Shown: piece after piece, positions 1 through 64,000 of the stretch
Layout: each line of letters begins with the position of its first letter
Numbering within the stretch: the stretch's first letter is position 1
DNA from: Prochlorococcus sp. MIT 1307
GTDB lineage: Bacteria > Cyanobacteriota > Cyanobacteriia > PCC-6307 > Cyanobiaceae
NCBI RefSeq assembly: GCF_034092395.1
Contig: NZ_CP139301.1
Coordinates: 310,001-374,000 of the forward strand
Direction of reading: 5' to 3'
DNA: 64,000 nt
Program-made: the position numbers and the translations under genes
Notes under the pieces: generated by a model
Told to the model about the DNA's origin: nothing
Seen by the model: only the letters and a program-made list of their open reading frames with translations
The model's database searches: none

Positions 1-2575
1 TAGTAATGATATTCTTGCGCATATTGACTCTTCCATCTGTTCCAGTAAGAGAAAGAACTAAAGCACTAACTGCTTCTCGGGTTGTTTCAGTAATACTTCT
101 ATTTAGTTCAACATCTTTCAAGTCTCCAGTGTTATTACCTTTATAAATATCTTCGATATTTCTATTAATTGATTCTGCTAAAAGACCTGGTAATGAGCGT
201 AAGCCATCTTCTTCTCTTTCAAGAGATGAAATACTAACTATAGTCGCAATAGCCTCTTCAGCTGTAGGTGGCTTACCAATTGTGTGTAAGCCACAAGGAA
301 GCAACCGACTCTCTATTTCCATTAATTGGCTATATACAGAACCAACTACAGAATCCCGATTATCTAAATCTAGTAAAGATGCATCTTCATTTGGTAAGTT
401 AACATCCTGATCTAAGTTACATTTACGAGCTGTTTCTATAATTGCATTTACGATTTGTACACCTCTGCCACTTTCTCGTAATTGTTGATATGAACCAACT
501 AGTTCACTAAGTTCTTTTAGTCCCTTATAAAGCCCTGCATTTTCTGCTGGGGGAGTTAAGTAACTTATGGTTGAAGCATATCCACGCCTTTTTGCGATTG
601 TGGCTTCTGATGGATTATTTGCCGCATAATAATAAAGATTAGGTAGTCCACCAATTAACGAATCTGGATAACATGTTTCACTCATTCCCATTTGCTTTCC
701 AGGCATAAACTCGAGTGAACCGTGCGTTCCAAAATGGAGAACTGCATCCGCCTTCCAAACTTTTTCTATATATGTGTAATAGGCTGCAAATCCATGATGA
801 GGGCTAGCACTACGCGAATAGAGAAGTCGCATAGGATCACCTTCATAACCAAATGTTGGTTGTACTCCTACAAATACATTGCCAAAATGTCGACCATAAA
901 TTAAGAGATGTTGCCCATCACTGTTTAGATTTCCTGGCGGTTTCCCCCAGTTTTCTTCTAATCTATCTGAATAAGTTGTAAAGCGTTCATATTCTTCCAC
1001 AGTCATTCTATGAGCTATAGAAAGCTCTGGAGAACCCTCTAAAGCCTCTGGATCATTAATAAGACTTTCCATTAATGATTTTGGATCTTTAGGTAAATCA
1101 TTTATTTGATAGCCTTTTCCTTTCATTTCTTGAAGGACTCTATGAATTGAACCAAATACATCTAAATAGGCAGCTGTTCCAACATTTCCTTTATCAGGAG
1201 GGAAACTAAATACTGTTATTGCTAGTTTCTTTTCAGCTCTTGGTTTAATTCTTAGTGAGGACCAGCGAATTGCTCTTTCGGCAATTGCATCTACCCTGTC
1301 TTGCAATGTATGTGCTTTCCCTGTTGCATCATCTCGACCAGATAAAACTATTGGTTCAATAGCTCCATCTAGTTCTGGTATTGCTATTTGCAAAGCCACT
1401 TGCACTGGATGAAGGCCTAAGTCACTACCCTCCCATTCTTGAGTTGTTTGGAAAACAAGTGGTAAGGCAACCATATAAGGCCTATTTAATTTTTTTAAGG
1501 ACTCGATGGCCTTTGGATGATCTTGTCTGGCTGGACCCCCCACCAAAGCAAATCCAGTTAGTGATACAACACCATCAACATGTGGATTGTCTTTTACTAG
1601 TGGGTCATAGAAAAAAGCATTTACTGGTTTAGAAAAATCTAGGCCTCCACAAAATATTGGTATTACTCTTGCGCCTCTATATTCGAGCTCTTGAATAATT
1701 GCAACATAGTGAGCCTCATCGCCAGTGACAATATGACTTCTTTGAAGTACTAAACCAATTACTGGACCCTTTTTAGCCTTTTCAGATAAATCAGTTCTAC
1801 TTTCATTCCAATTGAGGTACTCCTTAATATCCTCAAACATTTTTGAAGAAAGAGGATGCCAAATTCCTAGGTCTGGAAAAACTTCTGGTTCAGCAATATC
1901 TATATTTGATTCATGATTATCATTTACACCTGGGAAAACATATTTGTCTCCTAGCATCAAGAGAAAATTTCGAAGATTTTCAGGAGTACCTCCAAGCCAA
2001 TATTGGAAACTAAGCATGAAACTTCGAGCATCCTGGGCTTTATCTACTGGAAGGTATTTAAGAATTGCAGGGAGAGTATTAAGAAGCTTAAGCATTGAGT
2101 CTTGGAAGCCTGATCCTCCAGCTTCCTTCCTTTTTTTCATAAAGTCGCCAATCAAGCTTTTTGTTTGACCAAGCTGAGCCATAGAAAAGCTTCCAAGCTT
2201 GTTAAGCCTCATGACTTCAGGCATTGAAGGAAATACAACCGAAGCTTTTAATCTTTCACGGTGTGGTTCTACTACCTCAACAACTTTTTGTGCCAAATCT
2301 TCTATAAAAATGAGCGAAGCTATAAATACATCTGCGACCTCAATGTCTGACTTAAAATTTTCAAAATTCTCTGTTGATCTTAATTCTTCAATTAAATATC
2401 CGTTTAATTCAACTCCTATAGGACCATTTAAGGAGTTTAGAGAATTTGCAGCTTCTGTTAGAGAATTCTGGTACTGAGGTTCAAGTACTACATAAACGAC
2501 CTTCATCACAGAGCTATGTTGATGATTCTCTGCAGGGGAAACTCTGCGACTGGCGGAGCTAACCTGCGTAAACAT
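1..2575 (-). CDS. chlH: Magnesium chelatase subunit H, N-terminal 858 residues (3' end outside window)
   Basis: Large porphyrin-binding subunit of Mg-chelatase; with ChlI and ChlD it inserts Mg2+ into protoporphyrin IX, the first step of the chlorophyll branch. Reading from 2575 the protein begins [14 protein letters not shown] and continues [14 protein letters not shown] about 23 codons later. The longer start fits cyanobacterial ChlH, so I prefer it to the ATG at 2506. Around residues 612-628 the frame reads [15 protein letters not shown], the conserved HxGTHGS-LE-PGK signature shared by ChlH and CobN. The family is about 1330 residues, so roughly a third is missing beyond position 1. All short open frames on the opposite strand here are shadows. 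It is divergent from dapB with about 117 bp between starts. A paralogous chelatase, cobN, lies at 52675. Confidence 0.97.
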
Positions 2576-2692
2576 AACGAGTCTTAAATATTTCGTACAA
2601 GCCTAAGGTTCTGCAGGCCTTAACCGCGAATATTGATCATCGCGTGTTACAAGGAGGGTTATATAACCCTTGTCTTAAAAGCTCAAAAAATT

Positions 2693-3541
2693 ATGTCTAA
2701 TGACGCCAAGCCAATTCCTGTCATTGTTGCTGGGGCTCTTGGCCGAATGGGTATTGAGGTAATTAAAGCAATCAATGCTGCAAGAGATTGTGACTTGGTT
2801 GGTGCTGTAGAAGTAGACCAAGCCAAGGAGGGGACAGATGTAGGTTTAGAGATAGGTTTAGATGCTTTAGGAGTTTGCTTAACGTCTGATCTTGAAGGAT
2901 GTCTTTGCAGTAAGAGTCAAGAGGTAAAAAATGATGGCCCCAATTCCGGCGTCGTACTAGTTGACTTCACACACCCTTCAGTTGTCTATGAGCACACAAG
3001 AGCAGCTATAGCCTACGGAGTGCATCCAGTTATCGGTACAACCGGCCTAACAACAGAACAAATTAATGATCTGAGTGATTTTGCTAATAAGGCTTCCGTA
3101 GGAACCGCTGTTATACCTAACTTCTCAGTTGGTATGGTCTTACTTCAACAAGCAGCAGCCGTAGCGGCATCCTTTTATGACTATGCAGAGCTTACAGAAC
3201 TGCACCATAATTTCAAGGCTGATGCTCCTAGTGGGACCTGCATCAAAACAGCAGAAATCTTAGAAGAACTAGGCAAAACATTTAATCAGAATAAGGTCGA
3301 TGAACATGAATCACTAAAAGGCTGCAGAGGTGGTTTACGCGAGAGTGGGTTAAGGCTTCATTCTGTTCGTCTACCTGGTCTAGTAGCCCATCAAGAAGTC
3401 ATGTTTGGTTCAAGTGGTGAGTCCTATACACTTAGGCATGACACGATTGATAGGTCTGCCTATATGCCTGGAGTTTTACTTACCATTAGAAAAGTCCGTA
3501 AACTTCAAACCTTAGTTTACGGACTTGAGAGGATTCTTTAA
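2693..3541 (+). CDS. dapB: 4-hydroxy-tetrahydrodipicolinate reductase
   Basis: NAD(P)H-dependent reductase of the diaminopimelate/lysine pathway, which feeds peptidoglycan. The dinucleotide-binding loop GALGRMG is near the N-terminus. The family signature [15 protein letters not shown] carries the catalytic His-His and substrate-binding Lys. GTTGLT and PNFSVGM are also typical. Length from this start is 282 residues, slightly above the usual 270-275. An upstream in-frame ATG at 2633 would add 20 unconserved residues; I chose ATG 2693 because [20 protein letters not shown] places the Rossmann fold at the N-terminus as in relatives. It is followed after 10 bp by an unknown membrane protein, probably co-transcribed. 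Confidence 0.95.
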
Positions 3542-3551
3542 ATTCAGCTAA

Positions 3552-4196
3552 ATGTTATTACCTTTACGATCGGGCGAGCTTCAGAAACTTATACCAGCAG
3601 TCGCTACAGGCAATCAATTTCGTGAGGCATTAGGCAACCCTAGGAAGATTCTCCAACGTATCCTGATTTCATCGATTGGTGGAGTTATAACCTTGTTGAT
3701 AAGTCAAAGTCAGGTCGCAAGTCAATTTTATTCTCTATGGTTAGTAGTAGGAGTAGTATTTTTACTATTTATATTATGGGGACCAATAGTTGAGGCAGGA
3801 AATAAAAATGCAGAACTTCGTAAATATCCTTTTGCAGCTTTATTTGACGGTCGTGTAGAAGATATCTTCACAAGAGAAAAAATAGAAAATCGTCAGGAAC
3901 AAGCAAATAAAATTGGCAAACTTGAGATTGTAGAAAATCGGAGAACTTGGTTATTTTTAGAAATAGGAGATGAAGAAGGGTATTTGGGACAAGTATATTT
4001 TCCAATGGAAAAAGTTCATCAATCGATTAGAAGAGGAACTAGTATCAGATGTATTGTATTAAGTCAAAGTAGAGATTTTAAAAGTATTTCTGCAATAACT
4101 GACGCTTGGCTACCTTCTCAGAGATTATGGGTAGGAGAATACCCATATTTACTACGTCCTGCCTTTGAGGAATTGTGCAAATTCCGTTTAAGTTAA
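3552..4196 (+). CDS. Conserved cyanobacterial membrane-anchored protein of unknown function
   Basis: 214 residues. Two hydrophobic segments lie near residues 38-55 (ISSIGGVITLLIS) and 63-80 (LWLVVGVVFLLFILWGP), followed by a soluble domain rich in beta strands ending EYPYLLRPAFEELCKFRLS. I recognise the pattern as a widespread cyanobacterial family without assigned function; some databases label relatives as phosphate-ABC-permease-like, which nothing here supports. It starts 10 bp after dapB, so it may share the dapB transcript. About 150 bp of AT-rich DNA separates it from the next gene. Confidence 0.75.
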   Translation: MLLPLRSGELQKLIPAVATGNQFREALGNPRKILQRILISSIGGVITLLISQSQVASQFYSLWLVVGVVFLLFILWGPIVEAGNKNAELRKYPFAALFDGRVEDIFTREKIENRQEQANKIGKLEIVENRRTWLFLEIGDEEGYLGQVYFPMEKVHQSIRRGTSIRCIVLSQSRDFKSISAITDAWLPSQRLWVGEYPYLLRPAFEELCKFRLS

Positions 4197-4343
4197 ATTA
4201 ACTTAATTATATATCATCTTTATCTTTTATCTAAATAAAATTATACTATTACATCAATTCTATGTAAGGTTCATATGAGCAATGTTTTAAGAGTTAGAAT
4301 AGGGAAAGGTATATTATGTCTAATTAGGATTTAGTTGATTAAT

Positions 4344-5504
4344 ATGATCAAAACTTCAATTATAACAATATTAGGCTCTGGTCCTACAGGAGCCACATTA
4401 GCTTTAGCCTTAGCATGTTCAGGCTCTACAATTAATTTATACGATCCGAAACTAAAACATGAGATTGCATCAAAGAGTAGAGCATATGCTTTATCACAAT
4501 CAACAAGAATTCTACTTAAACAAATCAATATATGGGATAAACTAGAACCTTATCTAATATCATTCGATAAACTATTAATTTTTGACGACGAAAATGAAAA
4601 AGAAATATTATTCAATCCAACTGATCTTGATTATGATGAACACAATGATAATAGTATTGGATGGATAATAGAACATGAAAATTTAATGAATACATTATTT
4701 ACGGAGATAGATAATCTTAAACAAATTAATACACATTTTGGTCATTCACTAAATTATCAATATGATTCATCTGAATTAATCATAGCAGCTGATGGAACAA
4801 ACTCAATGACAAGGAATAATTGGGGAATAGATTTATTTGGGACTTTATATAAGCAAGGTTGCATTACTGCAAAAATACTTTTTAGAGGAAGTGATATGAA
4901 GACAGCCTATGAAATATTCAGATCAGAAGGCCCACTGGCTATCCTGCCAATGGGAAATGACATATATCAAGTCATTTGGACAGCACCATTTGATTTATGT
5001 TTAACAAGAGTAGAACAAAATGAATCAAGGTTTTTAGATTCTCTTGCTTCTATTTTGCCTTATAATTTAGAACCAGACGTTCTCGTAGAGAAACCTTGTG
5101 TATTTCCAGTGAAATTATCTATTGCTAAACAATTTTATAAAGGAAAAGGTTTTTTGGTTGGTGAGTGTGCTCATTCATGCCATCCGGTTGGAGGTCAAGG
5201 CTTAAATCTCTGTTTAAGAGATGTAGAAGAATTGTCGAATCTATTAAAGAACTTTAATAAACAAAGTAGAAATTTATCTAAAATACAACATCAATACAGC
5301 GTCAATAGGTTTTTCGATATTGTTTCAGTTTTAATCATTACAGATTTATTGGTTAGAGTATTTTCAACAAGAAATCCTCTTGTAATTAAATTACGCTACT
5401 TAGTTTTGAAATTAGTTGATAGTATACCTATAATAAAAAAGGTTACACTAAAAATCATGACCTACGGACCTACAAAGACTTTTTTCTCTAATTCAGGAAT
5501 CTAA
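4344..5504 (+). CDS. UbiH/VisC-family FAD-dependent hydroxylase
   Basis: Flavoprotein monooxygenase of the UbiH/COQ6 class, which hydroxylates aromatic rings, often in quinone biosynthesis; the substrate here is not determined. The N-terminal dinucleotide motif is GSGPTGATLALALACSG, the middle DG motif is AADGTNSMTR, and the C-terminal flavin motif reads FLVGECAHSCHPVGGQGLN, where most relatives have GDAAH. It is 386 residues from ATG 4344, normal for the family; a TTG three codons upstream (4335) is an alternative. The C-terminal 40 residues are hydrophobic/basic and may touch the membrane. A DUF2949 gene follows after 17 bp. Confidence 0.85.
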   Translation: MIKTSIITILGSGPTGATLALALACSGSTINLYDPKLKHEIASKSRAYALSQSTRILLKQINIWDKLEPYLISFDKLLIFDDENEKEILFNPTDLDYDEHNDNSIGWIIEHENLMNTLFTEIDNLKQINTHFGHSLNYQYDSSELIIAADGTNSMTRNNWGIDLFGTLYKQGCITAKILFRGSDMKTAYEIFRSEGPLAILPMGNDIYQVIWTAPFDLCLTRVEQNESRFLDSLASILPYNLEPDVLVEKPCVFPVKLSIAKQFYKGKGFLVGECAHSCHPVGGQGLNLCLRDVEELSNLLKNFNKQSRNLSKIQHQYSVNRFFDIVSVLIITDLLVRVFSTRNPLVIKLRYLVLKLVDSIPIIKKVTLKIMTYGPTKTFFSNSGI

Positions 5505-5521
5505 GTTTTAATTATATAAAT

Positions 5522-5734
5522 ATGGTAATTACTACACACAAGCAACAACCATTTTCCGACAAACTAATAAATCACTTATTACAAAAAGTTGGTTTAAGTC
5601 AAAAAGCAATAGACTTAGGTTTACGCCAGGCAGAAATTGAACAGGCACCATTGCCTATAATGCTATGGAGTTTTGGCTTGTTAAGCATATTGCAATACCA
5701 AGAAGTTATCGATTGGCAAAGAGAGAATGATTAA
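5522..5734 (+). CDS. DUF2949-like small protein
   Basis: 70 residues, helical, with SQKAIDLGLRQAEIEQAPLPIMLWSFGLLSILQYQEVIDW. The spacing of hydrophobic residues and the LGLRQ-x-LP-LW-GL-LQ-QLD pattern match the cyanobacterial DUF2949 family, which has no known function. No signal peptide or membrane segment. It follows the UbiH-like gene closely on the same strand, and a stem-loop about 105 bp downstream (5839-5872) could end the transcript. Confidence 0.7.
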   Translation: MVITTHKQQPFSDKLINHLLQKVGLSQKAIDLGLRQAEIEQAPLPIMLWSFGLLSILQYQEVIDWQREND

Positions 5735-5838
5735 ATTATACGATACACTCATTTAATTGATTTTATTATTCTAATTTAATTTATTACATTTACTTAGTTA
5801 TAGAAGTCAATCTTATACTTACAGACCTAATTCATCCC

Positions 5839-5872
5839 ACTATAATAATTTTGTGACAGAAATTATTATAGT
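5839..5872. terminator. Perfect 13-bp inverted repeat, candidate transcript end
   Basis: The arms ACTATAATAATTT and AAATTATTATAGT are exact reverse complements around an 8-base loop TGTGACAG. The stem is nearly all A/T and no long T run follows, so it is a weak classical terminator. It lies in the 262-bp gap between the DUF2949 and DUF3038 genes, where I see no coding potential. An operator role is also possible. Confidence 0.4.
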
Positions 5873-5996
5873 AAATAAATATCTTATGTTATCAAGTATA
5901 TTTATAATTATAAAAGTTTAAGAGTAAACAATTGTGTGCACATCATTAAAAAAGCCATGACCTATTGCTTGAAAGCCCATAAGGCTGCATTATCAC

Positions 5997-6599
5997 ATGT
6001 ATGAATCTAACGAAATTACACCAATTAATTCAAGCTCACAATTCATTCAACAACCTTTTTTGAAAAGCACTGAACCGACATTGAAGAATAAAGTACTTGG
6101 AAGACGTGCCTTAGAGCGTCTAGACTTGCTTTTACTGGTAATTGAAGCTCTAGATCTAAATGGTAGTCAGGGTATGCTTTGGACAAGTAATAAAATTGGT
6201 CTAAGTACACTGTTCCCTAATCAAGTAGAAATATGGAAACGTCGTTGTCATAACCCCTTAAGGAAGGCTACAAGAAGAGGTACTCTAAGCTCTACAGAGA
6301 CTAATGCCTTGATTTTACTAATATGTACAATGTCTGAAAGACTTTATCCTAACCTGAGACAACTAATTTCTTCAAATGAACCAGAAATAGAAAATAAAAA
6401 GAGGTGGGATGTATTTATAGAACGTCTCAAAGATTTAATAGAAGAACGTCTAAATAGAAGACGCGGAGCTGTCCAGAAACTGCTAGAGCTTAAATCATCA
6501 GATCTAGCGGTAAGAAGATTAATATTAACATTAGCTTTCTGTGTTGGCCCTTCTGCTGTAGAAAGACTACAAATTAGCCTACTCGACACTAATTTTTAA
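5997..6599 (+). CDS. DUF3038 protein
   Basis: 200 residues of a cyanobacteria-restricted family of unknown function. Characteristic stretches are ALERLDLLLLVIEALDLNGSQ (approximately residues 38-58), WKRRCHNPLRK and the C-terminal LILTLAFCVGPSAVERL. It is predicted soluble and helical. The downstream gene, 8 bp away, is a DUF4335 protein; these two families are normally adjacent in cyanobacteria, which supports both calls and suggests a joint function. Start ATG 5997 is the first in the frame. Confidence 0.85.
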   Translation: MYESNEITPINSSSQFIQQPFLKSTEPTLKNKVLGRRALERLDLLLLVIEALDLNGSQGMLWTSNKIGLSTLFPNQVEIWKRRCHNPLRKATRRGTLSSTETNALILLICTMSERLYPNLRQLISSNEPEIENKKRWDVFIERLKDLIEERLNRRRGAVQKLLELKSSDLAVRRLILTLAFCVGPSAVERLQISLLDTNF

Positions 6600-6607
6600 T
6601 TTATATT

Positions 6608-7216
6608 ATGTTTAAACTAAATTACCGATATGATCATAATTCTGCTCGTTTAATTATTGAAGGATTACCTGATATTTCACTTAGTCAAAATTCAGATAAT
6701 ATAGGAATACTATCAACATGGCAGCTTCAATTAATTGGAGTAACTAGTATTCTTGAAGGAAAAAGAGAACATCTCGAATCACTTATGTCTGTAGTTCTCT
6801 TATATGCACGATATTCTATATCCGGGATAAGAAAAGAATTTGGCGGCCCTAATAGCCCTGTTACCATAGCCCCTACTGACGAAGGTCATCTAATTCTTCT
6901 TAGAAGTAGTAAGGAGGGTATAAAACCATTAAAGATTAGTTTAGATGATGCCTCTCTAGCAGATTTAATAAGATGTCTTGATGACCTTATTAATGATCAG
7001 CGAGTAAAAATCAAATGGAATATCCCTAAATATGAAACACTTAGATATAGGGAGAAAGTTGAAAGAAAACCCCTAATAAATATAGTTCTAACACCTATAC
7101 TTGGACTTAGCTCACTATTATTTGTGGCTTTTATTCTTTCCAATATTCAAACTCCTGAAATTTTTTATAAAAACGAATCAAAAAATAATGTTAGAAATGA
7201 ATTGATAAACAGATAA
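6608..7216 (+). CDS. DUF4335 protein
   Basis: 202 residues beginning MFKLNYRYDHNSARLIIEGLPD, the recognisable opening of the cyanobacterial DUF4335 family. The centre carries GPNSPVTIAPTDEGHLILL and LADLIRCLDDLINDQRVKIKW. A single hydrophobic segment near residues 157-177 (LTPILGLSSLLFVAFILS) suggests a membrane anchor, with most of the protein cytoplasmic. It is paired with the DUF3038 gene 8 bp upstream; function unknown. Confidence 0.85.
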   Translation: MFKLNYRYDHNSARLIIEGLPDISLSQNSDNIGILSTWQLQLIGVTSILEGKREHLESLMSVVLLYARYSISGIRKEFGGPNSPVTIAPTDEGHLILLRSSKEGIKPLKISLDDASLADLIRCLDDLINDQRVKIKWNIPKYETLRYREKVERKPLINIVLTPILGLSSLLFVAFILSNIQTPEIFYKNESKNNVRNELINR

Positions 7217-7356
7217 AAGCCAATAGTAGAACCCCCCGTCTATTGTTAAATTATTTCTATAGCATGATTATAGTTGAAATAACTATTTAATCTGCTAAAG
7301 TAAATTAACTTATTGTTATACTCAATCAATTCATTTACTGCCAACTTTCCTTCTTT

Positions 7357-7713
7357 ATGACGCCATATAAAATTACAAGAAAAAGCTCTGAAAATAGAAA
7401 AGTTTTTAGAAAAAATAAATCGAATAAAAAGATCTCGTTATCGAGACAGTTTATAGAAGCATTATTAATGCTATTAATTGGAGGCTATATCTTAAATGCA
7501 TTTAATCAAATCCCAAATAGAGATGAATGGCTTACAATAATTTCAAACTCCTGGCATAGGATAATTACAATATTGGTAGACTCATTTGATTTGCTCAAGA
7601 TTTTGATTGTAACAATTTCAATTTTAATAGGAATTCTAATGGGCTTGATATTGCTAATAGGAGGCATAATACGAATTTTCAAATTGATAATATTCTTCTT
7701 TAGACATAAGTAA
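7357..7713 (+). CDS. Small membrane protein, unknown
   Basis: 118 residues with a very basic N-terminus (about 10 Lys/Arg in the first 30), a hydrophobic segment near 34-50 (FIEALLMLLIGGYILNAF), and a longer hydrophobic hairpin near 75-112 (LIVTISILIGILMGLILLIGGIIRIF). No family recognised. Codon and base usage match the AT-rich neighbours. Probably two or three membrane spans with positive residues inside. Confidence 0.5.
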   Translation: MTPYKITRKSSENRKVFRKNKSNKKISLSRQFIEALLMLLIGGYILNAFNQIPNRDEWLTIISNSWHRIITILVDSFDLLKILIVTISILIGILMGLILLIGGIIRIFKLIIFFFRHK

Positions 7714-7862
7714 TTGTAAAAATAGAAATTTAAGTAATTCAAAATTGCATATATGTAAAGTACATTTATTTTATTATTTAAACTTTATTTTTTAACTTAT
7801 GCTTACTTCCAAATTTTTTGTTATCATTTTAAAAAATCAGATAATACCTAGATTAAACTAAG

Positions 7863-8279
7863 ATGAAAACAACAAAAAGACTCTTACGAATCGATAAGAA
7901 TCAAAACAATCATTACTCAACATCATCTGCCTGGATTGCATTCTTATTTTCTCTTTATGGATTAACTCTTCTCTATATATATTATTCACCTTTTTGGATC
8001 GTACTAAGTATATCCTTTATTTCAACATTCATTACTTTGGTTGCAGGGATACAAAATTTTTTAAAGTTATTTAACCTAAATAGTATTATCTTACCTTATA
8101 GAGCTTATATTATTAATTTCTTATCACTAGGATTTTTTCTACTAGCAACCTATGGTTTTATCCAATTTTTAACTTTTATCCCTTTAAGGGATAAAAGTAT
8201 TCTTTTACTCCCCGCCATTGGTTGCATTTTTATATTTGGAGGTGCTGCTATAGGGATATACAAGGATTCAGATGAGTAA
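7863..8279 (+). CDS. Small multi-span membrane protein, unknown
   Basis: 138 residues with about four hydrophobic spans (near 27-45, 48-68, 80-105 and 115-132), including WIAFLFSLYGLTLLYIYY and LLLPAIGCIFIFGGAAIGIY. The N-terminus is polar and basic. I recognise no family. The neighbouring genes suggest no clear role. The preceding and following gaps (about 150 and 185 bp) contain no recognisable gene. Confidence 0.5.
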   Translation: MKTTKRLLRIDKNQNNHYSTSSAWIAFLFSLYGLTLLYIYYSPFWIVLSISFISTFITLVAGIQNFLKLFNLNSIILPYRAYIINFLSLGFFLLATYGFIQFLTFIPLRDKSILLLPAIGCIFIFGGAAIGIYKDSDE

Positions 8280-8463
8280 TGAAAATACAACAAATAATAT
8301 TAGGCTTTTTATATTACTAATATATACCATACTAATGTGACATTTGATGTGATTTACTGTTCCTTAACCTTAAGATATCTTTCAAAATAATACCATGAAC
8401 TAAATTAATGAAAAATAACCTCAATTAGCAATATTATTAGTATATACATGGATCTAATTAATT

Positions 8464-8784
8464 ATGCCTCTGACTATTGTCAAGTTTAGCTCAGAAGATT
8501 GTGGCACATGTCATCGTATGAGTCATTACGATTCCCTTGTTAGTGAAGAACTTGGATGTCTATTTATCAATGTTATGCTTCAAGATACTGAAAATTATAG
8601 GAAATATAGAAAGATACTATTAGAAAAATACCCCAACAAGGAGGGTATGGGTTGGCCTACTTACATTATTGTTAATAATCCTGATAGTAATTATACAATA
8701 TTAGGTGACTTAAAAGGAGGAATGTCCAAAGGAGATTTTCGTAATCGTTTATCTAATTTATTAGATGAATACAATAAGAATTAA
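8464..8784 (+). CDS. Thioredoxin-fold protein with CGTC active site
   Basis: 106 residues starting PLTIVKFSSEDCGTCHRMS. The CxxC pair CGTC lies at residues 13-16 right after the first beta strand, as in thioredoxins. The cis-Pro region is represented by GMGWPTYIIV near residues 60-70. No signal peptide, so likely cytoplasmic. The CGTC dipeptide between the cysteines differs from the CGPC of housekeeping thioredoxin, so the redox partner is uncertain. It ends 132 bp before the convergent mfd. Confidence 0.75.
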   Translation: MPLTIVKFSSEDCGTCHRMSHYDSLVSEELGCLFINVMLQDTENYRKYRKILLEKYPNKEGMGWPTYIIVNNPDSNYTILGDLKGGMSKGDFRNRLSNLLDEYNKN

Positions 8785-8874
8785 AATTTCAAATTTATAC
8801 TTATTTCCAATTAAATAATATTTCAAAGCTTAAATAGATTTTAATTTAATTAAAGATTCTTAAGTTTAAACTTT

Positions 8875-8897
8875 ATCACATAAATTTTTTATGTGAT
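8875..8897. terminator. Bidirectional hairpin between thioredoxin-like gene and mfd
   Basis: ATCACATAAA and TTTATGTGAT form a perfect 10-bp stem around a 3-base loop. It lies 90 bp after the thioredoxin-like stop and 20 bp past the mfd stop, between convergent genes. The stem's own A/T arms and the TTTTATTTTTTAT tract nearby fit a terminator serving mfd or both genes. Confidence 0.5.
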
Positions 8898-8916
8898 TAG
8901 ATACTGATTTTATTTT

Positions 8917-11900
8917 TTATAAGCTTATAACATCGTCATCCCTTTCTCTTATGTTATTAATTTTCTGTTGCTTGTTAAATCCACTTGAGTCTGGTATTTG
9001 ATCGTTCATTAATGTTATCCATTCTACCAATTGATCTAGTTGTTTATCTACGGTTAATATACCTAGGCCTCGAGCAACTACCCTTGATTGATTAGAACCT
9101 GTATTTTGGTATATCAGCCTAGTTTGTAAATGTTTAGGTAGCCCTTTACGTAATAACATAAACGCAGGTTCCTGCATAGTAGTTTCTAATACGAGGTTAT
9201 TATTTTCTTGTTTTACTCTGGAAAAACCTGTTTTCTTTGTTAGTAACTTTAATTTCATTAAATCTAATAAGGTTTCTACTGGTCCAGGTAATTGACCATA
9301 ACGATCTGACCATGTTGTAGCCAATTCAACTAGTGATTCAGAACTATTGCATTCAGTAGCCAGTCTGTATGCTGCTATCTTTTCATCGTTATTTACGATC
9401 CAGTCTGAAGGAATGAATGCGGTTAAGGTCAAATCTATTTGCGTTTCCTCCACAATAGGTATATCTTGACCTTGTATCTCACTTAGTGCTTCTTGTAAGA
9501 GTTCCATGTAGAGATCGAAACCTATGACTTCCATTTGACCGCTTTGCTCTACTCCAAGTAGGTTTCCTACACCCCGAATTTCCATATCTCTCATTGCTAA
9601 TTGATATCCACTTCCCAATTCAGCAAATTCTTGTATAGCTCTTAGTCTTTGACGAGATGAATCATTTAATGCAGAGCTGGATGGATAGAAAATCCAAGCA
9701 TGTGCTTGGATACCACTGCGTCCTACACGACCTCTTAATTGATATAATTGAGACAAACCAAACTTATGACCATCCTCTATTAATATTGTATTAACACGTG
9801 GAATATCTAATCCACTTTCGATAATTGTTGTACATAACATAAGATCAGCTTCTCCAGAATTGAAAGCAACCATAGAATTTTCTAATTCTCCTTCATCCAT
9901 CTGTCCATGGGCCACTAGAAGATTTAATTTAGGTACCATTTTCTTTAGTCTTTCTGCAACGTCGTTTATACCTTCAACCCTAGGTACTACATAAAATATC
10001 TGCCCGCCTCGGTCTAATTCCTGACAAATAGCACTACGTATAGCTTCATCATTATATGGAGAGAGATGAGTCTTAATTGGCCTTCTGAGTGGTGGCGGTG
10101 TTGTTATTAAACTCATTTCTCTAATACCGGAAAGACTCATATAAAGAGTACGTGGTATTGGAGTTGCTGAAAGTGTAAGAACATCTACATCCTTTTTTAA
10201 ATTTTTTATCTTTTCCTTTTGATTTACTCCAAACCTTTGCTCTTCGTCTATTACTAGAAGGCCCAATCCTTTGAATTTTATCTTTGTTGATAAAACTTGA
10301 TGAGTTCCTATTAATGCATCTATTTTTCCATCATTTAGCTCACTAATAATAACCTTCTTCTCTGCGTTCGATCTGAATCGATTTAGAAGTGATACTTTTA
10401 TTGGATAGGGAGCAAATCGTTCGGATATGGTTCTCCAATGTTGCTGTGCTAAAACTGTTGTTGGGGCAAGCAGTGCTACTTGCTTCCCAGCAGTAATAGC
10501 CTTAAATATTGCACGTACAGCGACTTCTGTTTTGCCAAAACCAACATCTCCGCAGACTAGTCTATCCATTGGCTGCTTTCGTTCCATATCCTTTTTCACT
10601 TCAAAAACTGCTTTCTTTTGATCTGTAGTGGGCTCATATGGGAATGAGTCTTCTAATTCTGTTTGCCAAGGACCATCCTTTGGAAAGGCAAAACCTTCTG
10701 CCTTACTTCTTTCTGCATACAGTTTAACCAGGTCAAATGCAACTTTTTTTAGATGTTTCTTTGCTCGCTCTTTAACTTTTAACCAAGCACTTCCTCCCAT
10801 TTTATTAATTTTTGGCTTCTTCCCATCAGTTGCTCGATATCTACCAAGACTTCCTAGTTGGTCAGCTGCAACACTAAGAGTTCCATCAGAGTACTGTACT
10901 ACTAAATAATCTCTTATTTCTCCAGAAATTGCATGTTTTTCTAATTTAAGAAATTGACCTATTCCATGATTTCTATGCACTACATAATCTCCAGCTTTCA
11001 TTTTATTAGGATTTACAGCTATACTTTCAGCCGCCCGTCTTCTTCTTATGTAACCAGTAGAAAGAATACTTTGCTGACCAAAAAATTCTTTGTCGGTTAA
11101 TATTACTATTTTCCATGCAGGCATTACTAATCCCTCAATATCACTATTAGATGAAATCTTTAATGCTACAGGTGTCCTTTGCTCTAGAAGTCGAGAAATT
11201 GCCTGCTGATCCTTGTTATTTGGTATATATTGAACAGTACAATCATGTTCTTCTAGCAGAGTGACTGTCCTACTAGGTTGTGCTGATAGGATCCAAACAA
11301 GATATTTTTCTTTCGTGAATTTCTTAATCTGTTCAGATATTTTAGAAAACTGATTAGGAACAAAAGATATACTTCTATTGGATAAATCGAAGGAATTAGT
11401 ATGCCCAACCGATTCATTAAGTTCACTTAAGTCAAATCCTGAAAATTTATTTATAAGTTCAAAATTCGAATTGATATCCCTATGCATTCTTCCAGAATAT
11501 TTGACTTTAGAGTCAATTGATTTATTTATCTTTGAAGAAATTAACTCATTAAAGGAATCCCTTGTATAACTTAGCCACTGGTTACCATGTGCTATACATT
11601 GATCTTTTTCATCTACTACTATACAAGTTTCCGTTGAGATGTAGTCAAGTAATGAAGATGGTTCATCCCATGCTAAGCCCATAACCTTTCGCAAACCTTT
11701 TGGTGAATTACCTTCTAGTATCTCTTCTAAAATTTCATCGTCTAATAATTGCTCAAGTTCGCAAGGAAATTCTTTTCTAAGTTGATCAGCAATTAAAGTG
11801 TTAAAGTTAGTTGGAGTTAAACAAATATCATTAATTTCTTGCAATGACTTTTGTGTAATAGGGTCAAACTCTCTTAACTTATCAACTTCTTCTCCAAATA

Positions 11901-12495
11901 ATTCTAACCTTACTGGAAGTTCATTACTAACTGGGTAAACATCTATTATGTCTCCTCTTCGTGCCCATGATCCCTCTTGGTCAATTGTATTTAAACGATT
12001 ATAACCTAATTTTGAAAGTTCTAAAGATAGATTTTCTAGATCAATTTCATCGCCCTTTTTTATAGTTAAGAAACAAGATAAAAGCTCTTTTGAAGGTGGA
12101 AGGTGAGGTTGAAGACTTCTTTCTGTTGCTACAATAGCAAGTGAGGAATTTTTATAACTAGAGTGAAGATCACTTAATACTTGAAGTTGACCCCAGATTA
12201 TTTCAGATGATGTTTCATTTGATTCATATGGTGAACCTTCACTTGTTGGATATATGTGATTAGTTTTCCAGCCTATCAACTGTAGTAAAGAGAACCATCT
12301 TGAGGCCTCTTCTAGAGTAGGAACTATTACCAATAATGGTTTAGATTTGGATTTAGCTATAGCTGAACTGATTAGAGCTCTAACAGCCCTACTTGCTCCA
12401 CTTAGTAGCAATCTATTAGATCTACTTGTACGCTCTATTAATTCCTCAGTAATGATTGATTTCTGAAGTTGTAACATTACTGATTCAAGAGGCAT
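8917..12495 (-). CDS. mfd: Transcription-repair coupling factor Mfd
   Basis: 1192-residue ATP-dependent translocase that removes RNA polymerase stalled at DNA damage and recruits UvrA. The N-terminal 450 residues are the UvrB-homology module (PLLVIVPTLEEASRW, SEGSPYE). Near residue 498 begins the CarD-like RNA polymerase interaction domain (GDYVVHRNHGIGQFLKLEK). The helicase module has Walker A GDVGFGKTEV near 650, DEEQ near 749, LSATPIPRTLYMS, and the motif VI region QLRGRVGRSG. The C-terminal TRCF domain follows. Length is normal. An ATG 18 bp downstream (MLQLQKS) is an alternative start. uvrC, from the same repair pathway, is at 57820. Confidence 0.97.
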   Translation of the reverse strand: MPLESVMLQLQKSIITEELIERTSRSNRLLLSGASRAVRALISSAIAKSKSKPLLVIVPTLEEASRWFSLLQLIGWKTNHIYPTSEGSPYESNETSSEIIWGQLQVLSDLHSSYKNSSLAIVATERSLQPHLPPSKELLSCFLTIKKGDEIDLENLSLELSKLGYNRLNTIDQEGSWARRGDIIDVYPVSNELPVRLELFGEEVDKLREFDPITQKSLQEINDICLTPTNFNTLIADQLRKEFPCELEQLLDDEILEEILEGNSPKGLRKVMGLAWDEPSSLLDYISTETCIVVDEKDQCIAHGNQWLSYTRDSFNELISSKINKSIDSKVKYSGRMHRDINSNFELINKFSGFDLSELNESVGHTNSFDLSNRSISFVPNQFSKISEQIKKFTKEKYLVWILSAQPSRTVTLLEEHDCTVQYIPNNKDQQAISRLLEQRTPVALKISSNSDIEGLVMPAWKIVILTDKEFFGQQSILSTGYIRRRRAAESIAVNPNKMKAGDYVVHRNHGIGQFLKLEKHAISGEIRDYLVVQYSDGTLSVAADQLGSLGRYRATDGKKPKINKMGGSAWLKVKERAKKHLKKVAFDLVKLYAERSKAEGFAFPKDGPWQTELEDSFPYEPTTDQKKAVFEVKKDMERKQPMDRLVCGDVGFGKTEVAVRAIFKAITAGKQVALLAPTTVLAQQHWRTISERFAPYPIKVSLLNRFRSNAEKKVIISELNDGKIDALIGTHQVLSTKIKFKGLGLLVIDEEQRFGVNQKEKIKNLKKDVDVLTLSATPIPRTLYMSLSGIREMSLITTPPPLRRPIKTHLSPYNDEAIRSAICQELDRGGQIFYVVPRVEGINDVAERLKKMVPKLNLLVAHGQMDEGELENSMVAFNSGEADLMLCTTIIESGLDIPRVNTILIEDGHKFGLSQLYQLRGRVGRSGIQAHAWIFYPSSSALNDSSRQRLRAIQEFAELGSGYQLAMRDMEIRGVGNLLGVEQSGQMEVIGFDLYMELLQEALSEIQGQDIPIVEETQIDLTLTAFIPSDWIVNNDEKIAAYRLATECNSSESLVELATTWSDRYGQLPGPVETLLDLMKLKLLTKKTGFSRVKQENNNLVLETTMQEPAFMLLRKGLPKHLQTRLIYQNTGSNQSRVVARGLGILTVDKQLDQLVEWITLMNDQIPDSSGFNKQQKINNIRERDDDVISL

Positions 12496-12576
12496 GTTTA
12501 GTATCGCTCCATTTTTATTTGCCTATCAATGAGGATAGTATGTTGCTTGTGAGATGTGGTCTTTATAATTGAATGC

Positions 12577-13332
12577 CTACATTGTCTCATGATTAGAGAC
12601 TTTAGATCTTAGAAGCAAATTGAAATGTTCTAATTGTTCATTATTTAAGTGCTGCCTGCTTGTTACATTCATATTGACTGACAAAAATTCTCTGGCCATA
12701 GATGTGTTCCATTTCAATTGTTTTATTAAGCTATCAGACTCTTCTAAAAGTGCTAAATGAGCTTTTGGTTTTGGTGTTTCATCATTTATATTGCTTTGAT
12801 TAGTATCACGTAAAGCATTTAGATATTGTACAAGATCATGATAATTTGTAATTCTGGCTCTATCGATAAAACCAAATTTCTCCTTAATAAATTTATTTTC
12901 CTGGTTTCTATCCCATTTTAATCTTGATAGTTCCATGTCAATATCAGTTAGTTCCTTACTCCATTCTTCTGGTTCACCTTCAACTTCTTTTGTTGTTGTT
13001 AAAAAATTATCTACATTTTTCCCGTTATTAAAAATAATATTTTTTTCGTCTTTATTGACTGTAGGGTTATTATTTTCACCATCATTATTCTTTATAGTGT
13101 CTTTATTTGGATGAATTTCTTGTTCTATAGTTAATTCTAAATAATATTCTTCTAACTTATTTCCTAATTTGATACGTTTAAAAATCCTTTTAATAGCATT
13201 ATCTTCTGCTATATAAGTAGTTGAACCTTCTCCCAATGCACTACCAAGAGGACATTCTCCATCCCACGCTATGGCTCTGACTATGGTCTTATGCTCTTCT
13301 GTGTGGCAAAGTTCTGACTGGATCCTAATCAC
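12577..13332 (-). CDS. Conserved picocyanobacterial unknown with two repeated helical units
   Basis: 251 residues. The N-terminal 50 residues (AIAWDGECPLGSALGEGSTTYIAEDNAIKRI) look like a small folded unit. A low-complexity, Asn/Asp/Lys-rich linker spans about residues 70-115. The C-terminus has two related units of about 45 residues, one with LSRLKWDRNQENKFIKEKFG and one with IKQLKWNTSMAREFLSVNMN, each followed by Arg and an LxxLxxL-type helix. I recognise similar K/RW-F-L repeats in other cyanobacterial proteins but no function. It lies upstream of mfd on the same strand with an 81-bp gap, and is divergent from the TerC-like gene. Confidence 0.7.
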   Translation of the reverse strand: MIRIQSELCHTEEHKTIVRAIAWDGECPLGSALGEGSTTYIAEDNAIKRIFKRIKLGNKLEEYYLELTIEQEIHPNKDTIKNNDGENNNPTVNKDEKNIIFNNGKNVDNFLTTTKEVEGEPEEWSKELTDIDMELSRLKWDRNQENKFIKEKFGFIDRARITNYHDLVQYLNALRDTNQSNINDETPKPKAHLALLEESDSLIKQLKWNTSMAREFLSVNMNVTSRQHLNNEQLEHFNLLLRSKVSNHETM

Positions 13333-13427
13333 AACACTTTTAGTATCCCTTTGTAACCTTAATTATCAGACATTTTTTTGACCAACCGAACAATTTATAG
13401 CGATGTGTTTTTATTTGACATGATCCT

Positions 13428-14147
13428 ATGGACTCAGCAGCTCTAAGATCTCTAACACCATTATTGGACGGCATAGACCAATGGGTTGAATTAGCTCCTT
13501 TGTTGCCAGTAATAATCTCTCTAGAACTAATATTATCGGCAGATAATGCAATAGCTCTTGCATCAATTACAAGAAGGTTAAAAAGCAAAGAGACACAAAA
13601 AATAGCACTGAATATTGGAATACTACTATCACTCGTGCTAAGAGTGATATTGATACTTATGGCACAGGTTGTTTTAAGGCTTTGGCCAATTAAACTTATA
13701 GCAAGTATATATTTATTAGGACTTTGCTTTAATAAATTTAGAGAAAGATTTTCTAGCCTAGATAATCATAAAGCCATAGAAGAACAAAATAATAACATAT
13801 CCCTAATTAAAACTATATTTTTGCTTGCTTTAACAGATTTGGCATTTTCAATTGATAGTGTAGCTGCAGCTGTTGCTATAAGTGATCAGTTTCTTCTTGT
13901 TATTTCTGGAGCTATTATAGGTGTAATTGCCCTAAGATTTACATCAGGACTATTCATAAAATGGCTTGATGAGTTTATAAGGCTTGAACTTGCTGGTTAT
14001 ATAGCAGTAGGCTTAATTGGTTTAAAATTACTCATAATATTATTAAGCCCCTCACTTGTTATTCCTGAATGGTTTGTATTTCTTAGCATGATATTATTGT
14101 TCATATGGGGTTTCTCAAAACGTAATTATCAATCTAACTATGATTAG
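13428..14147 (+). CDS. TerC-family integral membrane protein
   Basis: 239 residues, about seven hydrophobic segments. Hallmarks of TerC are the acidic/polar motif LELILSADNAIALASI near residues 27-43 and a second copy-like LTDLAFSIDSVAAAVAIS near 132-150; the Asp residues in SADN and SIDS are thought to bind metal. TerC homologues in other bacteria and in plastids are linked to Mn export or thylakoid protein insertion, so a metal-handling membrane role is likely but not proven. The stop overlaps the convergent fmt stop by about 4 bp. Confidence 0.85.
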   Translation: MDSAALRSLTPLLDGIDQWVELAPLLPVIISLELILSADNAIALASITRRLKSKETQKIALNIGILLSLVLRVILILMAQVVLRLWPIKLIASIYLLGLCFNKFRERFSSLDNHKAIEEQNNNISLIKTIFLLALTDLAFSIDSVAAAVAISDQFLLVISGAIIGVIALRFTSGLFIKWLDEFIRLELAGYIAVGLIGLKLLIILLSPSLVIPEWFVFLSMILLFIWGFSKRNYQSNYD

Positions 14148-15163
14148 TTAAATGATTCTCCAACATTTAGCCCTAATTGTTGGATTAGACTATTTCCTCT
14201 AACAGGCTTTTTCCCTTCCAGTTGTGCCTCTGTTATAAGCAAGTATGATTCAGCAGTTGAAACTATAAGTCCAACATCTTTATATAAATAAATTATAGAG
14301 CCTGGTTTAGAATCTTTAGGTAATGTGTTAATCATTAAGGGATCCACGAATTTTGAAAAGTAATCTTTAGCTATGTTTAATAGTGGTATCGTCGCCATTA
14401 TCTTTAGCCTCTTACTTTGAACGAAGGTATATGAATTAGGAAATACCCCCATAACTAATCGATGTATATCAAGTGCGCTAGTGTTCCAATTTATAAGTGA
14501 GTCTGACTTACTTAATAATCTTGCATAGGTAGGCTTAATTTGTATATCCTCTTGTAAGGTAAGGTCTAATAATTTTGGAATTCCATATGGTTCAGATTTA
14601 GTATTATTTTCTATAATATTAAGGGTCTTAAGTAAAAGATTACTTGAAAGTTTACTAAGTTTATTGGTGAGAACTTGAGCATTATCTAGTAAACCAATAT
14701 TTATCTCTGATTGAAATAAGACAGGGCCTGTATCTAAACCTTCCTCCATAAACATAATTGCTACACCAGTTGATTTGTCTCCTGAAATTAAACTCCATTG
14801 AATTGGACCTGCTCCACGCCATCTTGGCAGCAAAGATGCATGACTATTCCAGCAACCAAAGCGTGGTTGATTCAATACTTCAATTGGTAAGATTTGTCCA
14901 AATGCTACAACAATATATATATCTGCTTTTAAGTTGGCTATTTCTTCTTGAATATTTTGTTGTTTTTTTATGTTGTATGGTGAAAAAACCTTTATATTAT
15001 TCTCCATAGCCTTCTGTTTAACTGGTGAAGCAGTAGTTCTAGAACCTCTATTTCGTCTTTTATCAGGTTGAGTAACTACAGCAATAACTTTATGTTCAGA
15101 TTGGATAAGAGAATATAGGCTTTCTGCTGCATAATTTGGTGTTCCCCAAAAAATAATTTTCAT
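14144..15163 (-). CDS. fmt: Methionyl-tRNA formyltransferase
   Basis: 339 residues; transfers a formyl group from 10-formyl-THF to initiator Met-tRNA. The N-terminus is MKIIFWGTPNYAAESL. The formyl-THF site shows NSHASLLPRWRGAGPIQWS with catalytic Asn and His, and GVAIMFMEEGLDTGPV carries the conserved Asp. The C-terminal OB-fold tRNA-binding domain is present. Its ATG overlaps the tldE stop by 4 bp, so translation may be coupled in a tldD-tldE-fmt unit. Confidence 0.95.
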   Translation of the reverse strand: MKIIFWGTPNYAAESLYSLIQSEHKVIAVVTQPDKRRNRGSRTTASPVKQKAMENNIKVFSPYNIKKQQNIQEEIANLKADIYIVVAFGQILPIEVLNQPRFGCWNSHASLLPRWRGAGPIQWSLISGDKSTGVAIMFMEEGLDTGPVLFQSEINIGLLDNAQVLTNKLSKLSSNLLLKTLNIIENNTKSEPYGIPKLLDLTLQEDIQIKPTYARLLSKSDSLINWNTSALDIHRLVMGVFPNSYTFVQSKRLKIMATIPLLNIAKDYFSKFVDPLMINTLPKDSKPGSIIYLYKDVGLIVSTAESYLLITEAQLEGKKPVRGNSLIQQLGLNVGESFN

Positions 15164-16545
15164 TCTTCTCCGGTTATTGTTAATCCATCAACCCATATAT
15201 GAGGTGAAACTCCTTGATGTGTTATCTCTTGTTGCTCTTCTATTTGGATAATTTTATTTAAGACTTCTTTTATATCGCCTGCCACTGTGGCTGCTTCTAT
15301 AGAAGTTCTTTCGCCTCTATTAACTAACCAACCATCAAACGGTAGTGAAAATGAACCTTGACTAGCCTTTATACCAGAATGTAGTGCATTTAGTCCTTCT
15401 ATCATAATATATTTTCCTTGATAGCTCTTATTGTTTAATTCAGAATTTAATAAGTCCTTCTCATTACTACTTCCAATGACAAGCCAATCTAATCCCACTG
15501 ATACTTTTGACCCTATACCAGCATGACCTGTAGGTTCAACACCAAATATCCTAGCTGTAGTTTCAGAATGAATGAAATTCTCTAAAGTACCTCCATTTAT
15601 TAAACATAAATTTCTAGTTGGAGTACCTTCACCATCAAAACTAGATGAGCTATAATTGGATGGATGTAATGCATTATCGTATATAGATAGGGAGGGTACA
15701 GCGATTTGTTTTCCTAATGATTCTTTATGAGATAAACTAGTTCCATCAATTACTGATCTAGCATTAAACATATTACTAAAAGCTCCAATTAAATCAAGGA
15801 TAGCTTCAGGCTTAAAGCAAATTAAATATTTACCTGTATCAATAGGCTTGTAATTTAAATGATCAATCGTACGTGATGCCGCTTCATTAATACAAGAATC
15901 TATTTCAAGATCATCAACACTATAGCTTAACCTTATAGCGCCTGAACTTCGAGGCTTATTAGATTTTTCTTGAGCTCTAGCATATAGATATAGACTAGCT
16001 TGACTTGACTTAATATGCCTCATTGCTCCTTCGCTATTAATATATACTCTTTCAAATAATGTCTCACCTATTCCATTATAAGGAACAGTCTGAATTGCTT
16101 TGTGTATATTTAATAGCTTTGATTCAGCATCCCTTAGCAATTCTAGTAAATTTTTTATTCCAACAAAATCTTTAACAGGCTTAACAAGTTCAGGCAAAGG
16201 TGCCTTACATAAGGGTGAGAAGTTTGGTATCTCATTGGGGTTGCCAAATTGACTAGCTTGATATGCACCCTGAAAAGCTTTACGAAGGCCTATCTCACTA
16301 AGATCTGAAGTGCTCGTAGTACCTACGAGTCCTAGCATGTTCCAAACTCGAATTGTTACAGTACTTCTCTGTGATGCTTTTAATTGCTTTGGTTCACCTT
16401 TATCAACTTGTACGGATAAATCTTTACTAGTGGTAGCTCCTAAGTCCCATTGTTTAATCGATTTATCTTGAGTTAGATTATTCAGTTGATCTATAAGCCT
16501 ATTAGAATTAATTAAATTACTTGTGTTATTAAGTGATTGATTCAT
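15160..16545 (-). CDS. tldE: TldE/PmbA metalloprotease partner subunit
   Basis: 461 residues. TldD and TldE form a heteromeric metalloprotease that cleaves unfolded peptides; TldE lacks the zinc ligands. The sequence has family features KGEPKQLKASQRSTVTIRV, FDGEGTPTRNLCLINGGTLE and the C-terminal GSFSLPFDGWLVNRGERTS. No HEXXXH, as expected for this subunit. It lies 2 bp after tldD. Confidence 0.9.
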   Translation of the reverse strand: MNQSLNNTSNLINSNRLIDQLNNLTQDKSIKQWDLGATTSKDLSVQVDKGEPKQLKASQRSTVTIRVWNMLGLVGTTSTSDLSEIGLRKAFQGAYQASQFGNPNEIPNFSPLCKAPLPELVKPVKDFVGIKNLLELLRDAESKLLNIHKAIQTVPYNGIGETLFERVYINSEGAMRHIKSSQASLYLYARAQEKSNKPRSSGAIRLSYSVDDLEIDSCINEAASRTIDHLNYKPIDTGKYLICFKPEAILDLIGAFSNMFNARSVIDGTSLSHKESLGKQIAVPSLSIYDNALHPSNYSSSSFDGEGTPTRNLCLINGGTLENFIHSETTARIFGVEPTGHAGIGSKVSVGLDWLVIGSSNEKDLLNSELNNKSYQGKYIMIEGLNALHSGIKASQGSFSLPFDGWLVNRGERTSIEAATVAGDIKEVLNKIIQIEEQQEITHQGVSPHIWVDGLTITGEE

Positions 16546-16547
16546 GG

Positions 16548-18089
16548 TTAACGACCTCCTATCGTAATTGAATCTACTTTGATATGTGGTTGCCCAACAG
16601 TTACATAAATATTTCCACTTATAGACCCGCAGAAACCAGCTGCTAGATCAAGATCATTTGCACACATAGATATTCGTGGCATGATTTCCTTTGCTTCTCC
16701 AATTAGTGTCGCTCCTTTTACTGGTTGGTCTAATTTTCCATTTTTAATAAGGTACCCCTCTTCTACAGAAAAGTTGAATTGCCCTGTAGGCCCAACACTT
16801 CCTCCGCCCATTGACTTGCAATATAAACCATCATCTACACTTTCTATTAATTGGCCAGGGCTATATATTCCATCTTTTATATAAGTATTTCGCATTCGGC
16901 TTGCTGAGGCAAAAGTATGATTTTGTCGCCTCCCACTACCAGTTCGAGGGTGGCCAGTTCTCATTTCTCCTGCTCGGTCGCATAAGAAACCTTTAAGTAT
17001 TCCTTGTTCTATCAAAACTGTACGCTGGGGCTCCATTCCTTCATCATCTATAGACAAGGATCCAAAAGCTCCTATCGTATTACCTTCGTCAATTGCTGTT
17101 ACAGCTTCATTGGCTATTTTTTGGTTTATTTGATCCGCAAAGGGACTAGTTCCACGTTCGATTTGTGTAGTTTCTAGCAAATGTCCGCAAGCCTCATGAA
17201 AAATAACTCCACCAAATTTGTTTGCTAAAACTACAGGCTTTTGCCCCGCCTTTACATAATCTGCATAAAGCATTTTTTCTGCACTCTCACAAAGATCTTG
17301 AGCTGATTTCTCTGAATCCCAATTGCGTAATTCATCAGGGGTTGAAGAACTACCATATCTTCTTCCAATACTTGATCGGTGATCTTTATCAGAAACAAGA
17401 AGATTTAAACCAATAGACTGGTGTAGGCGAATATCTTTTGCAAATGTTCCATCACTGGTCGCAATCAAAACCTCCTGCCATGATCTTGAATAAGATGACC
17501 GGCGGACTTCTACATGCTTACCATATGTTTTAAGTTGGTTATTTGCTAATAATAAAGTATTACTAGTTTCTTCTAAATTTGGGCACCCTACTAACCATTT
17601 AGTTTTATTAGCTCCATAATCCCTGAAATTTGATAATTCTTGAAACTTATGATTATTAATATTAGATGCATCTAGACCAAGCATCCCTAAAGCTTGGGTT
17701 AAAGCTTCCTTTAACCCATTTTCAGATAAATCATTTGTACTAACAAATCCATCTCTATTATTCCGAAAAACCCTAATGCCTGCTCCTTTCCCAAATGAAG
17801 GGCTGACACTAGTAATGGTATCTTGTTCTGCAAGAATACTTATATTATCTGTATTTTCAAGAAAAATCTCTATTAGATCTGCTCCAGAGGACTTACCTAT
17901 CCAAAGCAAACTTTCCAGAGAATTCCTCCAAGACAAATTAAATTCATCCGAAGGAAGATTCTTCGATATCGGTTGGATGTTAGTGCTCAAATACTTAGAG
18001 GTGATAAAGGGCAGGGAATCAGCTTGATTTAGTGGAGCAATGCTATATTCTATTCTAATATGCCAGTAAGCTAGATATGACAATTTCAA
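16548..18089 (-). CDS. tldD: TldD metalloprotease catalytic subunit
   Basis: 513 residues. The zinc motif HEACGH (HEXXXH) is at residues 298-303, and the downstream metal ligand region GFLCDRAGEMRTGHPRTG is present. GGGSVGPTGQFNFSVEEGYL and the C-terminal CGSISGNIYVTVGQP are typical. The N-terminal 40 residues up to LPSDE are longer than in E. coli TldD (481 residues) and may be an extension or a start too far upstream. Forms the active protease with TldE encoded next. Confidence 0.92.
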   Translation of the reverse strand: MKLSYLAYWHIRIEYSIAPLNQADSLPFITSKYLSTNIQPISKNLPSDEFNLSWRNSLESLLWIGKSSGADLIEIFLENTDNISILAEQDTITSVSPSFGKGAGIRVFRNNRDGFVSTNDLSENGLKEALTQALGMLGLDASNINNHKFQELSNFRDYGANKTKWLVGCPNLEETSNTLLLANNQLKTYGKHVEVRRSSYSRSWQEVLIATSDGTFAKDIRLHQSIGLNLLVSDKDHRSSIGRRYGSSSTPDELRNWDSEKSAQDLCESAEKMLYADYVKAGQKPVVLANKFGGVIFHEACGHLLETTQIERGTSPFADQINQKIANEAVTAIDEGNTIGAFGSLSIDDEGMEPQRTVLIEQGILKGFLCDRAGEMRTGHPRTGSGRRQNHTFASASRMRNTYIKDGIYSPGQLIESVDDGLYCKSMGGGSVGPTGQFNFSVEEGYLIKNGKLDQPVKGATLIGEAKEIMPRISMCANDLDLAAGFCGSISGNIYVTVGQPHIKVDSITIGGR

Positions 18090-18204
18090 TATAATTATGT
18101 TAATCGGTAACTAATTGAACACCGACCTAACTCAATAGGTATGTCTATTTTAGATATTAAGAAATAATCAACGAAATTTTTCATTTAATTATTAAGAATA
18201 ATAT

Positions 18205-18621
18205 TTAATTAGCACCTAGCCACTTTTGTCCATTTAATCGTTGTAAAAGCCTAGAAATTAATAATGCAAGAGTAATTTTTCGTTCATCTATTAAGAATGA
18301 TTCGAGTACAGTTGGCTCCGCCCCTTCTTCTGCAAGAGCAACTACTTTACTAGATGTGATTTTATTACTACTAAAGCATAACCAGAAACGCCTTCCTTTA
18401 GGTAATTGACCTGAAACTATCCAACACATTCCTCCGGTTACTGGCCTATCAGCTTCTTTTAAAAGTAAATTATCAGGAGGGAATCCAATCTTAGTAAGGG
18501 CATTATTTAATCCGGGTATAAAATCATGCGTGATAAATTCTTCAAAGGGCTTATCTTCTGGTTTTAGTGGTTTTGGCGGTTTAGAAGAGGTATTTATTTC
18601 CTCTATGTTAGATGATCCCAT
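18205..18621 (-). CDS. DUF2996 protein
   Basis: 138 residues of a cyanobacterial and plastid family of unknown function. The signature includes EDKPFEEFITHDFIPGLNNAL, GMCWIVSGQLPKGRRFWLCF, and the strongly conserved C-terminal TVLESFLIDERKITLALL followed by QRLNGQKWLGAN. Soluble, with a Pro-rich N-terminus. No close operon partner. Confidence 0.85.
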   Translation of the reverse strand: MGSSNIEEINTSSKPPKPLKPEDKPFEEFITHDFIPGLNNALTKIGFPPDNLLLKEADRPVTGGMCWIVSGQLPKGRRFWLCFSSNKITSSKVVALAEEGAEPTVLESFLIDERKITLALLISRLLQRLNGQKWLGAN

Positions 18622-18737
18622 TTTGCGTTATGAGTGGAGGATTGTGGTATTGAGTATATCTATATACTATCTCACAGAATGAATCATAGAATTTTGTTCT
18701 CTTTTTTATATTCTAATAATTTAATTATAGAAAAACT

Positions 18738-19298
18738 CTACCAATCTTCTTCAAGTCCTATGCCCCATTCATCATTATATTGGTTTTTATTTAGGCCTAT
18801 TTCTTCAAAAGCTTCCTCCTCCTCAATAGTCTCATCTATATCAAATTCATTATGTGTTGAGTAAGAATTTTTATATTCTTCTTTGTAGGTTCTTTTATTG
18901 AGAATCTTAAATGGAACAGAGATGGTTGGAATTGGATCACGTATATCACGCTCAGGTTGATAGTCAAGATCATCTCTGGGTGAGAATTCCTCTTCAAATT
19001 GGATAAAATCATTTTCTAAAGGTTGATTTTTATTATTAATGTTATGAGATGAAGGAGAATATTTAACTGCTCTTTTTAGCGATAAGGGCTTTGAATTACT
19101 TGTAAGTGCAGCTGCTAATGATATTAGAGCACTTGATGAACTTGCTAATGTCATAACTATACCAAGACTTATTGTTGGCGATGTCCAGGTTAGTATTTTT
19201 ATACGAACATTCTTATTTAAGTTAAATGCAGAAATAGTAACTATAGATATAAGTGGAATAGTGCATAATATTAAAAGTATTTGTTTTCTTAATTTCAT
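18738..19298 (-). CDS. Two-span membrane protein with acidic tail, unknown
   Basis: 186 residues. A first hydrophobic span (QILLILCTIPLISIVTISAF) near 6-25 and a second (IVMTLASSSSALISLAAALT) near 46-66 are followed by about 120 polar residues rich in Glu/Asp, ending NDEWGIGLEEDW. No family recognised. The ATG overlaps the ubiX stop by 4 bp, so it is probably translated with ubiX. Confidence 0.6.
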   Translation of the reverse strand: MKLRKQILLILCTIPLISIVTISAFNLNKNVRIKILTWTSPTISLGIVMTLASSSSALISLAAALTSNSKPLSLKRAVKYSPSSHNINNKNQPLENDFIQFEEEFSPRDDLDYQPERDIRDPIPTISVPFKILNKRTYKEEYKNSYSTHNEFDIDETIEEEEAFEEIGLNKNQYNDEWGIGLEEDW

Positions 19299-19903
19299 TT
19301 ATTTGGAGCTGACCAACGCTTTAAAGGAGCTAGGTCTTCTCCTAGCAAATCAAATATCCTAATAACAATAAAATCAATCATTTCTTCTAAGTTTTTTGGA
19401 CTTGTATACCAGGCCGGGACAGGGGGGCAAATAATAGCCCCGGCTTCTGAGACATTTGTCATATTTTTAAGGTGAATTAAGCTCAAAGGTGATTCCCTTG
19501 GTACAAGTATTAATGGCCGTCTTTCCTTAAGATGAACATCAGCGGTTCTTTCAATAAGATTGTTAGAAAATCCAGCAGCTATTCTTCCTAAGGTACCCAT
19601 TGAACAGGGAATTACAATCATTCCTAAAGTTTTAAAGCTGCCGCTTGCTATATTTGCAGAGTGATCACTCCATCTATAACAATTTAGATTTTTTGCATTA
19701 ATTTTTAGGCGTTCCTCCCAAAAATTTCTTTGAGTTATTGGTTCAAGAGGTACTTTTAAATTATTTTCAGATAAAAAGACTTCGTAGGCTCCTTTGCTCA
19801 GTATTAAATTTATACTAAAGCCTTTTTTTAATAGCAATTGTAGGGCTCTTTCTGCTAAAGGCATCGCAGATGCGCCTGTCACTGCTACTACTAGGGGTTT
19901 CAT
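19295..19903 (-). CDS. ubiX: Flavin prenyltransferase UbiX
   Basis: 202 residues. UbiX adds a dimethylallyl group to FMN to make the prenylated cofactor of UbiD decarboxylases used in quinone synthesis. Motifs: VVAVTGASAMPLAERAL, VIPCSMGTLGRIAAGFSNNL and ERRPLILVPRESPLSLIHL, all flavin/prenyl-phosphate-binding signatures. Length is normal. It follows the RNase R-like gene by 2 bp and overlaps the next gene by 4 bp. Confidence 0.93.
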   Translation of the reverse strand: MKPLVVAVTGASAMPLAERALQLLLKKGFSINLILSKGAYEVFLSENNLKVPLEPITQRNFWEERLKINAKNLNCYRWSDHSANIASGSFKTLGMIVIPCSMGTLGRIAAGFSNNLIERTADVHLKERRPLILVPRESPLSLIHLKNMTNVSEAGAIICPPVPAWYTSPKNLEEMIDFIVIRIFDLLGEDLAPLKRWSAPNK

Positions 19904-19905
19904 CT

Positions 19906-22254
19906 CTAATCCTCAATAATAGTTTCGCTGATCGATTTATCATCTGAAATTATTGAATTAGGCTCAAGATTGTTATCTGGATCTTCTCCTTCTGTTTCGT
20001 AGGCCTCCAGATCTATTTGATTTCTTAAAATATCTATCTTTATAACCTTAACATTAAGTACATCTCCTAGTTGATATATTTTTTTACTTTTTCGACCTAC
20101 TAAGCGACTTTGACGAGATCTATATTCATACCAATCATCGTTCAGAGAACTTACATGAACAAGGCCTTCAGCCATTGTTGGTTTTATTTCTGCAAAAAAT
20201 CCGTAGCTTTGAACACCACTAATCACAGCTTCTTTCATCTCACCTATAAAGGGTTCAGCTGATCTAGCCTGAGACATGGAAATAAGTCCATTTCGTAGAG
20301 TTTTTGCCTTTTTATGTTGAATATTTAAATAATTAATAATCTTTTCTGAGGTAATATTATTGTGCAATGAAACTAATGTTTCGTTTAATATTGGCCAGTT
20401 AATTTCATTTTGACAATTTTTCCTACCTAGTTTTACTGAAGTTTTTATTCTATTTGTTGGGCGTGCTTTACCTTCCTTTAATAAATTAATTAATATATGT
20501 TGATTAATAATATCATAGTAATGCAGACCAGGGCAACATATTGGTGCTTGAATGTCTCTCGTAATTAAGGGATTGTTACTTTTACCATCAGGTACAATTG
20601 AATCAGTTATATCCTTAAATGTTGGATTAAATGCCACTAATACTGGCATAGGTAAGGCATGGGACAATAACTTATCTAGAACTCTTCTTGATTTATTATT
20701 TACAAATGCTTTAGAGAGTTCAGAGGCTGATGGAATTCCCTCTTCGTCTAGCTCAAGTTTTAAATCCAATGCAATTGCTGATTTTGCTACATCAGTTAAT
20801 GTCCCTGTATCTACATTGTCTGACTGAATTGTAATTCCAGGTAATTTTAAAGCAACAATATGGTTATACCAAGCTCTATTGGCTGCTCTGAGTATAGGGG
20901 CTAAGACAGATTGAGGGTCACATTCATTAAATGGTAATTTCCACTGTTCAATTTCTGACTCAGGATTTTGGTTAGATAATTCCTCTAGATTCCCAATTTC
21001 TGGAGAAGGCAAATCTAATTCTATAAGTCCACGATTCTTTTCATCATTTAAAATTAACTTGGCACAAAAAATAGTTGTTTGAAGTTGTACTAAATGATCT
21101 TTAATTGATTTTAATGCTACTGGAGTAGCTCTAGATTTAGGTTTTCTAGATTGTAAACTTTCTAAATGAAGTTTATTTATAATTGCTACTGGCCTTATTT
21201 CACTAAGGTAAAATTCCCAATCATTTATTTCTCCTTGAGCTGTGATATCTAATTCTATTGTTATTGCTTTATTATTGATCCCTGGTTCAAATTTACAAGC
21301 CTTTGTTAAATTTTTGCTTAATAATGGATTCCATATCTCTCCAAGGCAATGTGCCTCTGACCTTGTAAATAGCCAATGATCAAGATTATTACCTAAGCTA
21401 ACTCTTTCTGCTATTGAAGGAATATGTACCCATAATTTAACTCCTCCTGCATTGGGTTCTACATATAAAGCGGGTAGCGGTGGAGAATCATTTCCACCCC
21501 AACTCCTAAGTAATAATGAAGGTTGTGATGTTAAATCTCTTCTATTCTTATCGGTAGGATTTTTGATAGTACTCCTAGGGGACAATGTCTCATTTTGTAA
21601 TCCATTCTTTGTAAGCAGGATATCAATGTCGCCCTTAGAACCACCATCTAATGGAAGTGGCCTTACAACATGTCCGACTGGATCGTATTGAGCAATAGGA
21701 TATTTATCTATTTCAACTTCAACTAGATTTTCCTTATTACTTTCTTCATAAAAAGTTATATCAGACTCCTTTAATTGAATAGTTGATAATATTCTATCAT
21801 CAAGAGGTGTTGCAATTAAATTACCTTCTTCTAATTCAAGAATAGAAAGTAAATTTGATGTAGACCTTTCTAAAATGCAATGAACTATACCTTCTGGAGA
21901 TCTTCTTCTTACAGCTTCTCTAGAAATAGTAACTAAAACTCTATCTCCGTTCCACGCTTGATTTAGAAATTGATCTCTTATATAAATGTCTTCTCCAGCT
22001 CCATCTTCCCTCACCGCGAAACAATATCCCTTACTACTACACCGCAGGCGGGCCTCCAAAAATGAACTGTTAGCTACTCTTAAGAGTCCTTCATCTGACT
22101 TTTGGATAATACCAAGCTTAGTAAAGGCTTGAACGGCTATCTCTAACTTTTGCCGATCATTCTTTTTTGATAATTTTAAAATTTTCTCAATTTTCTTCTG
22201 CTCCTGTGCTTTCTCTACACTTAGTTGTTCCAGAAGTTTTGCTGACGAGAACAT
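19906..22254 (-). CDS. RNase II/R-like protein with degenerate RNB catalytic site
   Basis: 782 residues with the architecture of RNase R: an N-terminal helical/cold-shock region (RCSSKGYCFAVREDGAGEDIYI), RNB domain, and a C-terminal S1 domain near residues 655-750 (GVQSYGFFAEIKPTMAEGLVHVSS). The RNB segment KLWVHIPSIAERVSLGNNLD aligns by eye with RNase R, but the Asp cluster that should precede it (D-x-x-D-x-DD) is replaced by SWGGNDSPPLPALYVEP. The TSPIRRYPD-like motif is replaced by CCPGLHYYDI. The protein therefore probably binds RNA without exoribonuclease activity. An intact RNB enzyme is encoded at 38022. Translationally close to ubiX. Confidence 0.8.
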   Translation of the reverse strand: MFSSAKLLEQLSVEKAQEQKKIEKILKLSKKNDRQKLEIAVQAFTKLGIIQKSDEGLLRVANSSFLEARLRCSSKGYCFAVREDGAGEDIYIRDQFLNQAWNGDRVLVTISREAVRRRSPEGIVHCILERSTSNLLSILELEEGNLIATPLDDRILSTIQLKESDITFYEESNKENLVEVEIDKYPIAQYDPVGHVVRPLPLDGGSKGDIDILLTKNGLQNETLSPRSTIKNPTDKNRRDLTSQPSLLLRSWGGNDSPPLPALYVEPNAGGVKLWVHIPSIAERVSLGNNLDHWLFTRSEAHCLGEIWNPLLSKNLTKACKFEPGINNKAITIELDITAQGEINDWEFYLSEIRPVAIINKLHLESLQSRKPKSRATPVALKSIKDHLVQLQTTIFCAKLILNDEKNRGLIELDLPSPEIGNLEELSNQNPESEIEQWKLPFNECDPQSVLAPILRAANRAWYNHIVALKLPGITIQSDNVDTGTLTDVAKSAIALDLKLELDEEGIPSASELSKAFVNNKSRRVLDKLLSHALPMPVLVAFNPTFKDITDSIVPDGKSNNPLITRDIQAPICCPGLHYYDIINQHILINLLKEGKARPTNRIKTSVKLGRKNCQNEINWPILNETLVSLHNNITSEKIINYLNIQHKKAKTLRNGLISMSQARSAEPFIGEMKEAVISGVQSYGFFAEIKPTMAEGLVHVSSLNDDWYEYRSRQSRLVGRKSKKIYQLGDVLNVKVIKIDILRNQIDLEAYETEGEDPDNNLEPNSIISDDKSISETIIED

Positions 22255-22376
22255 AATAAGAAGATTAGAAGTGGGCTAATAATTAGGAATTTAATTAGTA
22301 AGTTGTTCTATTAGGAAGTCTGCAGTGGTAGGGATCCTTTACTCTCACCGTTGAAAAAATATTTCTCTGGTGGTAT

Positions 22377-22667
22377 TTAAAGATGATCCTCGGTTTTTTT
22401 TGTAAGGGGCCAGAGCAACTTGGCACCTATTAGTAGGAATCCTAAAGCGGCAAGTGTTTTTAAAATATCACTTGGAATCATTGCTGCAATAGAACTTCCA
22501 GCTACTACACCAAAGAAGCTAGCAAGAACAAGTGCGCATGATGAGCCTAAAAGGACTGCTAGAGGCCTATTAGAGGAACCACTGATGGCAACAGTTGCTA
22601 ATTGAGTTTTATCTCCTAGTTCAGCCAAGAAGACAGTTGTGAAAGTCGTTAGGAAAAGAGTAAACAT
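22377..22667 (-). CDS. Half-size UPF0016 (GDT1-type) membrane transporter
   Basis: 96 residues with three hydrophobic helices, i.e. one half of a typical six-helix UPF0016 protein. The family motif E-x-G-D-K-T appears as FLAELGDKTQLATVAISG. Known members in cyanobacteria (Mnx) and eukaryotes (GDT1) move Mn2+ or Ca2+. It abuts a second half-size gene at 22668, so the two products may pair as a heterodimer. The C-terminus (WPLTKKTEDHL) is basic/polar. Confidence 0.85.
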   Translation of the reverse strand: MFTLFLTTFTTVFLAELGDKTQLATVAISGSSNRPLAVLLGSSCALVLASFFGVVAGSSIAAMIPSDILKTLAALGFLLIGAKLLWPLTKKTEDHL

Positions 22668-23054
22668 TTAGGAATAACGAAGGTTTTGATATATAGACAC
22701 AATGGACTGAGAAGAAATTAATAGGCCAATACCAACCATTAACAAACCAGCAATATAGTTAAATCGTTCAGCAGGCATAACTCTTGATAACCATCTACCT
22801 AGTAGAACACCAACTACGCTAGAGCATATCAATGCCAAGGCTGCTCCAATAAATACTATTAATGGCTTACCTGACTGAGCCGTTAATAATAATGTAGCTA
22901 TCTGCGTTTTGTCACCTAATTCCGCCAAGAAAACAGTAGTAAATGTTGTTATAAAGACACGTGTAAACCCTTTTTGTTCATTGGTTTTTGGTTCTTGTAT
23001 CAATTTCTTATTCATTGTAAAGTACCTCTTATTTTTTTCTAATTTCTGTTTCAA
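22668..23054 (-). CDS. Half-size UPF0016 (GDT1-type) membrane transporter
   Basis: 128 residues; the core FLAELGDKTQIATLLLTAQSGK carries the ExGDKT metal motif, with three membrane helices as in its neighbour. The N-terminal 30 residues are charged; an internal ATG (MNKKLIQEP) near 23015 is an equally plausible start and would remove the 26-bp overlap with the upstream YkgJ-type gene. The stop codon is immediately followed by the start of the second UPF0016 gene, indicating coupled expression. Confidence 0.85.
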   Translation of the reverse strand: MKQKLEKNKRYFTMNKKLIQEPKTNEQKGFTRVFITTFTTVFLAELGDKTQIATLLLTAQSGKPLIVFIGAALALICSSVVGVLLGRWLSRVMPAERFNYIAGLLMVGIGLLISSQSIVSIYQNLRYS

Positions 23055-23391
23055 ATCTTTTTAAAACGGCACTATCTTTGCCATATATATGATTAATTTG
23101 ATCTCGACAGCAATTAATTGCGAATAATTCGACTTGATTTTGCTCTATATTAAAAATATTAGAAATATTAGATACTCTGCAAAAGTCGGGCCTTTCATCA
23201 TAAATATTACAGTTGCATGAATCCACATTATAGTTGACACACCATCCATTTTTATCTACAAGAGAAAAATATTTTTTTGTTTGCTCTTGATCAAGAAATC
23301 TAAGTGCTTCTAGCCTTTCCTCCGGTGACAATCGACAACAAGCACCGCAATTGTTGATGCATTTCCAGTGGAGCATGGATGTTCGGATCAT
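23029..23391 (-). CDS. YkgJ-family cysteine-cluster protein
   Basis: 120 residues with about ten cysteines, starting WKCINNCGACCRL and continuing NYNVDSCNCNIYDERPDFCRV. The CxxxCGxCC and CxCxIYxxRPxFCR arrangement is that of the YkgJ/UPF0153 family, thought to bind zinc or an iron-sulfur cluster. Function unknown. Its 3' end overlaps the annotated start of the UPF0016 pair, suggesting one transcript for metal-related proteins. A 21-bp dyad (23397-23417) lies directly before its start. Confidence 0.85.
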   Translation of the reverse strand: MIRTSMLHWKCINNCGACCRLSPEERLEALRFLDQEQTKKYFSLVDKNGWCVNYNVDSCNCNIYDERPDFCRVSNISNIFNIEQNQVELFAINCCRDQINHIYGKDSAVLKRFETEIRKK

Positions 23392-23396
23392 TTAAA

Positions 23397-23417
23397 GCTG
23401 TGACAACGCGTCACAGC
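23397..23417. promoter_or_regulatory. 21-bp perfect dyad, candidate operator
   Basis: GCTGTGAC and GTCACAGC are exact inverted repeats around AACGC. The core TGTGA-N7-TCACA resembles a CRP-family site (usual spacing N6). It lies 6 bp upstream of the YkgJ-type start and 98 bp before the psb30-like start, in a divergent promoter region. A hairpin in the YkgJ 5' leader is the alternative. Confidence 0.45.
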
Positions 23418-23514
23418 GTTGGCTTAAGAATGGACTTTAGGACGGTCTTTCTCTTATTGTGTAATACAGGTAATCAAACCTAATTCGATTCTACGTCGTC
23501 TCAAACACACAAAC

Positions 23515-23592
23515 ATGGGCAACCTCATACCACTTGCAGCTGTCGTCCTTGCAGGACCAGCAATAATCGCTCTCATCTTCTATAGAAGGTAA
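23515..23592 (+). CDS. psb30: 25-residue single-span peptide, probably photosystem II Psb30 (Ycf12)
   Basis: The open frame encodes MGNLIPLAAVVLAGPAII followed by ALIFYRR and a stop. It is one hydrophobic helix with a basic C-terminal end, and the VVLAGPxII core resembles Psb30/Ycf12, a peripheral subunit of the photosystem II core. It is shorter than the usual 33 or so residues and lacks the GNL-like tail, so identity is tentative. A TAATAC hexamer preceded by TG (23459-23467) about 48 bp upstream could be an extended -10. The gap after it to 23749 holds no other gene I can support. Confidence 0.55.
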   Translation: MGNLIPLAAVVLAGPAIIALIFYRR

Positions 23593-23749
23593 GCTGATTT
23601 AAACTCTTTTAATTGAAGGACGACCCATGCCTAGAGGATGGAATTATAGTCATGGGATTTTTTAATATAATTTAATTAGGGGTAATTTAAACCCTTTTCG
23701 AGAACTTATAATAATTAAATAATACAATTATCTAGTTATATAACAATGA

Positions 23750-25654
23750 TTAACTAACTATTCCTAGAGCTACCTTTGCTTCTTCAATTAAGGACTTAAC
23801 ATACGAGTTGCCTATTAAATCCTTATTAGTAATCAAATCATATGGCGAATTTAACAAAAAAACAAGTTCTTCATTTGTCTCATTAGATAAAACGACTTCC
23901 TTATTGTGTCTTATAAAGCATTTATAGATTCGATCCTTTCGTTTAATAGAAATAATTTCATTGAATTCTCTAATAGATCGAATCTCTAGTTGAAAAGATT
24001 TCTTACCCTGCCATTCGTTAATAGAAATATGATATGCAATATCAATATACTGAGGCAATTTGATATTCTTTGGAGCTCGCCAATAAATAGATTCTAGTTG
24101 AAATTTATCCTGTGATATTAGAAGCTTAAGATGACCTCCTCGTAACTCTTGAAAATTAATAACTTCACATTTTCTCGACCAGAATAAAGGTTTAGTATGA
24201 CCAACGCCGAATGGCTCTAGTTTTTTTATATGTTCCCACAACTCGATATTTATATCTGAAAGTTTTATATTTGCATCAGGTGTACAACTGAGAAACTTAC
24301 CTGTGCTTTTATACCATTTATCTGCAATAATATTAAATTGTTCATGCAACCTTGAAATATTTTCTGGTCTTACAGTAAAACCTCCAGCAGCTGGATGACC
24401 TCCAAAACTTTCGAGAAAGGATGAGGTTTCTTCTAGGGCATTACTTACATTAAAACCACGAGGGGCCCTAACAGAAGCTCTGAAATTTCCATCTTTATTT
24501 CTTGCAAGAAGAGCTGTAGGCCTATTATATTTTTCAACAAGACGTGAGGCTACTATTCCTACTATTCCTTGATGCCAATGTGATTGTGCAATTAAAATAA
24601 AAGGAGATAATGCCCCCTCTTCTGCTTCTATAAGTGCTGTAGCCTCTAACTCCACACCATTACTCAATTCTCTACGCTGTTTATTAATATCATCACATTT
24701 CTTTGCCATTTCCATAGCTTTTAAAACATCATCCTCAAGAAAAAGATCTAGAATAAGTTCAGGATCTCCAATACGACCAACAGCATTAATTCTAGGTGCT
24801 ATTTGAAAACTGATGGTCTCAGATTCAATAACATGATTTTTAATTCCACATAACTTATAAAGAGCTTTTAAACCTAGACAATTAGTTCTATGTATATTTT
24901 TTAGTCCGTGTTTTAAAATATATCTATTGGAGCCTGTTAAAGGAGCCATATCAGCGATTGTACCAATACAAAAAAGATCGATTAGATCATCCTGAATAGA
25001 TGATTCAATAAGAGAGTTATCTATACTAGAGGCCAATATATATGCTAAACCAACTCCTGCTAAATTCTTATAAGGCGAATCTAATGGTGTTGTACTAGGA
25101 TGGATTAAAGCTAGTACAGAAGGTACGCCATTTGTTATTTGATGATGATCAGTAAGTATAATATCTATATTTAAGTCATTTGCTAGATGAATAGCTTCAA
25201 AGGCATTTACACCATTATCTACGGTAATAATTAAGGTAATTCCTTTAGAGTGTAATTCCTCTATCATTCTAATATTAAGGCCATATCCATCATCTATACG
25301 GCTAGGTATGGCAGCTATAGCTTGGCAATGAGTTTTAAGAAATACTTTTAATAGTAAGGCTGTGCTAGTCATACCATCTGCATCATAATCTCCACAAATG
25401 GCTATTTTCTCCTTATTTTTTATAGCTGACTCAATTCTTTCCTTTGCCAAATAAAGTTCTGGATATTGATCCATGGGATTTGGTAAAGGATGCGGATTTA
25501 AAATATCTTGTACTTTGCTAATATCATCAAACCCACGTCTGACTAGAATTGCTTTTAAAAATTCTGGAAGGTCTAATTCTGAAAAAACACCTTCAGGCAA
25601 TGGTCTGGGAAGTGTCCAGGCTTGGTATCCTATATTTGAAAATGAACAAGCCAT
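23750..25654 (-). CDS. recJ: Single-strand-specific exonuclease RecJ
   Basis: About 634 residues from ATG 25654 (MACSFSNIGYQAWTLPRPLP); an upstream ATG at 25693 would add 13 unconserved residues. RecJ degrades 5' ssDNA ends in recombination and mismatch repair. DHH motifs: CGDYDADGMTSTALLLK near residue 85, ITVDNGVNA, ILTDHHQI. DHHA1 signature: SFGGHPAAGGFTV. The C-terminal OB-fold is present. It is divergent from the HAD gene, with about 55 bp between starts. Confidence 0.95.
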   Translation of the reverse strand: MACSFSNIGYQAWTLPRPLPEGVFSELDLPEFLKAILVRRGFDDISKVQDILNPHPLPNPMDQYPELYLAKERIESAIKNKEKIAICGDYDADGMTSTALLLKVFLKTHCQAIAAIPSRIDDGYGLNIRMIEELHSKGITLIITVDNGVNAFEAIHLANDLNIDIILTDHHQITNGVPSVLALIHPSTTPLDSPYKNLAGVGLAYILASSIDNSLIESSIQDDLIDLFCIGTIADMAPLTGSNRYILKHGLKNIHRTNCLGLKALYKLCGIKNHVIESETISFQIAPRINAVGRIGDPELILDLFLEDDVLKAMEMAKKCDDINKQRRELSNGVELEATALIEAEEGALSPFILIAQSHWHQGIVGIVASRLVEKYNRPTALLARNKDGNFRASVRAPRGFNVSNALEETSSFLESFGGHPAAGGFTVRPENISRLHEQFNIIADKWYKSTGKFLSCTPDANIKLSDINIELWEHIKKLEPFGVGHTKPLFWSRKCEVINFQELRGGHLKLLISQDKFQLESIYWRAPKNIKLPQYIDIAYHISINEWQGKKSFQLEIRSIREFNEIISIKRKDRIYKCFIRHNKEVVLSNETNEELVFLLNSPYDLITNKDLIGNSYVKSLIEEAKVALGIVS

Positions 25655-25709
25655 ACTGTTCTTATATGTTTTAACAATAGTGCATCTTTTCATTATAAAT
25701 TAAATCCTT

Positions 25710-26453
25710 ATGAGAAAACTTAAAACAATTTTCTGGGATGTAGATGGTACTTTGGCTGATACAGAAATGCAAGGGCATAGGATTGCATTTAATCAAGCCT
25801 TTGAAAAACTAAAACTAAATTGGCACTGGGATGTTCCAACTTACAAAAGATTACTACAAATTCAGGGTGGTAAAAGTAGGTTAAAATATTATAGTAAATT
25901 AAAAGGTATAAGATTAGATGACGACATAATTAAACTTCTACATAATATAAAACAGTCATATTATGAGCAAGCTATAAATACTGGCAAAGTTCCCCTAAGG
26001 ATAGGAGTTAAAAATTTAGTAGAAGAGCTTCAAAGACTGGAAGTCAATCAATGGATAGTTACAACTAGCGGTAAGAGGGCTGTACAAGCTCTTATAAGAG
26101 TTTCATTTGAAAACAATAGCCCGTTTGATGGGCTAACAACAAACGAAGATGTCTTAAACCACAAGCCGCATCCAGATGCCTATATAAAAGCTATAAATGA
26201 TAGTGGAGCTAAAGCAGAAAATTGTATTGCTATAGAAGATTCTGTACAGGGTCTCATGTCAGCAAATCAAGCGTCATTGCCCTGTGTTCTTACATTATCT
26301 CCATGGAACCAGCTGTTCACATCTAAAATGAAAAAAGCAGTTGCTGTTTTAAACCATCTAGGAGATCCGAAAATAAATTGTACAGTTTTTCATGGCCCAT
26401 GTTGCATTAATCAAAGAGTTACACCAGAATATATTGAAAATTTAATTTCTTAG
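25710..26453 (+). CDS. HAD-superfamily phosphatase, CbbY/Gph-like
   Basis: 247 residues. Motif I is FWDVDGTLADTE with the two catalytic Asp, motif II is VTTSGK (Ser/Thr), motif III Lys lies in NHKPHPDAY, and motif IV is AIEDSVQGLMSA. The helical cap lies between motifs I and II. The overall pattern resembles CbbY-type sugar phosphatases; cyanobacterial relatives may remove xylulose-1,5-bisphosphate, but the substrate cannot be fixed from sequence. It is followed 14 bp later by a DUF565 gene. Confidence 0.88.
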   Translation: MRKLKTIFWDVDGTLADTEMQGHRIAFNQAFEKLKLNWHWDVPTYKRLLQIQGGKSRLKYYSKLKGIRLDDDIIKLLHNIKQSYYEQAINTGKVPLRIGVKNLVEELQRLEVNQWIVTTSGKRAVQALIRVSFENNSPFDGLTTNEDVLNHKPHPDAYIKAINDSGAKAENCIAIEDSVQGLMSANQASLPCVLTLSPWNQLFTSKMKKAVAVLNHLGDPKINCTVFHGPCCINQRVTPEYIENLIS

Positions 26454-26467
26454 GTAGCGAATCAAAT

Positions 26468-26797
26468 TTGCAAAATACACGGTTTCAAAAATTTCTAAAC
26501 AAGATTGGCCTATTTATATCAACATCATTTATAGGCCCATGGAGAAGGCGATGTGTAGGTTTAATTAGCTTATTATTGGGATATTATTTAGGTAGTCATA
26601 TAACTGTATATTTTCTTGAGGAGTATGGACAAAGGCCACTAGTAGTTCTTATAATGATAATCTTAATAGAAGCATTGATAAGAGTAAGAAGTCGTATCAA
26701 GAGAACACCATGGCCAATATTTTGGCTTGCTTTAGATAATATAAGGGTTGGTACTATATATTCAGTAGTTTTAGAAGCATTTAAACTAGGTTCATAG
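26468..26797 (+). CDS. DUF565 (Ycf20-like) membrane protein
   Basis: 109 residues starting from TTG (26468) in the only reading that keeps the conserved N-terminus QNTRFQKFLNKI. Two hydrophobic spans follow: LISLLLGYYLGSHITVYF and LVVLIMIILIEALIRV. The family is conserved in cyanobacteria and plastids (Ycf20; linked in plants to non-photochemical quenching). Short Arg-rich loops and a C-terminal aromatic region (WPIFWLALDNIRVG) complete it. Confidence 0.75.
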   Translation: MQNTRFQKFLNKIGLFISTSFIGPWRRRCVGLISLLLGYYLGSHITVYFLEEYGQRPLVVLIMIILIEALIRVRSRIKRTPWPIFWLALDNIRVGTIYSVVLEAFKLGS

Positions 26798-26898
26798 TTT
26801 TAATATCTTAATTTTACTAAATCAATATTATCAAATATCAACATCAATATCTTATTAATCCTGATGTATGTTAATTAAGCCTCACTAGTTAAGTATTA

Positions 26899-26921
26899 TT
26901 GACTCTGAAGCTGGAAGTCAA
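26899..26921 (-). terminator. Hairpin just after rpmF
   Basis: TTGACT and AGTCAA are exact reverse complements around an 11-base loop, starting 6 bp past the rpmF stop. No long T tract follows, so it may be an RNA 3'-end structure rather than a strong terminator. Confidence 0.4.
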
Positions 26922-26926
26922 ATAAT

Positions 26927-27103
26927 TTAGTCATCATCTTCATCGCCTTCATCCATAGGGTATACGAAGCCTTGGGCTCGACCACTTAAGACAGACTTAC
27001 CAAGTGACAAAGCACGTTCTGCTGCTGTAGCTGCCTTTGCCTTCCATATGGCATGCCTTTGGTTACGTTTGCTTTTTGAGGTCTTCTTCTTAGGGACTGC
27101 CAT
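26927..27103 (-). CDS. rpmF: 50S ribosomal protein L32
   Basis: 58 residues: [20 protein letters not shown] at the start, then [18 protein letters not shown] and an acidic tail MDEGDEDDD. The [12 protein letters not shown] opening is diagnostic of bacterial/plastid L32. The zinc-binding cysteines of some L32 forms are absent, as is usual in cyanobacteria. It is divergent from ftsH. Confidence 0.95.
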
Positions 27104-27275
27104 TCGAACAATGTTTATTCCTATCCATATTCCATGTTTGTCATGCCTTGCGTCAAATCGTTAGGCTTAGTACTAGATAACTCTTCTCAAAGCTTTGTAG
27201 AGTTAGCATCTTTACTTGAAAACGCTAACCAAAGCCAGTTAAAAGGTTTGTCTCTCGAAATTCGTAAACCATTCT

Positions 27276-29039
27276 TTGGCAGCAAATTTAGTGACCTTAA
27301 GATCAACCTTCAAACCTAGCTATAGCAAGCTTCTTAGCGATATAGAAGCGGGTATAATTGAATCGCTTACAATGGTTCCTGCCAGAAGAGAAGTCATAGT
27401 TGTATATAAAGATGGCAGTTCAGCTAAAGTTCCTATACTTCAAAACGATCAATTAATTCTTCAGACAGCAAAGTCATCAGATACGCAATTAACCGTAAAA
27501 GACATACGAGGGGAGCAAGCTATAGCATCATTTGCTGGGAATTTTGCAATAGTGATGATTTTCATAGTAGGGCTTTCTATTCTTATTAAACGATCAGCAA
27601 AAATAGCGAATCGAACAATTGGTTTTGGACGTAGTCAGCCAAGAATGAAATCTCAGGAAGACCTAAATATTCGATTTGAGGATGTTGCTGGTATTTCAGA
27701 GGCTAAAGAAGAATTATTGGAAGTAGTAACATTCCTAAAAAGGCCAGAAAAATTAATAAAGTTAGGTGCACAAATACCGAAAGGAATTCTCCTAGTAGGC
27801 CCACCTGGTACGGGTAAAACATTATTAGCAAAAGCTATAGCTGGTGAAGCTAATGTTCCGTTTTTTTCTATAGCTGCATCGGAATTTGTTGAATTATTTG
27901 TGGGTGTAGGAGCTAGTAGGGTCAGAGATCTATTTAATAAGGCAAAGCAAAAGTCACCTTGTATTATTTTTATCGATGAGATTGATGCAGTTGGCAGACA
28001 AAGAGGGGCAGGTATTGGTGGGGGAAACGATGAAAGAGAGCAAACTCTTAATCAATTGTTGACAGAAATGGATGGATTTACAGAAAATTCTGGTGTTATT
28101 CTTTTAGCAGCAACTAATCGGCCTGATGTTCTCGATTCGGCCTTAATGCGCCCTGGAAGATTTGATAGAAGAATTGAAGTTTTACTACCTGACAAAAATG
28201 GGAGGCTAGATATATTAGCTGTCCATGCAAGAAGTAAGCCTTTAGCTAGTAATGTTTGCTTAAACAAGATAGCCTTAAAAACACCTGGTTTTTCAGGTGC
28301 TGATCTTGAGAATTTATTAAATGAATCTGCTATAGTTGCGGCTAGAGAGGAACATAAAGATATTAATGATAAACATATAGACAAAGCATTAGAGCGAATT
28401 ACTATGGGATTGTCAACCTCTGCTCTTCAAGATTCTTCTAAGAAAAAATTAATTGCTTATCATGAAATTGGTCATGCCTTAGTAGCAGTATTAACACCCT
28501 TAGCAGATAAGCTTGACAAAGTTACTCTTCTACCTAGAGGTGCAGGAATTGGAGGATTTACTAGATTTAGGCCTGATGAAGAAATACTTGATTCTGGCTT
28601 AATATCAAGAGGTTATTTATATGCAAAATTAGTTGTAGCACTTGGTGGCAGAGCTGCCGAGATTTTAGTTTTTGGTCAAAGTGAAGTTACTCAAGGTGCT
28701 TCATCAGATATAGAGAGTGTATCCCAAATAGCTAGAGAGATGGTAATGACTTTTGGATTTTCAAAGCTCGGCCCCATATCACTTACTGAATCAAGGAATG
28801 AGGTTTTCCTAGGAAGGAGTCTAATCCAAAATAAATTAAATTGTGCAGAATCAACAAGTAAATCTGTAGACGAGGAAGTTAGATTCCTCGCAAAGAGTGC
28901 ATTGGAAAAAGCTATCAGACTATTATCATCACGTCGTGAACTAATGGACCAATTAGTTGAAGCATTGATAGAGGAGGAAACATTAAGTTGTGAGAAATTT
29001 CTTTCTTTAATAGGCACTACTGAACTAACAACTAGTTAA
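27276..29039 (+). CDS. ftsH: FtsH-type AAA+ zinc protease lacking an evident first membrane span
   Basis: 587 residues from TTG 27276. Contains Walker A GPPGTGKT near residue 175, Walker [33 protein letters not shown] and zinc site HEIGH near 395. FtsH proteins normally have two N-terminal membrane helices around a periplasmic loop. Here only the second is visible (residues ~75-97, [18 protein letters not shown]), and the frame is closed by stops just upstream (TAG at 27162 and others). GTG 27291 is an alternative start. An overlapping +2-frame open reading (27134-27319) lacks a span. It probably degrades membrane proteins; in cyanobacteria FtsH complexes remove damaged D1. The missing N-terminus could be real or a frameshift. 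Confidence 0.9.
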
Positions 29040-29082
29040 TTATGATCTATACATCAGTCTTATGTAATACTTCATCAGAATC

Positions 29083-31863
29083 ATGAAAAGTAGTCTTAAA
29101 AAATTATCTATTTACTTCTCTTTGGGTATTTTTACAACCTTATTAATTGCCAATTTACATATTGAATGGCTTTGGTTTGAACAGTTTCAATTACAATCCA
29201 TCTTTGTCAAACGAATAATTCTCCAAATTAGTTACTTTATAGTTGGAAGTTTAATTTCATACTTAATGATAAAATGGCAATTACATTGGAAAAATCATTG
29301 CTACGGAGAAGACAATAGCCAACAAGAGAATCAAATAAGAGGCAAAAATTATGGTTGCTCCTTGATAATAGGATTATCTTCAATAGCTATCTCATTAATA
29401 TTAATGTTTTTAGTAGCTTGGGTTTCTATTGTAAATCCATTGACAACTCCATATTGGTGGACATATATAGTAAATATAGACCAAACAGTTACTTTTGTAA
29501 CCTCGATTCTTAGTTTTACACTTCTTTTACTTCTCATTAATAGAAAAGGAGTTCTATACCTTCAAACTATTTATTCAATATTGTTCATAACTATATTTAC
29601 ACGCTCATGGGGAGTCTGGTCCCTTGCATTGAATATTTCACCAACTGGTATAAATGAACCTCTCTTCGGTTCTGACATAAGCTTTGGATTAGCAATATAT
29701 CCAGCTTTGGTATTTGTATTTACATTAATTACTCTATTATTAACCTCAACATTAGGTCTATCTGGTTGGATATACCTAACATCAATGAGTAGATTTTCTG
29801 ACTGGGCTGCCCCTATATTATCCGAAAGATCTAAGAACCTGCTTAGGCCAATAATTGCCACATTAATTCTAAACATTCTTTCAATAACATGGCTATCTAG
29901 ACATCAATTTCTTTGGACTCAGAGGGGAATTGTTCCTGGAGCCGGTTGGTTAGATATTCATTTTAATATTCCATTAAGAGTTTTATCCTCATTGTTTTTG
30001 ATTTTCTTACTAATCAACCTAATACCTATTAATTATAAGAGGAAAAAAAACATAAGAATTATATCTACATTTCTATTTCTTACCAGTATAATAGGCGAAC
30101 TAATTCTTACACCTATTTTAGAGTGGATAGTAGTACGTCCGAGAGAACTGAAGTTAGAAAGTCCATATTTAGAAAGAGCCATAAAGGCGACAAGAAATGC
30201 ATTCCAATTAGATTCTATAAAAACTAAGTTAATCAATCCAAATTCTAGGATCACAAAAAGAGATTTATTATTAGGAGAAAGCACACTAAAGAACATACGT
30301 CTATGGGATAGTCAACCTTTGCTAGATACCAATAGGCAACTTCAGCAATTAAGACAATATTATAGATTTACAAATGTAGCTATAGATAGATATCGACTAA
30401 AAAGTAGTTCTATTGATAGGCAACAAGTCATGATTACAGCAAGAGAACTAGATCATAATCAGTTACCTAAAAGTTCCAGAACCTGGCTAAATAAGCACTT
30501 TGTATTTACTCATGGATATGGGTTTACTGTAAGTCCTATTAATACCAAAGCTCAGGATGGACTACCAGAATATTTTATTAGTGATTTAGGCGAATCCGCC
30601 AAAATACAAGGTAGTAAATTTTTGAATATCACTAAAGAAGATGTAAAGAGTTCATTACCAATTGGAAAAGCAGCTATTTATTATGGAATGCTGCCATCTT
30701 CTTATGTGATTGCACCCTCAAATATTAAAGAGTTAGATTACCCTCAAGGAGACAAGAATATCTTCAATCACTATGAAGGCAAAGGAGGAGTTCCCCTCCG
30801 TAATCTTTTACAAAGATTAAGTGCGGCAATATATCTAAAAGAACCACGACTTCTAAATACTGGATCTTTGACACCAAATTCTAAGCTGTTGTTAAAAAGA
30901 GAAGTACGACAAAGGGTAAAAGCAATTGCTCCTTTTTTAGATATAATAGGTGAACCTTATTTAATTTCAATATCAATACCAGAAACATCAAAGGACTTCG
31001 ATAATAATCAAAAACAATATTGGATTGTAGAAGGCTATACAAATTCTGTTACTTATCCATATGCAGCAAAGCTTCCTGATGGCAACCCAATTAGATATAT
31101 AAGAAATTCAGTAAAAGCTGTTATTGATTCCTATAATGGAAGTATTCAGATGTATATAAGTGAGCCTAAGGATCCCTTAATTAAGGCATGGAGTGATATC
31201 TTTCCACGCTTATTTAAACCAATAAATGAAATGCCAGTAGAAGTTAAGGAACATCTAAGAGTACCTATTGAGTTGTTCAATCTACAAGTTCAGCAGATAC
31301 TTCGTTATCATGTTACAGATGCTCGCACTTTTTACAATGGTGATGATTTATGGCAAGTTCCAATGGAGCTTTATGGGTCCACTGAAATACCAGTAGAGCC
31401 TTATCATATAACTGCTCAATTAGGTGATAATAATGCTTCAGAATTTCTACTTTTACAGCCATTAAGTCCATTAGCAAGACCAAATTTAGCAGCTTGGTTA
31501 GCGGCCAGAAATGACGGAGAAAACTATGGAAAGTTGGTACTTCTAAAATTTCCTAGTGATACAACTATATTTGGTCCTGAACAAATACAAGCACTAATCA
31601 ATCAAAATCCATCAATTAGTCAACAATTCAGCCTATGGGATAGAGCAGGTTCAGAAGTAATTCAAGGAAATCTCCTTGTACTGCCTGTAGGTGAAGCATT
31701 ACTTTATGTTGAACCAGTTTATCTGAAAGCTAGTATGGGGGGATTGCCCACACTAACAAGAATTGTTGTTAGTGATGGGAAAAGAATCTCAATGGCTGAA
31801 ACTCTATCTGAAGGAATTAAGGATTTATTGAATCAATTTAATAATGAGGAGGAAAGAAGGTGA
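29083..31863 (+). CDS. UPF0182 multi-span membrane protein
   Basis: 926 residues. The N-terminal third has about seven hydrophobic spans. The opening with WLWFEQFQLQSIFVKRI is typical of UPF0182 (COG1615). The remainder is a large extracytoplasmic domain with PFLDIIGEPYLI and QIQALINQNPSISQQFSLWDR (split here as QIQALINQNP, QFSLWDRAGS). Unknown function, widespread in actinobacteria and cyanobacteria. A terminator hairpin follows within 10 bp. Confidence 0.92.
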   Translation: MKSSLKKLSIYFSLGIFTTLLIANLHIEWLWFEQFQLQSIFVKRIILQISYFIVGSLISYLMIKWQLHWKNHCYGEDNSQQENQIRGKNYGCSLIIGLSSIAISLILMFLVAWVSIVNPLTTPYWWTYIVNIDQTVTFVTSILSFTLLLLLINRKGVLYLQTIYSILFITIFTRSWGVWSLALNISPTGINEPLFGSDISFGLAIYPALVFVFTLITLLLTSTLGLSGWIYLTSMSRFSDWAAPILSERSKNLLRPIIATLILNILSITWLSRHQFLWTQRGIVPGAGWLDIHFNIPLRVLSSLFLIFLLINLIPINYKRKKNIRIISTFLFLTSIIGELILTPILEWIVVRPRELKLESPYLERAIKATRNAFQLDSIKTKLINPNSRITKRDLLLGESTLKNIRLWDSQPLLDTNRQLQQLRQYYRFTNVAIDRYRLKSSSIDRQQVMITARELDHNQLPKSSRTWLNKHFVFTHGYGFTVSPINTKAQDGLPEYFISDLGESAKIQGSKFLNITKEDVKSSLPIGKAAIYYGMLPSSYVIAPSNIKELDYPQGDKNIFNHYEGKGGVPLRNLLQRLSAAIYLKEPRLLNTGSLTPNSKLLLKREVRQRVKAIAPFLDIIGEPYLISISIPETSKDFDNNQKQYWIVEGYTNSVTYPYAAKLPDGNPIRYIRNSVKAVIDSYNGSIQMYISEPKDPLIKAWSDIFPRLFKPINEMPVEVKEHLRVPIELFNLQVQQILRYHVTDARTFYNGDDLWQVPMELYGSTEIPVEPYHITAQLGDNNASEFLLLQPLSPLARPNLAAWLAARNDGENYGKLVLLKFPSDTTIFGPEQIQALINQNPSISQQFSLWDRAGSEVIQGNLLVLPVGEALLYVEPVYLKASMGGLPTLTRIVVSDGKRISMAETLSEGIKDLLNQFNNEEERR

Positions 31864-31872
31864 AGGTAAAAA

Positions 31873-31894
31873 GCCTGGAAATAATTTCCCAGGC
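31873..31894. terminator. Bidirectional terminator hairpin
   Basis: GCCTGG and CCAGGC pair around a further A/T-pairing AAAT-ATTT region with one bulged C. It sits in the 46-bp gap between the convergent UPF0182 and peroxiredoxin genes, 9 and 15 bp from their stops. Downstream bases are A/T-rich on both strands. Confidence 0.65.
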
Positions 31895-31909
31895 ATAATA
31901 AATCTATCT

Positions 31910-32512
31910 TTATTCAATGGTACTAAAGAATTCTTTACTGCCTACAGGGTCTGGCTTCATTGTTTTATCACCTGGAGTCCAGTTAGCTGGACAAACTTCA
32001 TCTGGATTTTCTTGAACGTATTGAAACGCTTGTAAGACTCTTAAAGTCTCATCAACATTTCTACCTACAGGTAGATTATTGATTGTGGAATGCATTATTA
32101 CACCATCAGGATCGATAATGAAAAGGCCACGAAGAGCCACACCTTCATTTTCATCTAAAACATTATATGCTGTTGATATTTCTTTTTTCAGATCTGCAAT
32201 CAATGGATAGTTAATATCACCTAAACCTCCTTGATTTCGTGGTGTTTGCACCCAGGCCAAATGACTAAACTGACTATCGACTGATACCCCTAGTACTTCA
32301 GTATTTTTAGAACTGAATTCTGTATATCTGTCACTGAAAGCAGTAATTTCAGTAGGGCATACAAATGTAAAGTCTAGTGGATAGAAAAAGAGTACTACGT
32401 ACTTACCTTTGTATTGAGAAAGGCTTACTTCCTTAAAATCCTGATCGTAGACAGCTGTAGCTGTGAATTCAGGTGCTTTTTGGCCTACACGAAGGCAAGT
32501 GTTGTCAGTCAT
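31910..32512 (-). CDS. Typical 2-Cys peroxiredoxin
   Basis: 200 residues. Reduces H2O2 and alkyl peroxides using thioredoxin. The peroxidatic Cys lies in [10 protein letters not shown] near residue 50 and the resolving Cys in [12 protein letters not shown] near residue 173. [19 protein letters not shown] and [14 protein letters not shown] are typical. The C-terminal extension ends with KEFFSTIE rather than YF-containing sequences that make eukaryotic enzymes sensitive to overoxidation. Closest to plastid BAS1-type Prx. Monocistronic by its flanking hairpin and gap. Confidence 0.95.
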
Positions 32513-32665
32513 GAAAAAAGAGTTGTGAAAGGTGGGTATTTCGACCTTACTAGGGTCTTTTTGGTATCTTTATGACTATAGTTAGGAACTTATCACGTAA
32601 ACTGGTCTAATAGACGCAAAGTTACCATCAGCTCATAGAGCTGAGAAAAGACTGTACACAACGAG

Positions 32666-32965
32666 ATGGTACATTTTATGATTTGGGACAATCAAATTCA
32701 AAGGAGATTCAGTAGCACTAGCCATTTTAGATTGCTAAACCAAGTACGGGGTGAGTTACGTTCACAACCCCTAAATAGAGATCCGCAAACTCATACTCTG
32801 AGTATAGAAGCTAAACCCTCGCCTTCATATAATTTAAGAGATAGTAAAAGGCACTCCTATACGCAAATAAGCATGAATTCAGACATATCTGAAAAATATG
32901 AGTCAGAGATTGAAAGCAATAAAAGGTCATTCCGTGATCGTCTAAATTCAATAGACATGAAGTAG
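32666..32965 (+). CDS. Small basic protein, probable gene, unknown
   Basis: 99 residues from ATG 32666 (ATG 32678 is also possible). The segment HFRLLNQVRGELRSQPLNRD and the C-terminal SFRDRLNSIDMK look like conserved helical ends of a picocyanobacterial small protein, separated by a low-complexity, Ser/Asn-rich middle. No membrane span or cysteine. No family recognised and no operon partner, so it may also be spurious. Confidence 0.5.
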   Translation: MVHFMIWDNQIQRRFSSTSHFRLLNQVRGELRSQPLNRDPQTHTLSIEAKPSPSYNLRDSKRHSYTQISMNSDISEKYESEIESNKRSFRDRLNSIDMK

Positions 32966-33139
32966 CTCAGACCTACAATATTTTTATTAAGTTTAGCTGA
33001 TTAAAATAGTAAATGTAAATTGAATTATGCTTATCAAATTTACAGTTTAGTATAATTGGTTTATTATGAATGTATTTGTTAGAGATAACTATAAATAGAT
33101 TTTTAATAGTAAATATCAGGGTTGCTTGCTTATTGCTTA

Positions 33140-33213
33140 TGTCTGTGGAGAGACTTGAACTCTCGACCTCAGCGTTATGAATGCTGTGCTCTAACCAGCT
33201 GAGCTACACAGAC
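33140..33213 (-). tRNA. tRNA-Met (CAT), elongator
   Basis: Reverse complement folds into a full cloverleaf: acceptor GTCTGTG with CACAGAC, D arm GCTC-AGCTGGTTA-GAGC, anticodon stem CAGCA/CGCTG with loop TTCATAA (anticodon CAT; the stem has one imperfect pair), variable AGGTC, T arm GAGAG-TTCAAGT-CTCTC, discriminator A. 74 bases without encoded CCA. The D-arm TAGCTCAG-TGGTTAGAGCACA matches elongator Met rather than initiator, which would lack the first acceptor pair. tRNA-Ile2 (also CAT) remains possible. A TATAAT -10 lies just upstream. Confidence 0.9.
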
Positions 33214-33515
33214 TATACTATTATTCTATTATAAAGTGAGCACTTAGCAACTGATATCTTTTAAATATATTCATATTTGAACATTGTTCATGATATATGT
33301 ATTCTATTGTACTAATAAGATCAAAAATGGTTTTCTATTTAAAAATAGTACGTTATGTTGTAGAACGTTTCTTAACGTTTAATAAATTTGATTTAAAATT
33401 AAAGAATTATTTATTAATATAATTTCAGAAATAATAATTATTTTAATATTAGTACAATTCTAATGACTTACAATTACTAATGAATAGTTTTAATGACTGT
33501 ATTGGATTTTATTTA
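33214..33515. other. 302-bp AT-rich gap, no gene
   Basis: Very AT-rich, with no open frame of note. It holds the tRNA-Met promoter region and a direct AACGTTT-CTT-AACGTTT repeat near 33363-33380. The trmL 3' end is at its right edge. I see nothing else. Confidence 0.5.
33228..33233 (-). promoter_or_regulatory. -10 element of the tRNA-Met gene
   Basis: TATAAT on the minus strand, about 15 bp upstream of the mature tRNA 5' end. No clear -35 at 16-18 bp. It lies in the 302-bp gap 33214-33515, which otherwise contains no gene; it also has TGAACATTGTTCA (33278-33290), a short 5-bp inverted repeat. Confidence 0.5.
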
Positions 33516-34016
33516 CTATAATAAGTCTAAATTTAAACAACCTTCATAAGCTGCTATAGCAACTGCACTTGCTAAATTTAGACTTCTTACTCCTAAGTTA
33601 GTATTTGGATCAACTCCTCCTGGCATAGGTATTGACATGATTTTATGACACATACAGCGAGTGGTATCAGGCAATCCAAGGTCTTCTCTTCCAAAAAGTA
33701 AAATATCTCCTAGAGTAAATTTTAATTTATCAAGAGTTGACTCTGCAGACTTGCTAAAGCCTATTAGCCTATTTGAAGATGATAATGATTGATTGAATAA
33801 CTCAAAGTTTTGATGTACTGTAATGTTCATATATGGCCAATAATCTAGGCCAGCACGTTTTAGAAACTTATCTTCTATACTAAAGCCTAATGGCTTTATT
33901 AGGTGCAATGGAAGATTGAAAGCAGCACACGTTCTAGCTATATTTCCTGTGTTTTGAGGAATTCTTGGTTCGAAAAGTGCAACACTTAAAGGGTATGTAT
34001 TTGTATAGTTTTTCAT
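33516..34016 (-). CDS. trmL: tRNA (cytidine/uridine-34 2'-O)-methyltransferase TrmL
   Basis: 166-residue SPOUT methyltransferase that 2'-O-methylates the wobble base of tRNA-Leu species. Shows ALFEPRIPQNTGNIARTCAA at the N-terminus and the knot region LLFGREDLGLPDTTRCMC followed by SIPMPGGVDPNTNLGVRSLNLASAVAIAAYE, all characteristic. Length equals the family minimum. Its start overlaps the cobU stop by 4 bp. Confidence 0.93.
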   Translation of the reverse strand: MKNYTNTYPLSVALFEPRIPQNTGNIARTCAAFNLPLHLIKPLGFSIEDKFLKRAGLDYWPYMNITVHQNFELFNQSLSSSNRLIGFSKSAESTLDKLKFTLGDILLFGREDLGLPDTTRCMCHKIMSIPMPGGVDPNTNLGVRSLNLASAVAIAAYEGCLNLDLL

Positions 34017-34585
34017 GAGATGGGGACACTTATCTTATGTAAATCAATAGCTCTTCCTTGGACAACTAACCAACTCTGTTGAGAATAATTTTCGAGTTCT
34101 TGAGCTAAAAGTCCAAGTCTATCTCTAAATAATCCACCAAGTCTTGTTGGTGGAACTACACCCCAGCCAGTCTCTTCAATAACTATGATGTAATGTTTAT
34201 TATGATTTCTAAAATTCATTACAAAATCTCTAGATTTATTACTCCAATTTATATTTTCTTCATTTATGTGTAACGAGACAAAGCCACCTAAAGAGTCAAA
34301 AATTATATTCCGGGAGGATAGTTGAGTTAGTATATTTTCAGATTTTTTTGAATATTCTAATAGTTGCCACTCTTTAGGACGGCGTAGCCTGTGTAATTTT
34401 ATACGTTGATGCATATCAGCATCAGTGATATTATCTACAGCTGTGGCGACATATGTGATGTCTTTGAAATTATGTATTAGTTTTTCTGCCCATATACTCT
34501 TTCCGCTGCGACTTGGACCTGAAACAAGAATTTTTAACGGTTGCATTAATTGATTATGCTCTCCTGAAAATTGTCCTTCCTTCAT
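34013..34585 (-). CDS. cobU: Adenosylcobinamide kinase / guanylyltransferase
   Basis: 190 residues. Phosphorylates adenosylcobinamide and attaches GMP in assembly of the B12 nucleotide loop. P-loop VSGPSRSGKSIWAEKL; conserved YVATA and HRLRRPKEW; C-terminal VVPPTRLGGLFRDRLGLLAQ. Its neighbours trmL and the CCB-like gene are unrelated. Other corrinoid genes in this window are cobN and the B12-dependent metH. Confidence 0.93.
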   Translation of the reverse strand: MKEGQFSGEHNQLMQPLKILVSGPSRSGKSIWAEKLIHNFKDITYVATAVDNITDADMHQRIKLHRLRRPKEWQLLEYSKKSENILTQLSSRNIIFDSLGGFVSLHINEENINWSNKSRDFVMNFRNHNKHYIIVIEETGWGVVPPTRLGGLFRDRLGLLAQELENYSQQSWLVVQGRAIDLHKISVPIS

Positions 34586-34608
34586 CGAAATTTATACACA
34601 CTTTGCCA

Positions 34609-34660
34609 ATTATAATAAATATATAAACAAATTATAATTTTTTTATATATTTATTATAAT
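34609..34660. repeat. Perfect 19-bp all-AT inverted repeat in a divergent promoter region
   Basis: ATTATAATAAATATATAAA (34609-34627) and its exact reverse complement (34642-34660) flank a 14-base spacer. It lies 23 bp from the cobU start and 86 bp from the CCB-like start. It could extrude as a cruciform, serve as an operator, or form an RNA hairpin in the cobU leader. Overlapping TATAAT-like hexamers are present on both strands. Confidence 0.6.
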
Positions 34661-34746
34661 CAAAACACGATTAAAGCAACTTATAAATTATTGAATTTAA
34701 GTATCGTAAACTAATTTGGAGTTATAATAAAAAGAAAAGTTTTTAT

Positions 34747-35373
34747 ATGCCAATTACAGCTAAGTCTTCCCTAATAACCGGATTAATATTTTTGATGTTG
34801 ACAGTACTTAATGCCGTTCTAGCCGAAAAAATAGATCCTAGTTTTCAACGAGCCGAAGTTTTAGCAGGTTTGGCTTCTATCTGTTTAATGCTTGTAGCTT
34901 TTTTGTGGACAGATGTTAAATCAAACAAACAATCCAGAAAAATCAATAATTCAGAGCAAGGTATTTACATTGATAAAAAATTAAACAATAATATTCGAAA
35001 AGAATTAGCTTGGGGAAGTCATCAATTTCTAACTGCAACTCCCGCTATAACAATACTTGTATATTGGGACAACAATGTAATTATTCGCAGAGGAATAATA
35101 AGTTCTAGTATCTTTAATCCAGGAAAGATATGCTTAAAAGCTCAGGAAAGTAACCAATTAATATCTCTTCCTAATACAAAACTCTTCCCAGGTAGATATG
35201 AATTTGATTCCGTTTTAGTAGGCCTATCATGTGTATTAGTCTATCCACTTAAAGATAGGGGATTGGTAATATTAGGTGGATTAAGTGAACGATGCTTTAC
35301 TAAATCTGATGAAAAATGGGTAATTGGATGGTCTGACAGGTTGACAGAATTATTAATCAATTCGACTCAATAA
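34747..35373 (+). CDS. CCB2/CCB4-like cofactor assembly protein (DUF2930)
   Basis: 208 residues. Two N-terminal hydrophobic spans (LITGLIFLMLTVLNAVL and AGLASICLMLVAFLW) separated by DPSFQRAEVL, then a soluble domain with PAITILVYWDNNVIIRRGII and LKDRGLVILGGLSERCFTKSDEKW. This layout matches CCB2/CCB4, which attach heme c(i) covalently to cytochrome b6. Family assignment is by pattern only. The 3' end overlaps the convergent lptC by 17 bp. Confidence 0.7.
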   Translation: MPITAKSSLITGLIFLMLTVLNAVLAEKIDPSFQRAEVLAGLASICLMLVAFLWTDVKSNKQSRKINNSEQGIYIDKKLNNNIRKELAWGSHQFLTATPAITILVYWDNNVIIRRGIISSSIFNPGKICLKAQESNQLISLPNTKLFPGRYEFDSVLVGLSCVLVYPLKDRGLVILGGLSERCFTKSDEKWVIGWSDRLTELLINSTQ

Positions 35374-36328
35374 TTTTTAAAGATTTGATTAGATTTCTAG
35401 GTCTTAGTATTGTTCGAACTCTTTTTTTAGTTGATATAAATTGAACCCTCTCGCTTTTTGATTTGACTTTTAGTGGAGATAAGTTATTAGTATCTATGTT
35501 AGTTGCTTCTATTAAATTTTTATTTGAAGAATTTATATGCATATCAACCTTACAATAATCTGCTTCAGTTATAGCTAATGTTGGTTTCTCTAATCTACAG
35601 CCATAAAGATTAATATACTTTTTCAAAGTATTACCCTTAAGAGATTTAGCAGTTATTATAAAATCTTCTTTTGCTTGCTTAGTAATACGTTGTCCGATAA
35701 CTTTTTTTGAACTATATATCTCTCCTGACTCTATATTCCAAATAGGATCTATACTTATAATTGAGAATTTATCACTTGATAGGGATAGAAAATTATCTGA
35801 AACTATAAGGAATTCGGTTTTTCCTTTAAAAGAAACTAGATTAGAAGGTATATTAAGTATTAGTTCCGACGATTTTATAGATGAATTGTTCGAGTAGATA
35901 ATTGGATTCTGGTTAATCTGAATAGTATTTTCTTTTACGTTCCATGTAAGAATATCTCCTGTAATTAACATGTTTTTTTTATCAAGTTGTTTTAATTGAA
36001 TATTTCCTTCTAGTAAAACTAAGTTAACATTATTTAAAGAGGTTAATGTATCGGCTATAATATTAAATTTAGGCTTGTTGGAGGAATAAAGTTGTAATAA
36101 GGTTTTTTTAGCTCTTATCATCTTAGTATCTCTTTGAAAACGTGCTTCTGGACTTGTTAACTTCCATTCTATTTCTCCATTTACTTTAGTTCTCGTTAAA
36201 TCTAATTTATTAAATTCAAATTCTGTGGATTTGTTATTACTAATAATATTAGTGGAGCAGCCAGAGAGTAGTAATAATGCAGAGTTAGTTATCAGGCTAT
36301 TAATGGTATAAAAGATTTTATTTCTCAT
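35357..36328 (-). CDS. lptC: LptC-like lipopolysaccharide-export lipoprotein
   Basis: About 323 residues from ATG 36328 (an ATG at 36346 would add six residues). N-terminal signal with lipobox LLLSGCST, so probably an inner-membrane lipoprotein. The family fold shows in the repetitive beta strands (LTSPEARFQRDTKMIRAKK, LEGNIQLKQLDKKNMLITGD, ILTWNVKENTIQINQNP). LptC hands LPS from the LptB2FG transporter to LptA. It is longer than E. coli LptC (191 residues), as usual in cyanobacteria. The start lies inside the 3' end of metG. Confidence 0.75.
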   Translation of the reverse strand: MRNKIFYTINSLITNSALLLLSGCSTNIISNNKSTEFEFNKLDLTRTKVNGEIEWKLTSPEARFQRDTKMIRAKKTLLQLYSSNKPKFNIIADTLTSLNNVNLVLLEGNIQLKQLDKKNMLITGDILTWNVKENTIQINQNPIIYSNNSSIKSSELILNIPSNLVSFKGKTEFLIVSDNFLSLSSDKFSIISIDPIWNIESGEIYSSKKVIGQRITKQAKEDFIITAKSLKGNTLKKYINLYGCRLEKPTLAITEADYCKVDMHINSSNKNLIEATNIDTNNLSPLKVKSKSERVQFISTKKRVRTILRPRNLIKSLKIIESN

Positions 36329-37883
36329 TGTGTATTCCTGTTTCAATTTTAGTGATCAGTGGTTCAGGCTTAGGAAGAATCGAGCCTTGTTTGAGAAGAC
36401 CCCATTGTAGTTTTGTTTGCCACTCCTTATAATCAGATTCACAAGAAAGTTGTGTTAATATTTTACTACTTAAGTTAGGAACCAATGGTGTAAGCATAAC
36501 ACCTATAATCCGAGCAGTTTCTAATACCTCATAGATTATCATGGCTACCTCTTTTGTTTGCGATTGATCCTTTATTTTTTTCCAGGGCTCTTGCTCATTT
36601 ATGAATACATTCGCATACTTCGCTAAATTAACTATCGATGATGATGCTTCATGAAATCTTAAATATCGTAGATTGGTACGTACTATCTCAATTGAATCTA
36701 GTGATTTAGTAGCAAGTATAGAATTATCACTCAAAGAATAATTAAATGATGGCACTGAATTGTTGAACCATTTTCTAGACATAGAGACTGATCTATTTAG
36801 CATATTTCCAATTGTATTAGCTAAATCATTATTCACTAAATCAATAAAGCGTCTTTGCTGGAAGTCGCCATCATTACCAAATTGTATATCACTTAAAAGA
36901 AACCATCTAATAGGTTCGTTGCCATAAGTTTTCAACAACTGGGTTGGGTCAAGAACATTACCAAGAGACTTACCCATTTTTCTTCCCTCACTAGTTAAAA
37001 AACCATGTCCAAACAATTGCTTTGGAACTTCTAAGCCAGCTGATATAAGCATAGCTGGCCAATAAACTGCGTGGAACCTGATAATATCCTTACCTATTAC
37101 ATGAATTGAAGCCGGCCATTCTAGCTGATTCAATCGCTCAATGTCTATTTCATAACCGTCATCCAATATAGCTGTTAGATAACCTAAAAGAGCGTCAAAC
37201 CATACATAGAATGTATGACCTTTAAAACCTGGTACAGGTATACCCCAACTTAAATTAACTCGAGATATAGAAAAGTCCTTAAGACCAGTTTGTACAAAAT
37301 TCCTTATTTCGTTAGCACGAGATGTGGGAAGAATAAAGTCATTATCTGCGATAAGATCTTCTATATGAGACTGATACTTAGATAATCTAAAAAAAAGATT
37401 CTCTTCATCTCTCCATTCGAGTTGCTTTTGATGAATTGTACAGAAGGGTTTATTATCTTCTTCTATATCCTTATCTTCTTCTACATCCTTATATTCTTCA
37501 CAGCCAACACAATACCATCCTGTTTGATGTCCTATATAAATATCATTAGAGGACTTAACCCGACTAAAAAACTGATTGACAAGGTTTTGGTGATTTTTGC
37601 TAGTAGTTCTAACAAACCTATCATAGGTTATATGCCAGCTCTTCCATTGATCAATATAACTTCTGGTTATTTGATCACAGTGCTGTTGAGGATTGGTATG
37701 AAGTGATTCAGCTTTACGCTGTATTTTTTGACCATGTTCGTCTACACCTGTAATAAATATAACTTTCTCACCCTCTAGTCTATGAAACCGAGCTAAAGCA
37801 TCACATGCTAATGTTGTATATGTGCTACCCAAATGGGGTTTGTCATTTACGTAATAAAGTGGAGTTGTAATTACAAAGGACAT
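36318..37883 (-). CDS. metG: Methionine-tRNA ligase
   Basis: 521 residues; class I synthetase charging tRNA-Met. HIGH-like motif PHLGSTYTT (HLGS) near residues 17-20 and KMSKS-like motif GRKMGKSLGN. Zn knuckle YCVGCEEYKDVEEDK...CTIHQKQ contains a tandem six-residue duplication (37456-37491) not part of the usual knuckle. No C-terminal EMAP domain, so it is the short form. A 10-bp hairpin (37891-37917) lies just before the start codon. The 3' end overlaps the lptC 5' region. Confidence 0.95.
   Translation of the reverse strand: MSFVITTPLYYVNDKPHLGSTYTTLACDALARFHRLEGEKVIFITGVDEHGQKIQRKAESLHTNPQQHCDQITRSYIDQWKSWHITYDRFVRTTSKNHQNLVNQFFSRVKSSNDIYIGHQTGWYCVGCEEYKDVEEDKDIEEDNKPFCTIHQKQLEWRDEENLFFRLSKYQSHIEDLIADNDFILPTSRANEIRNFVQTGLKDFSISRVNLSWGIPVPGFKGHTFYVWFDALLGYLTAILDDGYEIDIERLNQLEWPASIHVIGKDIIRFHAVYWPAMLISAGLEVPKQLFGHGFLTSEGRKMGKSLGNVLDPTQLLKTYGNEPIRWFLLSDIQFGNDGDFQQRRFIDLVNNDLANTIGNMLNRSVSMSRKWFNNSVPSFNYSLSDNSILATKSLDSIEIVRTNLRYLRFHEASSSIVNLAKYANVFINEQEPWKKIKDQSQTKEVAMIIYEVLETARIIGVMLTPLVPNLSSKILTQLSCESDYKEWQTKLQWGLLKQGSILPKPEPLITKIETGIHNEK
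37456..37491 (-). repeat. 18-bp tandem duplication inside metG
   Basis: TCTTCTTCTATATCCTTA is repeated directly as TCTTCTTCTACATCCTTA with one mismatch, and a partial third copy follows. In frame it encodes DIEED-K and DVEED-K type hexapeptides between the zinc ligands. It keeps the frame, so the enzyme is not disrupted. Confidence 0.8.
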
Positions 37884-37890
37884 TACGACC

Positions 37891-37917
37891 TTAAATTGAA
37901 CTACTAATTCAATTTAA
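37891..37917 (-). promoter_or_regulatory. 10-bp hairpin immediately upstream of metG
   Basis: TTAAATTGAA and TTCAATTTAA are exact reverse complements around CTACTAA. In the metG transcript the stem would end 7 bases before the ATG, i.e. across the ribosome-binding position, so it could lower initiation. An operator for a dimeric regulator is the alternative. Confidence 0.4.
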
Positions 37918-38021
37918 ATTTTAACGAGATTATAAGCATAATTTTATAATGATCGCCAGTTTACAAAAGGGCATAGTGTTGCATACTGATTTGTCGATCT
38001 GTTTGAAAAAAAGCTGTAGAT

Positions 38022-39332
38022 TTATTTAACAAGCTTAAATGATAATATCTTGGACGAATCGGGTATATCATTAAAAATAATCTCCAATTTATCTCCTATA
38101 TTCCATTCTCCTAATGAATTTAAATGGCAAGCCAAATCCATTTCTAATTCTTTAAAATACAATAAAGTTACTCCTTGAGTTTTGCTTAGTCTTCTTAAGA
38201 AGAAAGTCTGCCATATTTTCTCTTTATTTTTTAAGAACCAATTTCTCTGGGAACTTAATAAATCTTCTCTCATTATGTCTATAGATTGCTTATGACTTAT
38301 CATTAATGATGTCAATATATCTGAGATTTCTTCTTCGGAATAAATAGACATTTTATCCAATGTGCCAAGTACTTGCCTGTGTACCAATAGATCTGTATAT
38401 CTTCTAAGTGGTGAAGTTGCTTGAGAATAGCAATCTAGTCCCAGACTAAAATGATAACCTGCTTTAGTACTAGTAGTAGCTTTAGGTAAATTCTGTTTTA
38501 TCGAAGAGTTTAATATAGCCAAATGATGACTTCCTCTTATTAAACTATTAGTATTTCTGGTTCTATGTTGAGATCTGAAAGGGATAGGTATAGACATTTT
38601 TTTGGCATATTTAGCTACTATTGTTCCAAAAAGTATCATACTTTCGCTAACTAATTTTCTTGACATTGAAGGCTCAGTAATTTGTATGATTTGTTTGCCT
38701 TCTATAACTTTTAAGCGACCATATGGTTGTTCTAAAAAAATGGCTCCATTGACTTTTCTCCATTCTCTCCTCTTGTTTAATAAGTTTGATAGTTCTGATA
38801 GATCATTCTCTTCTGGAGGGGCATAATCGATCAGTTCATTTGCTTCATCATAAGTTAAATTATATCTAGGGCTTATAAACCCTCGTTGAATATTATAATT
38901 TAGAATATTGCCTTCATTATCCAATTCGATTGATATACTCAAAGTTGCTGTTTTTTTACCAGCTTTTAAACTAAAATTATTTTCCACTAAATCCCTAGGT
39001 AGCATAGGCTGGGTAGTGGTAGATAAATATATACTAGTAGATTTTTTTCTTGCTTCTAAATCAATTTGACTATTAATTGGGATGAATGTAGATGGATCAG
39101 ATATATGAATCCAAACTATCCTTCGACCATCTTTAATATCTAAAGATATTGCGTCGTCAATCTCGAATGTTTCATGATCATCTATTGTATATGTTTTTAA
39201 ATGTGTTAAATCTAGTAGTTTTTTATTTAATAGTAATTGATTGCATCTTTTGTTGTAAGCATCTTTACTTTCTAAAGATGTAGAAAATATTTGGGAAGTT
39301 AATTCAATATTTAATTTTGACTCGTATTCCAA
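38022..39332 (-). CDS. Compact RNase II/RNB exoribonuclease
   Basis: 436 residues from a TTG start (39332); the upstream frame is open back to the rpsR stop with no ATG. The RNB active site is intact: YTIDDHETFEIDDAIS has the Asp/Glu cluster, and SPLRRYTDLLVHRQ supplies the catalytic Arg and Asp. It lacks the N-terminal cold-shock domains of E. coli RNase II (644 residues), and the C-terminus is a short S1-like segment. It lies 33 bp after rpsR in the same orientation and frame, so an rpmG-rpsR-rnb transcript is likely. It degrades RNA 3' to 5'. Confidence 0.85.
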   Translation of the reverse strand: MEYESKLNIELTSQIFSTSLESKDAYNKRCNQLLLNKKLLDLTHLKTYTIDDHETFEIDDAISLDIKDGRRIVWIHISDPSTFIPINSQIDLEARKKSTSIYLSTTTQPMLPRDLVENNFSLKAGKKTATLSISIELDNEGNILNYNIQRGFISPRYNLTYDEANELIDYAPPEENDLSELSNLLNKRREWRKVNGAIFLEQPYGRLKVIEGKQIIQITEPSMSRKLVSESMILFGTIVAKYAKKMSIPIPFRSQHRTRNTNSLIRGSHHLAILNSSIKQNLPKATTSTKAGYHFSLGLDCYSQATSPLRRYTDLLVHRQVLGTLDKMSIYSEEEISDILTSLMISHKQSIDIMREDLLSSQRNWFLKNKEKIWQTFFLRRLSKTQGVTLLYFKELEMDLACHLNSLGEWNIGDKLEIIFNDIPDSSKILSFKLVK

Positions 39333-39365
39333 ATTTAAAAGGTTAAATCGATTTATAATATGTTT

Positions 39366-39587
39366 CTAGCCTTCTGGGTTGACAAATGGTAATAGTGCAA
39401 CAATTCTAGCTCGTTTTACGGCTGTAGTTAAGTCTCTTTGCTGCTTTGCAGTAAGTCCAGTAAGACGTCTTGGCAAAATTTTTCCACGATCTGTAATAAA
39501 TTTCTTTAGGAGATCCACATCTTTAAAATCAATAGGATCACCAGGTTTGATAGGTGAGAGTTTTTGCTTGAAAAAAGAGTTTGACAT
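39366..39587 (-). CDS. rpsR: 30S ribosomal protein S18
   Basis: 73 residues. Contains [20 protein letters not shown] and the S18 signature [25 protein letters not shown], then [10 protein letters not shown]. Part of the platform of the small subunit. Sits between rpmG and the compact RNase II, all in the same direction. Confidence 0.97.
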
Positions 39588-39625
39588 TGGTAGGCGAACG
39601 GTTTTGTTGTTTTAAAGCTGCAAGT

Positions 39626-39820
39626 TCATTTGATCTCCTTATGAGGAGTTGATTTGTTGCAGTGGGTGCAGAACTTTTTGATTTCCAGCCGTTCGGTTGT
39701 ATTCCGGCGGTTCTTCTCGGTGGTGTATCTAGACACTCCAGGAGAGCGCTTGGCGGGATTGGACCGGCATTCAGTGCACTCAAGAGTGATCACGATCCGG
39801 ACGCCCTTGCTTTTTGCCAT
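39626..39820 (-). CDS. rpmG: 50S ribosomal protein L33
   Basis: 64 residues from ATG 39820: [20 protein letters not shown], with two CxxC pairs (CTEC and CTHC) that can bind zinc, and [19 protein letters not shown]-terminal [10 protein letters not shown] is typical. An upstream in-frame ATG would add 24 unrelated residues. GC content is higher than in surrounding genes, as expected for a ribosomal gene. Confidence 0.97.
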
Positions 39821-39939
39821 AAAGGACGTAACGCCGCTATTGCGAAGCGTAATTAGAAACAAAGATCTTACAAGCCCACAGGTCCATAGCAAAATACACC
39901 TATTAATTCGTAGGATCTAGACCTATTTCTTAGGGACCC

Positions 39940-42438
39940 ATGAGGGTTGCATTGTCCTGGCTAAGGGAAATGGTCAATATCCATATTCCACATGAGGAAT
40001 TGGCCGAGAAGCTATCAGTAGCTGGTTTTGAGGTCGAATCAATTGATGACCTTTCATCTTTGGCAAAAGATGTTGTTGTCGGATTTGTCGAAAAAAAGGA
40101 TCGGCACCCCAACGCAAGCAAATTGAGTGTGTGCAAAGTCAATTTAGGAAATAACAAAATAGTTCAGATAGTTTGTGGAGCAAAGAATGTACGAAGTGGT
40201 ATTCATGTTCCAGTTGCCACTATTGGATGCCATCTTCCCGCAAAAGGATTGGAAATTAAAAAAACAGAAATTAGAGGTGTAACTAGTGAAGGAATGATAT
40301 GTTCTCTAGAAGAACTAGGCAAAGTTTCAGAATCAGATGGCATATGTGTTTTAGAAGAATTAATCAATACAGTTCCGAAACCAGGAGAGCCAATTTCAGG
40401 ATTAATTGGACTTGATGAGACAATTATTGAATTAGCAATAACCGCAAACCGTCCAGATGGGATGTCAATGATTGGAATTGCTAAGGAAGTATCAGCTATA
40501 ATAAAATCTGAATTATTGATTAATACATTAGAGCCAACTATTATTTTCGAAAAATACAAAAATATTAATTTATCAACTAAATCTAAAATTTATAGCATCT
40601 CTTTAATTGAAGGATTAAACGAAAATAAAAAATCAGATAGTATTATTCAAAGAAGAATTGAATCTGCAGGAATTAATTCTAAAAATTGCATAGTTGATAT
40701 AACTAACTATGTAATGCTTGAACTAGGCCAACCATTACATGCTTTTGACGCTGATCGACTAGAAGAAATCACACAAAAAGTTGTGGATTACGAAAGCTTT
40801 GATATGAGAGAGGCAAAGGATGGAGAAAGTTTTACTGATCTATTAGGAGTAAATCATAAACTAACAAAAGAAGTAACATTAATAACATGTCATAATAAAG
40901 CGATAGCTATAGCAGGAGTTATTGGAAGCAAAGATAGTGCAGTAAATACCGAAACAAAAAGGATATGGCTAGAATCTGCTGTGTTTTCACCTACTACAGT
41001 AAGAGCATCATCCAGATCTGTTGGAATAAGAAATGAATCAAGTAGTCGATATGAAAAGGGTGTTGCTAATGAGTTGACATTAATAGCAGCAGAAAGGGCC
41101 ATAAACCTTTTAAGTAAAACTATGAATTGTAAGCTCATTAGTAGTAATTACTGTAGTAATAATATAAATACAAAATTAGAGATAAAACTCAGAAAAAAAA
41201 GAGTACAAAAGTTGCTTGGTTTAGTGAAAAATATTAGTGAAAATGGTAATTATATGGTAGATTGTAAAGGTTCTAAAATAGAAAATGATGGAGAAGAGCT
41301 ATTTAGGGAGTTGAATGAAAAAGAAATAGAAAGCTCCTTAATTAGCTTAGGTTGCATATTAAAAACTATAAATGATGGATGGATTGTAGAGGTACCACCA
41401 CTACGGAAAAACGATTTAACAAGAGAGATTGATTTAATAGAGGAAATTGCAAGGGTAATTGGATTTGATATGTTTAAAGTAAATTTACCAGATCCATTAG
41501 TACCTGGTAGACTAAACGCAAGACAAAAAACTGAGAGAAATATAAGAGATATACTTTGCTGTTCCGGATTACAAGAAGTAACTACATTTTCTCTTGTAGG
41601 CAAAGATCCAGATCAATTAAATATGGTTGAAATAAGAAACCCTTTATTAGTTGAAACAAGTAATTTGAGAACAAATCTTTGGGAAGAACACTTAAGGGTG
41701 TGTGACAGAAATCTTAAATCAGGAAAAAAAGGTGTTTGGATATACGAAATCGGCAAAAGATATAAGATGCATGATGATGGTATTCAAGAGGAAGGAATTT
41801 TAGGAGGAATAATTTGTGGTGAGAATAGGCTTGAGAAATGGAATACAAATGGGAAGGTTAAAGGATTAAATTATTACGAGGCTCGTGGTAAGTTAACACA
41901 AATGTTTATGAGGCTTAAGCTTAATGTCGAAGACAGAGTAATGATTGACCAGGATAATATCCTACATCCAGGTAAATCAGCAAATGTTATATTGGAAGGA
42001 AAGGTACTTGGAAAGTTTGGACAATTACATCCTTCTATTTCTGACGAAAAGGATTTACCCAAAGATACCTATATATTTGAGATATTAATTAAGCCACTTA
42101 TTGATGCAGCGACACGTAAAAACAAACTACTTGTATCATTTAAGGAATATAATACTAAGCCCTTTTTAGAAAGAGACATCTCCATGATTCTACCAAGATC
42201 GTCTAATTCATCAAAGGCAATAGCCATTATTAAAAAGGAAGGGAAGCCTCTTTTAGAAACAGTTGAATTGATAGATAGATATGAGGGAGAAAATTTAAAA
42301 TCAGATGAATGTAGTCTAACCTTTAGAATGAGGTATAGAGATGATAATAAGAATTTAACTGATACTGATATAATTCCAACTCTCGAGAAGATTAGAAAAG
42401 TGTTGGCTAATAAACTTTTAGCTGACTTAAGAAGTTGA
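39940..42438 (+). CDS. pheT: Phenylalanine-tRNA ligase beta subunit
   Basis: 832 residues. N-terminal tRNA-binding OB fold (VVVGFVEKKDRHPNASKLSV) and NRPDGMSMIGIAKEV; B3/B4 editing domain with YVMLELGQPLHAFDAD; B5 and C-terminal ferredoxin-like anticodon-binding domain (KEYNTKPFLERDISMILP). Length normal. Divergent from rpmG with about 119 bp between starts; 12-bp convergent overlap with rlmD. Confidence 0.96.
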   Translation: MRVALSWLREMVNIHIPHEELAEKLSVAGFEVESIDDLSSLAKDVVVGFVEKKDRHPNASKLSVCKVNLGNNKIVQIVCGAKNVRSGIHVPVATIGCHLPAKGLEIKKTEIRGVTSEGMICSLEELGKVSESDGICVLEELINTVPKPGEPISGLIGLDETIIELAITANRPDGMSMIGIAKEVSAIIKSELLINTLEPTIIFEKYKNINLSTKSKIYSISLIEGLNENKKSDSIIQRRIESAGINSKNCIVDITNYVMLELGQPLHAFDADRLEEITQKVVDYESFDMREAKDGESFTDLLGVNHKLTKEVTLITCHNKAIAIAGVIGSKDSAVNTETKRIWLESAVFSPTTVRASSRSVGIRNESSSRYEKGVANELTLIAAERAINLLSKTMNCKLISSNYCSNNINTKLEIKLRKKRVQKLLGLVKNISENGNYMVDCKGSKIENDGEELFRELNEKEIESSLISLGCILKTINDGWIVEVPPLRKNDLTREIDLIEEIARVIGFDMFKVNLPDPLVPGRLNARQKTERNIRDILCCSGLQEVTTFSLVGKDPDQLNMVEIRNPLLVETSNLRTNLWEEHLRVCDRNLKSGKKGVWIYEIGKRYKMHDDGIQEEGILGGIICGENRLEKWNTNGKVKGLNYYEARGKLTQMFMRLKLNVEDRVMIDQDNILHPGKSANVILEGKVLGKFGQLHPSISDEKDLPKDTYIFEILIKPLIDAATRKNKLLVSFKEYNTKPFLERDISMILPRSSNSSKAIAIIKKEGKPLLETVELIDRYEGENLKSDECSLTFRMRYRDDNKNLTDTDIIPTLEKIRKVLANKLLADLRS

Positions 42439-43812
42439 TCTAACTAATATTGCTAGGGTTTCAAGATGCGTAGTATGTGGAAAAAAATCTATAGGAAATG
42501 CGGTATCAAGAACATAAGAGTTATTCAAACAAATTAATTTGATATCTCGTGCAAGAGTAGAAGGATTACAACTCAAATAGGCTATTAAGCTAGGCTTCTT
42601 ATCTTTTATAATATCTACTACATTCTTCTCCAATCCCTTTCGAGGAGGGTCAAGTACCAAGCCACAGTTTGCATCAAGTACTAAATCTAAAATTCCTTTA
42701 ACATCTCCACAGAAGAACTTACAATTCTGAATGTGATTAATTCTAGCATTATATTTAGCTTGGATAATAGATTGTTGATGAATTTCAATACCAAAGATAT
42801 TATATCCCAACTTAGATAAAGGTAATGAGAAGGTACCTACACCACAATAGCAATCAACAATTGTAGTGATGCCTGACTGATTAAATACTTTTAGTAAATT
42901 ATGTATTATGGCTTCAGTTTTTTTGGTATTTAATTGAAAGAAAGTGGTTGTTTTCAAGGCGAACCTTAGTCCACATAAGCTTTCCATTAATCTATTTTTT
43001 CCAATCAAGGTGATTGTTTTATCTCCAAAAATTACATTATTATCATTAGGTTGAATATTAGCAGTAACACCAACAACATTTTTCCATCTATTAAACCATA
43101 GATCTGCTAATTGTTTAAAAACTTGAGTTAATTCACTATTAGATATAAAAGTGAGCAATATCTCTCCAGTGTTTACACCTATACGTAGGGAAATATGCTT
43201 TAAACATTGAATATCAGTATAAAATTTAGAATAGTTATTTAAATAAGAATTTAGATCCGACTTAATACTAATAATGAAATGATTGATTCTTGAGTCAAGT
43301 ACTAAACAATTATCTGTATCAACAATTTCGTGAGTATTACGTCTATAATAACCAAATAAAAGTTTCCTATTTGACGTTAAGCGAACAGGTATAATAGCCC
43401 TGTTTCTATAATCATTTATCTGAACATATTCCTTATATCTATAGTCAATTACAGGATCATTTATTTCCGCTATTCTAATTAGAACATCTTTGAGATGCTT
43501 TGTCTTTAAATTCCATTGTTCATTGATACTAATATGTTGAATTGAGCAACTACCGCAATCATCAGCTACTGCACAAGGTGGTTTTATTCTCTCTGGTGAG
43601 ATATTAATTATTTGTTTTAACTTGGTAAACCACCTAGAACCATGTCGATATGTAATCTCCACATTAGCTATTTCGCCAGGTAATAAGTCAGGAGTAACTA
43701 GTAGCCATTTGTTCCATTCCGACAAACCAAATCCGATATTATCTATGTCTTTGCAAGTAACTAAGACTATCTTTCCTGGCTTTGGTAGATTTGAAGAAAG
43801 CTTTGATGGCAT
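42427..43812 (-). CDS. rlmD: 23S rRNA (uracil-5-)-methyltransferase RlmD/RumA family
   Basis: 461 residues. N-terminal TRAM domain (LVTPDLLPGEIANVEITYR), Fe-S cysteines in CAVADDCGSCSIQH, SAM motif DCYCGVGTFSLPLSK and catalytic motif LVLDPPRKGLEKNVVD with the nucleophile in YLSCNPSTLARDI. Modifies uridine to m5U in 23S rRNA (RlmD-type) or possibly tRNA. The 3' end overlaps pheT by 12 bp. Confidence 0.88.
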   Translation of the reverse strand: MPSKLSSNLPKPGKIVLVTCKDIDNIGFGLSEWNKWLLVTPDLLPGEIANVEITYRHGSRWFTKLKQIINISPERIKPPCAVADDCGSCSIQHISINEQWNLKTKHLKDVLIRIAEINDPVIDYRYKEYVQINDYRNRAIIPVRLTSNRKLLFGYYRRNTHEIVDTDNCLVLDSRINHFIISIKSDLNSYLNNYSKFYTDIQCLKHISLRIGVNTGEILLTFISNSELTQVFKQLADLWFNRWKNVVGVTANIQPNDNNVIFGDKTITLIGKNRLMESLCGLRFALKTTTFFQLNTKKTEAIIHNLLKVFNQSGITTIVDCYCGVGTFSLPLSKLGYNIFGIEIHQQSIIQAKYNARINHIQNCKFFCGDVKGILDLVLDANCGLVLDPPRKGLEKNVVDIIKDKKPSLIAYLSCNPSTLARDIKLICLNNSYVLDTAFPIDFFPHTTHLETLAILVRSTS

Positions 43813-43926
43813 TATTGGCTATAAAAAAAATATAAAATCGATTTAAAGCTATATCTCATTATAGTTTTTTTATATGATTTACGAACTTTACGACTAAAAG
43901 CAAGTATCGCAGGTCTCAGAATAGAC

Positions 43927-43946
43927 TAGACATAGGTCTATGTCTA
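43927..43946. repeat. Near-palindrome TAGACATAG-gt-CTATGTCTA
   Basis: A perfect 9-bp inverted repeat with a two-base centre, about 115 bp upstream of the rlmD start and 660 bp past the J-domain stop. First of the series of dyads in this gap. Could be an operator or hairpin. Confidence 0.6.
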
Positions 43947-44311
43947 AATACTTTCTAAGACTAATGAGAATTAAATGGATAAATTGATTAAATCGAATGC
44001 CGAACTGGTAAGAAATCCTTGGCTCACTAGTCTGATGCGAGTCTTAATTCTAGTCTACTTATGAGTGTAATTTTAGACTTACGAGATCAAACTTTGATCT
44101 TTTTAAACTTCATTAGAAAAAAAAAGAAAAGTAGGATCAATGGCATAGGAGGCCAGCGAGTCAAATTTGAAGCAACAACTTCTTTAGCTTAAGACGAGGA
44201 TAGTCTTAACAGTCCCAGTAGAGACTTATATATAGTCTATTAACAAGACTAGTATAAGAAAATTGATTATTATCGAGCATTAGTTAAAGCTAAATTTCTC
44301 TTCTGAACTAC

Positions 44312-44338
44312 GCGTAACTGTCTATATGACAGTTACGC
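44312..44338. repeat. 11-bp stem-loop
   Basis: GCGTAACTGTC and GACAGTTACGC pair perfectly around TATAT. The stem has 6 G/C pairs, unusually stable for this region. CTTCTAC follows rather than a T run, so it is not a clear terminator. The first codons of the 44326 small open frame lie inside it. Confidence 0.6.
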
Positions 44339-44605
44339 TTCTACAAGAAGCATTGCTATCACTAAAGTTTAAAAACGGTAAAAAATATTGGACAAAGAAT
44401 GGACCAAGGAAATCTTATAATTTAATTTGCAAGGGCGATGAGTTAAAAGGTATATAAATTTAAATTTTTAATTTTTTATTGTATTAGTTAATAAGGTATA
44501 GAAGTTTTTTTATAAGCGACTTGTCGAAAGAAGCAAAGAGTATCAATAATCTACCATGAGACCCAATAGGAGTCCTACGCTAAGTCTCTAATGACACAAT
44601 TGAGA

Positions 44606-45661
44606 TTAGTCCTGCGTTCTGTATAGGTCTTTTAGTAATTGATATGCTTCATTTACTCTTCTCATTGATTCTGTAGAGCCTCCTGAATCAGGATGTACCT
44701 CCATAGCTTTAGATTTATATGAATCTCTTACCTTAGATAAAGTAAGAGAAGCTCCAGCTTGAGTTGGTAAATCTAAAAGTTTCAAAGCACCATGAACTGT
44801 CATAGTCGACTCCAATGTTTGAAATGAAGTAACATTTTTGTTCCTCTTGAATTTATTTACGAATCTGCGAATAAGAGTTGGTATCCTGCTGGTTATAGTT
44901 TCTGCTGAAAAAGGATCTTCTAATAAACCAGCTATTACGATGATACTTTCTAAGCTTGGCTTCTTAAATTTCCAAAAAGGACAATAATCCTTTAAAAGCC
45001 TATTGGCTGCGCTCCAGGTAAAAGGTAACCCATCAGTATTCTCTAGCCCTGGCCATATATCTCTTGCTAACCATAGCATTGCAGCTTCTATTACATTATC
45101 CTTAGGTTCATTGCCATAAAGAGTTAGCCAGTGATCAATCGAAGCTTTTAGGGCTTGATTAACCTGATCATAACTAATTGTATTGATCACATTTTCCTCA
45201 TTAAAATAAGTTTTTTCATGGTTGCTTAGGCTAGTTTTTAACTTATAAGTTCTTTTACTTACAAACCCTGGTAGATCTATTCCTTTATTATTTGTATTGG
45301 TTAAGTTTTCATTATGTAGTGGTTGAGAATTTACACTTCTAGATTTCTCATCTATTATATCTTGAGGTTCTTTATTACTTGGCTTTATTAATACTAATGC
45401 CTTATTTTCATTATATCTAGATGTGGGACTATTAAAGGAATTAATATTCTTTTGATTACTAATATCCTTTTGAATATATATAGGATCTTGATTATCAGGT
45501 AATATCTCCTCTAAGAGTCTCTTTAAAACATCACCCCTGCCTCTCAAACCCCACTCCCTTTTAAGTTGATCTAAGCGTTCAATATCGTTATTTGGAAGGT
45601 CCACGGAAATGCGTCGGGATGTCAAATTATTTTCTGACACAGCATCAAAGGGACTTTTCAC
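44606..45661 (-). CDS. Ribbon-helix-helix plus J-domain protein
   Basis: 351 residues. The N-terminal 45 residues (RRISVDLPNNDIERLDQLKREWGLRG) resemble an Arc/MetJ-type ribbon-helix-helix DNA-binding fold. A polar linker follows to about residue 150. The C-terminal 65 residues form a J domain with HPD in KAMEVHPDSGGS and NEAYQLLKDLY. The middle (WLARDIWPGLENTDGLPFTW) looks globular. The J domain recruits Hsp70; the DNA-binding end suggests a regulator linked to DnaK. Pattern known in marine picocyanobacteria; function unproven. Confidence 0.75.
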   Translation of the reverse strand: MKSPFDAVSENNLTSRRISVDLPNNDIERLDQLKREWGLRGRGDVLKRLLEEILPDNQDPIYIQKDISNQKNINSFNSPTSRYNENKALVLIKPSNKEPQDIIDEKSRSVNSQPLHNENLTNTNNKGIDLPGFVSKRTYKLKTSLSNHEKTYFNEENVINTISYDQVNQALKASIDHWLTLYGNEPKDNVIEAAMLWLARDIWPGLENTDGLPFTWSAANRLLKDYCPFWKFKKPSLESIIVIAGLLEDPFSAETITSRIPTLIRRFVNKFKRNKNVTSFQTLESTMTVHGALKLLDLPTQAGASLTLSKVRDSYKSKAMEVHPDSGGSTESMRRVNEAYQLLKDLYRTQD

Positions 45662-45973
45662 ACTATAGGGCTAAATGAATATAAATGAGATAAGAGTAAT
45701 CAAAAACATTATAAGGTTCATTTTCTATATTTATTAAAGTTTCAAAAGACTAAACAAGAGATAAATAATTTAAAGCATCTTTAAATATTACTTGATTTCT
45801 GGATGTGGAGTAATTTGAAATTTGAAATTTACATACTGTATACCTATATATAGATTTTACTTATAATATTGATAAAAAAAATTTATCTAGTTACATTAAA
45901 TGTTTTGCTTAGAGCATTAAGTCCACAATTAAACCAGAAATAGTATATATTTATATTAGTTGAGGAATTTAAT
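45662..45973. other. 312-bp gap, promoter region, no gene
   Basis: AT-rich divergent region between the J-domain gene and the small coiled-coil gene. It contains AATTTGAAATTTGAAATTT, a short direct repeat, and ATACTGTAT, but no gene. Promoters of both genes presumably lie here. Confidence 0.5.
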
Positions 45974-46177
45974 GTGACTAATGATTCTTGCAGTACTAAG
46001 ATTAATTATTCAAAAAGACGAAACCGTTATCAAAACAGGAAGCTCGAGTTATTGAATTATATAAAAGATTCTCTAGAAAGACGGCTTGCAGCAATAACTG
46101 CTTCTATTTCTACACTTGAAAATCAAATTGAACGAGATAATATCAAGAACATGTCGAATGAATCTGATAAAGATTAA
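45974..46177 (+). CDS. Small basic coiled-coil protein, unknown
   Basis: 67 residues from GTG 45974, preceded by TGAGGA about 7 bases upstream, a fair ribosome-binding site. KLELLNYIKDSLERRLAAIT followed by ASISTLENQIERD forms a heptad-repeat helix with a basic N-terminus. Such short helical proteins occur throughout picocyanobacteria. Function unknown. Confidence 0.6.
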   Translation: MTNDSCSTKINYSKRRNRYQNRKLELLNYIKDSLERRLAAITASISTLENQIERDNIKNMSNESDKD

Positions 46178-46190
46178 TGTAGAATAGTAT

Positions 46191-47057
46191 TTAGTTAGAT
46201 TCTACAACCTGTTTTAAGAGATATTCCGGTCCAAAAGTATTTAGCCACTCTATATCTGACTCGTCAGTAGCTAGTAAATATCCGGCAAAACCCAATGCAT
46301 TTAGATTAAACCCTTTTATTTCCTCCCTGGACCTAATAATTAGAGCGAACCAATTCTTGCAAATTAACAAATTATATGCTTTTAATGGTTCCTTATTTTC
46401 TATAGGATTTCCCAAGCCCATTGTTTTGCAGCACATCAAATATTTTTGATAAAGATTGTCAGATGAAAATTCATTCTGATTAATTCTCAAAACTAACGTG
46501 CTTCTAGAAATGGAATCCTTGCTTTCTAAGTTTAGATTTATATAATTTTCAAACCATAAATTTCTAGGACATACTACTTCGTTCTGACTTCTTCTTAAGA
46601 GTTGTAGGTGTCTATGGGGTTGACTAGCTCCAGAGATGGGCGAGCTATTGAAAAACCAAAGACCAGAAGTATTATTTTGTACTTTTTCTAATGCTTGCAA
46701 ATCATTTAATGTTAGCCATCCTTTTTGGGGTTCCCAACTTTTTGTAATAAGCAACATATGACCTAATTGTACTGGATACTTGTTTAATATAAGTTTGTGT
46801 TTATGACCAATATCAGCAATAATTAAATTATTATCTGAAGGAAGAAAAGGGTTCATTTTAGGACCCTCTTTATTAAGGTGAGGTGGACTTTTTGATATCA
46901 ATCTTCTCAGTTCAAATTTAAAGTCTTCGAAATGGTAAACATTTATTATCTTGGTTTCTAATGGCAATAATGATTTGTTTTTTATAGCAATCTTTGTCCT
47001 GTCTAAAGCGGTACTCCAATAATCTATATGATTTGATTTATCCAGAGAATTTTGCAT
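46191..47057 (-). CDS. ATP adenylyltransferase (Ap4A phosphorylase)
   Basis: 288 residues. Phosphorolyses diadenosine tetraphosphate to ATP and ADP. The HIT-like catalytic motif is PHRHLQLLRR within GASQPHRHLQ near residues 140-153. HKLILNKYPVQLGHMLLITKSWEPQKGWL and the C-terminal YNLLICKNWFALIIRSREE match the family. Divergent from nothing close; its stop is 14 bp from the coiled-coil gene stop. Confidence 0.88.
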   Translation of the reverse strand: MQNSLDKSNHIDYWSTALDRTKIAIKNKSLLPLETKIINVYHFEDFKFELRRLISKSPPHLNKEGPKMNPFLPSDNNLIIADIGHKHKLILNKYPVQLGHMLLITKSWEPQKGWLTLNDLQALEKVQNNTSGLWFFNSSPISGASQPHRHLQLLRRSQNEVVCPRNLWFENYINLNLESKDSISRSTLVLRINQNEFSSDNLYQKYLMCCKTMGLGNPIENKEPLKAYNLLICKNWFALIIRSREEIKGFNLNALGFAGYLLATDESDIEWLNTFGPEYLLKQVVESN

Positions 47058-47686
47058 AACTGAATAATGACTTCATTACTCTACCTATACGAATACTTAT
47101 TTAGAGAGGAAGTAAAAGAATTTATAATATCAGTTAAATATATTTATTAGTTAAATTTTCTTTTTACGTGTTATGACTTAATTCGCTTTTTCATGGCAAA
47201 AGCTTTTGCCAGCCACCTCTTAAAAGTTGCCTGAGCTCATTTGTCATAACCATGACGCCAAAGCACCTATAAAAGAATTAGGGGCCTTCCAAGGGCTTTT
47301 AGGAGTGTTTGATGGCGCGGACATGTCCTCTAGCCAACTGACCAGTGTTTATTTCAAAACTTAATCCATTGGCTCAAATCAAGAAAACCGATCTATCCCC
47401 ATAAATCCCAAGCAAGTATTTTTGCTAGTAAGGAGGTCATGCTCTTGCACTTTCTTTGTCTAGGAATCTGAATAAAAAAAGACATGAAACATTATGAATG
47501 GTTTGGGTATCGAAACTTTTTCTTTATGCTTACAAATGAGAAAAAGTCTTGCTGCCAAAGGCTTTAGAGCATTTGAAAGGTCCAATAGCGCTCCTTGGGG
47601 TTATAAATTAGTGCCACATTCTTGTAGAACATGGTTGACGGATACAGGGGGGAAGGGGTTAAACGTCAATGAGAAATATCTCCTCA
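47058..47686. other. Intergenic region with a GC-richer structured block
   Basis: Between 47170 and 47340 the base composition is noticeably richer in G/C than the AT-rich flanks. GTTATGAC (47170-47177) and GTCATAAC (47243-47250) form an outer stem around an 18-bp palindrome TGGCAAAAGCTTTTGCCA (47194-47211). Another palindrome GGACATGTCC is at 47319-47328, and GGGGCCTTCCAAGGGCTTTT could form a further stem. An open frame of 70 codons at 47494-47706 has no recognisable features and overlaps the next gene. A non-coding RNA is the most economical reading. Confidence 0.45.
47194..47211. repeat. 18-bp perfect palindrome
   Basis: TGGCAAAAGCTTTTGCCA is its own reverse complement, with a HindIII core AAGCTT. 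It lies inside the larger inverted repeat 47170-47250. As DNA it could be an operator; as RNA it would need to dimerise or form a tight hairpin. Confidence 0.7.
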
Positions 47687-47917
47687 ATGGATTGGGAGTT
47701 CACTGAAGACGCAGCTTTCCTCGCTCTATGCGATGCCTTTCGCGAGAGTGGAGAAACCTCTGCAATCGAGTTTCTAGCAAATGGAGAGGGTGCTTTCCAT
47801 TTTCAGGAACTAACACAAAATGCCGCTGGTGAAGGAATTGATCTAGGCGACTCGGACGCATTAGATGAATTCCAACAAAATGTCATTGATACTATGGAAG
47901 CACTCTGCAAAGATTAA
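47687..47917 (+). CDS. Small acidic protein, unknown, conserved-looking
   Basis: 76 residues from ATG 47687: MDWEFTEDAAFLALCDAFRE, then SAIEFLANGEGAFHFQELT and an acidic C-terminal helix DALDEFQQNVIDTMEAL. An ATG six codons upstream (47669), preceded by a G-rich tract, is possible. Even codon use and a compact helical pattern suggest a real gene, and it is more GC-rich than neighbours. No family recognised. A hairpin follows at 47936. Confidence 0.65.
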   Translation: MDWEFTEDAAFLALCDAFRESGETSAIEFLANGEGAFHFQELTQNAAGEGIDLGDSDALDEFQQNVIDTMEALCKD

Positions 47918-47935
47918 AAAAAAACCAATTGCAAA

Positions 47936-47951
47936 GTGAGCTAAAGCTCAC
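47936..47951. terminator. Hairpin between the 47687 gene and metH
   Basis: GTGAGCT and AGCTCAC pair perfectly around AA, 18 bp after the upstream stop and 92 bp after the metH stop on the other strand. On the minus strand the sequence past the stem runs TTTGCAATTGGTTTTTTTTT, a fair T tract. Possibly bidirectional. Confidence 0.5.
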
Positions 47952-48042
47952 CTCAAAAAATAATGCAATATTTTATATTTAAAGAATACTACTTTAAAAA
48001 ATAGAATAATTCTTGTATCTAAATAAAATCAATTATTTATAG

Positions 48043-51000
48043 CTAAGCACTAAAATATCTAGCCTTACTATGTAATGTCACTAATGCTGTCGTACTTTGT
48101 TCTGGTTGAAGCTGATCACTTTCATCCATTTCTAAACCAATTTTGTCAGCGTTTAACCAGATAAGTTGTTGACGTGAGTCTGAAACATTTGGACAAGCTG
48201 GATACCCAAATGAATAACGAGAACCTCTATACCTCTGAGCTAATATTTTAGGCAATTCTGTAGGTTCTTGTGATTTAAAACCGCATTCTATTCTTATTTT
48301 TGCGTGTATGTATTCAGCTAAAGCCTCTGCCAATTGGACGGCTAAACCATGAAAGTAAAGATAATCAGAATAAGAATCAGCCGCAAAAAGTTCCTGGGCA
48401 TATATGGTGGCTTTGGGACCCATAGTTACTGCTTGCATCGGCAAATAATCAGTTGGTTTGCCGTCTATTGAATCCCTAAAAAAATCTGCTATGCAATAAT
48501 AGTTGCCGCTATTCTGCCTAGGAAGTTCAAAGCTTCCCATTAAATTATAATTTTGATAATTAAAAACCAGAATCTTATTTCCTACCCTTCCACAGGGGAA
48601 ATAACCATATACAGCCTTTGGTTGAACCAAATTCTTAGCTATAACTTTATCTATCCACTTGGATAATACTGGCTCTGCATTCAAAGACAAAAATTCTAAA
48701 TACTTAATCTTAGACTGATTCTTATTCCTACGCATCTGCCATTGTCCAGCAAATAAGGCATTTCTATCTAGATAAAAAAGGATATCATCTAGGTTTATAT
48801 CCTTAGTCTGTAATATCTTTGGTCCTAAGAAAGGAGGTGTGATAGGTTCTTCTTCCTGGACAACAGGAGACCTCTCTGTACTAATTAATTCTAATTTCTT
48901 GTTCGAAACTACATCCTCATTTTGGTCTACATCTTTATTAATTACTACCTCATTACTTCTGTCTGAAAAGAAATATATATTTTTTTTTCCATCTTTAAAA
49001 CCTTTTTCATCATCCCAACCGCCCTTTAATTTTTCTTGTGTATATTCCTCCATAAATCTTAGGTCTGTAAACGCGTCCTTACCATATAAAACTTTGCCGT
49101 TATAAACAGAATTACAATCCTTATTTACGAAACGTGGAGTTAGTGCTGCACCTCCTAGGATAACTGGAATACTAATTCGCTCTTGATTAAATTCTTCTAA
49201 GTTTTCCTTCATAAAAGCGGTAGACTTAACTAATAGCCCACTCATGGCAATACAGTCAGGTTGATGTTTCTTATGAGCAGAGATAATTGAAGATATATCT
49301 TGCTTTATTCCTAGGTTGATAACCTCATAACCATTATTAGTTAATATTATATCAACGAGATTTTTACCAATATCATGTACATCCCCTTTTACGGTAGCAA
49401 TAAGAAATTTACCCTTAGCTTTTCTCTTTCCATCAACTGATTCCATAAAAGGTTCTAAGTAGGAGACAGCTGCTTTCATCGTCTCAGCAGATTGAAGTAC
49501 AAAAGGCAATTGCATCTGACCTGAACCAAAGAGTTCACCAACTACCTTCATACCGTCTAAAAGATATTGATTAATAATTTCAAGGGGTTTATATTTATTT
49601 AAAGCTATTTCAAGCGTATCGTTCAAGCCAATACGTTCACCATCAATTATATGTGTTCTTAGGCGCTCTTCTATTGATAGCTTTTTAAGGTCTTTTGTAG
49701 TTCTAGCTGCTTTTGCTGAAACGCCTTCAAATAATGTTGTAAGTTCTGATAGTGGGTCATATACACAAACATCATTTTCAAACTTCCTATTATCATTTAT
49801 TAGGTCTACACATATATCAATATGCTTCTTATCGATTTTTGATAAAGGAAGTATCTTTGAGGGAGAAACTATAGCTGCATCCAAACCTACTTCATAGCAC
49901 ATGTTTAAAAATACTGAATTTAAAGTAATTCGAGCCGCTTGTGAAAGACCAAAACTGATATTAGATATGCCTAGAATAATATGAACATTAGGAAGTTCAT
50001 TAGTAATTCGTTTAATGGCTTTTATGGTTTCTAGTGCATTACATCTATCTTCTTCTATACCTGTTGAGATTGGAAGGGCTAGGGGATCATAAAATATTTC
50101 ACTTGGCGAAATCCCATAGTTGATTGAATCATTGTAAGCTCTCTTGGCTATTAAGAATTTTCTTTCTGCTGTTCTAGCCATACCTTCCTCATCTATTGTA
50201 CCTATAACAATTCCAGCTCCATATCTTTTGGCAAGTTCCAAAACCTTATAGAATCTAGGATCTCCATCCTCATAATTAGTTGAGTTGAGAATACATTTAC
50301 CTCCTGCGACTTTTAAACCGCTTTCCATCTTTTTATACTCTGTAGAATCAAGCATTAATGGTAAATTAATAGTTGTCACTAATTTCGAAACAAGCCTGTT
50401 CATATCTGATTCTCCATCCCTTCCAACATAATCAACATTGACATCTAGAATGTGAGCATTTTCCTTGACTTGACCTCTTGCTACAGATACCAAACCATCC
50501 CAGTCTTCCTTATTAAGTAAATCTCTGACTTTTTTTGATCCACTTGCATTTAACCTTTCTCCAATTATTAGAAAGGAGTTATCTTGTTTATAGGGAGTTG
50601 AAGTATATATAGATGCAGCTGAAGGTATTAAAGGAGATTTAACTCTCTCTTTTAATACTGAATTATTTTTATAATTACAGATATCATTAGAAAGATTTAC
50701 CAACTCTTTAATATGTTGAGGAGTAGTACCACAACAACCACCTATTATTCTTACTCCAAGATCCTCAACAAAATGCAAAAGTTGCATTTTAAGTTCTATT
50801 GGTTTGAGTCTATAATGTGCAACACCTCCTATGTTTTCTGGTAGGCCAGCATTAGGTATGCAACTAACCTCACAAGTTGCGTAAGTTGAAAGGTATTTAA
50901 TGTGTTCTTTCATCTGTTCTGGGCCTGTAGCACAATTTAATCCCAAAACATCAATATTAAAAGGCTCTAGAATAGACAATACAGCTGATATATCAGAACC

Positions 51001-51651
51001 TAGTAGCATTGTCCCAGTTGTTTCCATAGTAACTGAAACCATTATTGGAATTCTTCTTTGAATACTTTTGAATACGTTCTCTATAGCATTAATAGCCGAT
51101 TTTATTTGAAGTATATCCTGACATGTTTCTACAAGAAGTAGATCAACATTACCATCTAAAAGCCCTTGAACTTGTTCTTGGTACGAGTTAGATAATTGGT
51201 CATAGGTTATATGTCCTAATGATGGAAGTTTTGTTGTCGGGCCAATTGAACCAGCTACATATCTTCTTTTATTAATACTATATTTTTCTGCTACAGATTT
51301 GGCAATAGTAGCTGCTACTTTATTGATTTCGTAAGCTTTTTTCTCCAATCCATATTCTGCTAAAACTATTGAACTAGCACCAAATGTATTAGTTTCAATC
51401 ACATCAGCACCAGCATCAAGGAAGGCCTTATGAACTGTAATAACAGAGTTTGGCGATGTAAGAACTAGATTTTCATTACAACCTTCATAGGAATTACCAC
51501 CAAAATCACCGGCATTTAAATCAAGGTTTTGAAGAGAAGTTCCTGTTGCTCCATCAAAAACCATAACAGGTTTATTTCTATCTTTTAACCTACTTAAAAA
51601 ATCTACATCATTATGATGTTGATCTTTACTTTCTTTTTTTTCGTTTGTCAT
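48043..51651 (-). CDS. metH: Cobalamin-dependent methionine synthase
   Basis: 1202 residues, all four MetH modules. Homocysteine/Zn barrel with [19 protein letters not shown] and [11 protein letters not shown] (the zinc cysteines); methyl-THF pterin domain with [14 protein letters not shown] and [12 protein letters not shown]-like motif; B12-binding domain with DVHDIGKN near residue 757 (the His that replaces the lower ligand); C-terminal reactivation domain with [11 protein letters not shown]. Length is standard. It lies 33 bp after ilvE on the same strand. cobN is divergent just beyond ilvE, giving a cluster of corrinoid users and makers. Confidence 0.97.
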
Positions 51652-51684
51652 AACTTAGTATGCAATGATTGTAATTTAATTAAA

Positions 51685-52620
51685 TTAATTAATTTTAATT
51701 CGTGTGATCCATTGATTGTATTTAGGATTTCGACCTTCTGTAATATCAACGAGACATTCTTTTAAATAATTCATAATAGGTCTATTAGAACCTAAAATAG
51801 TTGACTCTATTTTTCTAATTGGTGTAATCTTTGCTGCTGTTCCTGTTAGAAAAACTTCATCAGCAATAAATAATTCTGTCTTATCAACTGCTCTTTCTAT
51901 TACATTAATACCTTTGTCCTTGGCTATTTCTATAACACTAGCCCTTGTGATACCTTCTAGAATATCCTGATCAACTCCCGGTGTAATTAAGTTTCCTTCT
52001 CTAACTATAAATATATTCATGCCACTAGCTTCACTTACTTTGCCTTTTGTATTTAATAATAATGCCTCATCAAATCCACTTAATACAGCCTCGGTCTTGG
52101 CTAAGGAGCTTGTTATATATGCTCCACTTATTTTTCCTCGTAGAGGTAAAGAACAATCTTCTTGTCGAGTCCAACTGCTAAACCTGCAACTTACTCCTTC
52201 TGGTGACAAATAATCACCTAATTCGATACCGTAAATCAGAAAATCGGTTTCAATGTTATGTAATCTTGGTGCTATGCCTAAGTCACTTGTATACACAAAT
52301 GGTCTCAGATAAATTGGTTTTGTAGGTTTATTGGCCTTTAACATCACTTTCAAAGCATTCAAAAAAGTATCTTCTGTTAATTCAGTCAAGAGTAATTTAG
52401 CGCTCTGACTTAAACGTTTAGCATGTCGATCAACCCTAAAGAGGAGAAAATCTCTATTCTCTTTTGGGTCAGGAATGGCTCTCATACCACCAAAAGCCCC
52501 AGTGCCATAATGCAAAGCATGCGTAGCAATAGAAACATTTGCCTCCGCAAATGGCACGCATTCACCCCTAAACCATGCGTAGGGTAAGAACTGATGCATT
52601 TCAGAAATGGTAGAACTCAT
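51685..52620 (-). CDS. ilvE: Branched-chain amino acid aminotransferase
   Basis: 311 residues from ATG 52620 (an ATG at 52632 would add four). Fold type IV PLP enzyme making Val, Leu and Ile. Features: HALHYGTGAFGGMRAI, PLP Lys in GKISGAYITSS, and GKVSEASGMNIFIVREG plus LEGITRASVIEIAKDKG. Followed by metH and divergent from cobN with 55 bp between starts. Confidence 0.93.
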   Translation of the reverse strand: MSSTISEMHQFLPYAWFRGECVPFAEANVSIATHALHYGTGAFGGMRAIPDPKENRDFLLFRVDRHAKRLSQSAKLLLTELTEDTFLNALKVMLKANKPTKPIYLRPFVYTSDLGIAPRLHNIETDFLIYGIELGDYLSPEGVSCRFSSWTRQEDCSLPLRGKISGAYITSSLAKTEAVLSGFDEALLLNTKGKVSEASGMNIFIVREGNLITPGVDQDILEGITRASVIEIAKDKGINVIERAVDKTELFIADEVFLTGTAAKITPIRKIESTILGSNRPIMNYLKECLVDITEGRNPKYNQWITRIKIN

Positions 52621-52674
52621 TAATCCTCTCACTATTTACTCCTTTCTTTAATGCTAATGCTGGAGAATGTATGA

Positions 52675-55600
52675 ATGCATCGATTAGCCACACTTCCTGG
52701 TGACAGCTCCGAACAAGGGATTACGCTTGTAGAGCAGTCTTCGGCTCCTGTTCTTTTTCTCACAAGTGCTTCAACAGATATAGCAACTCTTGCCGCAACC
52801 TTATTGATATCTAGACAAAAGAAGTGGAATGGACGTATTAGAGCATTGCCTTTATCAGCTTTAAACCACTCAGCCCAAATAGATCATTACATAAATACAT
52901 CAGCCAAAAAGGCAAATTTAATTCTGGTACGTATACTTGGTGGAAGAGGGCATTGGTCATATGGCCTAGAAAAACTTCAATCTTGGGTAAATAAAGATTT
53001 AAAAAGAAATTTAATAATTGTATCTGGAACAAAGGAACAGGAGATCGAATTGCATTCGATAGGCAATATCGAACTAAAAACAACAGAAAGAATATCAGAA
53101 CTTCTAAAAATAGGAGGTACCAAAAATATGTCTACTGTATTAATGCTCCTAAATGAAATATTAGCTAATCGTAGCTATGAATTAGATAAATTTCAGGTAA
53201 ATAATATAGATGACCCTCAAAAATGGGACTGGAGGAAAGAATCAGGTCCAAAAGTTTGTATTTTACTTTATAGAGCATTGCTGCAGTCTGGTGATGTAAA
53301 GTTAGCAAAAGATATTAATTGTTCTTTAAGAAAATATGGTTTCACTCCTAGACTATTATGGGTGTCAAGTCTCAGGGAAGAGAATGTCAAGTCTACTGTT
53401 TGTGAAATCCTTTCTAATGAAAAAGTAAAGGCAATTCTGACTACAACATCTTTTTCATCGGTAGAATTTAATGATGCTTCATCAGGCGCACCTTTATGGG
53501 ATAAATTAAACATTCCCATTTTTCAAATGTTAACAAGTTCTATTAATAAGGGAGCCTGGGAAAAAAGTAAAAGAGGTTTATCTCCACTAGATTTGTCTAT
53601 GCAAATTGTTCTCCCAGAGTTAGATGGACGTATTACAACTAGGCCATGTGCTTTCAAAACAACAAAACAAGCACACAAACATCTTAGAACAGCAATACAA
53701 TCCTTAGAGTCATTCCCTGAAAATTTAGATTGGGTAAGTAAGCACCTGAGATATTGGATTAAACTACAAGATTTGAAGCCATCTGAAAAACAAATCACTC
53801 TTATTATAGCAAATTACCCAGTCAAAAATGGAAGATTGGCTAATGGTGTCGGTCTTGATACGCCAGCTAGCACTTTAGAAATACTGCATTGGCTAAAAGA
53901 AACAGGCCATTACTTAGGAAATAAAAAACTTCCAGTAAATAGTAATGAATTAATAAAATTGTTATTAAATAGCAGAACTAATGATCCAGAAAGTTCTCAC
54001 AAGAAACCTTTGGATTATTTAAAAATAGAAGTTTACCTAGATTGGTGGGATAAGCTTCCTCTAGACTCAAAGATACCTATCTTAGAAAGATGGGGAGATC
54101 CCAAAAGAGCTATAGATATAGAGAGTAAAGGTTACCCAGTTCATGGTATTAAATATGGCAATATTTCTCTACTTATACAACCAAGCAGAGGGTACGATTC
54201 AGAAAGTCTAGATGATTTACACTCTCCAGATTTGCCTCCTCCTCATAGATACTTAGCTCAGTACTTGTGGATAAAAAAAGTACAAAAATCAAACGTTGTA
54301 GTTCATATAGGTAAACATGGAAGCTTAGAATGGCTACCTGGTAAAGGAATAGGTATAAGTAGCAGCTGTTATCCTCATATAGCAATTGGCAATTTACCAA
54401 ATATTTATCCCTTTATCGTCAATGATCCAGGAGAAGGGTCTCAAGCAAAACGTAGGTCACAAGCAGTAATTATAGATCATTTAACTCCACCACTAGGTTT
54501 AGCAGGTTTACATGGAGACTTGCTTAAGTTGGAAGGATATATGGACGAATACTATGAATCAAGACTTCTGTCTGAGAAAAGAAATTCAATATTAGAAAAA
54601 AAAATAATAGACTTATTGTATAAGAATAATTGGCCACTAAAGAAAAATATCAATAACTTCAAAGAGTTAGAATTAGGTTCCATAAGTGAAATATTTACAG
54701 ACGTAGAGTCATATCTTTGTGAATTAAAAGAAGCACAAATTCGCACTGGACTTCATATTCTTGGGAAACATCAGAGTAAAAAAGAATTTATAGAGTTACT
54801 GTTTTTAATAAGCAAAGCTCCAACCCTAAAAAGAAAAGGGATTACACAATTATTATCTAAAGAGTTGGGTTTAGATATTGATCCATGGACAGAAGAACCT
54901 AGCAAGGAGTTAACTAGTAATGACAAAAAAAGAATGAGGGAAGTATCAGATCTTAATTTTTATAATAATGGAGATTTAATAGAATGGTTAGATAGTCAGG
55001 CCCTTTTAATTATAGAAGAAATCCTAAGTTCATTTAAAAATGGAATATTCAGAGAAAACAGAGATTTAGAAATAGCACCTAAACTAAAGCGTATACTAAA
55101 AGATGGCTTTAATCCACTAAAAGAGTATATTTCAAAGGATTTAATGCCTCGTCTCTATAGAAGCCCCGATGATGAGAAGAAGAGTTTTATTAATGCTATT
55201 TCTGGAAGAAGGGTAAATAGTGGACCTTCAGGTTCACCAACAAGAGGGAGAGAAGAGGTTTTGCCGACTGGTAAGAACTTTTATAGTGTCGACTTAAGGG
55301 GGTTACCGACAGAAGCTGCTTGGGAGCTTGGAAAGAGAAGTGCAAATAATTTACTTGAACTACATCTAATGGAAAAAGGGGAGGACCTAAAAAAATTAGC
55401 TATTTCTGTTTGGGGTACAGCAACTATGAGAAATGGTGGTGAAGAGATATCCCAATTATTATCTCTGATCGGAATTCAGCCTGTATGGGATGGCGCAACA
55501 AGACGAGTAGTGGACTTAGAAGTAATCCCTCTTAGTATTCTTGGCAGACCGCGTGTTGACGTATTTCTAAGAATATCTGGCCTATTTCGCGATGCTTTTC

Positions 55601-56436
55601 CACAACTTATTGATTATGTAAATAAAGCACAAAGAATGATCGCTGCCCTTGATGAACCTACAAATATGAATCCTCTCTCAGCTTCAATAAAACAAGGTAA
55701 AAGTGGAGGAAGAGTATATGGCTCTGCACCAGGTTCTTATGGAGCAGGCCTACAAGCCTTAATAGACTCTGGAGCATGGGAAAATACTTATGACCTAGCT
55801 AATGCGTATCTAGAATGGAGTCAATGGAGATATGAAAATTCTGACAATGCCATTAAAGATATTAAAGGACTCAAAAGTTGCTTAAGTGACGTCGAAGTAG
55901 TCTTACATAATCAAGATAACCGTGAGCACGATATTCTTGATTCTGATGATTACTATCAATTCCATGGTGGTTTAACTGCAGCCGTAGAAAAAACATCTAA
56001 AAGAAAGCCAGATGTTCTTTTTGGGGATAATTCAAGACCTCAAAGGCCCAGAGTCCACAAATTATCTAAAGAAATTGATAAAGTTATGAGAAGCCGAATG
56101 CTGAATCCACGTTGGATAAAAGGAATGCAAAAACATGGTTATAAAGGTGCATTTGAAATGGGAGCAAGCTTAGATTATTTATTCGCTTATGATGCATCTA
56201 CTGGGCAGGTGCCTAATTGGTGTTATACAGAAATTTGTGAGAAGTGGTTAAAAGAAAAAAATATCAAAGACTTTCTAAATGCAAATAATCCTTGGGTTTT
56301 GAGAGATATAGCTGAAAGATTATTAGAAGCTTCTAATAGAAATATGTGGGGCAATGCTTCTATTGAACAAAAGGAATTTTTAAAAAATATAGTATATAAA
56401 ACAGAAAAATATATTGAAGATGGAAAGTATAATTAA
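52675..56436 (+). CDS. cobN: Cobaltochelatase subunit CobN
   Basis: 1253 residues, paralogue of ChlH. Inserts Co2+ into hydrogenobyrinic acid a,c-diamide in the aerobic route, together with small subunits not in this window; in cyanobacteria the ChlI/ChlD subunits may serve. HIGKHGSLEWLPGKGIG near residue 543 and SGPSGSPTRGREEVLPTG with the following NFYSVDLRGLPTEAAW are diagnostic. The start MHRLATLPGDSSE is conserved. Divergent from ilvE. It ends 21 bp from the convergent PHP gene. Confidence 0.95.
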   Translation: MHRLATLPGDSSEQGITLVEQSSAPVLFLTSASTDIATLAATLLISRQKKWNGRIRALPLSALNHSAQIDHYINTSAKKANLILVRILGGRGHWSYGLEKLQSWVNKDLKRNLIIVSGTKEQEIELHSIGNIELKTTERISELLKIGGTKNMSTVLMLLNEILANRSYELDKFQVNNIDDPQKWDWRKESGPKVCILLYRALLQSGDVKLAKDINCSLRKYGFTPRLLWVSSLREENVKSTVCEILSNEKVKAILTTTSFSSVEFNDASSGAPLWDKLNIPIFQMLTSSINKGAWEKSKRGLSPLDLSMQIVLPELDGRITTRPCAFKTTKQAHKHLRTAIQSLESFPENLDWVSKHLRYWIKLQDLKPSEKQITLIIANYPVKNGRLANGVGLDTPASTLEILHWLKETGHYLGNKKLPVNSNELIKLLLNSRTNDPESSHKKPLDYLKIEVYLDWWDKLPLDSKIPILERWGDPKRAIDIESKGYPVHGIKYGNISLLIQPSRGYDSESLDDLHSPDLPPPHRYLAQYLWIKKVQKSNVVVHIGKHGSLEWLPGKGIGISSSCYPHIAIGNLPNIYPFIVNDPGEGSQAKRRSQAVIIDHLTPPLGLAGLHGDLLKLEGYMDEYYESRLLSEKRNSILEKKIIDLLYKNNWPLKKNINNFKELELGSISEIFTDVESYLCELKEAQIRTGLHILGKHQSKKEFIELLFLISKAPTLKRKGITQLLSKELGLDIDPWTEEPSKELTSNDKKRMREVSDLNFYNNGDLIEWLDSQALLIIEEILSSFKNGIFRENRDLEIAPKLKRILKDGFNPLKEYISKDLMPRLYRSPDDEKKSFINAISGRRVNSGPSGSPTRGREEVLPTGKNFYSVDLRGLPTEAAWELGKRSANNLLELHLMEKGEDLKKLAISVWGTATMRNGGEEISQLLSLIGIQPVWDGATRRVVDLEVIPLSILGRPRVDVFLRISGLFRDAFPQLIDYVNKAQRMIAALDEPTNMNPLSASIKQGKSGGRVYGSAPGSYGAGLQALIDSGAWENTYDLANAYLEWSQWRYENSDNAIKDIKGLKSCLSDVEVVLHNQDNREHDILDSDDYYQFHGGLTAAVEKTSKRKPDVLFGDNSRPQRPRVHKLSKEIDKVMRSRMLNPRWIKGMQKHGYKGAFEMGASLDYLFAYDASTGQVPNWCYTEICEKWLKEKNIKDFLNANNPWVLRDIAERLLEASNRNMWGNASIEQKEFLKNIVYKTEKYIEDGKYN

Positions 56437-56457
56437 TCTTTTTCACTCTATATAATA

Positions 56458-57111
56458 CTATCGACAAGATAGATCATACCCATGTGAATCAGTACCACAA
56501 GTAGTTAATAGGTTTAAGGACTTCAGTTGATTATTAATAGATTCACATACAAGAGGAGTTGGTTTCCAAGGAGTTGAATGCTCGTAATCATACCAAGCTT
56601 CTCCACCATCAAATCCCAATCTAGCCGCCTCAGCTATTAGCTCAAAGTATGGCAACCTATATCGAGCTGGATGGGCAAGAACAATTAATCCGCCTGCTTC
56701 TCTAATTGCTTTAACTACATTTGGAGCTTCTAAATATTTTCCATTGGGAGATTCACCTCTTGTATATGGAAAAAGTGCTTTATTAGAAAGATCAAAACCT
56801 AATCCTATAACATGTACAAGGCAATTCTTTAAAAGACAACTAATTTCTATACCACTCCATATTTTGGGGACCTTTCTGTAGCAAGATTGATTTAAATCTA
56901 ACCATCTATATATAGCGTTATATGCTTTAACTGTATGATGATCAGTGATTGATAAATGATTTAAATTTCGCTGACAAGCTTGATATATAAGTGATTCAGG
57001 GGATAGGCTACCGTCACTAAATAATGTATGACAGTGGAGATTTATTTTTTCAGGACAACTATTTGGTCCAATACTTGAAAGTATTTTTCTTAAATCTTGT
57101 AGATTACTCAA
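56458..57111 (-). CDS. PHP-domain phosphoesterase
   Basis: 217 residues. Metal-binding motifs NLHCHTLFSDGSLSPE, LSITDHHTVKAY, GIEISC, VLAHPARYRL and the terminal TCGTDSHGYD identify a PHP-fold hydrolase, possibly a nucleoside 3',5'-bisphosphate or histidinol-phosphatase-like enzyme. Ends early at SCR, so the last helix is short. Starts 2 bp after hemJ, same strand. Confidence 0.85.
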   Translation of the reverse strand: MSNLQDLRKILSSIGPNSCPEKINLHCHTLFSDGSLSPESLIYQACQRNLNHLSITDHHTVKAYNAIYRWLDLNQSCYRKVPKIWSGIEISCLLKNCLVHVIGLGFDLSNKALFPYTRGESPNGKYLEAPNVVKAIREAGGLIVLAHPARYRLPYFELIAEAARLGFDGGEAWYDYEHSTPWKPTPLVCESINNQLKSLNLLTTCGTDSHGYDLSCR

Positions 57112-57113
57112 TG

Positions 57114-57692
57114 TTATAAAGTTGTAGTTAATTCCTCGTTACGCAATCTTCTCCACCTAGCATAAAATTGAATGGTTGCTGCCATTAGAACAATCAAACC
57201 AAAAATAAGCCATGTGGCTGCACTTGTAGGGAATTGATTTTTAAATACAACAAGCATCACAACTAATACTAAAAACAGTGTAGGCAATTCATTTAATGCT
57301 CTTAATTGCCTACCAGACCATTTACATTCATTAAGCTCAAGCTGCCTCATAAGTCTATAACAGTAGAGATGATAAATTAATAGGGCTAAGACAACAGAAA
57401 GTTTTGCCTGCATCCAACCTTGTGATAACCAATCTGGTTGCATAACAAGTAATCCAATAGCCATACTTATAGCTATTACCATTCCTGGTGTAGTAATAAT
57501 ATTAGCCAAACGCTTTTCCATAAGAACATATTGCTTCTTAAAGGGTTCTATGAGTTCTGGCTGAAGTTCTTCTGCTTCTACGTGATATATAAAAAGTCTT
57601 ACTAAATAAAAAAGTCCAGCGAACCATACCACTACACCAATTATATGAAGAGTCTTAAACCAAAGATAGGCCTCAGGAGACAAGTTAATCAT
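57114..57692 (-). CDS. hemJ: Protoporphyrinogen IX oxidase HemJ
   Basis: 192 residues with four or five membrane spans. Oxidises protoporphyrinogen IX to protoporphyrin IX, the substrate of ChlH. The N-terminus AYLWFKTLHIIGVVVWFAGLFYL contains the conserved His and Trp of the UPF0093/HemJ family; WMQAKLSVVLALLIYHLYCY contains the conserved Lys and His; RALNELPTLFLVLVVMLV is typical. Located just upstream of the PHP gene. Confidence 0.93.
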   Translation of the reverse strand: MINLSPEAYLWFKTLHIIGVVVWFAGLFYLVRLFIYHVEAEELQPELIEPFKKQYVLMEKRLANIITTPGMVIAISMAIGLLVMQPDWLSQGWMQAKLSVVLALLIYHLYCYRLMRQLELNECKWSGRQLRALNELPTLFLVLVVMLVVFKNQFPTSAATWLIFGLIVLMAATIQFYARWRRLRNEELTTTL

Positions 57693-57819
57693 TTAAGAAG
57701 GGAAATAATAATGTTGGATTGGAAGGTCAGTTACAACATTTAGAATGTTCCTTTTAATTGGTGCTTCCATCTAAATAGTAGGCAAAAGAAGCAGAATTGA
57801 ATTAATCCATATGAGTTTC

Positions 57820-59760
57820 TTAGGAATTTGACTCATGCTCTGGATGAAAATAATTCCATACCTCTAAAGCAAGCTGGTTTCCTACCCCAGGTGCTTTGCT
57901 TAATTGTTCAAGTGAAGCCATTTGTATAGCATCGATAGATTGAAAATGAGTTAAAAGGACTCCAATCCTTTTAGGTCCTATTCCTGGAATTTGACTAAGA
58001 GTAGAGCGTTTCATTCTAGAACCTCTTTGCTGTCTATGGAAATTTATGGCAAAGCGATGGGCTTCATCTCTAAGACGTCTTAAAAGGAGTAGACCTAATT
58101 GATCAGGCTCTGCTTTAAGAGGATCGCTTCTATTTGGTACATATACTTCTTCATTTTTTTTAGCTAATGAGCATATAGTAATTTCGTTTTCCAAATCTAA
58201 ACGTCTTAACCTATTAATAACGGCATTTAATTGTCCCTTACCACCATCAATCATGATTAGGTCGGGCCAATCATTAAAGACTGAGTTTTCTAAACTGCTA
58301 GAATGAGTTTTTTGTTTTAATTCTATACTACCTAATTCTTTTTTTAATCTGGACCATTTCTTAAACCTTCTCTCTATAACTTCTGCTAAAGATAAGTAAT
58401 CATCGCTATGTCCAGTCTTGATAATATGACTTTTTATTTTATATTTTCTATAATGTTGTCTAGCAGGTAGCCCATCAATAAATACAACCTGAGAGGCTAC
58501 AGCATCACTTCCTTGTATATGACTGATATCATAACCCTCAATTCTCCTAGGCAAAAAATCTATTTCAAGCAAAGAGGCAAGGTCAGAAGTTGCAAGTTCC
58601 TGTTTTTGATGACCTTTTTGTATCCTAATCAACTCATGAGATGCATTTCTCTTTACTAGGTCAATAAATTCTGAATTTTTACTCCTCTTAGGGCAAAATA
58701 ACTTCACATTTCTTCCTTTAGTCTCACTTAACCAATCAGTTATAAGTTTTTGTTGAATTAAAGGGTATTGCAAATGAATTTGATTTGGAATTTCTACAGA
58801 GTCAACTAAACAGTAATGTTCTTCTATGATTCTTTGCAGAATTATTTCATTATCAAGGTCAATCTCATTAGAGATGTAACCAAGTCTACCGACTAATTTA
58901 CCGCTACGTACCTGAAAAATCTGTATGGAGGCTATTCGATCATCTTTTGCTAATGCTATTACATCTCTAGAAATAGATGAATCTGGAAGAATCATTTTCT
59001 GATCTTCACCTATTTTTTCAATACCATTTATTTGATCTCTAACCTGTGCTGCTTTTTCATATTCCATTCTATTTGAATATTTGTACATATTGATTGTTAG
59101 TTTTTTAATTAATTCATCTGATCTGCCTTGAAAAACCATGGCAACTTTTTTCAAAGTTTGATGGTATTTTTCAGAACTTATTTTCTGCTGACAAACACCT
59201 GGACATCTTCCTATTGAATAATTTAGGCATGTTCTATCTTTATACAAAGGTTGAGGCCTCTGACGTAATGGGAAAACCCTTTTTACCAAAAATAATGTTC
59301 TGCGTAGGAGGCCAACATCAACATATGGACCATAATAACGATCTAATTGATTCCTTTTTCTTCTTCTTCTAGTAATATAAATACGTGGATACTCCTCACT
59401 CCATGTAATGCATAAATAGGGATACTTCTTATCGTCTTTTAATAGAATATTAAAATAAGGTTGCTTATTTTTGATTAGATTAGATTCAAGAGTTAAAGCC
59501 TCAGCCTCATTATCTGTAACAATAAATTCTATTTCTGCAATTTGTCTAATCATTAACTTTATTCTTGGACTATGTTCATTATTTCTATGAAAATAACTTC
59601 TTACTCTATTCTTAAGATTTTTTGATTTTCCTACATATAGCAACCTTTCTTCACTATCAAGCATTAAATAACAACCTGGTTCATTTGGTATAAGACCTAA
59701 TCTTTCGTTAAGTCTCTGCTGATTATTTAGCAGAATCTGTACTTTATTGATTTGGGACAA
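57820..59760 (-). CDS. uvrC: Excinuclease ABC subunit C
   Basis: 646 residues. N-terminal GIY-YIG-type nuclease (GCYLMLDSEERLLYVGKSK), UVR motif near residues 225-250 (NRMEYEKAAQVRDQINGIE), RNase H-like C-terminal nuclease (YDISHIQGSDAVASQVVF, IMIDGGKGQLNAV) and tandem helix-hairpin-helix (IPGIGPKRIGVLL, APGVGNQLALEVW). Makes both incisions in nucleotide excision repair. Starts 8 bp after the flavin reductase stop. Confidence 0.96.
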   Translation of the reverse strand: MSQINKVQILLNNQQRLNERLGLIPNEPGCYLMLDSEERLLYVGKSKNLKNRVRSYFHRNNEHSPRIKLMIRQIAEIEFIVTDNEAEALTLESNLIKNKQPYFNILLKDDKKYPYLCITWSEEYPRIYITRRRRKRNQLDRYYGPYVDVGLLRRTLFLVKRVFPLRQRPQPLYKDRTCLNYSIGRCPGVCQQKISSEKYHQTLKKVAMVFQGRSDELIKKLTINMYKYSNRMEYEKAAQVRDQINGIEKIGEDQKMILPDSSISRDVIALAKDDRIASIQIFQVRSGKLVGRLGYISNEIDLDNEIILQRIIEEHYCLVDSVEIPNQIHLQYPLIQQKLITDWLSETKGRNVKLFCPKRSKNSEFIDLVKRNASHELIRIQKGHQKQELATSDLASLLEIDFLPRRIEGYDISHIQGSDAVASQVVFIDGLPARQHYRKYKIKSHIIKTGHSDDYLSLAEVIERRFKKWSRLKKELGSIELKQKTHSSSLENSVFNDWPDLIMIDGGKGQLNAVINRLRRLDLENEITICSLAKKNEEVYVPNRSDPLKAEPDQLGLLLLRRLRDEAHRFAINFHRQQRGSRMKRSTLSQIPGIGPKRIGVLLTHFQSIDAIQMASLEQLSKAPGVGNQLALEVWNYFHPEHESNS

Positions 59761-59767
59761 AGGATAT

Positions 59768-60250
59768 TTATCCGCCGTAATTCCAACCTGTAGAAGAAAG
59801 GTTTAAGGCTTCACTATCTTCATTTAGGTGAGCCGCTTTAACTTGCCCTACGAAAACTGTGTGATCTCCGTGAACAACTTCGCCAATTAACTCACATTCA
59901 ACTCCTCCAATACAATCTTCGAGTATTGGGAGGCCCAATTCACCAAATTTAAATGGGGCAGTTTCAAATCTACCACCAAGAGCCTTTTGGGGTTTAAAAA
60001 ATACTGCAGCCAAATCTTTCTGGTCTGCCCTAAGTACATTGAGAGAGAAGCGTCTGGTTCGTTTAATAATGCCATGACTACTTCCATCTGCCTTTACAGC
60101 CATAACTACTAATGGTGGTTCAAAAGAACCTTGAGTGACCCAGCTAGCTGTAAAACCGTTTACATCATTACCTTCTCTAACTCCACAAATAAAAAGTCCA
60201 TGAGGGATTTTGCGAAGTAAGGTTTTTTTGGCTTCTAGGTCGAGAGTCAT
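59768..60250 (-). CDS. Flavin reductase-like FMN-binding protein
   Basis: 160 residues of the flavin reductase domain family: NGFTASWVTQGSFEPPLVVM, RRFSLNVLRADQKDLAAVF and VECELIGEVVHGDHTVFVGQV. Probably binds FMN and transfers electrons from NAD(P)H. This domain also occurs as the C-terminus of cyanobacterial flavodiiron proteins, but here it is free-standing. Same direction as uvrC. Confidence 0.85.
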   Translation of the reverse strand: MTLDLEAKKTLLRKIPHGLFICGVREGNDVNGFTASWVTQGSFEPPLVVMAVKADGSSHGIIKRTRRFSLNVLRADQKDLAAVFFKPQKALGGRFETAPFKFGELGLPILEDCIGGVECELIGEVVHGDHTVFVGQVKAAHLNEDSEALNLSSTGWNYGG

Positions 60251-60273
60251 AACTTAGGTTTGAATGCTTTAAC

Positions 60274-60294
60274 TCTAGGCAACTTCGACCTAGA
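60274..60294. repeat. 6-bp inverted repeat between flavin reductase and coaD starts
   Basis: TCTAGG and CCTAGA flank nine bases in the 70-bp divergent promoter region, 24 bp from the flavin reductase start and 27 bp from coaD. Candidate operator or short 5' hairpin; weak evidence. Confidence 0.3.
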
Positions 60295-60320
60295 TTCCTT
60301 GTGGGAATAATTTAATAAAA

Positions 60321-60800
60321 ATGAAAGCCTTATACCCTGGAAGCTTTGACCCACTTACCTTTGGTCATCTTGACCTTATAAATCGAGGTTGTGATTTGTT
60401 TGGCGAGGTTCTGGTAGCAGTACTCGAGAATCCAGATAAAACACCAACTTTTGATCTAGGTACACGACTAGAGCAGATTAGATCAGCTACAAGTCACTTG
60501 AATGGGGTTCAGGTCATTAGCTTTAAAGGACTAACCGTTAGATGCGCAAAAGAGAACAAAGCTGATCTGATATTAAGAGGTCTTAGAGCTATGAGTGATT
60601 TCGAATATGAACTACAAATAGCTCATACAAACCGTTCACTTGAGGCTTACTATGAAACTGTTTTCCTCGTTACCGAAGCCCATCACAGCTTTTTAAGCAG
60701 TTCTGTTGTTAAAGAAGTAGCTCGATTTGGAGGAAAAGTCTCCCACATGGTTCCTGAAAAGGTGGCAAAAGACCTTATAAGGCTTTTTAATTATGAATAA
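60321..60800 (+). CDS. coaD: Phosphopantetheine adenylyltransferase
   Basis: 159 residues. Penultimate step of CoA synthesis. Nucleotidyltransferase motif [16 protein letters not shown] with the (T/H)xGH signature, [20 protein letters not shown] and the ISSS-like [15 protein letters not shown]. Normal length. Followed 14 bp later by a Cdv3-like gene, perhaps co-transcribed. Confidence 0.96.
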
Positions 60801-60814
60801 TGACTGCATAAAAC

Positions 60815-61747
60815 ATGGAAGAAGTGCATCTATCGACATTGGATCAACTAGACCAACTGGAAGAGATACTTCTAGATGGAAACAGGATTCCTTTTAGCGG
60901 AAATCGATTGATCAACGAGCAGGATGTGATTGATCTACTTGATGAAATTAGAGAATCAATTCCAAGAGAAATTGTCAATGCATCAGAAATACTAAAAAAT
61001 GGAGACAAATACTTGCAAAAATCCAAAGTCATGGCAGAAGACATATTAACCAAAGCCAAACAAGAGCGAAATAGATTAGTTAATTCAGACGGAGTTAGAC
61101 AAGAAGCCGAAAGACAAATATTAGAGCTGCAAAATTACTCACGAAAGAAATGTGAAGAGATTATTAATAATGCTCATAAAAGAGCTGCTAAAATAGAAAA
61201 TGAAATGCAATTAAAGATATCTCAACAAGAAAGAATGTACGCAATTAATCGGCAGAAACTTGAAAAAGAAGCAGCCGAAAGGAAAACAATGATTGAAAAT
61301 CGAGACAAGGAATTAACTGCTGACCTAAAAAAAAGATATGAGAACAATAACAATAAAGCACTTGAACAATTAGAGAAATGTAGACAAGAAAGCTTAAAAC
61401 TTAAAATAGAAACTCAAAAAGAAGCAGAACGAATAAATAATGAAGCCATACTGCTTAAACAACAAACACAACAACAATGTGATTCTTTAATTCTCCAAAG
61501 TCGTAATGAAGCTGCCTTTCTTCAAGAAGGTGCAAATAAATATGCTGAGCAAACTCTTATAGAATTAGAAAGTAGACTTCGAGAACTTAATCAAGTAGTT
61601 CTGGCAGGCAGATCAGAATTAGGAAAAATAAAATCTATCGCATCGATGAGACAAGAAAAATCAATAGGTAATACTGGTGCTATTCCCCTAAGAAAAATAA
61701 GAAGTCATTCCTCAAAGATAAAAAGCACACTTACTGGCACTTGCTAA
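60815..61747 (+). CDS. Cdv3/DivIVA-like coiled-coil protein
   Basis: 310 residues. The N-terminus LDQLEEILLDGNRIPFSGNR is like the LEEIILDSPRIP segment of Cdv3 cell-division proteins of cyanobacteria. From about residue 70 to 265 it is one long coiled coil rich in Gln, Glu and Lys (KAKQERNRLVNSDGVRQEAE and similar), followed by a basic tail. DivIVA-type proteins organise division or envelope growth at membranes. Its 3' end overlaps convergent dacB by 17 bp. Assignment by pattern. Confidence 0.55.
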   Translation: MEEVHLSTLDQLDQLEEILLDGNRIPFSGNRLINEQDVIDLLDEIRESIPREIVNASEILKNGDKYLQKSKVMAEDILTKAKQERNRLVNSDGVRQEAERQILELQNYSRKKCEEIINNAHKRAAKIENEMQLKISQQERMYAINRQKLEKEAAERKTMIENRDKELTADLKKRYENNNNKALEQLEKCRQESLKLKIETQKEAERINNEAILLKQQTQQQCDSLILQSRNEAAFLQEGANKYAEQTLIELESRLRELNQVVLAGRSELGKIKSIASMRQEKSIGNTGAIPLRKIRSHSSKIKSTLTGTC

Positions 61748-63014
61748 AGCGAGAAATCAATCCCAGAATATTACTAATAGTTGGATCCTGATTAAATCCA
61801 TTGTTATTAATAATGCTTAAATATCGAGTATTATCCTTTGTGATTAAGATACCCGAGATAGCTCTAACTCCTGATAATGTTCCGGTTTTTCCATAGAAAC
61901 TCCCGTAAGAACTTGAACTATAATTTAAATTACTTAAGGTTCCTCTGATTCCAGATATAGCAAGAGATGATTTGTAAAATGATGAGAGTTTATGATGATC
62001 CATAAACCAAAGTAATGCAGCTATTCCTATGCTAGTAACTCTATTTGTTCGTGAAAGCCCACTTCCATCAACTAAAATGAAATTATCAATGGGTATTCCA
62101 GAAGATAATAGCCATTGATGTGCCTTTCTTGAAGCTTCTAATGAATTCCAACTACCAGCTGCGTGCCTGTTAAGAATTTCAGCTGTGAAATTATGACTTT
62201 CAGAGTTCGCTAAGCTTAATAAACTAATCATAGGTGCAGATTTAATCTCCCTTATTACTTTCCTTCCACTTAGAATTAATGGTTCCTTTTTATGTTCTTT
62301 ATTTATAATAAGAGGAGTTAGACCATAATTTAACAACTCATCCTTTAAAGAACTATGAAATCTATCTATAGGGTTTAGTACTGACCTATTAAGTGAATTA
62401 CTTGTTATTGCTAGTCTAGTTATCGGAGACCCATAACTTTGAAGCCTATCAAATTCATACCAGCTGTCGGGCCACCAATTCGTAGAACTCTCCTCATAGA
62501 TTATTATCTTGGGTGGTTTATTCTTTTTTATAAGATCAAATAAATAAGGTGCAGCGTCCTTGGAAAAGAGTTTAATGTCTTCATTATTAAGATCTGGATC
62601 TCCTTGCCCCCAGAATTCAATACCTCCATCGGATCTCCTGATGAGTTTAGTTCTCAATCGAAAATCTGGGCCTAATCTATCTAGCGCAAAGGCTGTTGTA
62701 ATTAGTTTGATATTAGAAGCTGGAATGAAAGGTAAATAAGAATTATTAGAAGCTATAATATTTCTATCTTCATCTAGAACAGTTATACTCCAATTTACTG
62801 CGTCATCTCCCAATAAAGAAAGTATTTTTTTTTGTAGAACTGGACAGTCCTTTTTTTTTAACAGTAAGGGTTTTAGTTCAGATAGCTTCAGTTGAGATAT
62901 AAAACTTGTTTCTTTATAAAATTGTCCTACTATTAATGACAAGGTAAAACATGATATAAAGGCAATCAGTCGTTTTCTTTTTATATTATGAACTATTTGC
63001 TTTAATTTTTGCAT
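61731..63014 (-). CDS. dacB: D-alanyl-D-alanine carboxypeptidase/endopeptidase (PBP4 family)
   Basis: 427 residues. N-terminal membrane anchor or signal (LIAFISCFTLSLIVG). Active-site SxxK in PASNIKLITTAFAL, SxN in SNSLNRSV-like segment, and KTG in YGKTGTLSG. Trims peptidoglycan peptides in the periplasm. Shorter insertion domain than E. coli PBP4 (477 residues). It follows the DUF1995 gene on the same strand. Confidence 0.9.
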   Translation of the reverse strand: MQKLKQIVHNIKRKRLIAFISCFTLSLIVGQFYKETSFISQLKLSELKPLLLKKKDCPVLQKKILSLLGDDAVNWSITVLDEDRNIIASNNSYLPFIPASNIKLITTAFALDRLGPDFRLRTKLIRRSDGGIEFWGQGDPDLNNEDIKLFSKDAAPYLFDLIKKNKPPKIIIYEESSTNWWPDSWYEFDRLQSYGSPITRLAITSNSLNRSVLNPIDRFHSSLKDELLNYGLTPLIINKEHKKEPLILSGRKVIREIKSAPMISLLSLANSESHNFTAEILNRHAAGSWNSLEASRKAHQWLLSSGIPIDNFILVDGSGLSRTNRVTSIGIAALLWFMDHHKLSSFYKSSLAISGIRGTLSNLNYSSSSYGSFYGKTGTLSGVRAISGILITKDNTRYLSIINNNGFNQDPTISNILGLISRFSKCQ

Positions 63015-63020
63015 CTATAA

Positions 63021-63659
63021 TTATGCTATTAAAGATTCAAAAATTATATCTGGGTTAGGCTTGCTATCATAACTCTTTTTAAACAGATAACCACTTGAAG
63101 TTTGTCTATAAAGATTCCAAGTATTAGGATATACATGCATTAAAGCTCCTTTTGATAAGGGCTCTAACCAATATACATTTTTCCATTTGGAGATAAATAA
63201 TCTTCGTCTCTCACGAGCCACACTTCCAATCCCTATTGCTGCATCATCTAATTTTCCATTTAGCATAATTATTCTTCCATGATATTGATTGCTTAATTTC
63301 TCAAATTCTTCATAATCATAGTGCTGGGGTGAGACAGCTATAAGAAGTTTCTCACTCTTATCGAGAAACTCCTTTTGAAAAGCTTCCTTAAATGATTTTA
63401 TATATTGACTTATTTCAGGTTCATCTCTTTTTGCTAAAGCTGTTGCACCTGCATCTGGCCAAAGTAAAAAAGGTTTGATATTTGCTGTATTCAATTTCTT
63501 AAACAGCCTAAAAGCGACAGGCATTAATCTAAGGCCTTCTAACTTTAAATCTATCGAAATACGAGATGAATAATTACATTCCAAGGATGCAAACAAGGAA
63601 TCATAAAATTGTTTCTCTGCTTCTAAAAGTGTTCCTGGGAGGTTTTGTATCATGATCAA
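63021..63659 (-). CDS. DUF1995 protein (LPA3-like)
   Basis: 212 residues. SIDLKLEGLRLMPVAFRLFK, the LLWPDAGATALAKRDEPE segment, and AAIGIGSVARERRRLFISK fit the cyanobacterial/plant DUF1995 family; in plants LPA3 helps photosystem II assembly. The last part ending ESLIA is variable. No membrane span. The dacB gene begins 6 bp after its stop. Confidence 0.75.
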   Translation of the reverse strand: MIMIQNLPGTLLEAEKQFYDSLFASLECNYSSRISIDLKLEGLRLMPVAFRLFKKLNTANIKPFLLWPDAGATALAKRDEPEISQYIKSFKEAFQKEFLDKSEKLLIAVSPQHYDYEEFEKLSNQYHGRIIMLNGKLDDAAIGIGSVARERRRLFISKWKNVYWLEPLSKGALMHVYPNTWNLYRQTSSGYLFKKSYDSKPNPDIIFESLIA

Positions 63660-63690
63660 ATCCTATTTGTTTAGACTAATCCATCCATAA

Positions 63691-64000
63691 TCAATTCAAA
63701 GATGTTATGCATTCTTGTAATATATCAGGTACAGATTCAATATCACCATCTGATAACCAAGGTCCTAAAGAAAACCTCAATCCAGACTTACACCAATCTA
63801 AAGGTATCCCCATTGCTTTAAGAGTTTCGCTATAAGAAATAATTCCAGATTTGCAAGCGGTTTCACTACTTGCATAAATACCATTTTTTGAAAGTTCTCT
63901 CACTATTGTTCTTCCAGATAGAGGTTCGTTGTTCTTATTTCCTACAAGCATAGAAATATGGTTTGCTAGTCTGAGTTTAGGGTGACCTGTAAATTCTAAA
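63691..64000 (-). CDS. Cysteine desulfurase, C-terminal part (start outside window)
   Basis: The frame stays open to position 64000 and reads ...EFTGHPKLRLANHISMLVGN, then GRTIVRELSKNGIYASSETACKSG and ends CITSLN. HP-RLPNHVS-like and the catalytic Cys in SSETACKSG identify a NifS/IscS-type class V aminotransferase that supplies sulfur for Fe-S clusters. About 103 residues visible of roughly 380-400. An internal ATG at 63951 is not the true start. Confidence 0.9.
   Translation of the reverse strand, partial: LEFTGHPKLRLANHISMLVGNKNNEPLSGRTIVRELSKNGIYASSETACKSGIISYSETLKAMGIPLDWCKSGLRFSLGPWLSDGDIESVPDILQECITSLN

Follow-up and report, generated by a model that had tools for sequence, protein, structure and literature searches.

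The zam locus and its neighbourhood

The minus strand of the window (the whole stretch of 64,000 nucleotides that was analysed) contains at 19906..22254 an open reading frame, starting with ATG, that encodes 782 amino acids. The gene was designated zam, and its product is described here as an RNase R-like pseudo-exoribonuclease on the basis of the reading frame, its Pfam domains, a tree and an AlphaFold2 model with a fold match to RNase R. Pfam searches placed an OB_RNB domain at residues 69-124, followed by a CSD2 domain, an RNB domain (238-593, E = 1.1e-35) and an S1 domain (667-750). The order OB_RNB/CSD1, CSD2, degenerate RNB and S1 is the layout of RNase R, as the sequence-only reading had recognised. 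The score of the protein with the NCBIfam RNase R model TIGR02063 was 192 bits, far under the cut-off of 598.

The ubiX gene, encoding a flavin prenyltransferase (TIGR00421, above the cut-off), is located at 19295..19903 on the same strand. The TAG stop codon of zam is separated from the ATG of ubiX by 2 nucleotides, and the sequence GAGG is present in the last zam codons. The gene order on which a translational link between zam and ubiX had been proposed is therefore as described, but the coupling itself remains putative and a clade of picocyanobacteria, g2, keeps zam with no detectable ubiX. Outside that clade, all 48 picocyanobacterial loci have ubiX directly downstream of zam; within it, none of 7 loci does, and among the other cyanobacteria 33 of 71 loci do. 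The gene arrangement suggests that the adjacency is old but dispensable, and it probably reflects co-transcription. A necessary dependence of zam on ubiX was rejected, since zam is kept in the three g2 genomes (G101, G153 and G174) in which ubiX was not detected. The clade is one of small genomes (with loci L041-L045, L047 and L097), whose prenylated-FMN-dependent steps are puzzling.

Two half-size GDT1 antiporter genes, a gene for a CxxCxxCC protein and a recJ-like gene are found upstream of zam (22377-23391 and 23750-25693), in an order common to most picocyanobacterial loci. A 186-codon open reading frame at 18738-19298, which shares 4 nucleotides with the 3' end of ubiX and occupies the same place in most picocyanobacterial loci, gave no Pfam or NCBIfam match.

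Identification and distribution of Zam

We consider it virtually certain that the window protein is an orthologue of Zam, a member of the RNase II/R family that is a pseudo-exoribonuclease of cyanobacteria. A quick LG+G4 search on 117 RNB proteins, with the catalytic loops left out, gave a tree with long outgroup branches in which the Zams formed one clade (SH-aLRT 97), as did the picocyanobacterial Zams (100), and the remaining cyanobacterial RNB proteins grouped separately (85). The window protein grouped with the other Zams and apart from cyanobacterial Rnb. No sequence in the tree carried the name Zam, and orthology to the named Zams was judged from the domain layout, the cysteine pair of CSD1 and the pattern of a single Zam-type gene alongside a single Rnb-type gene in each genome.

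Of 195 Cyanobacteriia genomes, 191 carry zam, as do 70 of the 71 sampled Cyanobiaceae genomes, including streamlined genomes of 1.6 Mb; the Cyanobiaceae exception, G159, is 94% complete. Zam was not detected in genome G251 (a single contig of 4,187,797 bases, where only Rnb was found), nor in three draft genomes (G259, G226 and G185), in which Rnb was found. In another single-contig genome (L129, G207:C1:733000-741000), zam is present as two overlapping reading frames of 273 and 441 amino acids, which could be a true split or a frameshift. Prochlorococcus has the smallest photosynthetic genomes and is devoid of phycobilisomes. Zam is thus nearly universal in cyanobacteria, and since its gene survives in genomes without phycobilisomes, its core job cannot be the control of phycobilisomes only.

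That the RNB active site of Zam is lost, which is the core finding, had already been published in 2022 by Thomas et al., who treat Zam as a cyanobacterial clade of the RNB family whose active site has degenerated (PMC9145284). The sequence-only reading was right to call the protein a pseudo-nuclease, but it overlooked that this is a named and studied protein whose loss of the active site had been published (PMC9145284). Literature searches on Prochlorococcus Zam and on catalytically inactive cyanobacterial RNB proteins yielded no further Zam paper.

Loss of the catalytic residues and retention of the fold

The catalytic sites were placed on the window Zam with three alignments (phmmer to Bacillus subtilis RNase R, MAFFT and profile-profile hhalign). 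The MAFFT alignment with Escherichia coli RNase II and RNase R (MG1655 sequences) showed that the residues at positions D201, D207, D209, D210 and R500 of RNase II are R, P, L, P and L, respectively, so that the metal cluster and the SPIRRYPD motif are both lost, as had been claimed. The former aspartate cluster (ancestral D201..D209-D210) corresponds to residues 251-267, SWGGNDSPPLPALYVEP (21454..21504, minus strand), and the former R500 motif to residues 573-581, CCPGLHYYD (20512..20538, minus strand); both sequences are present as quoted in the sequence-only reading. The phmmer alignment also put both segments on the catalytic sites, and hhalign placed them opposite TIDGEDARDFDDA and AHFTSPIRRYPD, with a register in the first loop that is off by about 1-2 residues and leaves the conclusion unaffected. 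Both loops are anchored by well-aligned segments: the first is preceded by RRDL and followed by LWVHI, and the second ends in a Y-x-D motif.

RNase R and RNase II require a D-x5-D-x-DD cluster, in which a glutamate is tolerated at the second position, and R500 in SPxRRY; the window Zam has neither. A pattern scan of the whole protein found no D-x5-D-x-DD, D-x-DD or SPxRRY motif elsewhere in the chain and no substitute acidic cluster, which rules out an intact aspartate cluster at another place. The lone acidic residue of the first loop, D256, is conserved in just 54% of picocyanobacterial orthologues, and the clamp tyrosine Y253 is replaced by a cysteine in most picocyanobacterial Zams, including that of the window. 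Since the metal site is gone, Zam would be unable to hydrolyse RNA, judging from the established biochemistry of the family, and the window protein is very probably not a conventional 3'-5' exonuclease.

The AlphaFold2 model of Zam, computed from 50 aligned picocyanobacterial sequences, had a mean pLDDT of 86 and a pTM of 0.86. Comparisons with Foldseek and VIA-align showed that it matches RNase R over residues 66-754, nearly the whole chain. The VIA-align Z score was 36.0 with 8cdu (603 residues, rmsd 4.8), 34.2 with E. coli RNase R (5xgu), 33.9 with E. coli RNase II D209N and 29.5 with the pseudonuclease Ssd1. The RNase R fold is thus predicted to be kept despite the loss of the catalytic residues. 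Spt6 complexes, RNA polymerase subunits and ribosomal protein S1 were discarded as weak or single-domain OB matches.

Extent of the active-site loss among Zams

None of the four catalytic aspartates is kept in any of the 56 full-length picocyanobacterial Zams aligned, including that of the window, and the R500 position is occupied by an arginine in one of them (L033) and by a lysine in three. The lost aspartates of the window Zam are therefore not a matter of chance. With a loss shared by all sampled picocyanobacteria, a fold that is kept and purifying selection, the proposal of a pseudo-nuclease is well supported.

Outside the picocyanobacteria the loss is graded, and no Zam has all four aspartates. 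Many of these Zams read ...(V/I)ENAF... and R500 is often retained. One clade (L058, L059, L137, L140 and L145-L149) retains D201, D209, D210 and R500, with D207 changed to alanine or valine, and a single event of complete loss in all Zams is consequently unsupported. The whole active site is lost in the group L123-L126 and in the group L077/L130. Zams of genus g9 (which includes G040, locus L063) have T/V/E/N at the four aspartate positions and, from these residues, should be inactive. Counts that assume no regain of residues and depend on the quick tree put the losses of the D209-D210 pair at nine and those of R500 at 13 on the full tree; collapsing weak branches lowered these numbers to at least 3-4 and to 10-12, respectively. 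These counts suggest that the RNB active site was lost repeatedly among Zams. The graded and apparently repeated loss, together with the conservation of the RNA-binding domains, suggests that Zam first had a non-catalytic role and could then do without catalysis. Zams with three aspartates and R500 are natural intermediates that make the order of these steps testable. Some cyanobacteria carry a third RNB protein (L128 in G223, L110, L111 and L113), which branches apart from Rnb and Zam and in which the D/D/D/D cluster is intact.

Selection on the domains and on the former active-site loops

The pooled pN/pS ratios, which were calculated on close picocyanobacterial pairs and are rough, non-independent estimates (sequences are shared between pairs and some pairs are near synonymous saturation), were 0.03 for CSD1, 0.08 for S1, 0.15 for CSD2, 0.21 for RNB and 0.13 for the former active-site loops. 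All domains are under purifying selection, which is strongest on CSD1 and on the strongly conserved S1 domain (residues 667-756; 19987..20256, minus strand); these two are the best conserved parts of Zam. New residues are nearly invariant in the lost catalytic loops of picocyanobacterial Zams: W252 (98%), P258 (96%), P261 (93%), P571 (98%) and W572 (95%), the window Zam being an exception at position 572, where it has an isoleucine. From these residues and the low loop ratio, the former active-site loops are maintained and not decaying.

The second RNB enzyme of the window

The rnb gene (38022..39332, minus strand; TTG start codon) encodes an intact RNB exoribonuclease of 436 amino acids (Pfam RNB, E = 2.2e-71) without the N-terminal CSD-wH-HTH part that other cyanobacterial Rnbs have. 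The sequence-only reading had noted a second enzyme with both motifs here, and its cluster is D-x5-E-x-DD (IDDHETFEIDD), giving D/E/D/D with the glutamate usual in cyanobacterial Rnb, while the R500 motif is retained as TSPLRRYTD. The number of residues before D201 is 50 in the window Rnb and 12-60 in 17 short-form genomes (window included), versus 214-309 in the long forms; in a long form from another cyanobacterium, this leader is made of CSD_RNase_II, winged-helix and double-HTH domains. Within the Cyanobiaceae sample, short Rnbs are found in small Prochlorococcus-type genomes and in genus g66. Catalytic residues are kept in the short forms (window 38022-39332; L107, L108 and L168-L181).

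The loss of catalysis in Zam probably preceded the shortening of Rnb, because it covers the whole family sample, and the two were not simultaneous, because many Cyanobiaceae keep a full-length Rnb. A stripped Rnb alongside a dead Zam poses a concrete question on how Prochlorococcus, which ranks among the most abundant phototrophs, degrades its RNA. What the analysis adds to the known core is this stripped Rnb, the graded and apparently repeated loss in Zam, and former active-site loops that were refilled and are under selection.

The CSD1 cysteines and the possible role of Zam

The L12 loop of CSD1 (residues 71-81, RCSSKGYCFAV; 22012..22044, minus strand) was located from the aligned Zams and from work on PCC 7002, where cysteines C73 and C79 of Zam CSD1 are redox-active and required in vivo (PMC9145284). 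This pair, six residues apart, is matched by C72 and C78 of the window Zam in LRCSSKGYCFA. Of 106 aligned Zams, 104 have C72 and 100 have C78, and almost no variation is seen at residues R71, K75, F/Y77 and F79 of the RNA-binding loop. Two Prochlorococcus-type Zams (L031 and L037) have a serine at position 78, two others (L132 and L150) have a glycine there, and both cysteines are gone in L077 and L130. A CSD1 disulfide would not be universal among Zams, because some are without one or both cysteines.

In PCC 7002, the change of cysteine to serine at this site inactivates Zam, and the zam deletion and the C73S/C79S mutants have common phenotypes (PMC9145284). A purified preparation of PCC 7002 Zam, prone to aggregation, neither acted as a nuclease on several substrates nor bound RNA (PMC9145284). 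Thomas et al. proposed that Zam acts on RNase E under redox control, and they identify the Anabaena protein Alr1240 as Zam (PMC9145284). According to a review, this RNB protein binds RNase E and stimulates it, and Alr1240 was reported by Zhou et al. (2020), as cited in a review, to be an active RNase II degrading unstructured RNA. The listed operon alr1240-alr1241-alr1242 fits the order zam then ubiX of G040 (L063), which is circumstantial. If Alr1240 is Zam, its activity conflicts with a dead site; either the activity is not its own, or Alr1240 differs from its g9 relatives, or it was misassigned.

Zam must have another job than cutting RNA, because its RNA-binding parts are so tightly conserved, and it probably tunes RNA breakdown to the redox state of the cell. 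It is plausible, from the conserved domains, that the window Zam still binds RNA, perhaps as the chaperone or scaffold suggested by the sequence-only reading. Studies published on its relatives favour an involvement of redox control and of RNase E. By analogy with PCC 7002 and Anabaena, CSD1 and S1 would bind RNA and/or RNase E, and the CSD1 cysteines would gate this binding by redox. Exonuclease work in the window lineage would be left to Rnb and presumably PNPase. For the window Zam itself, this scheme draws on orthology, predicted fold, catalytic-residue loss, selection and the conservation of CSD1 and S1; its RNase E and redox steps come from the other two species, and no tests of RNase E binding or redox switching of Zam were found reported for any picocyanobacterium. 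We give about an even chance to Zam being a regulator that binds RNA under redox gating and acts through RNase E. The best overall explanation, which we hold to be somewhat probable, is that of a pseudo-exoribonuclease serving as a redox-sensitive RNA-binding regulator of RNA turnover through RNase E.

Other readings were weighed against this one. That Zam is a functionless, decaying relic or a sequencing error hardly deserves consideration; RNB evolves faster than the other domains compared, but the 782-codon frame is open, pN/pS is far below 1 in each domain, zam is kept in essentially all sampled Cyanobiaceae, the 1.6-Mb genomes included, and a deletion phenotype was published in relatives (PMC9145284). 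These data refute a relic or a frameshift. It is also very improbable that Zam is still an exoribonuclease, by an unconventional active site or residual activity. The reported degradation of unstructured RNA by Alr1240 and the retention of D201, D209, D210 and R500 in some Zams would agree with such an activity, but the four aspartates and R500 are all absent from the window Zam and from the Zams closely related to it (save for the arginine of L033 and the three lysines), no substitute cluster is present in the chain and PCC 7002 Zam had no nuclease activity (PMC9145284).

The refilled loops could mean that picocyanobacteria turned the RNB fold into a novel site that binds a protein, a small ligand or the 3' end of an RNA, and that their Zam has a function unlike that of other Zams. 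The new tryptophans and prolines sit exactly in the lost catalytic loops, whose pN/pS is lower than that of the RNB domain as a whole; however, the enrichment of conserved residues is mild, W and P may merely pack the emptied cavity, the window Zam departs from the pattern at position 572 and there is no known ligand, so that we regard this reading as unlikely. We judge it quite unlikely that the two RNB proteins underwent a reciprocal specialisation, in which the Zam of the Prochlorococcus lineage supplies RNA binding to a stripped Rnb as two halves of one exoribonuclease function. The shortened leader of a catalytically intact Rnb, the CSD-wH-double HTH content of the lost part in a long form and the retention of CSD1, CSD2 and S1 by picocyanobacterial Zam speak for it, but Zam catalysis was lost across the sampled Cyanobiaceae, many of which have a full-length Rnb, zam and rnb are about 16 kb apart in the window and not adjacent, and genome streamlining alone could explain the truncation. 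A Prochlorococcus-type split, with a non-catalytic RNA-binding Zam guiding or gating a near-bare catalytic Rnb (or RNase E) by redox state, would likewise be a long shot. The redox-sensitive regulator of RNA turnover is the reading that we retain.

Comparison with known systems

The window Zam shares with Synechocystis Sll1910 and PCC 7002 A1543 the domain layout, the CSD1 redox cysteine pair, the loss of the active site and a clade of its own in the RNB family (PMC9145284). It differs in being at the extreme end of the loss: neither R500 nor any of the four aspartates remains, and lineage-specific residues fill the loops, while R500 is retained in many other Zams and three aspartates in some. 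Cyanobacterial Rnb (Sll1290 type) also has an RNB domain, but its catalytic residues are intact, its N-terminal part is CSD_RNase_II-wH-HTH instead of OB_RNB-CSD2 and it forms a separate group from Zam in the tree. RNase R of E. coli and B. subtilis has the CSD1-CSD2-RNB-S1 fold (Z of 34-36 to the window Zam) with an active site and R500 that are intact, unlike those of Zam.

The RNB fold of yeast Ssd1 is devoid of the catalytic aspartates, as in the window Zam, to whose predicted model it matched as given above. The best sequence match of Zam is bacterial RNase R, in an analysis whose tree was made without Dis3L2, and we know of no redox cysteine pair in the CSD1 of Ssd1. Ssd1 differs from Zam in its descent from eukaryotic Dis3L2 and in repressing the translation of bound mRNAs. 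It nevertheless resembles Zam in having a dead RNB domain with conserved cold-shock domains, and repeated loss of the active site was also reported for Ssd1/Dis3L2 in fungi (PMC8097288), so that the graded and apparently repeated loss in Zam, with its RNA-binding domains conserved, parallels that of fungal Ssd1.
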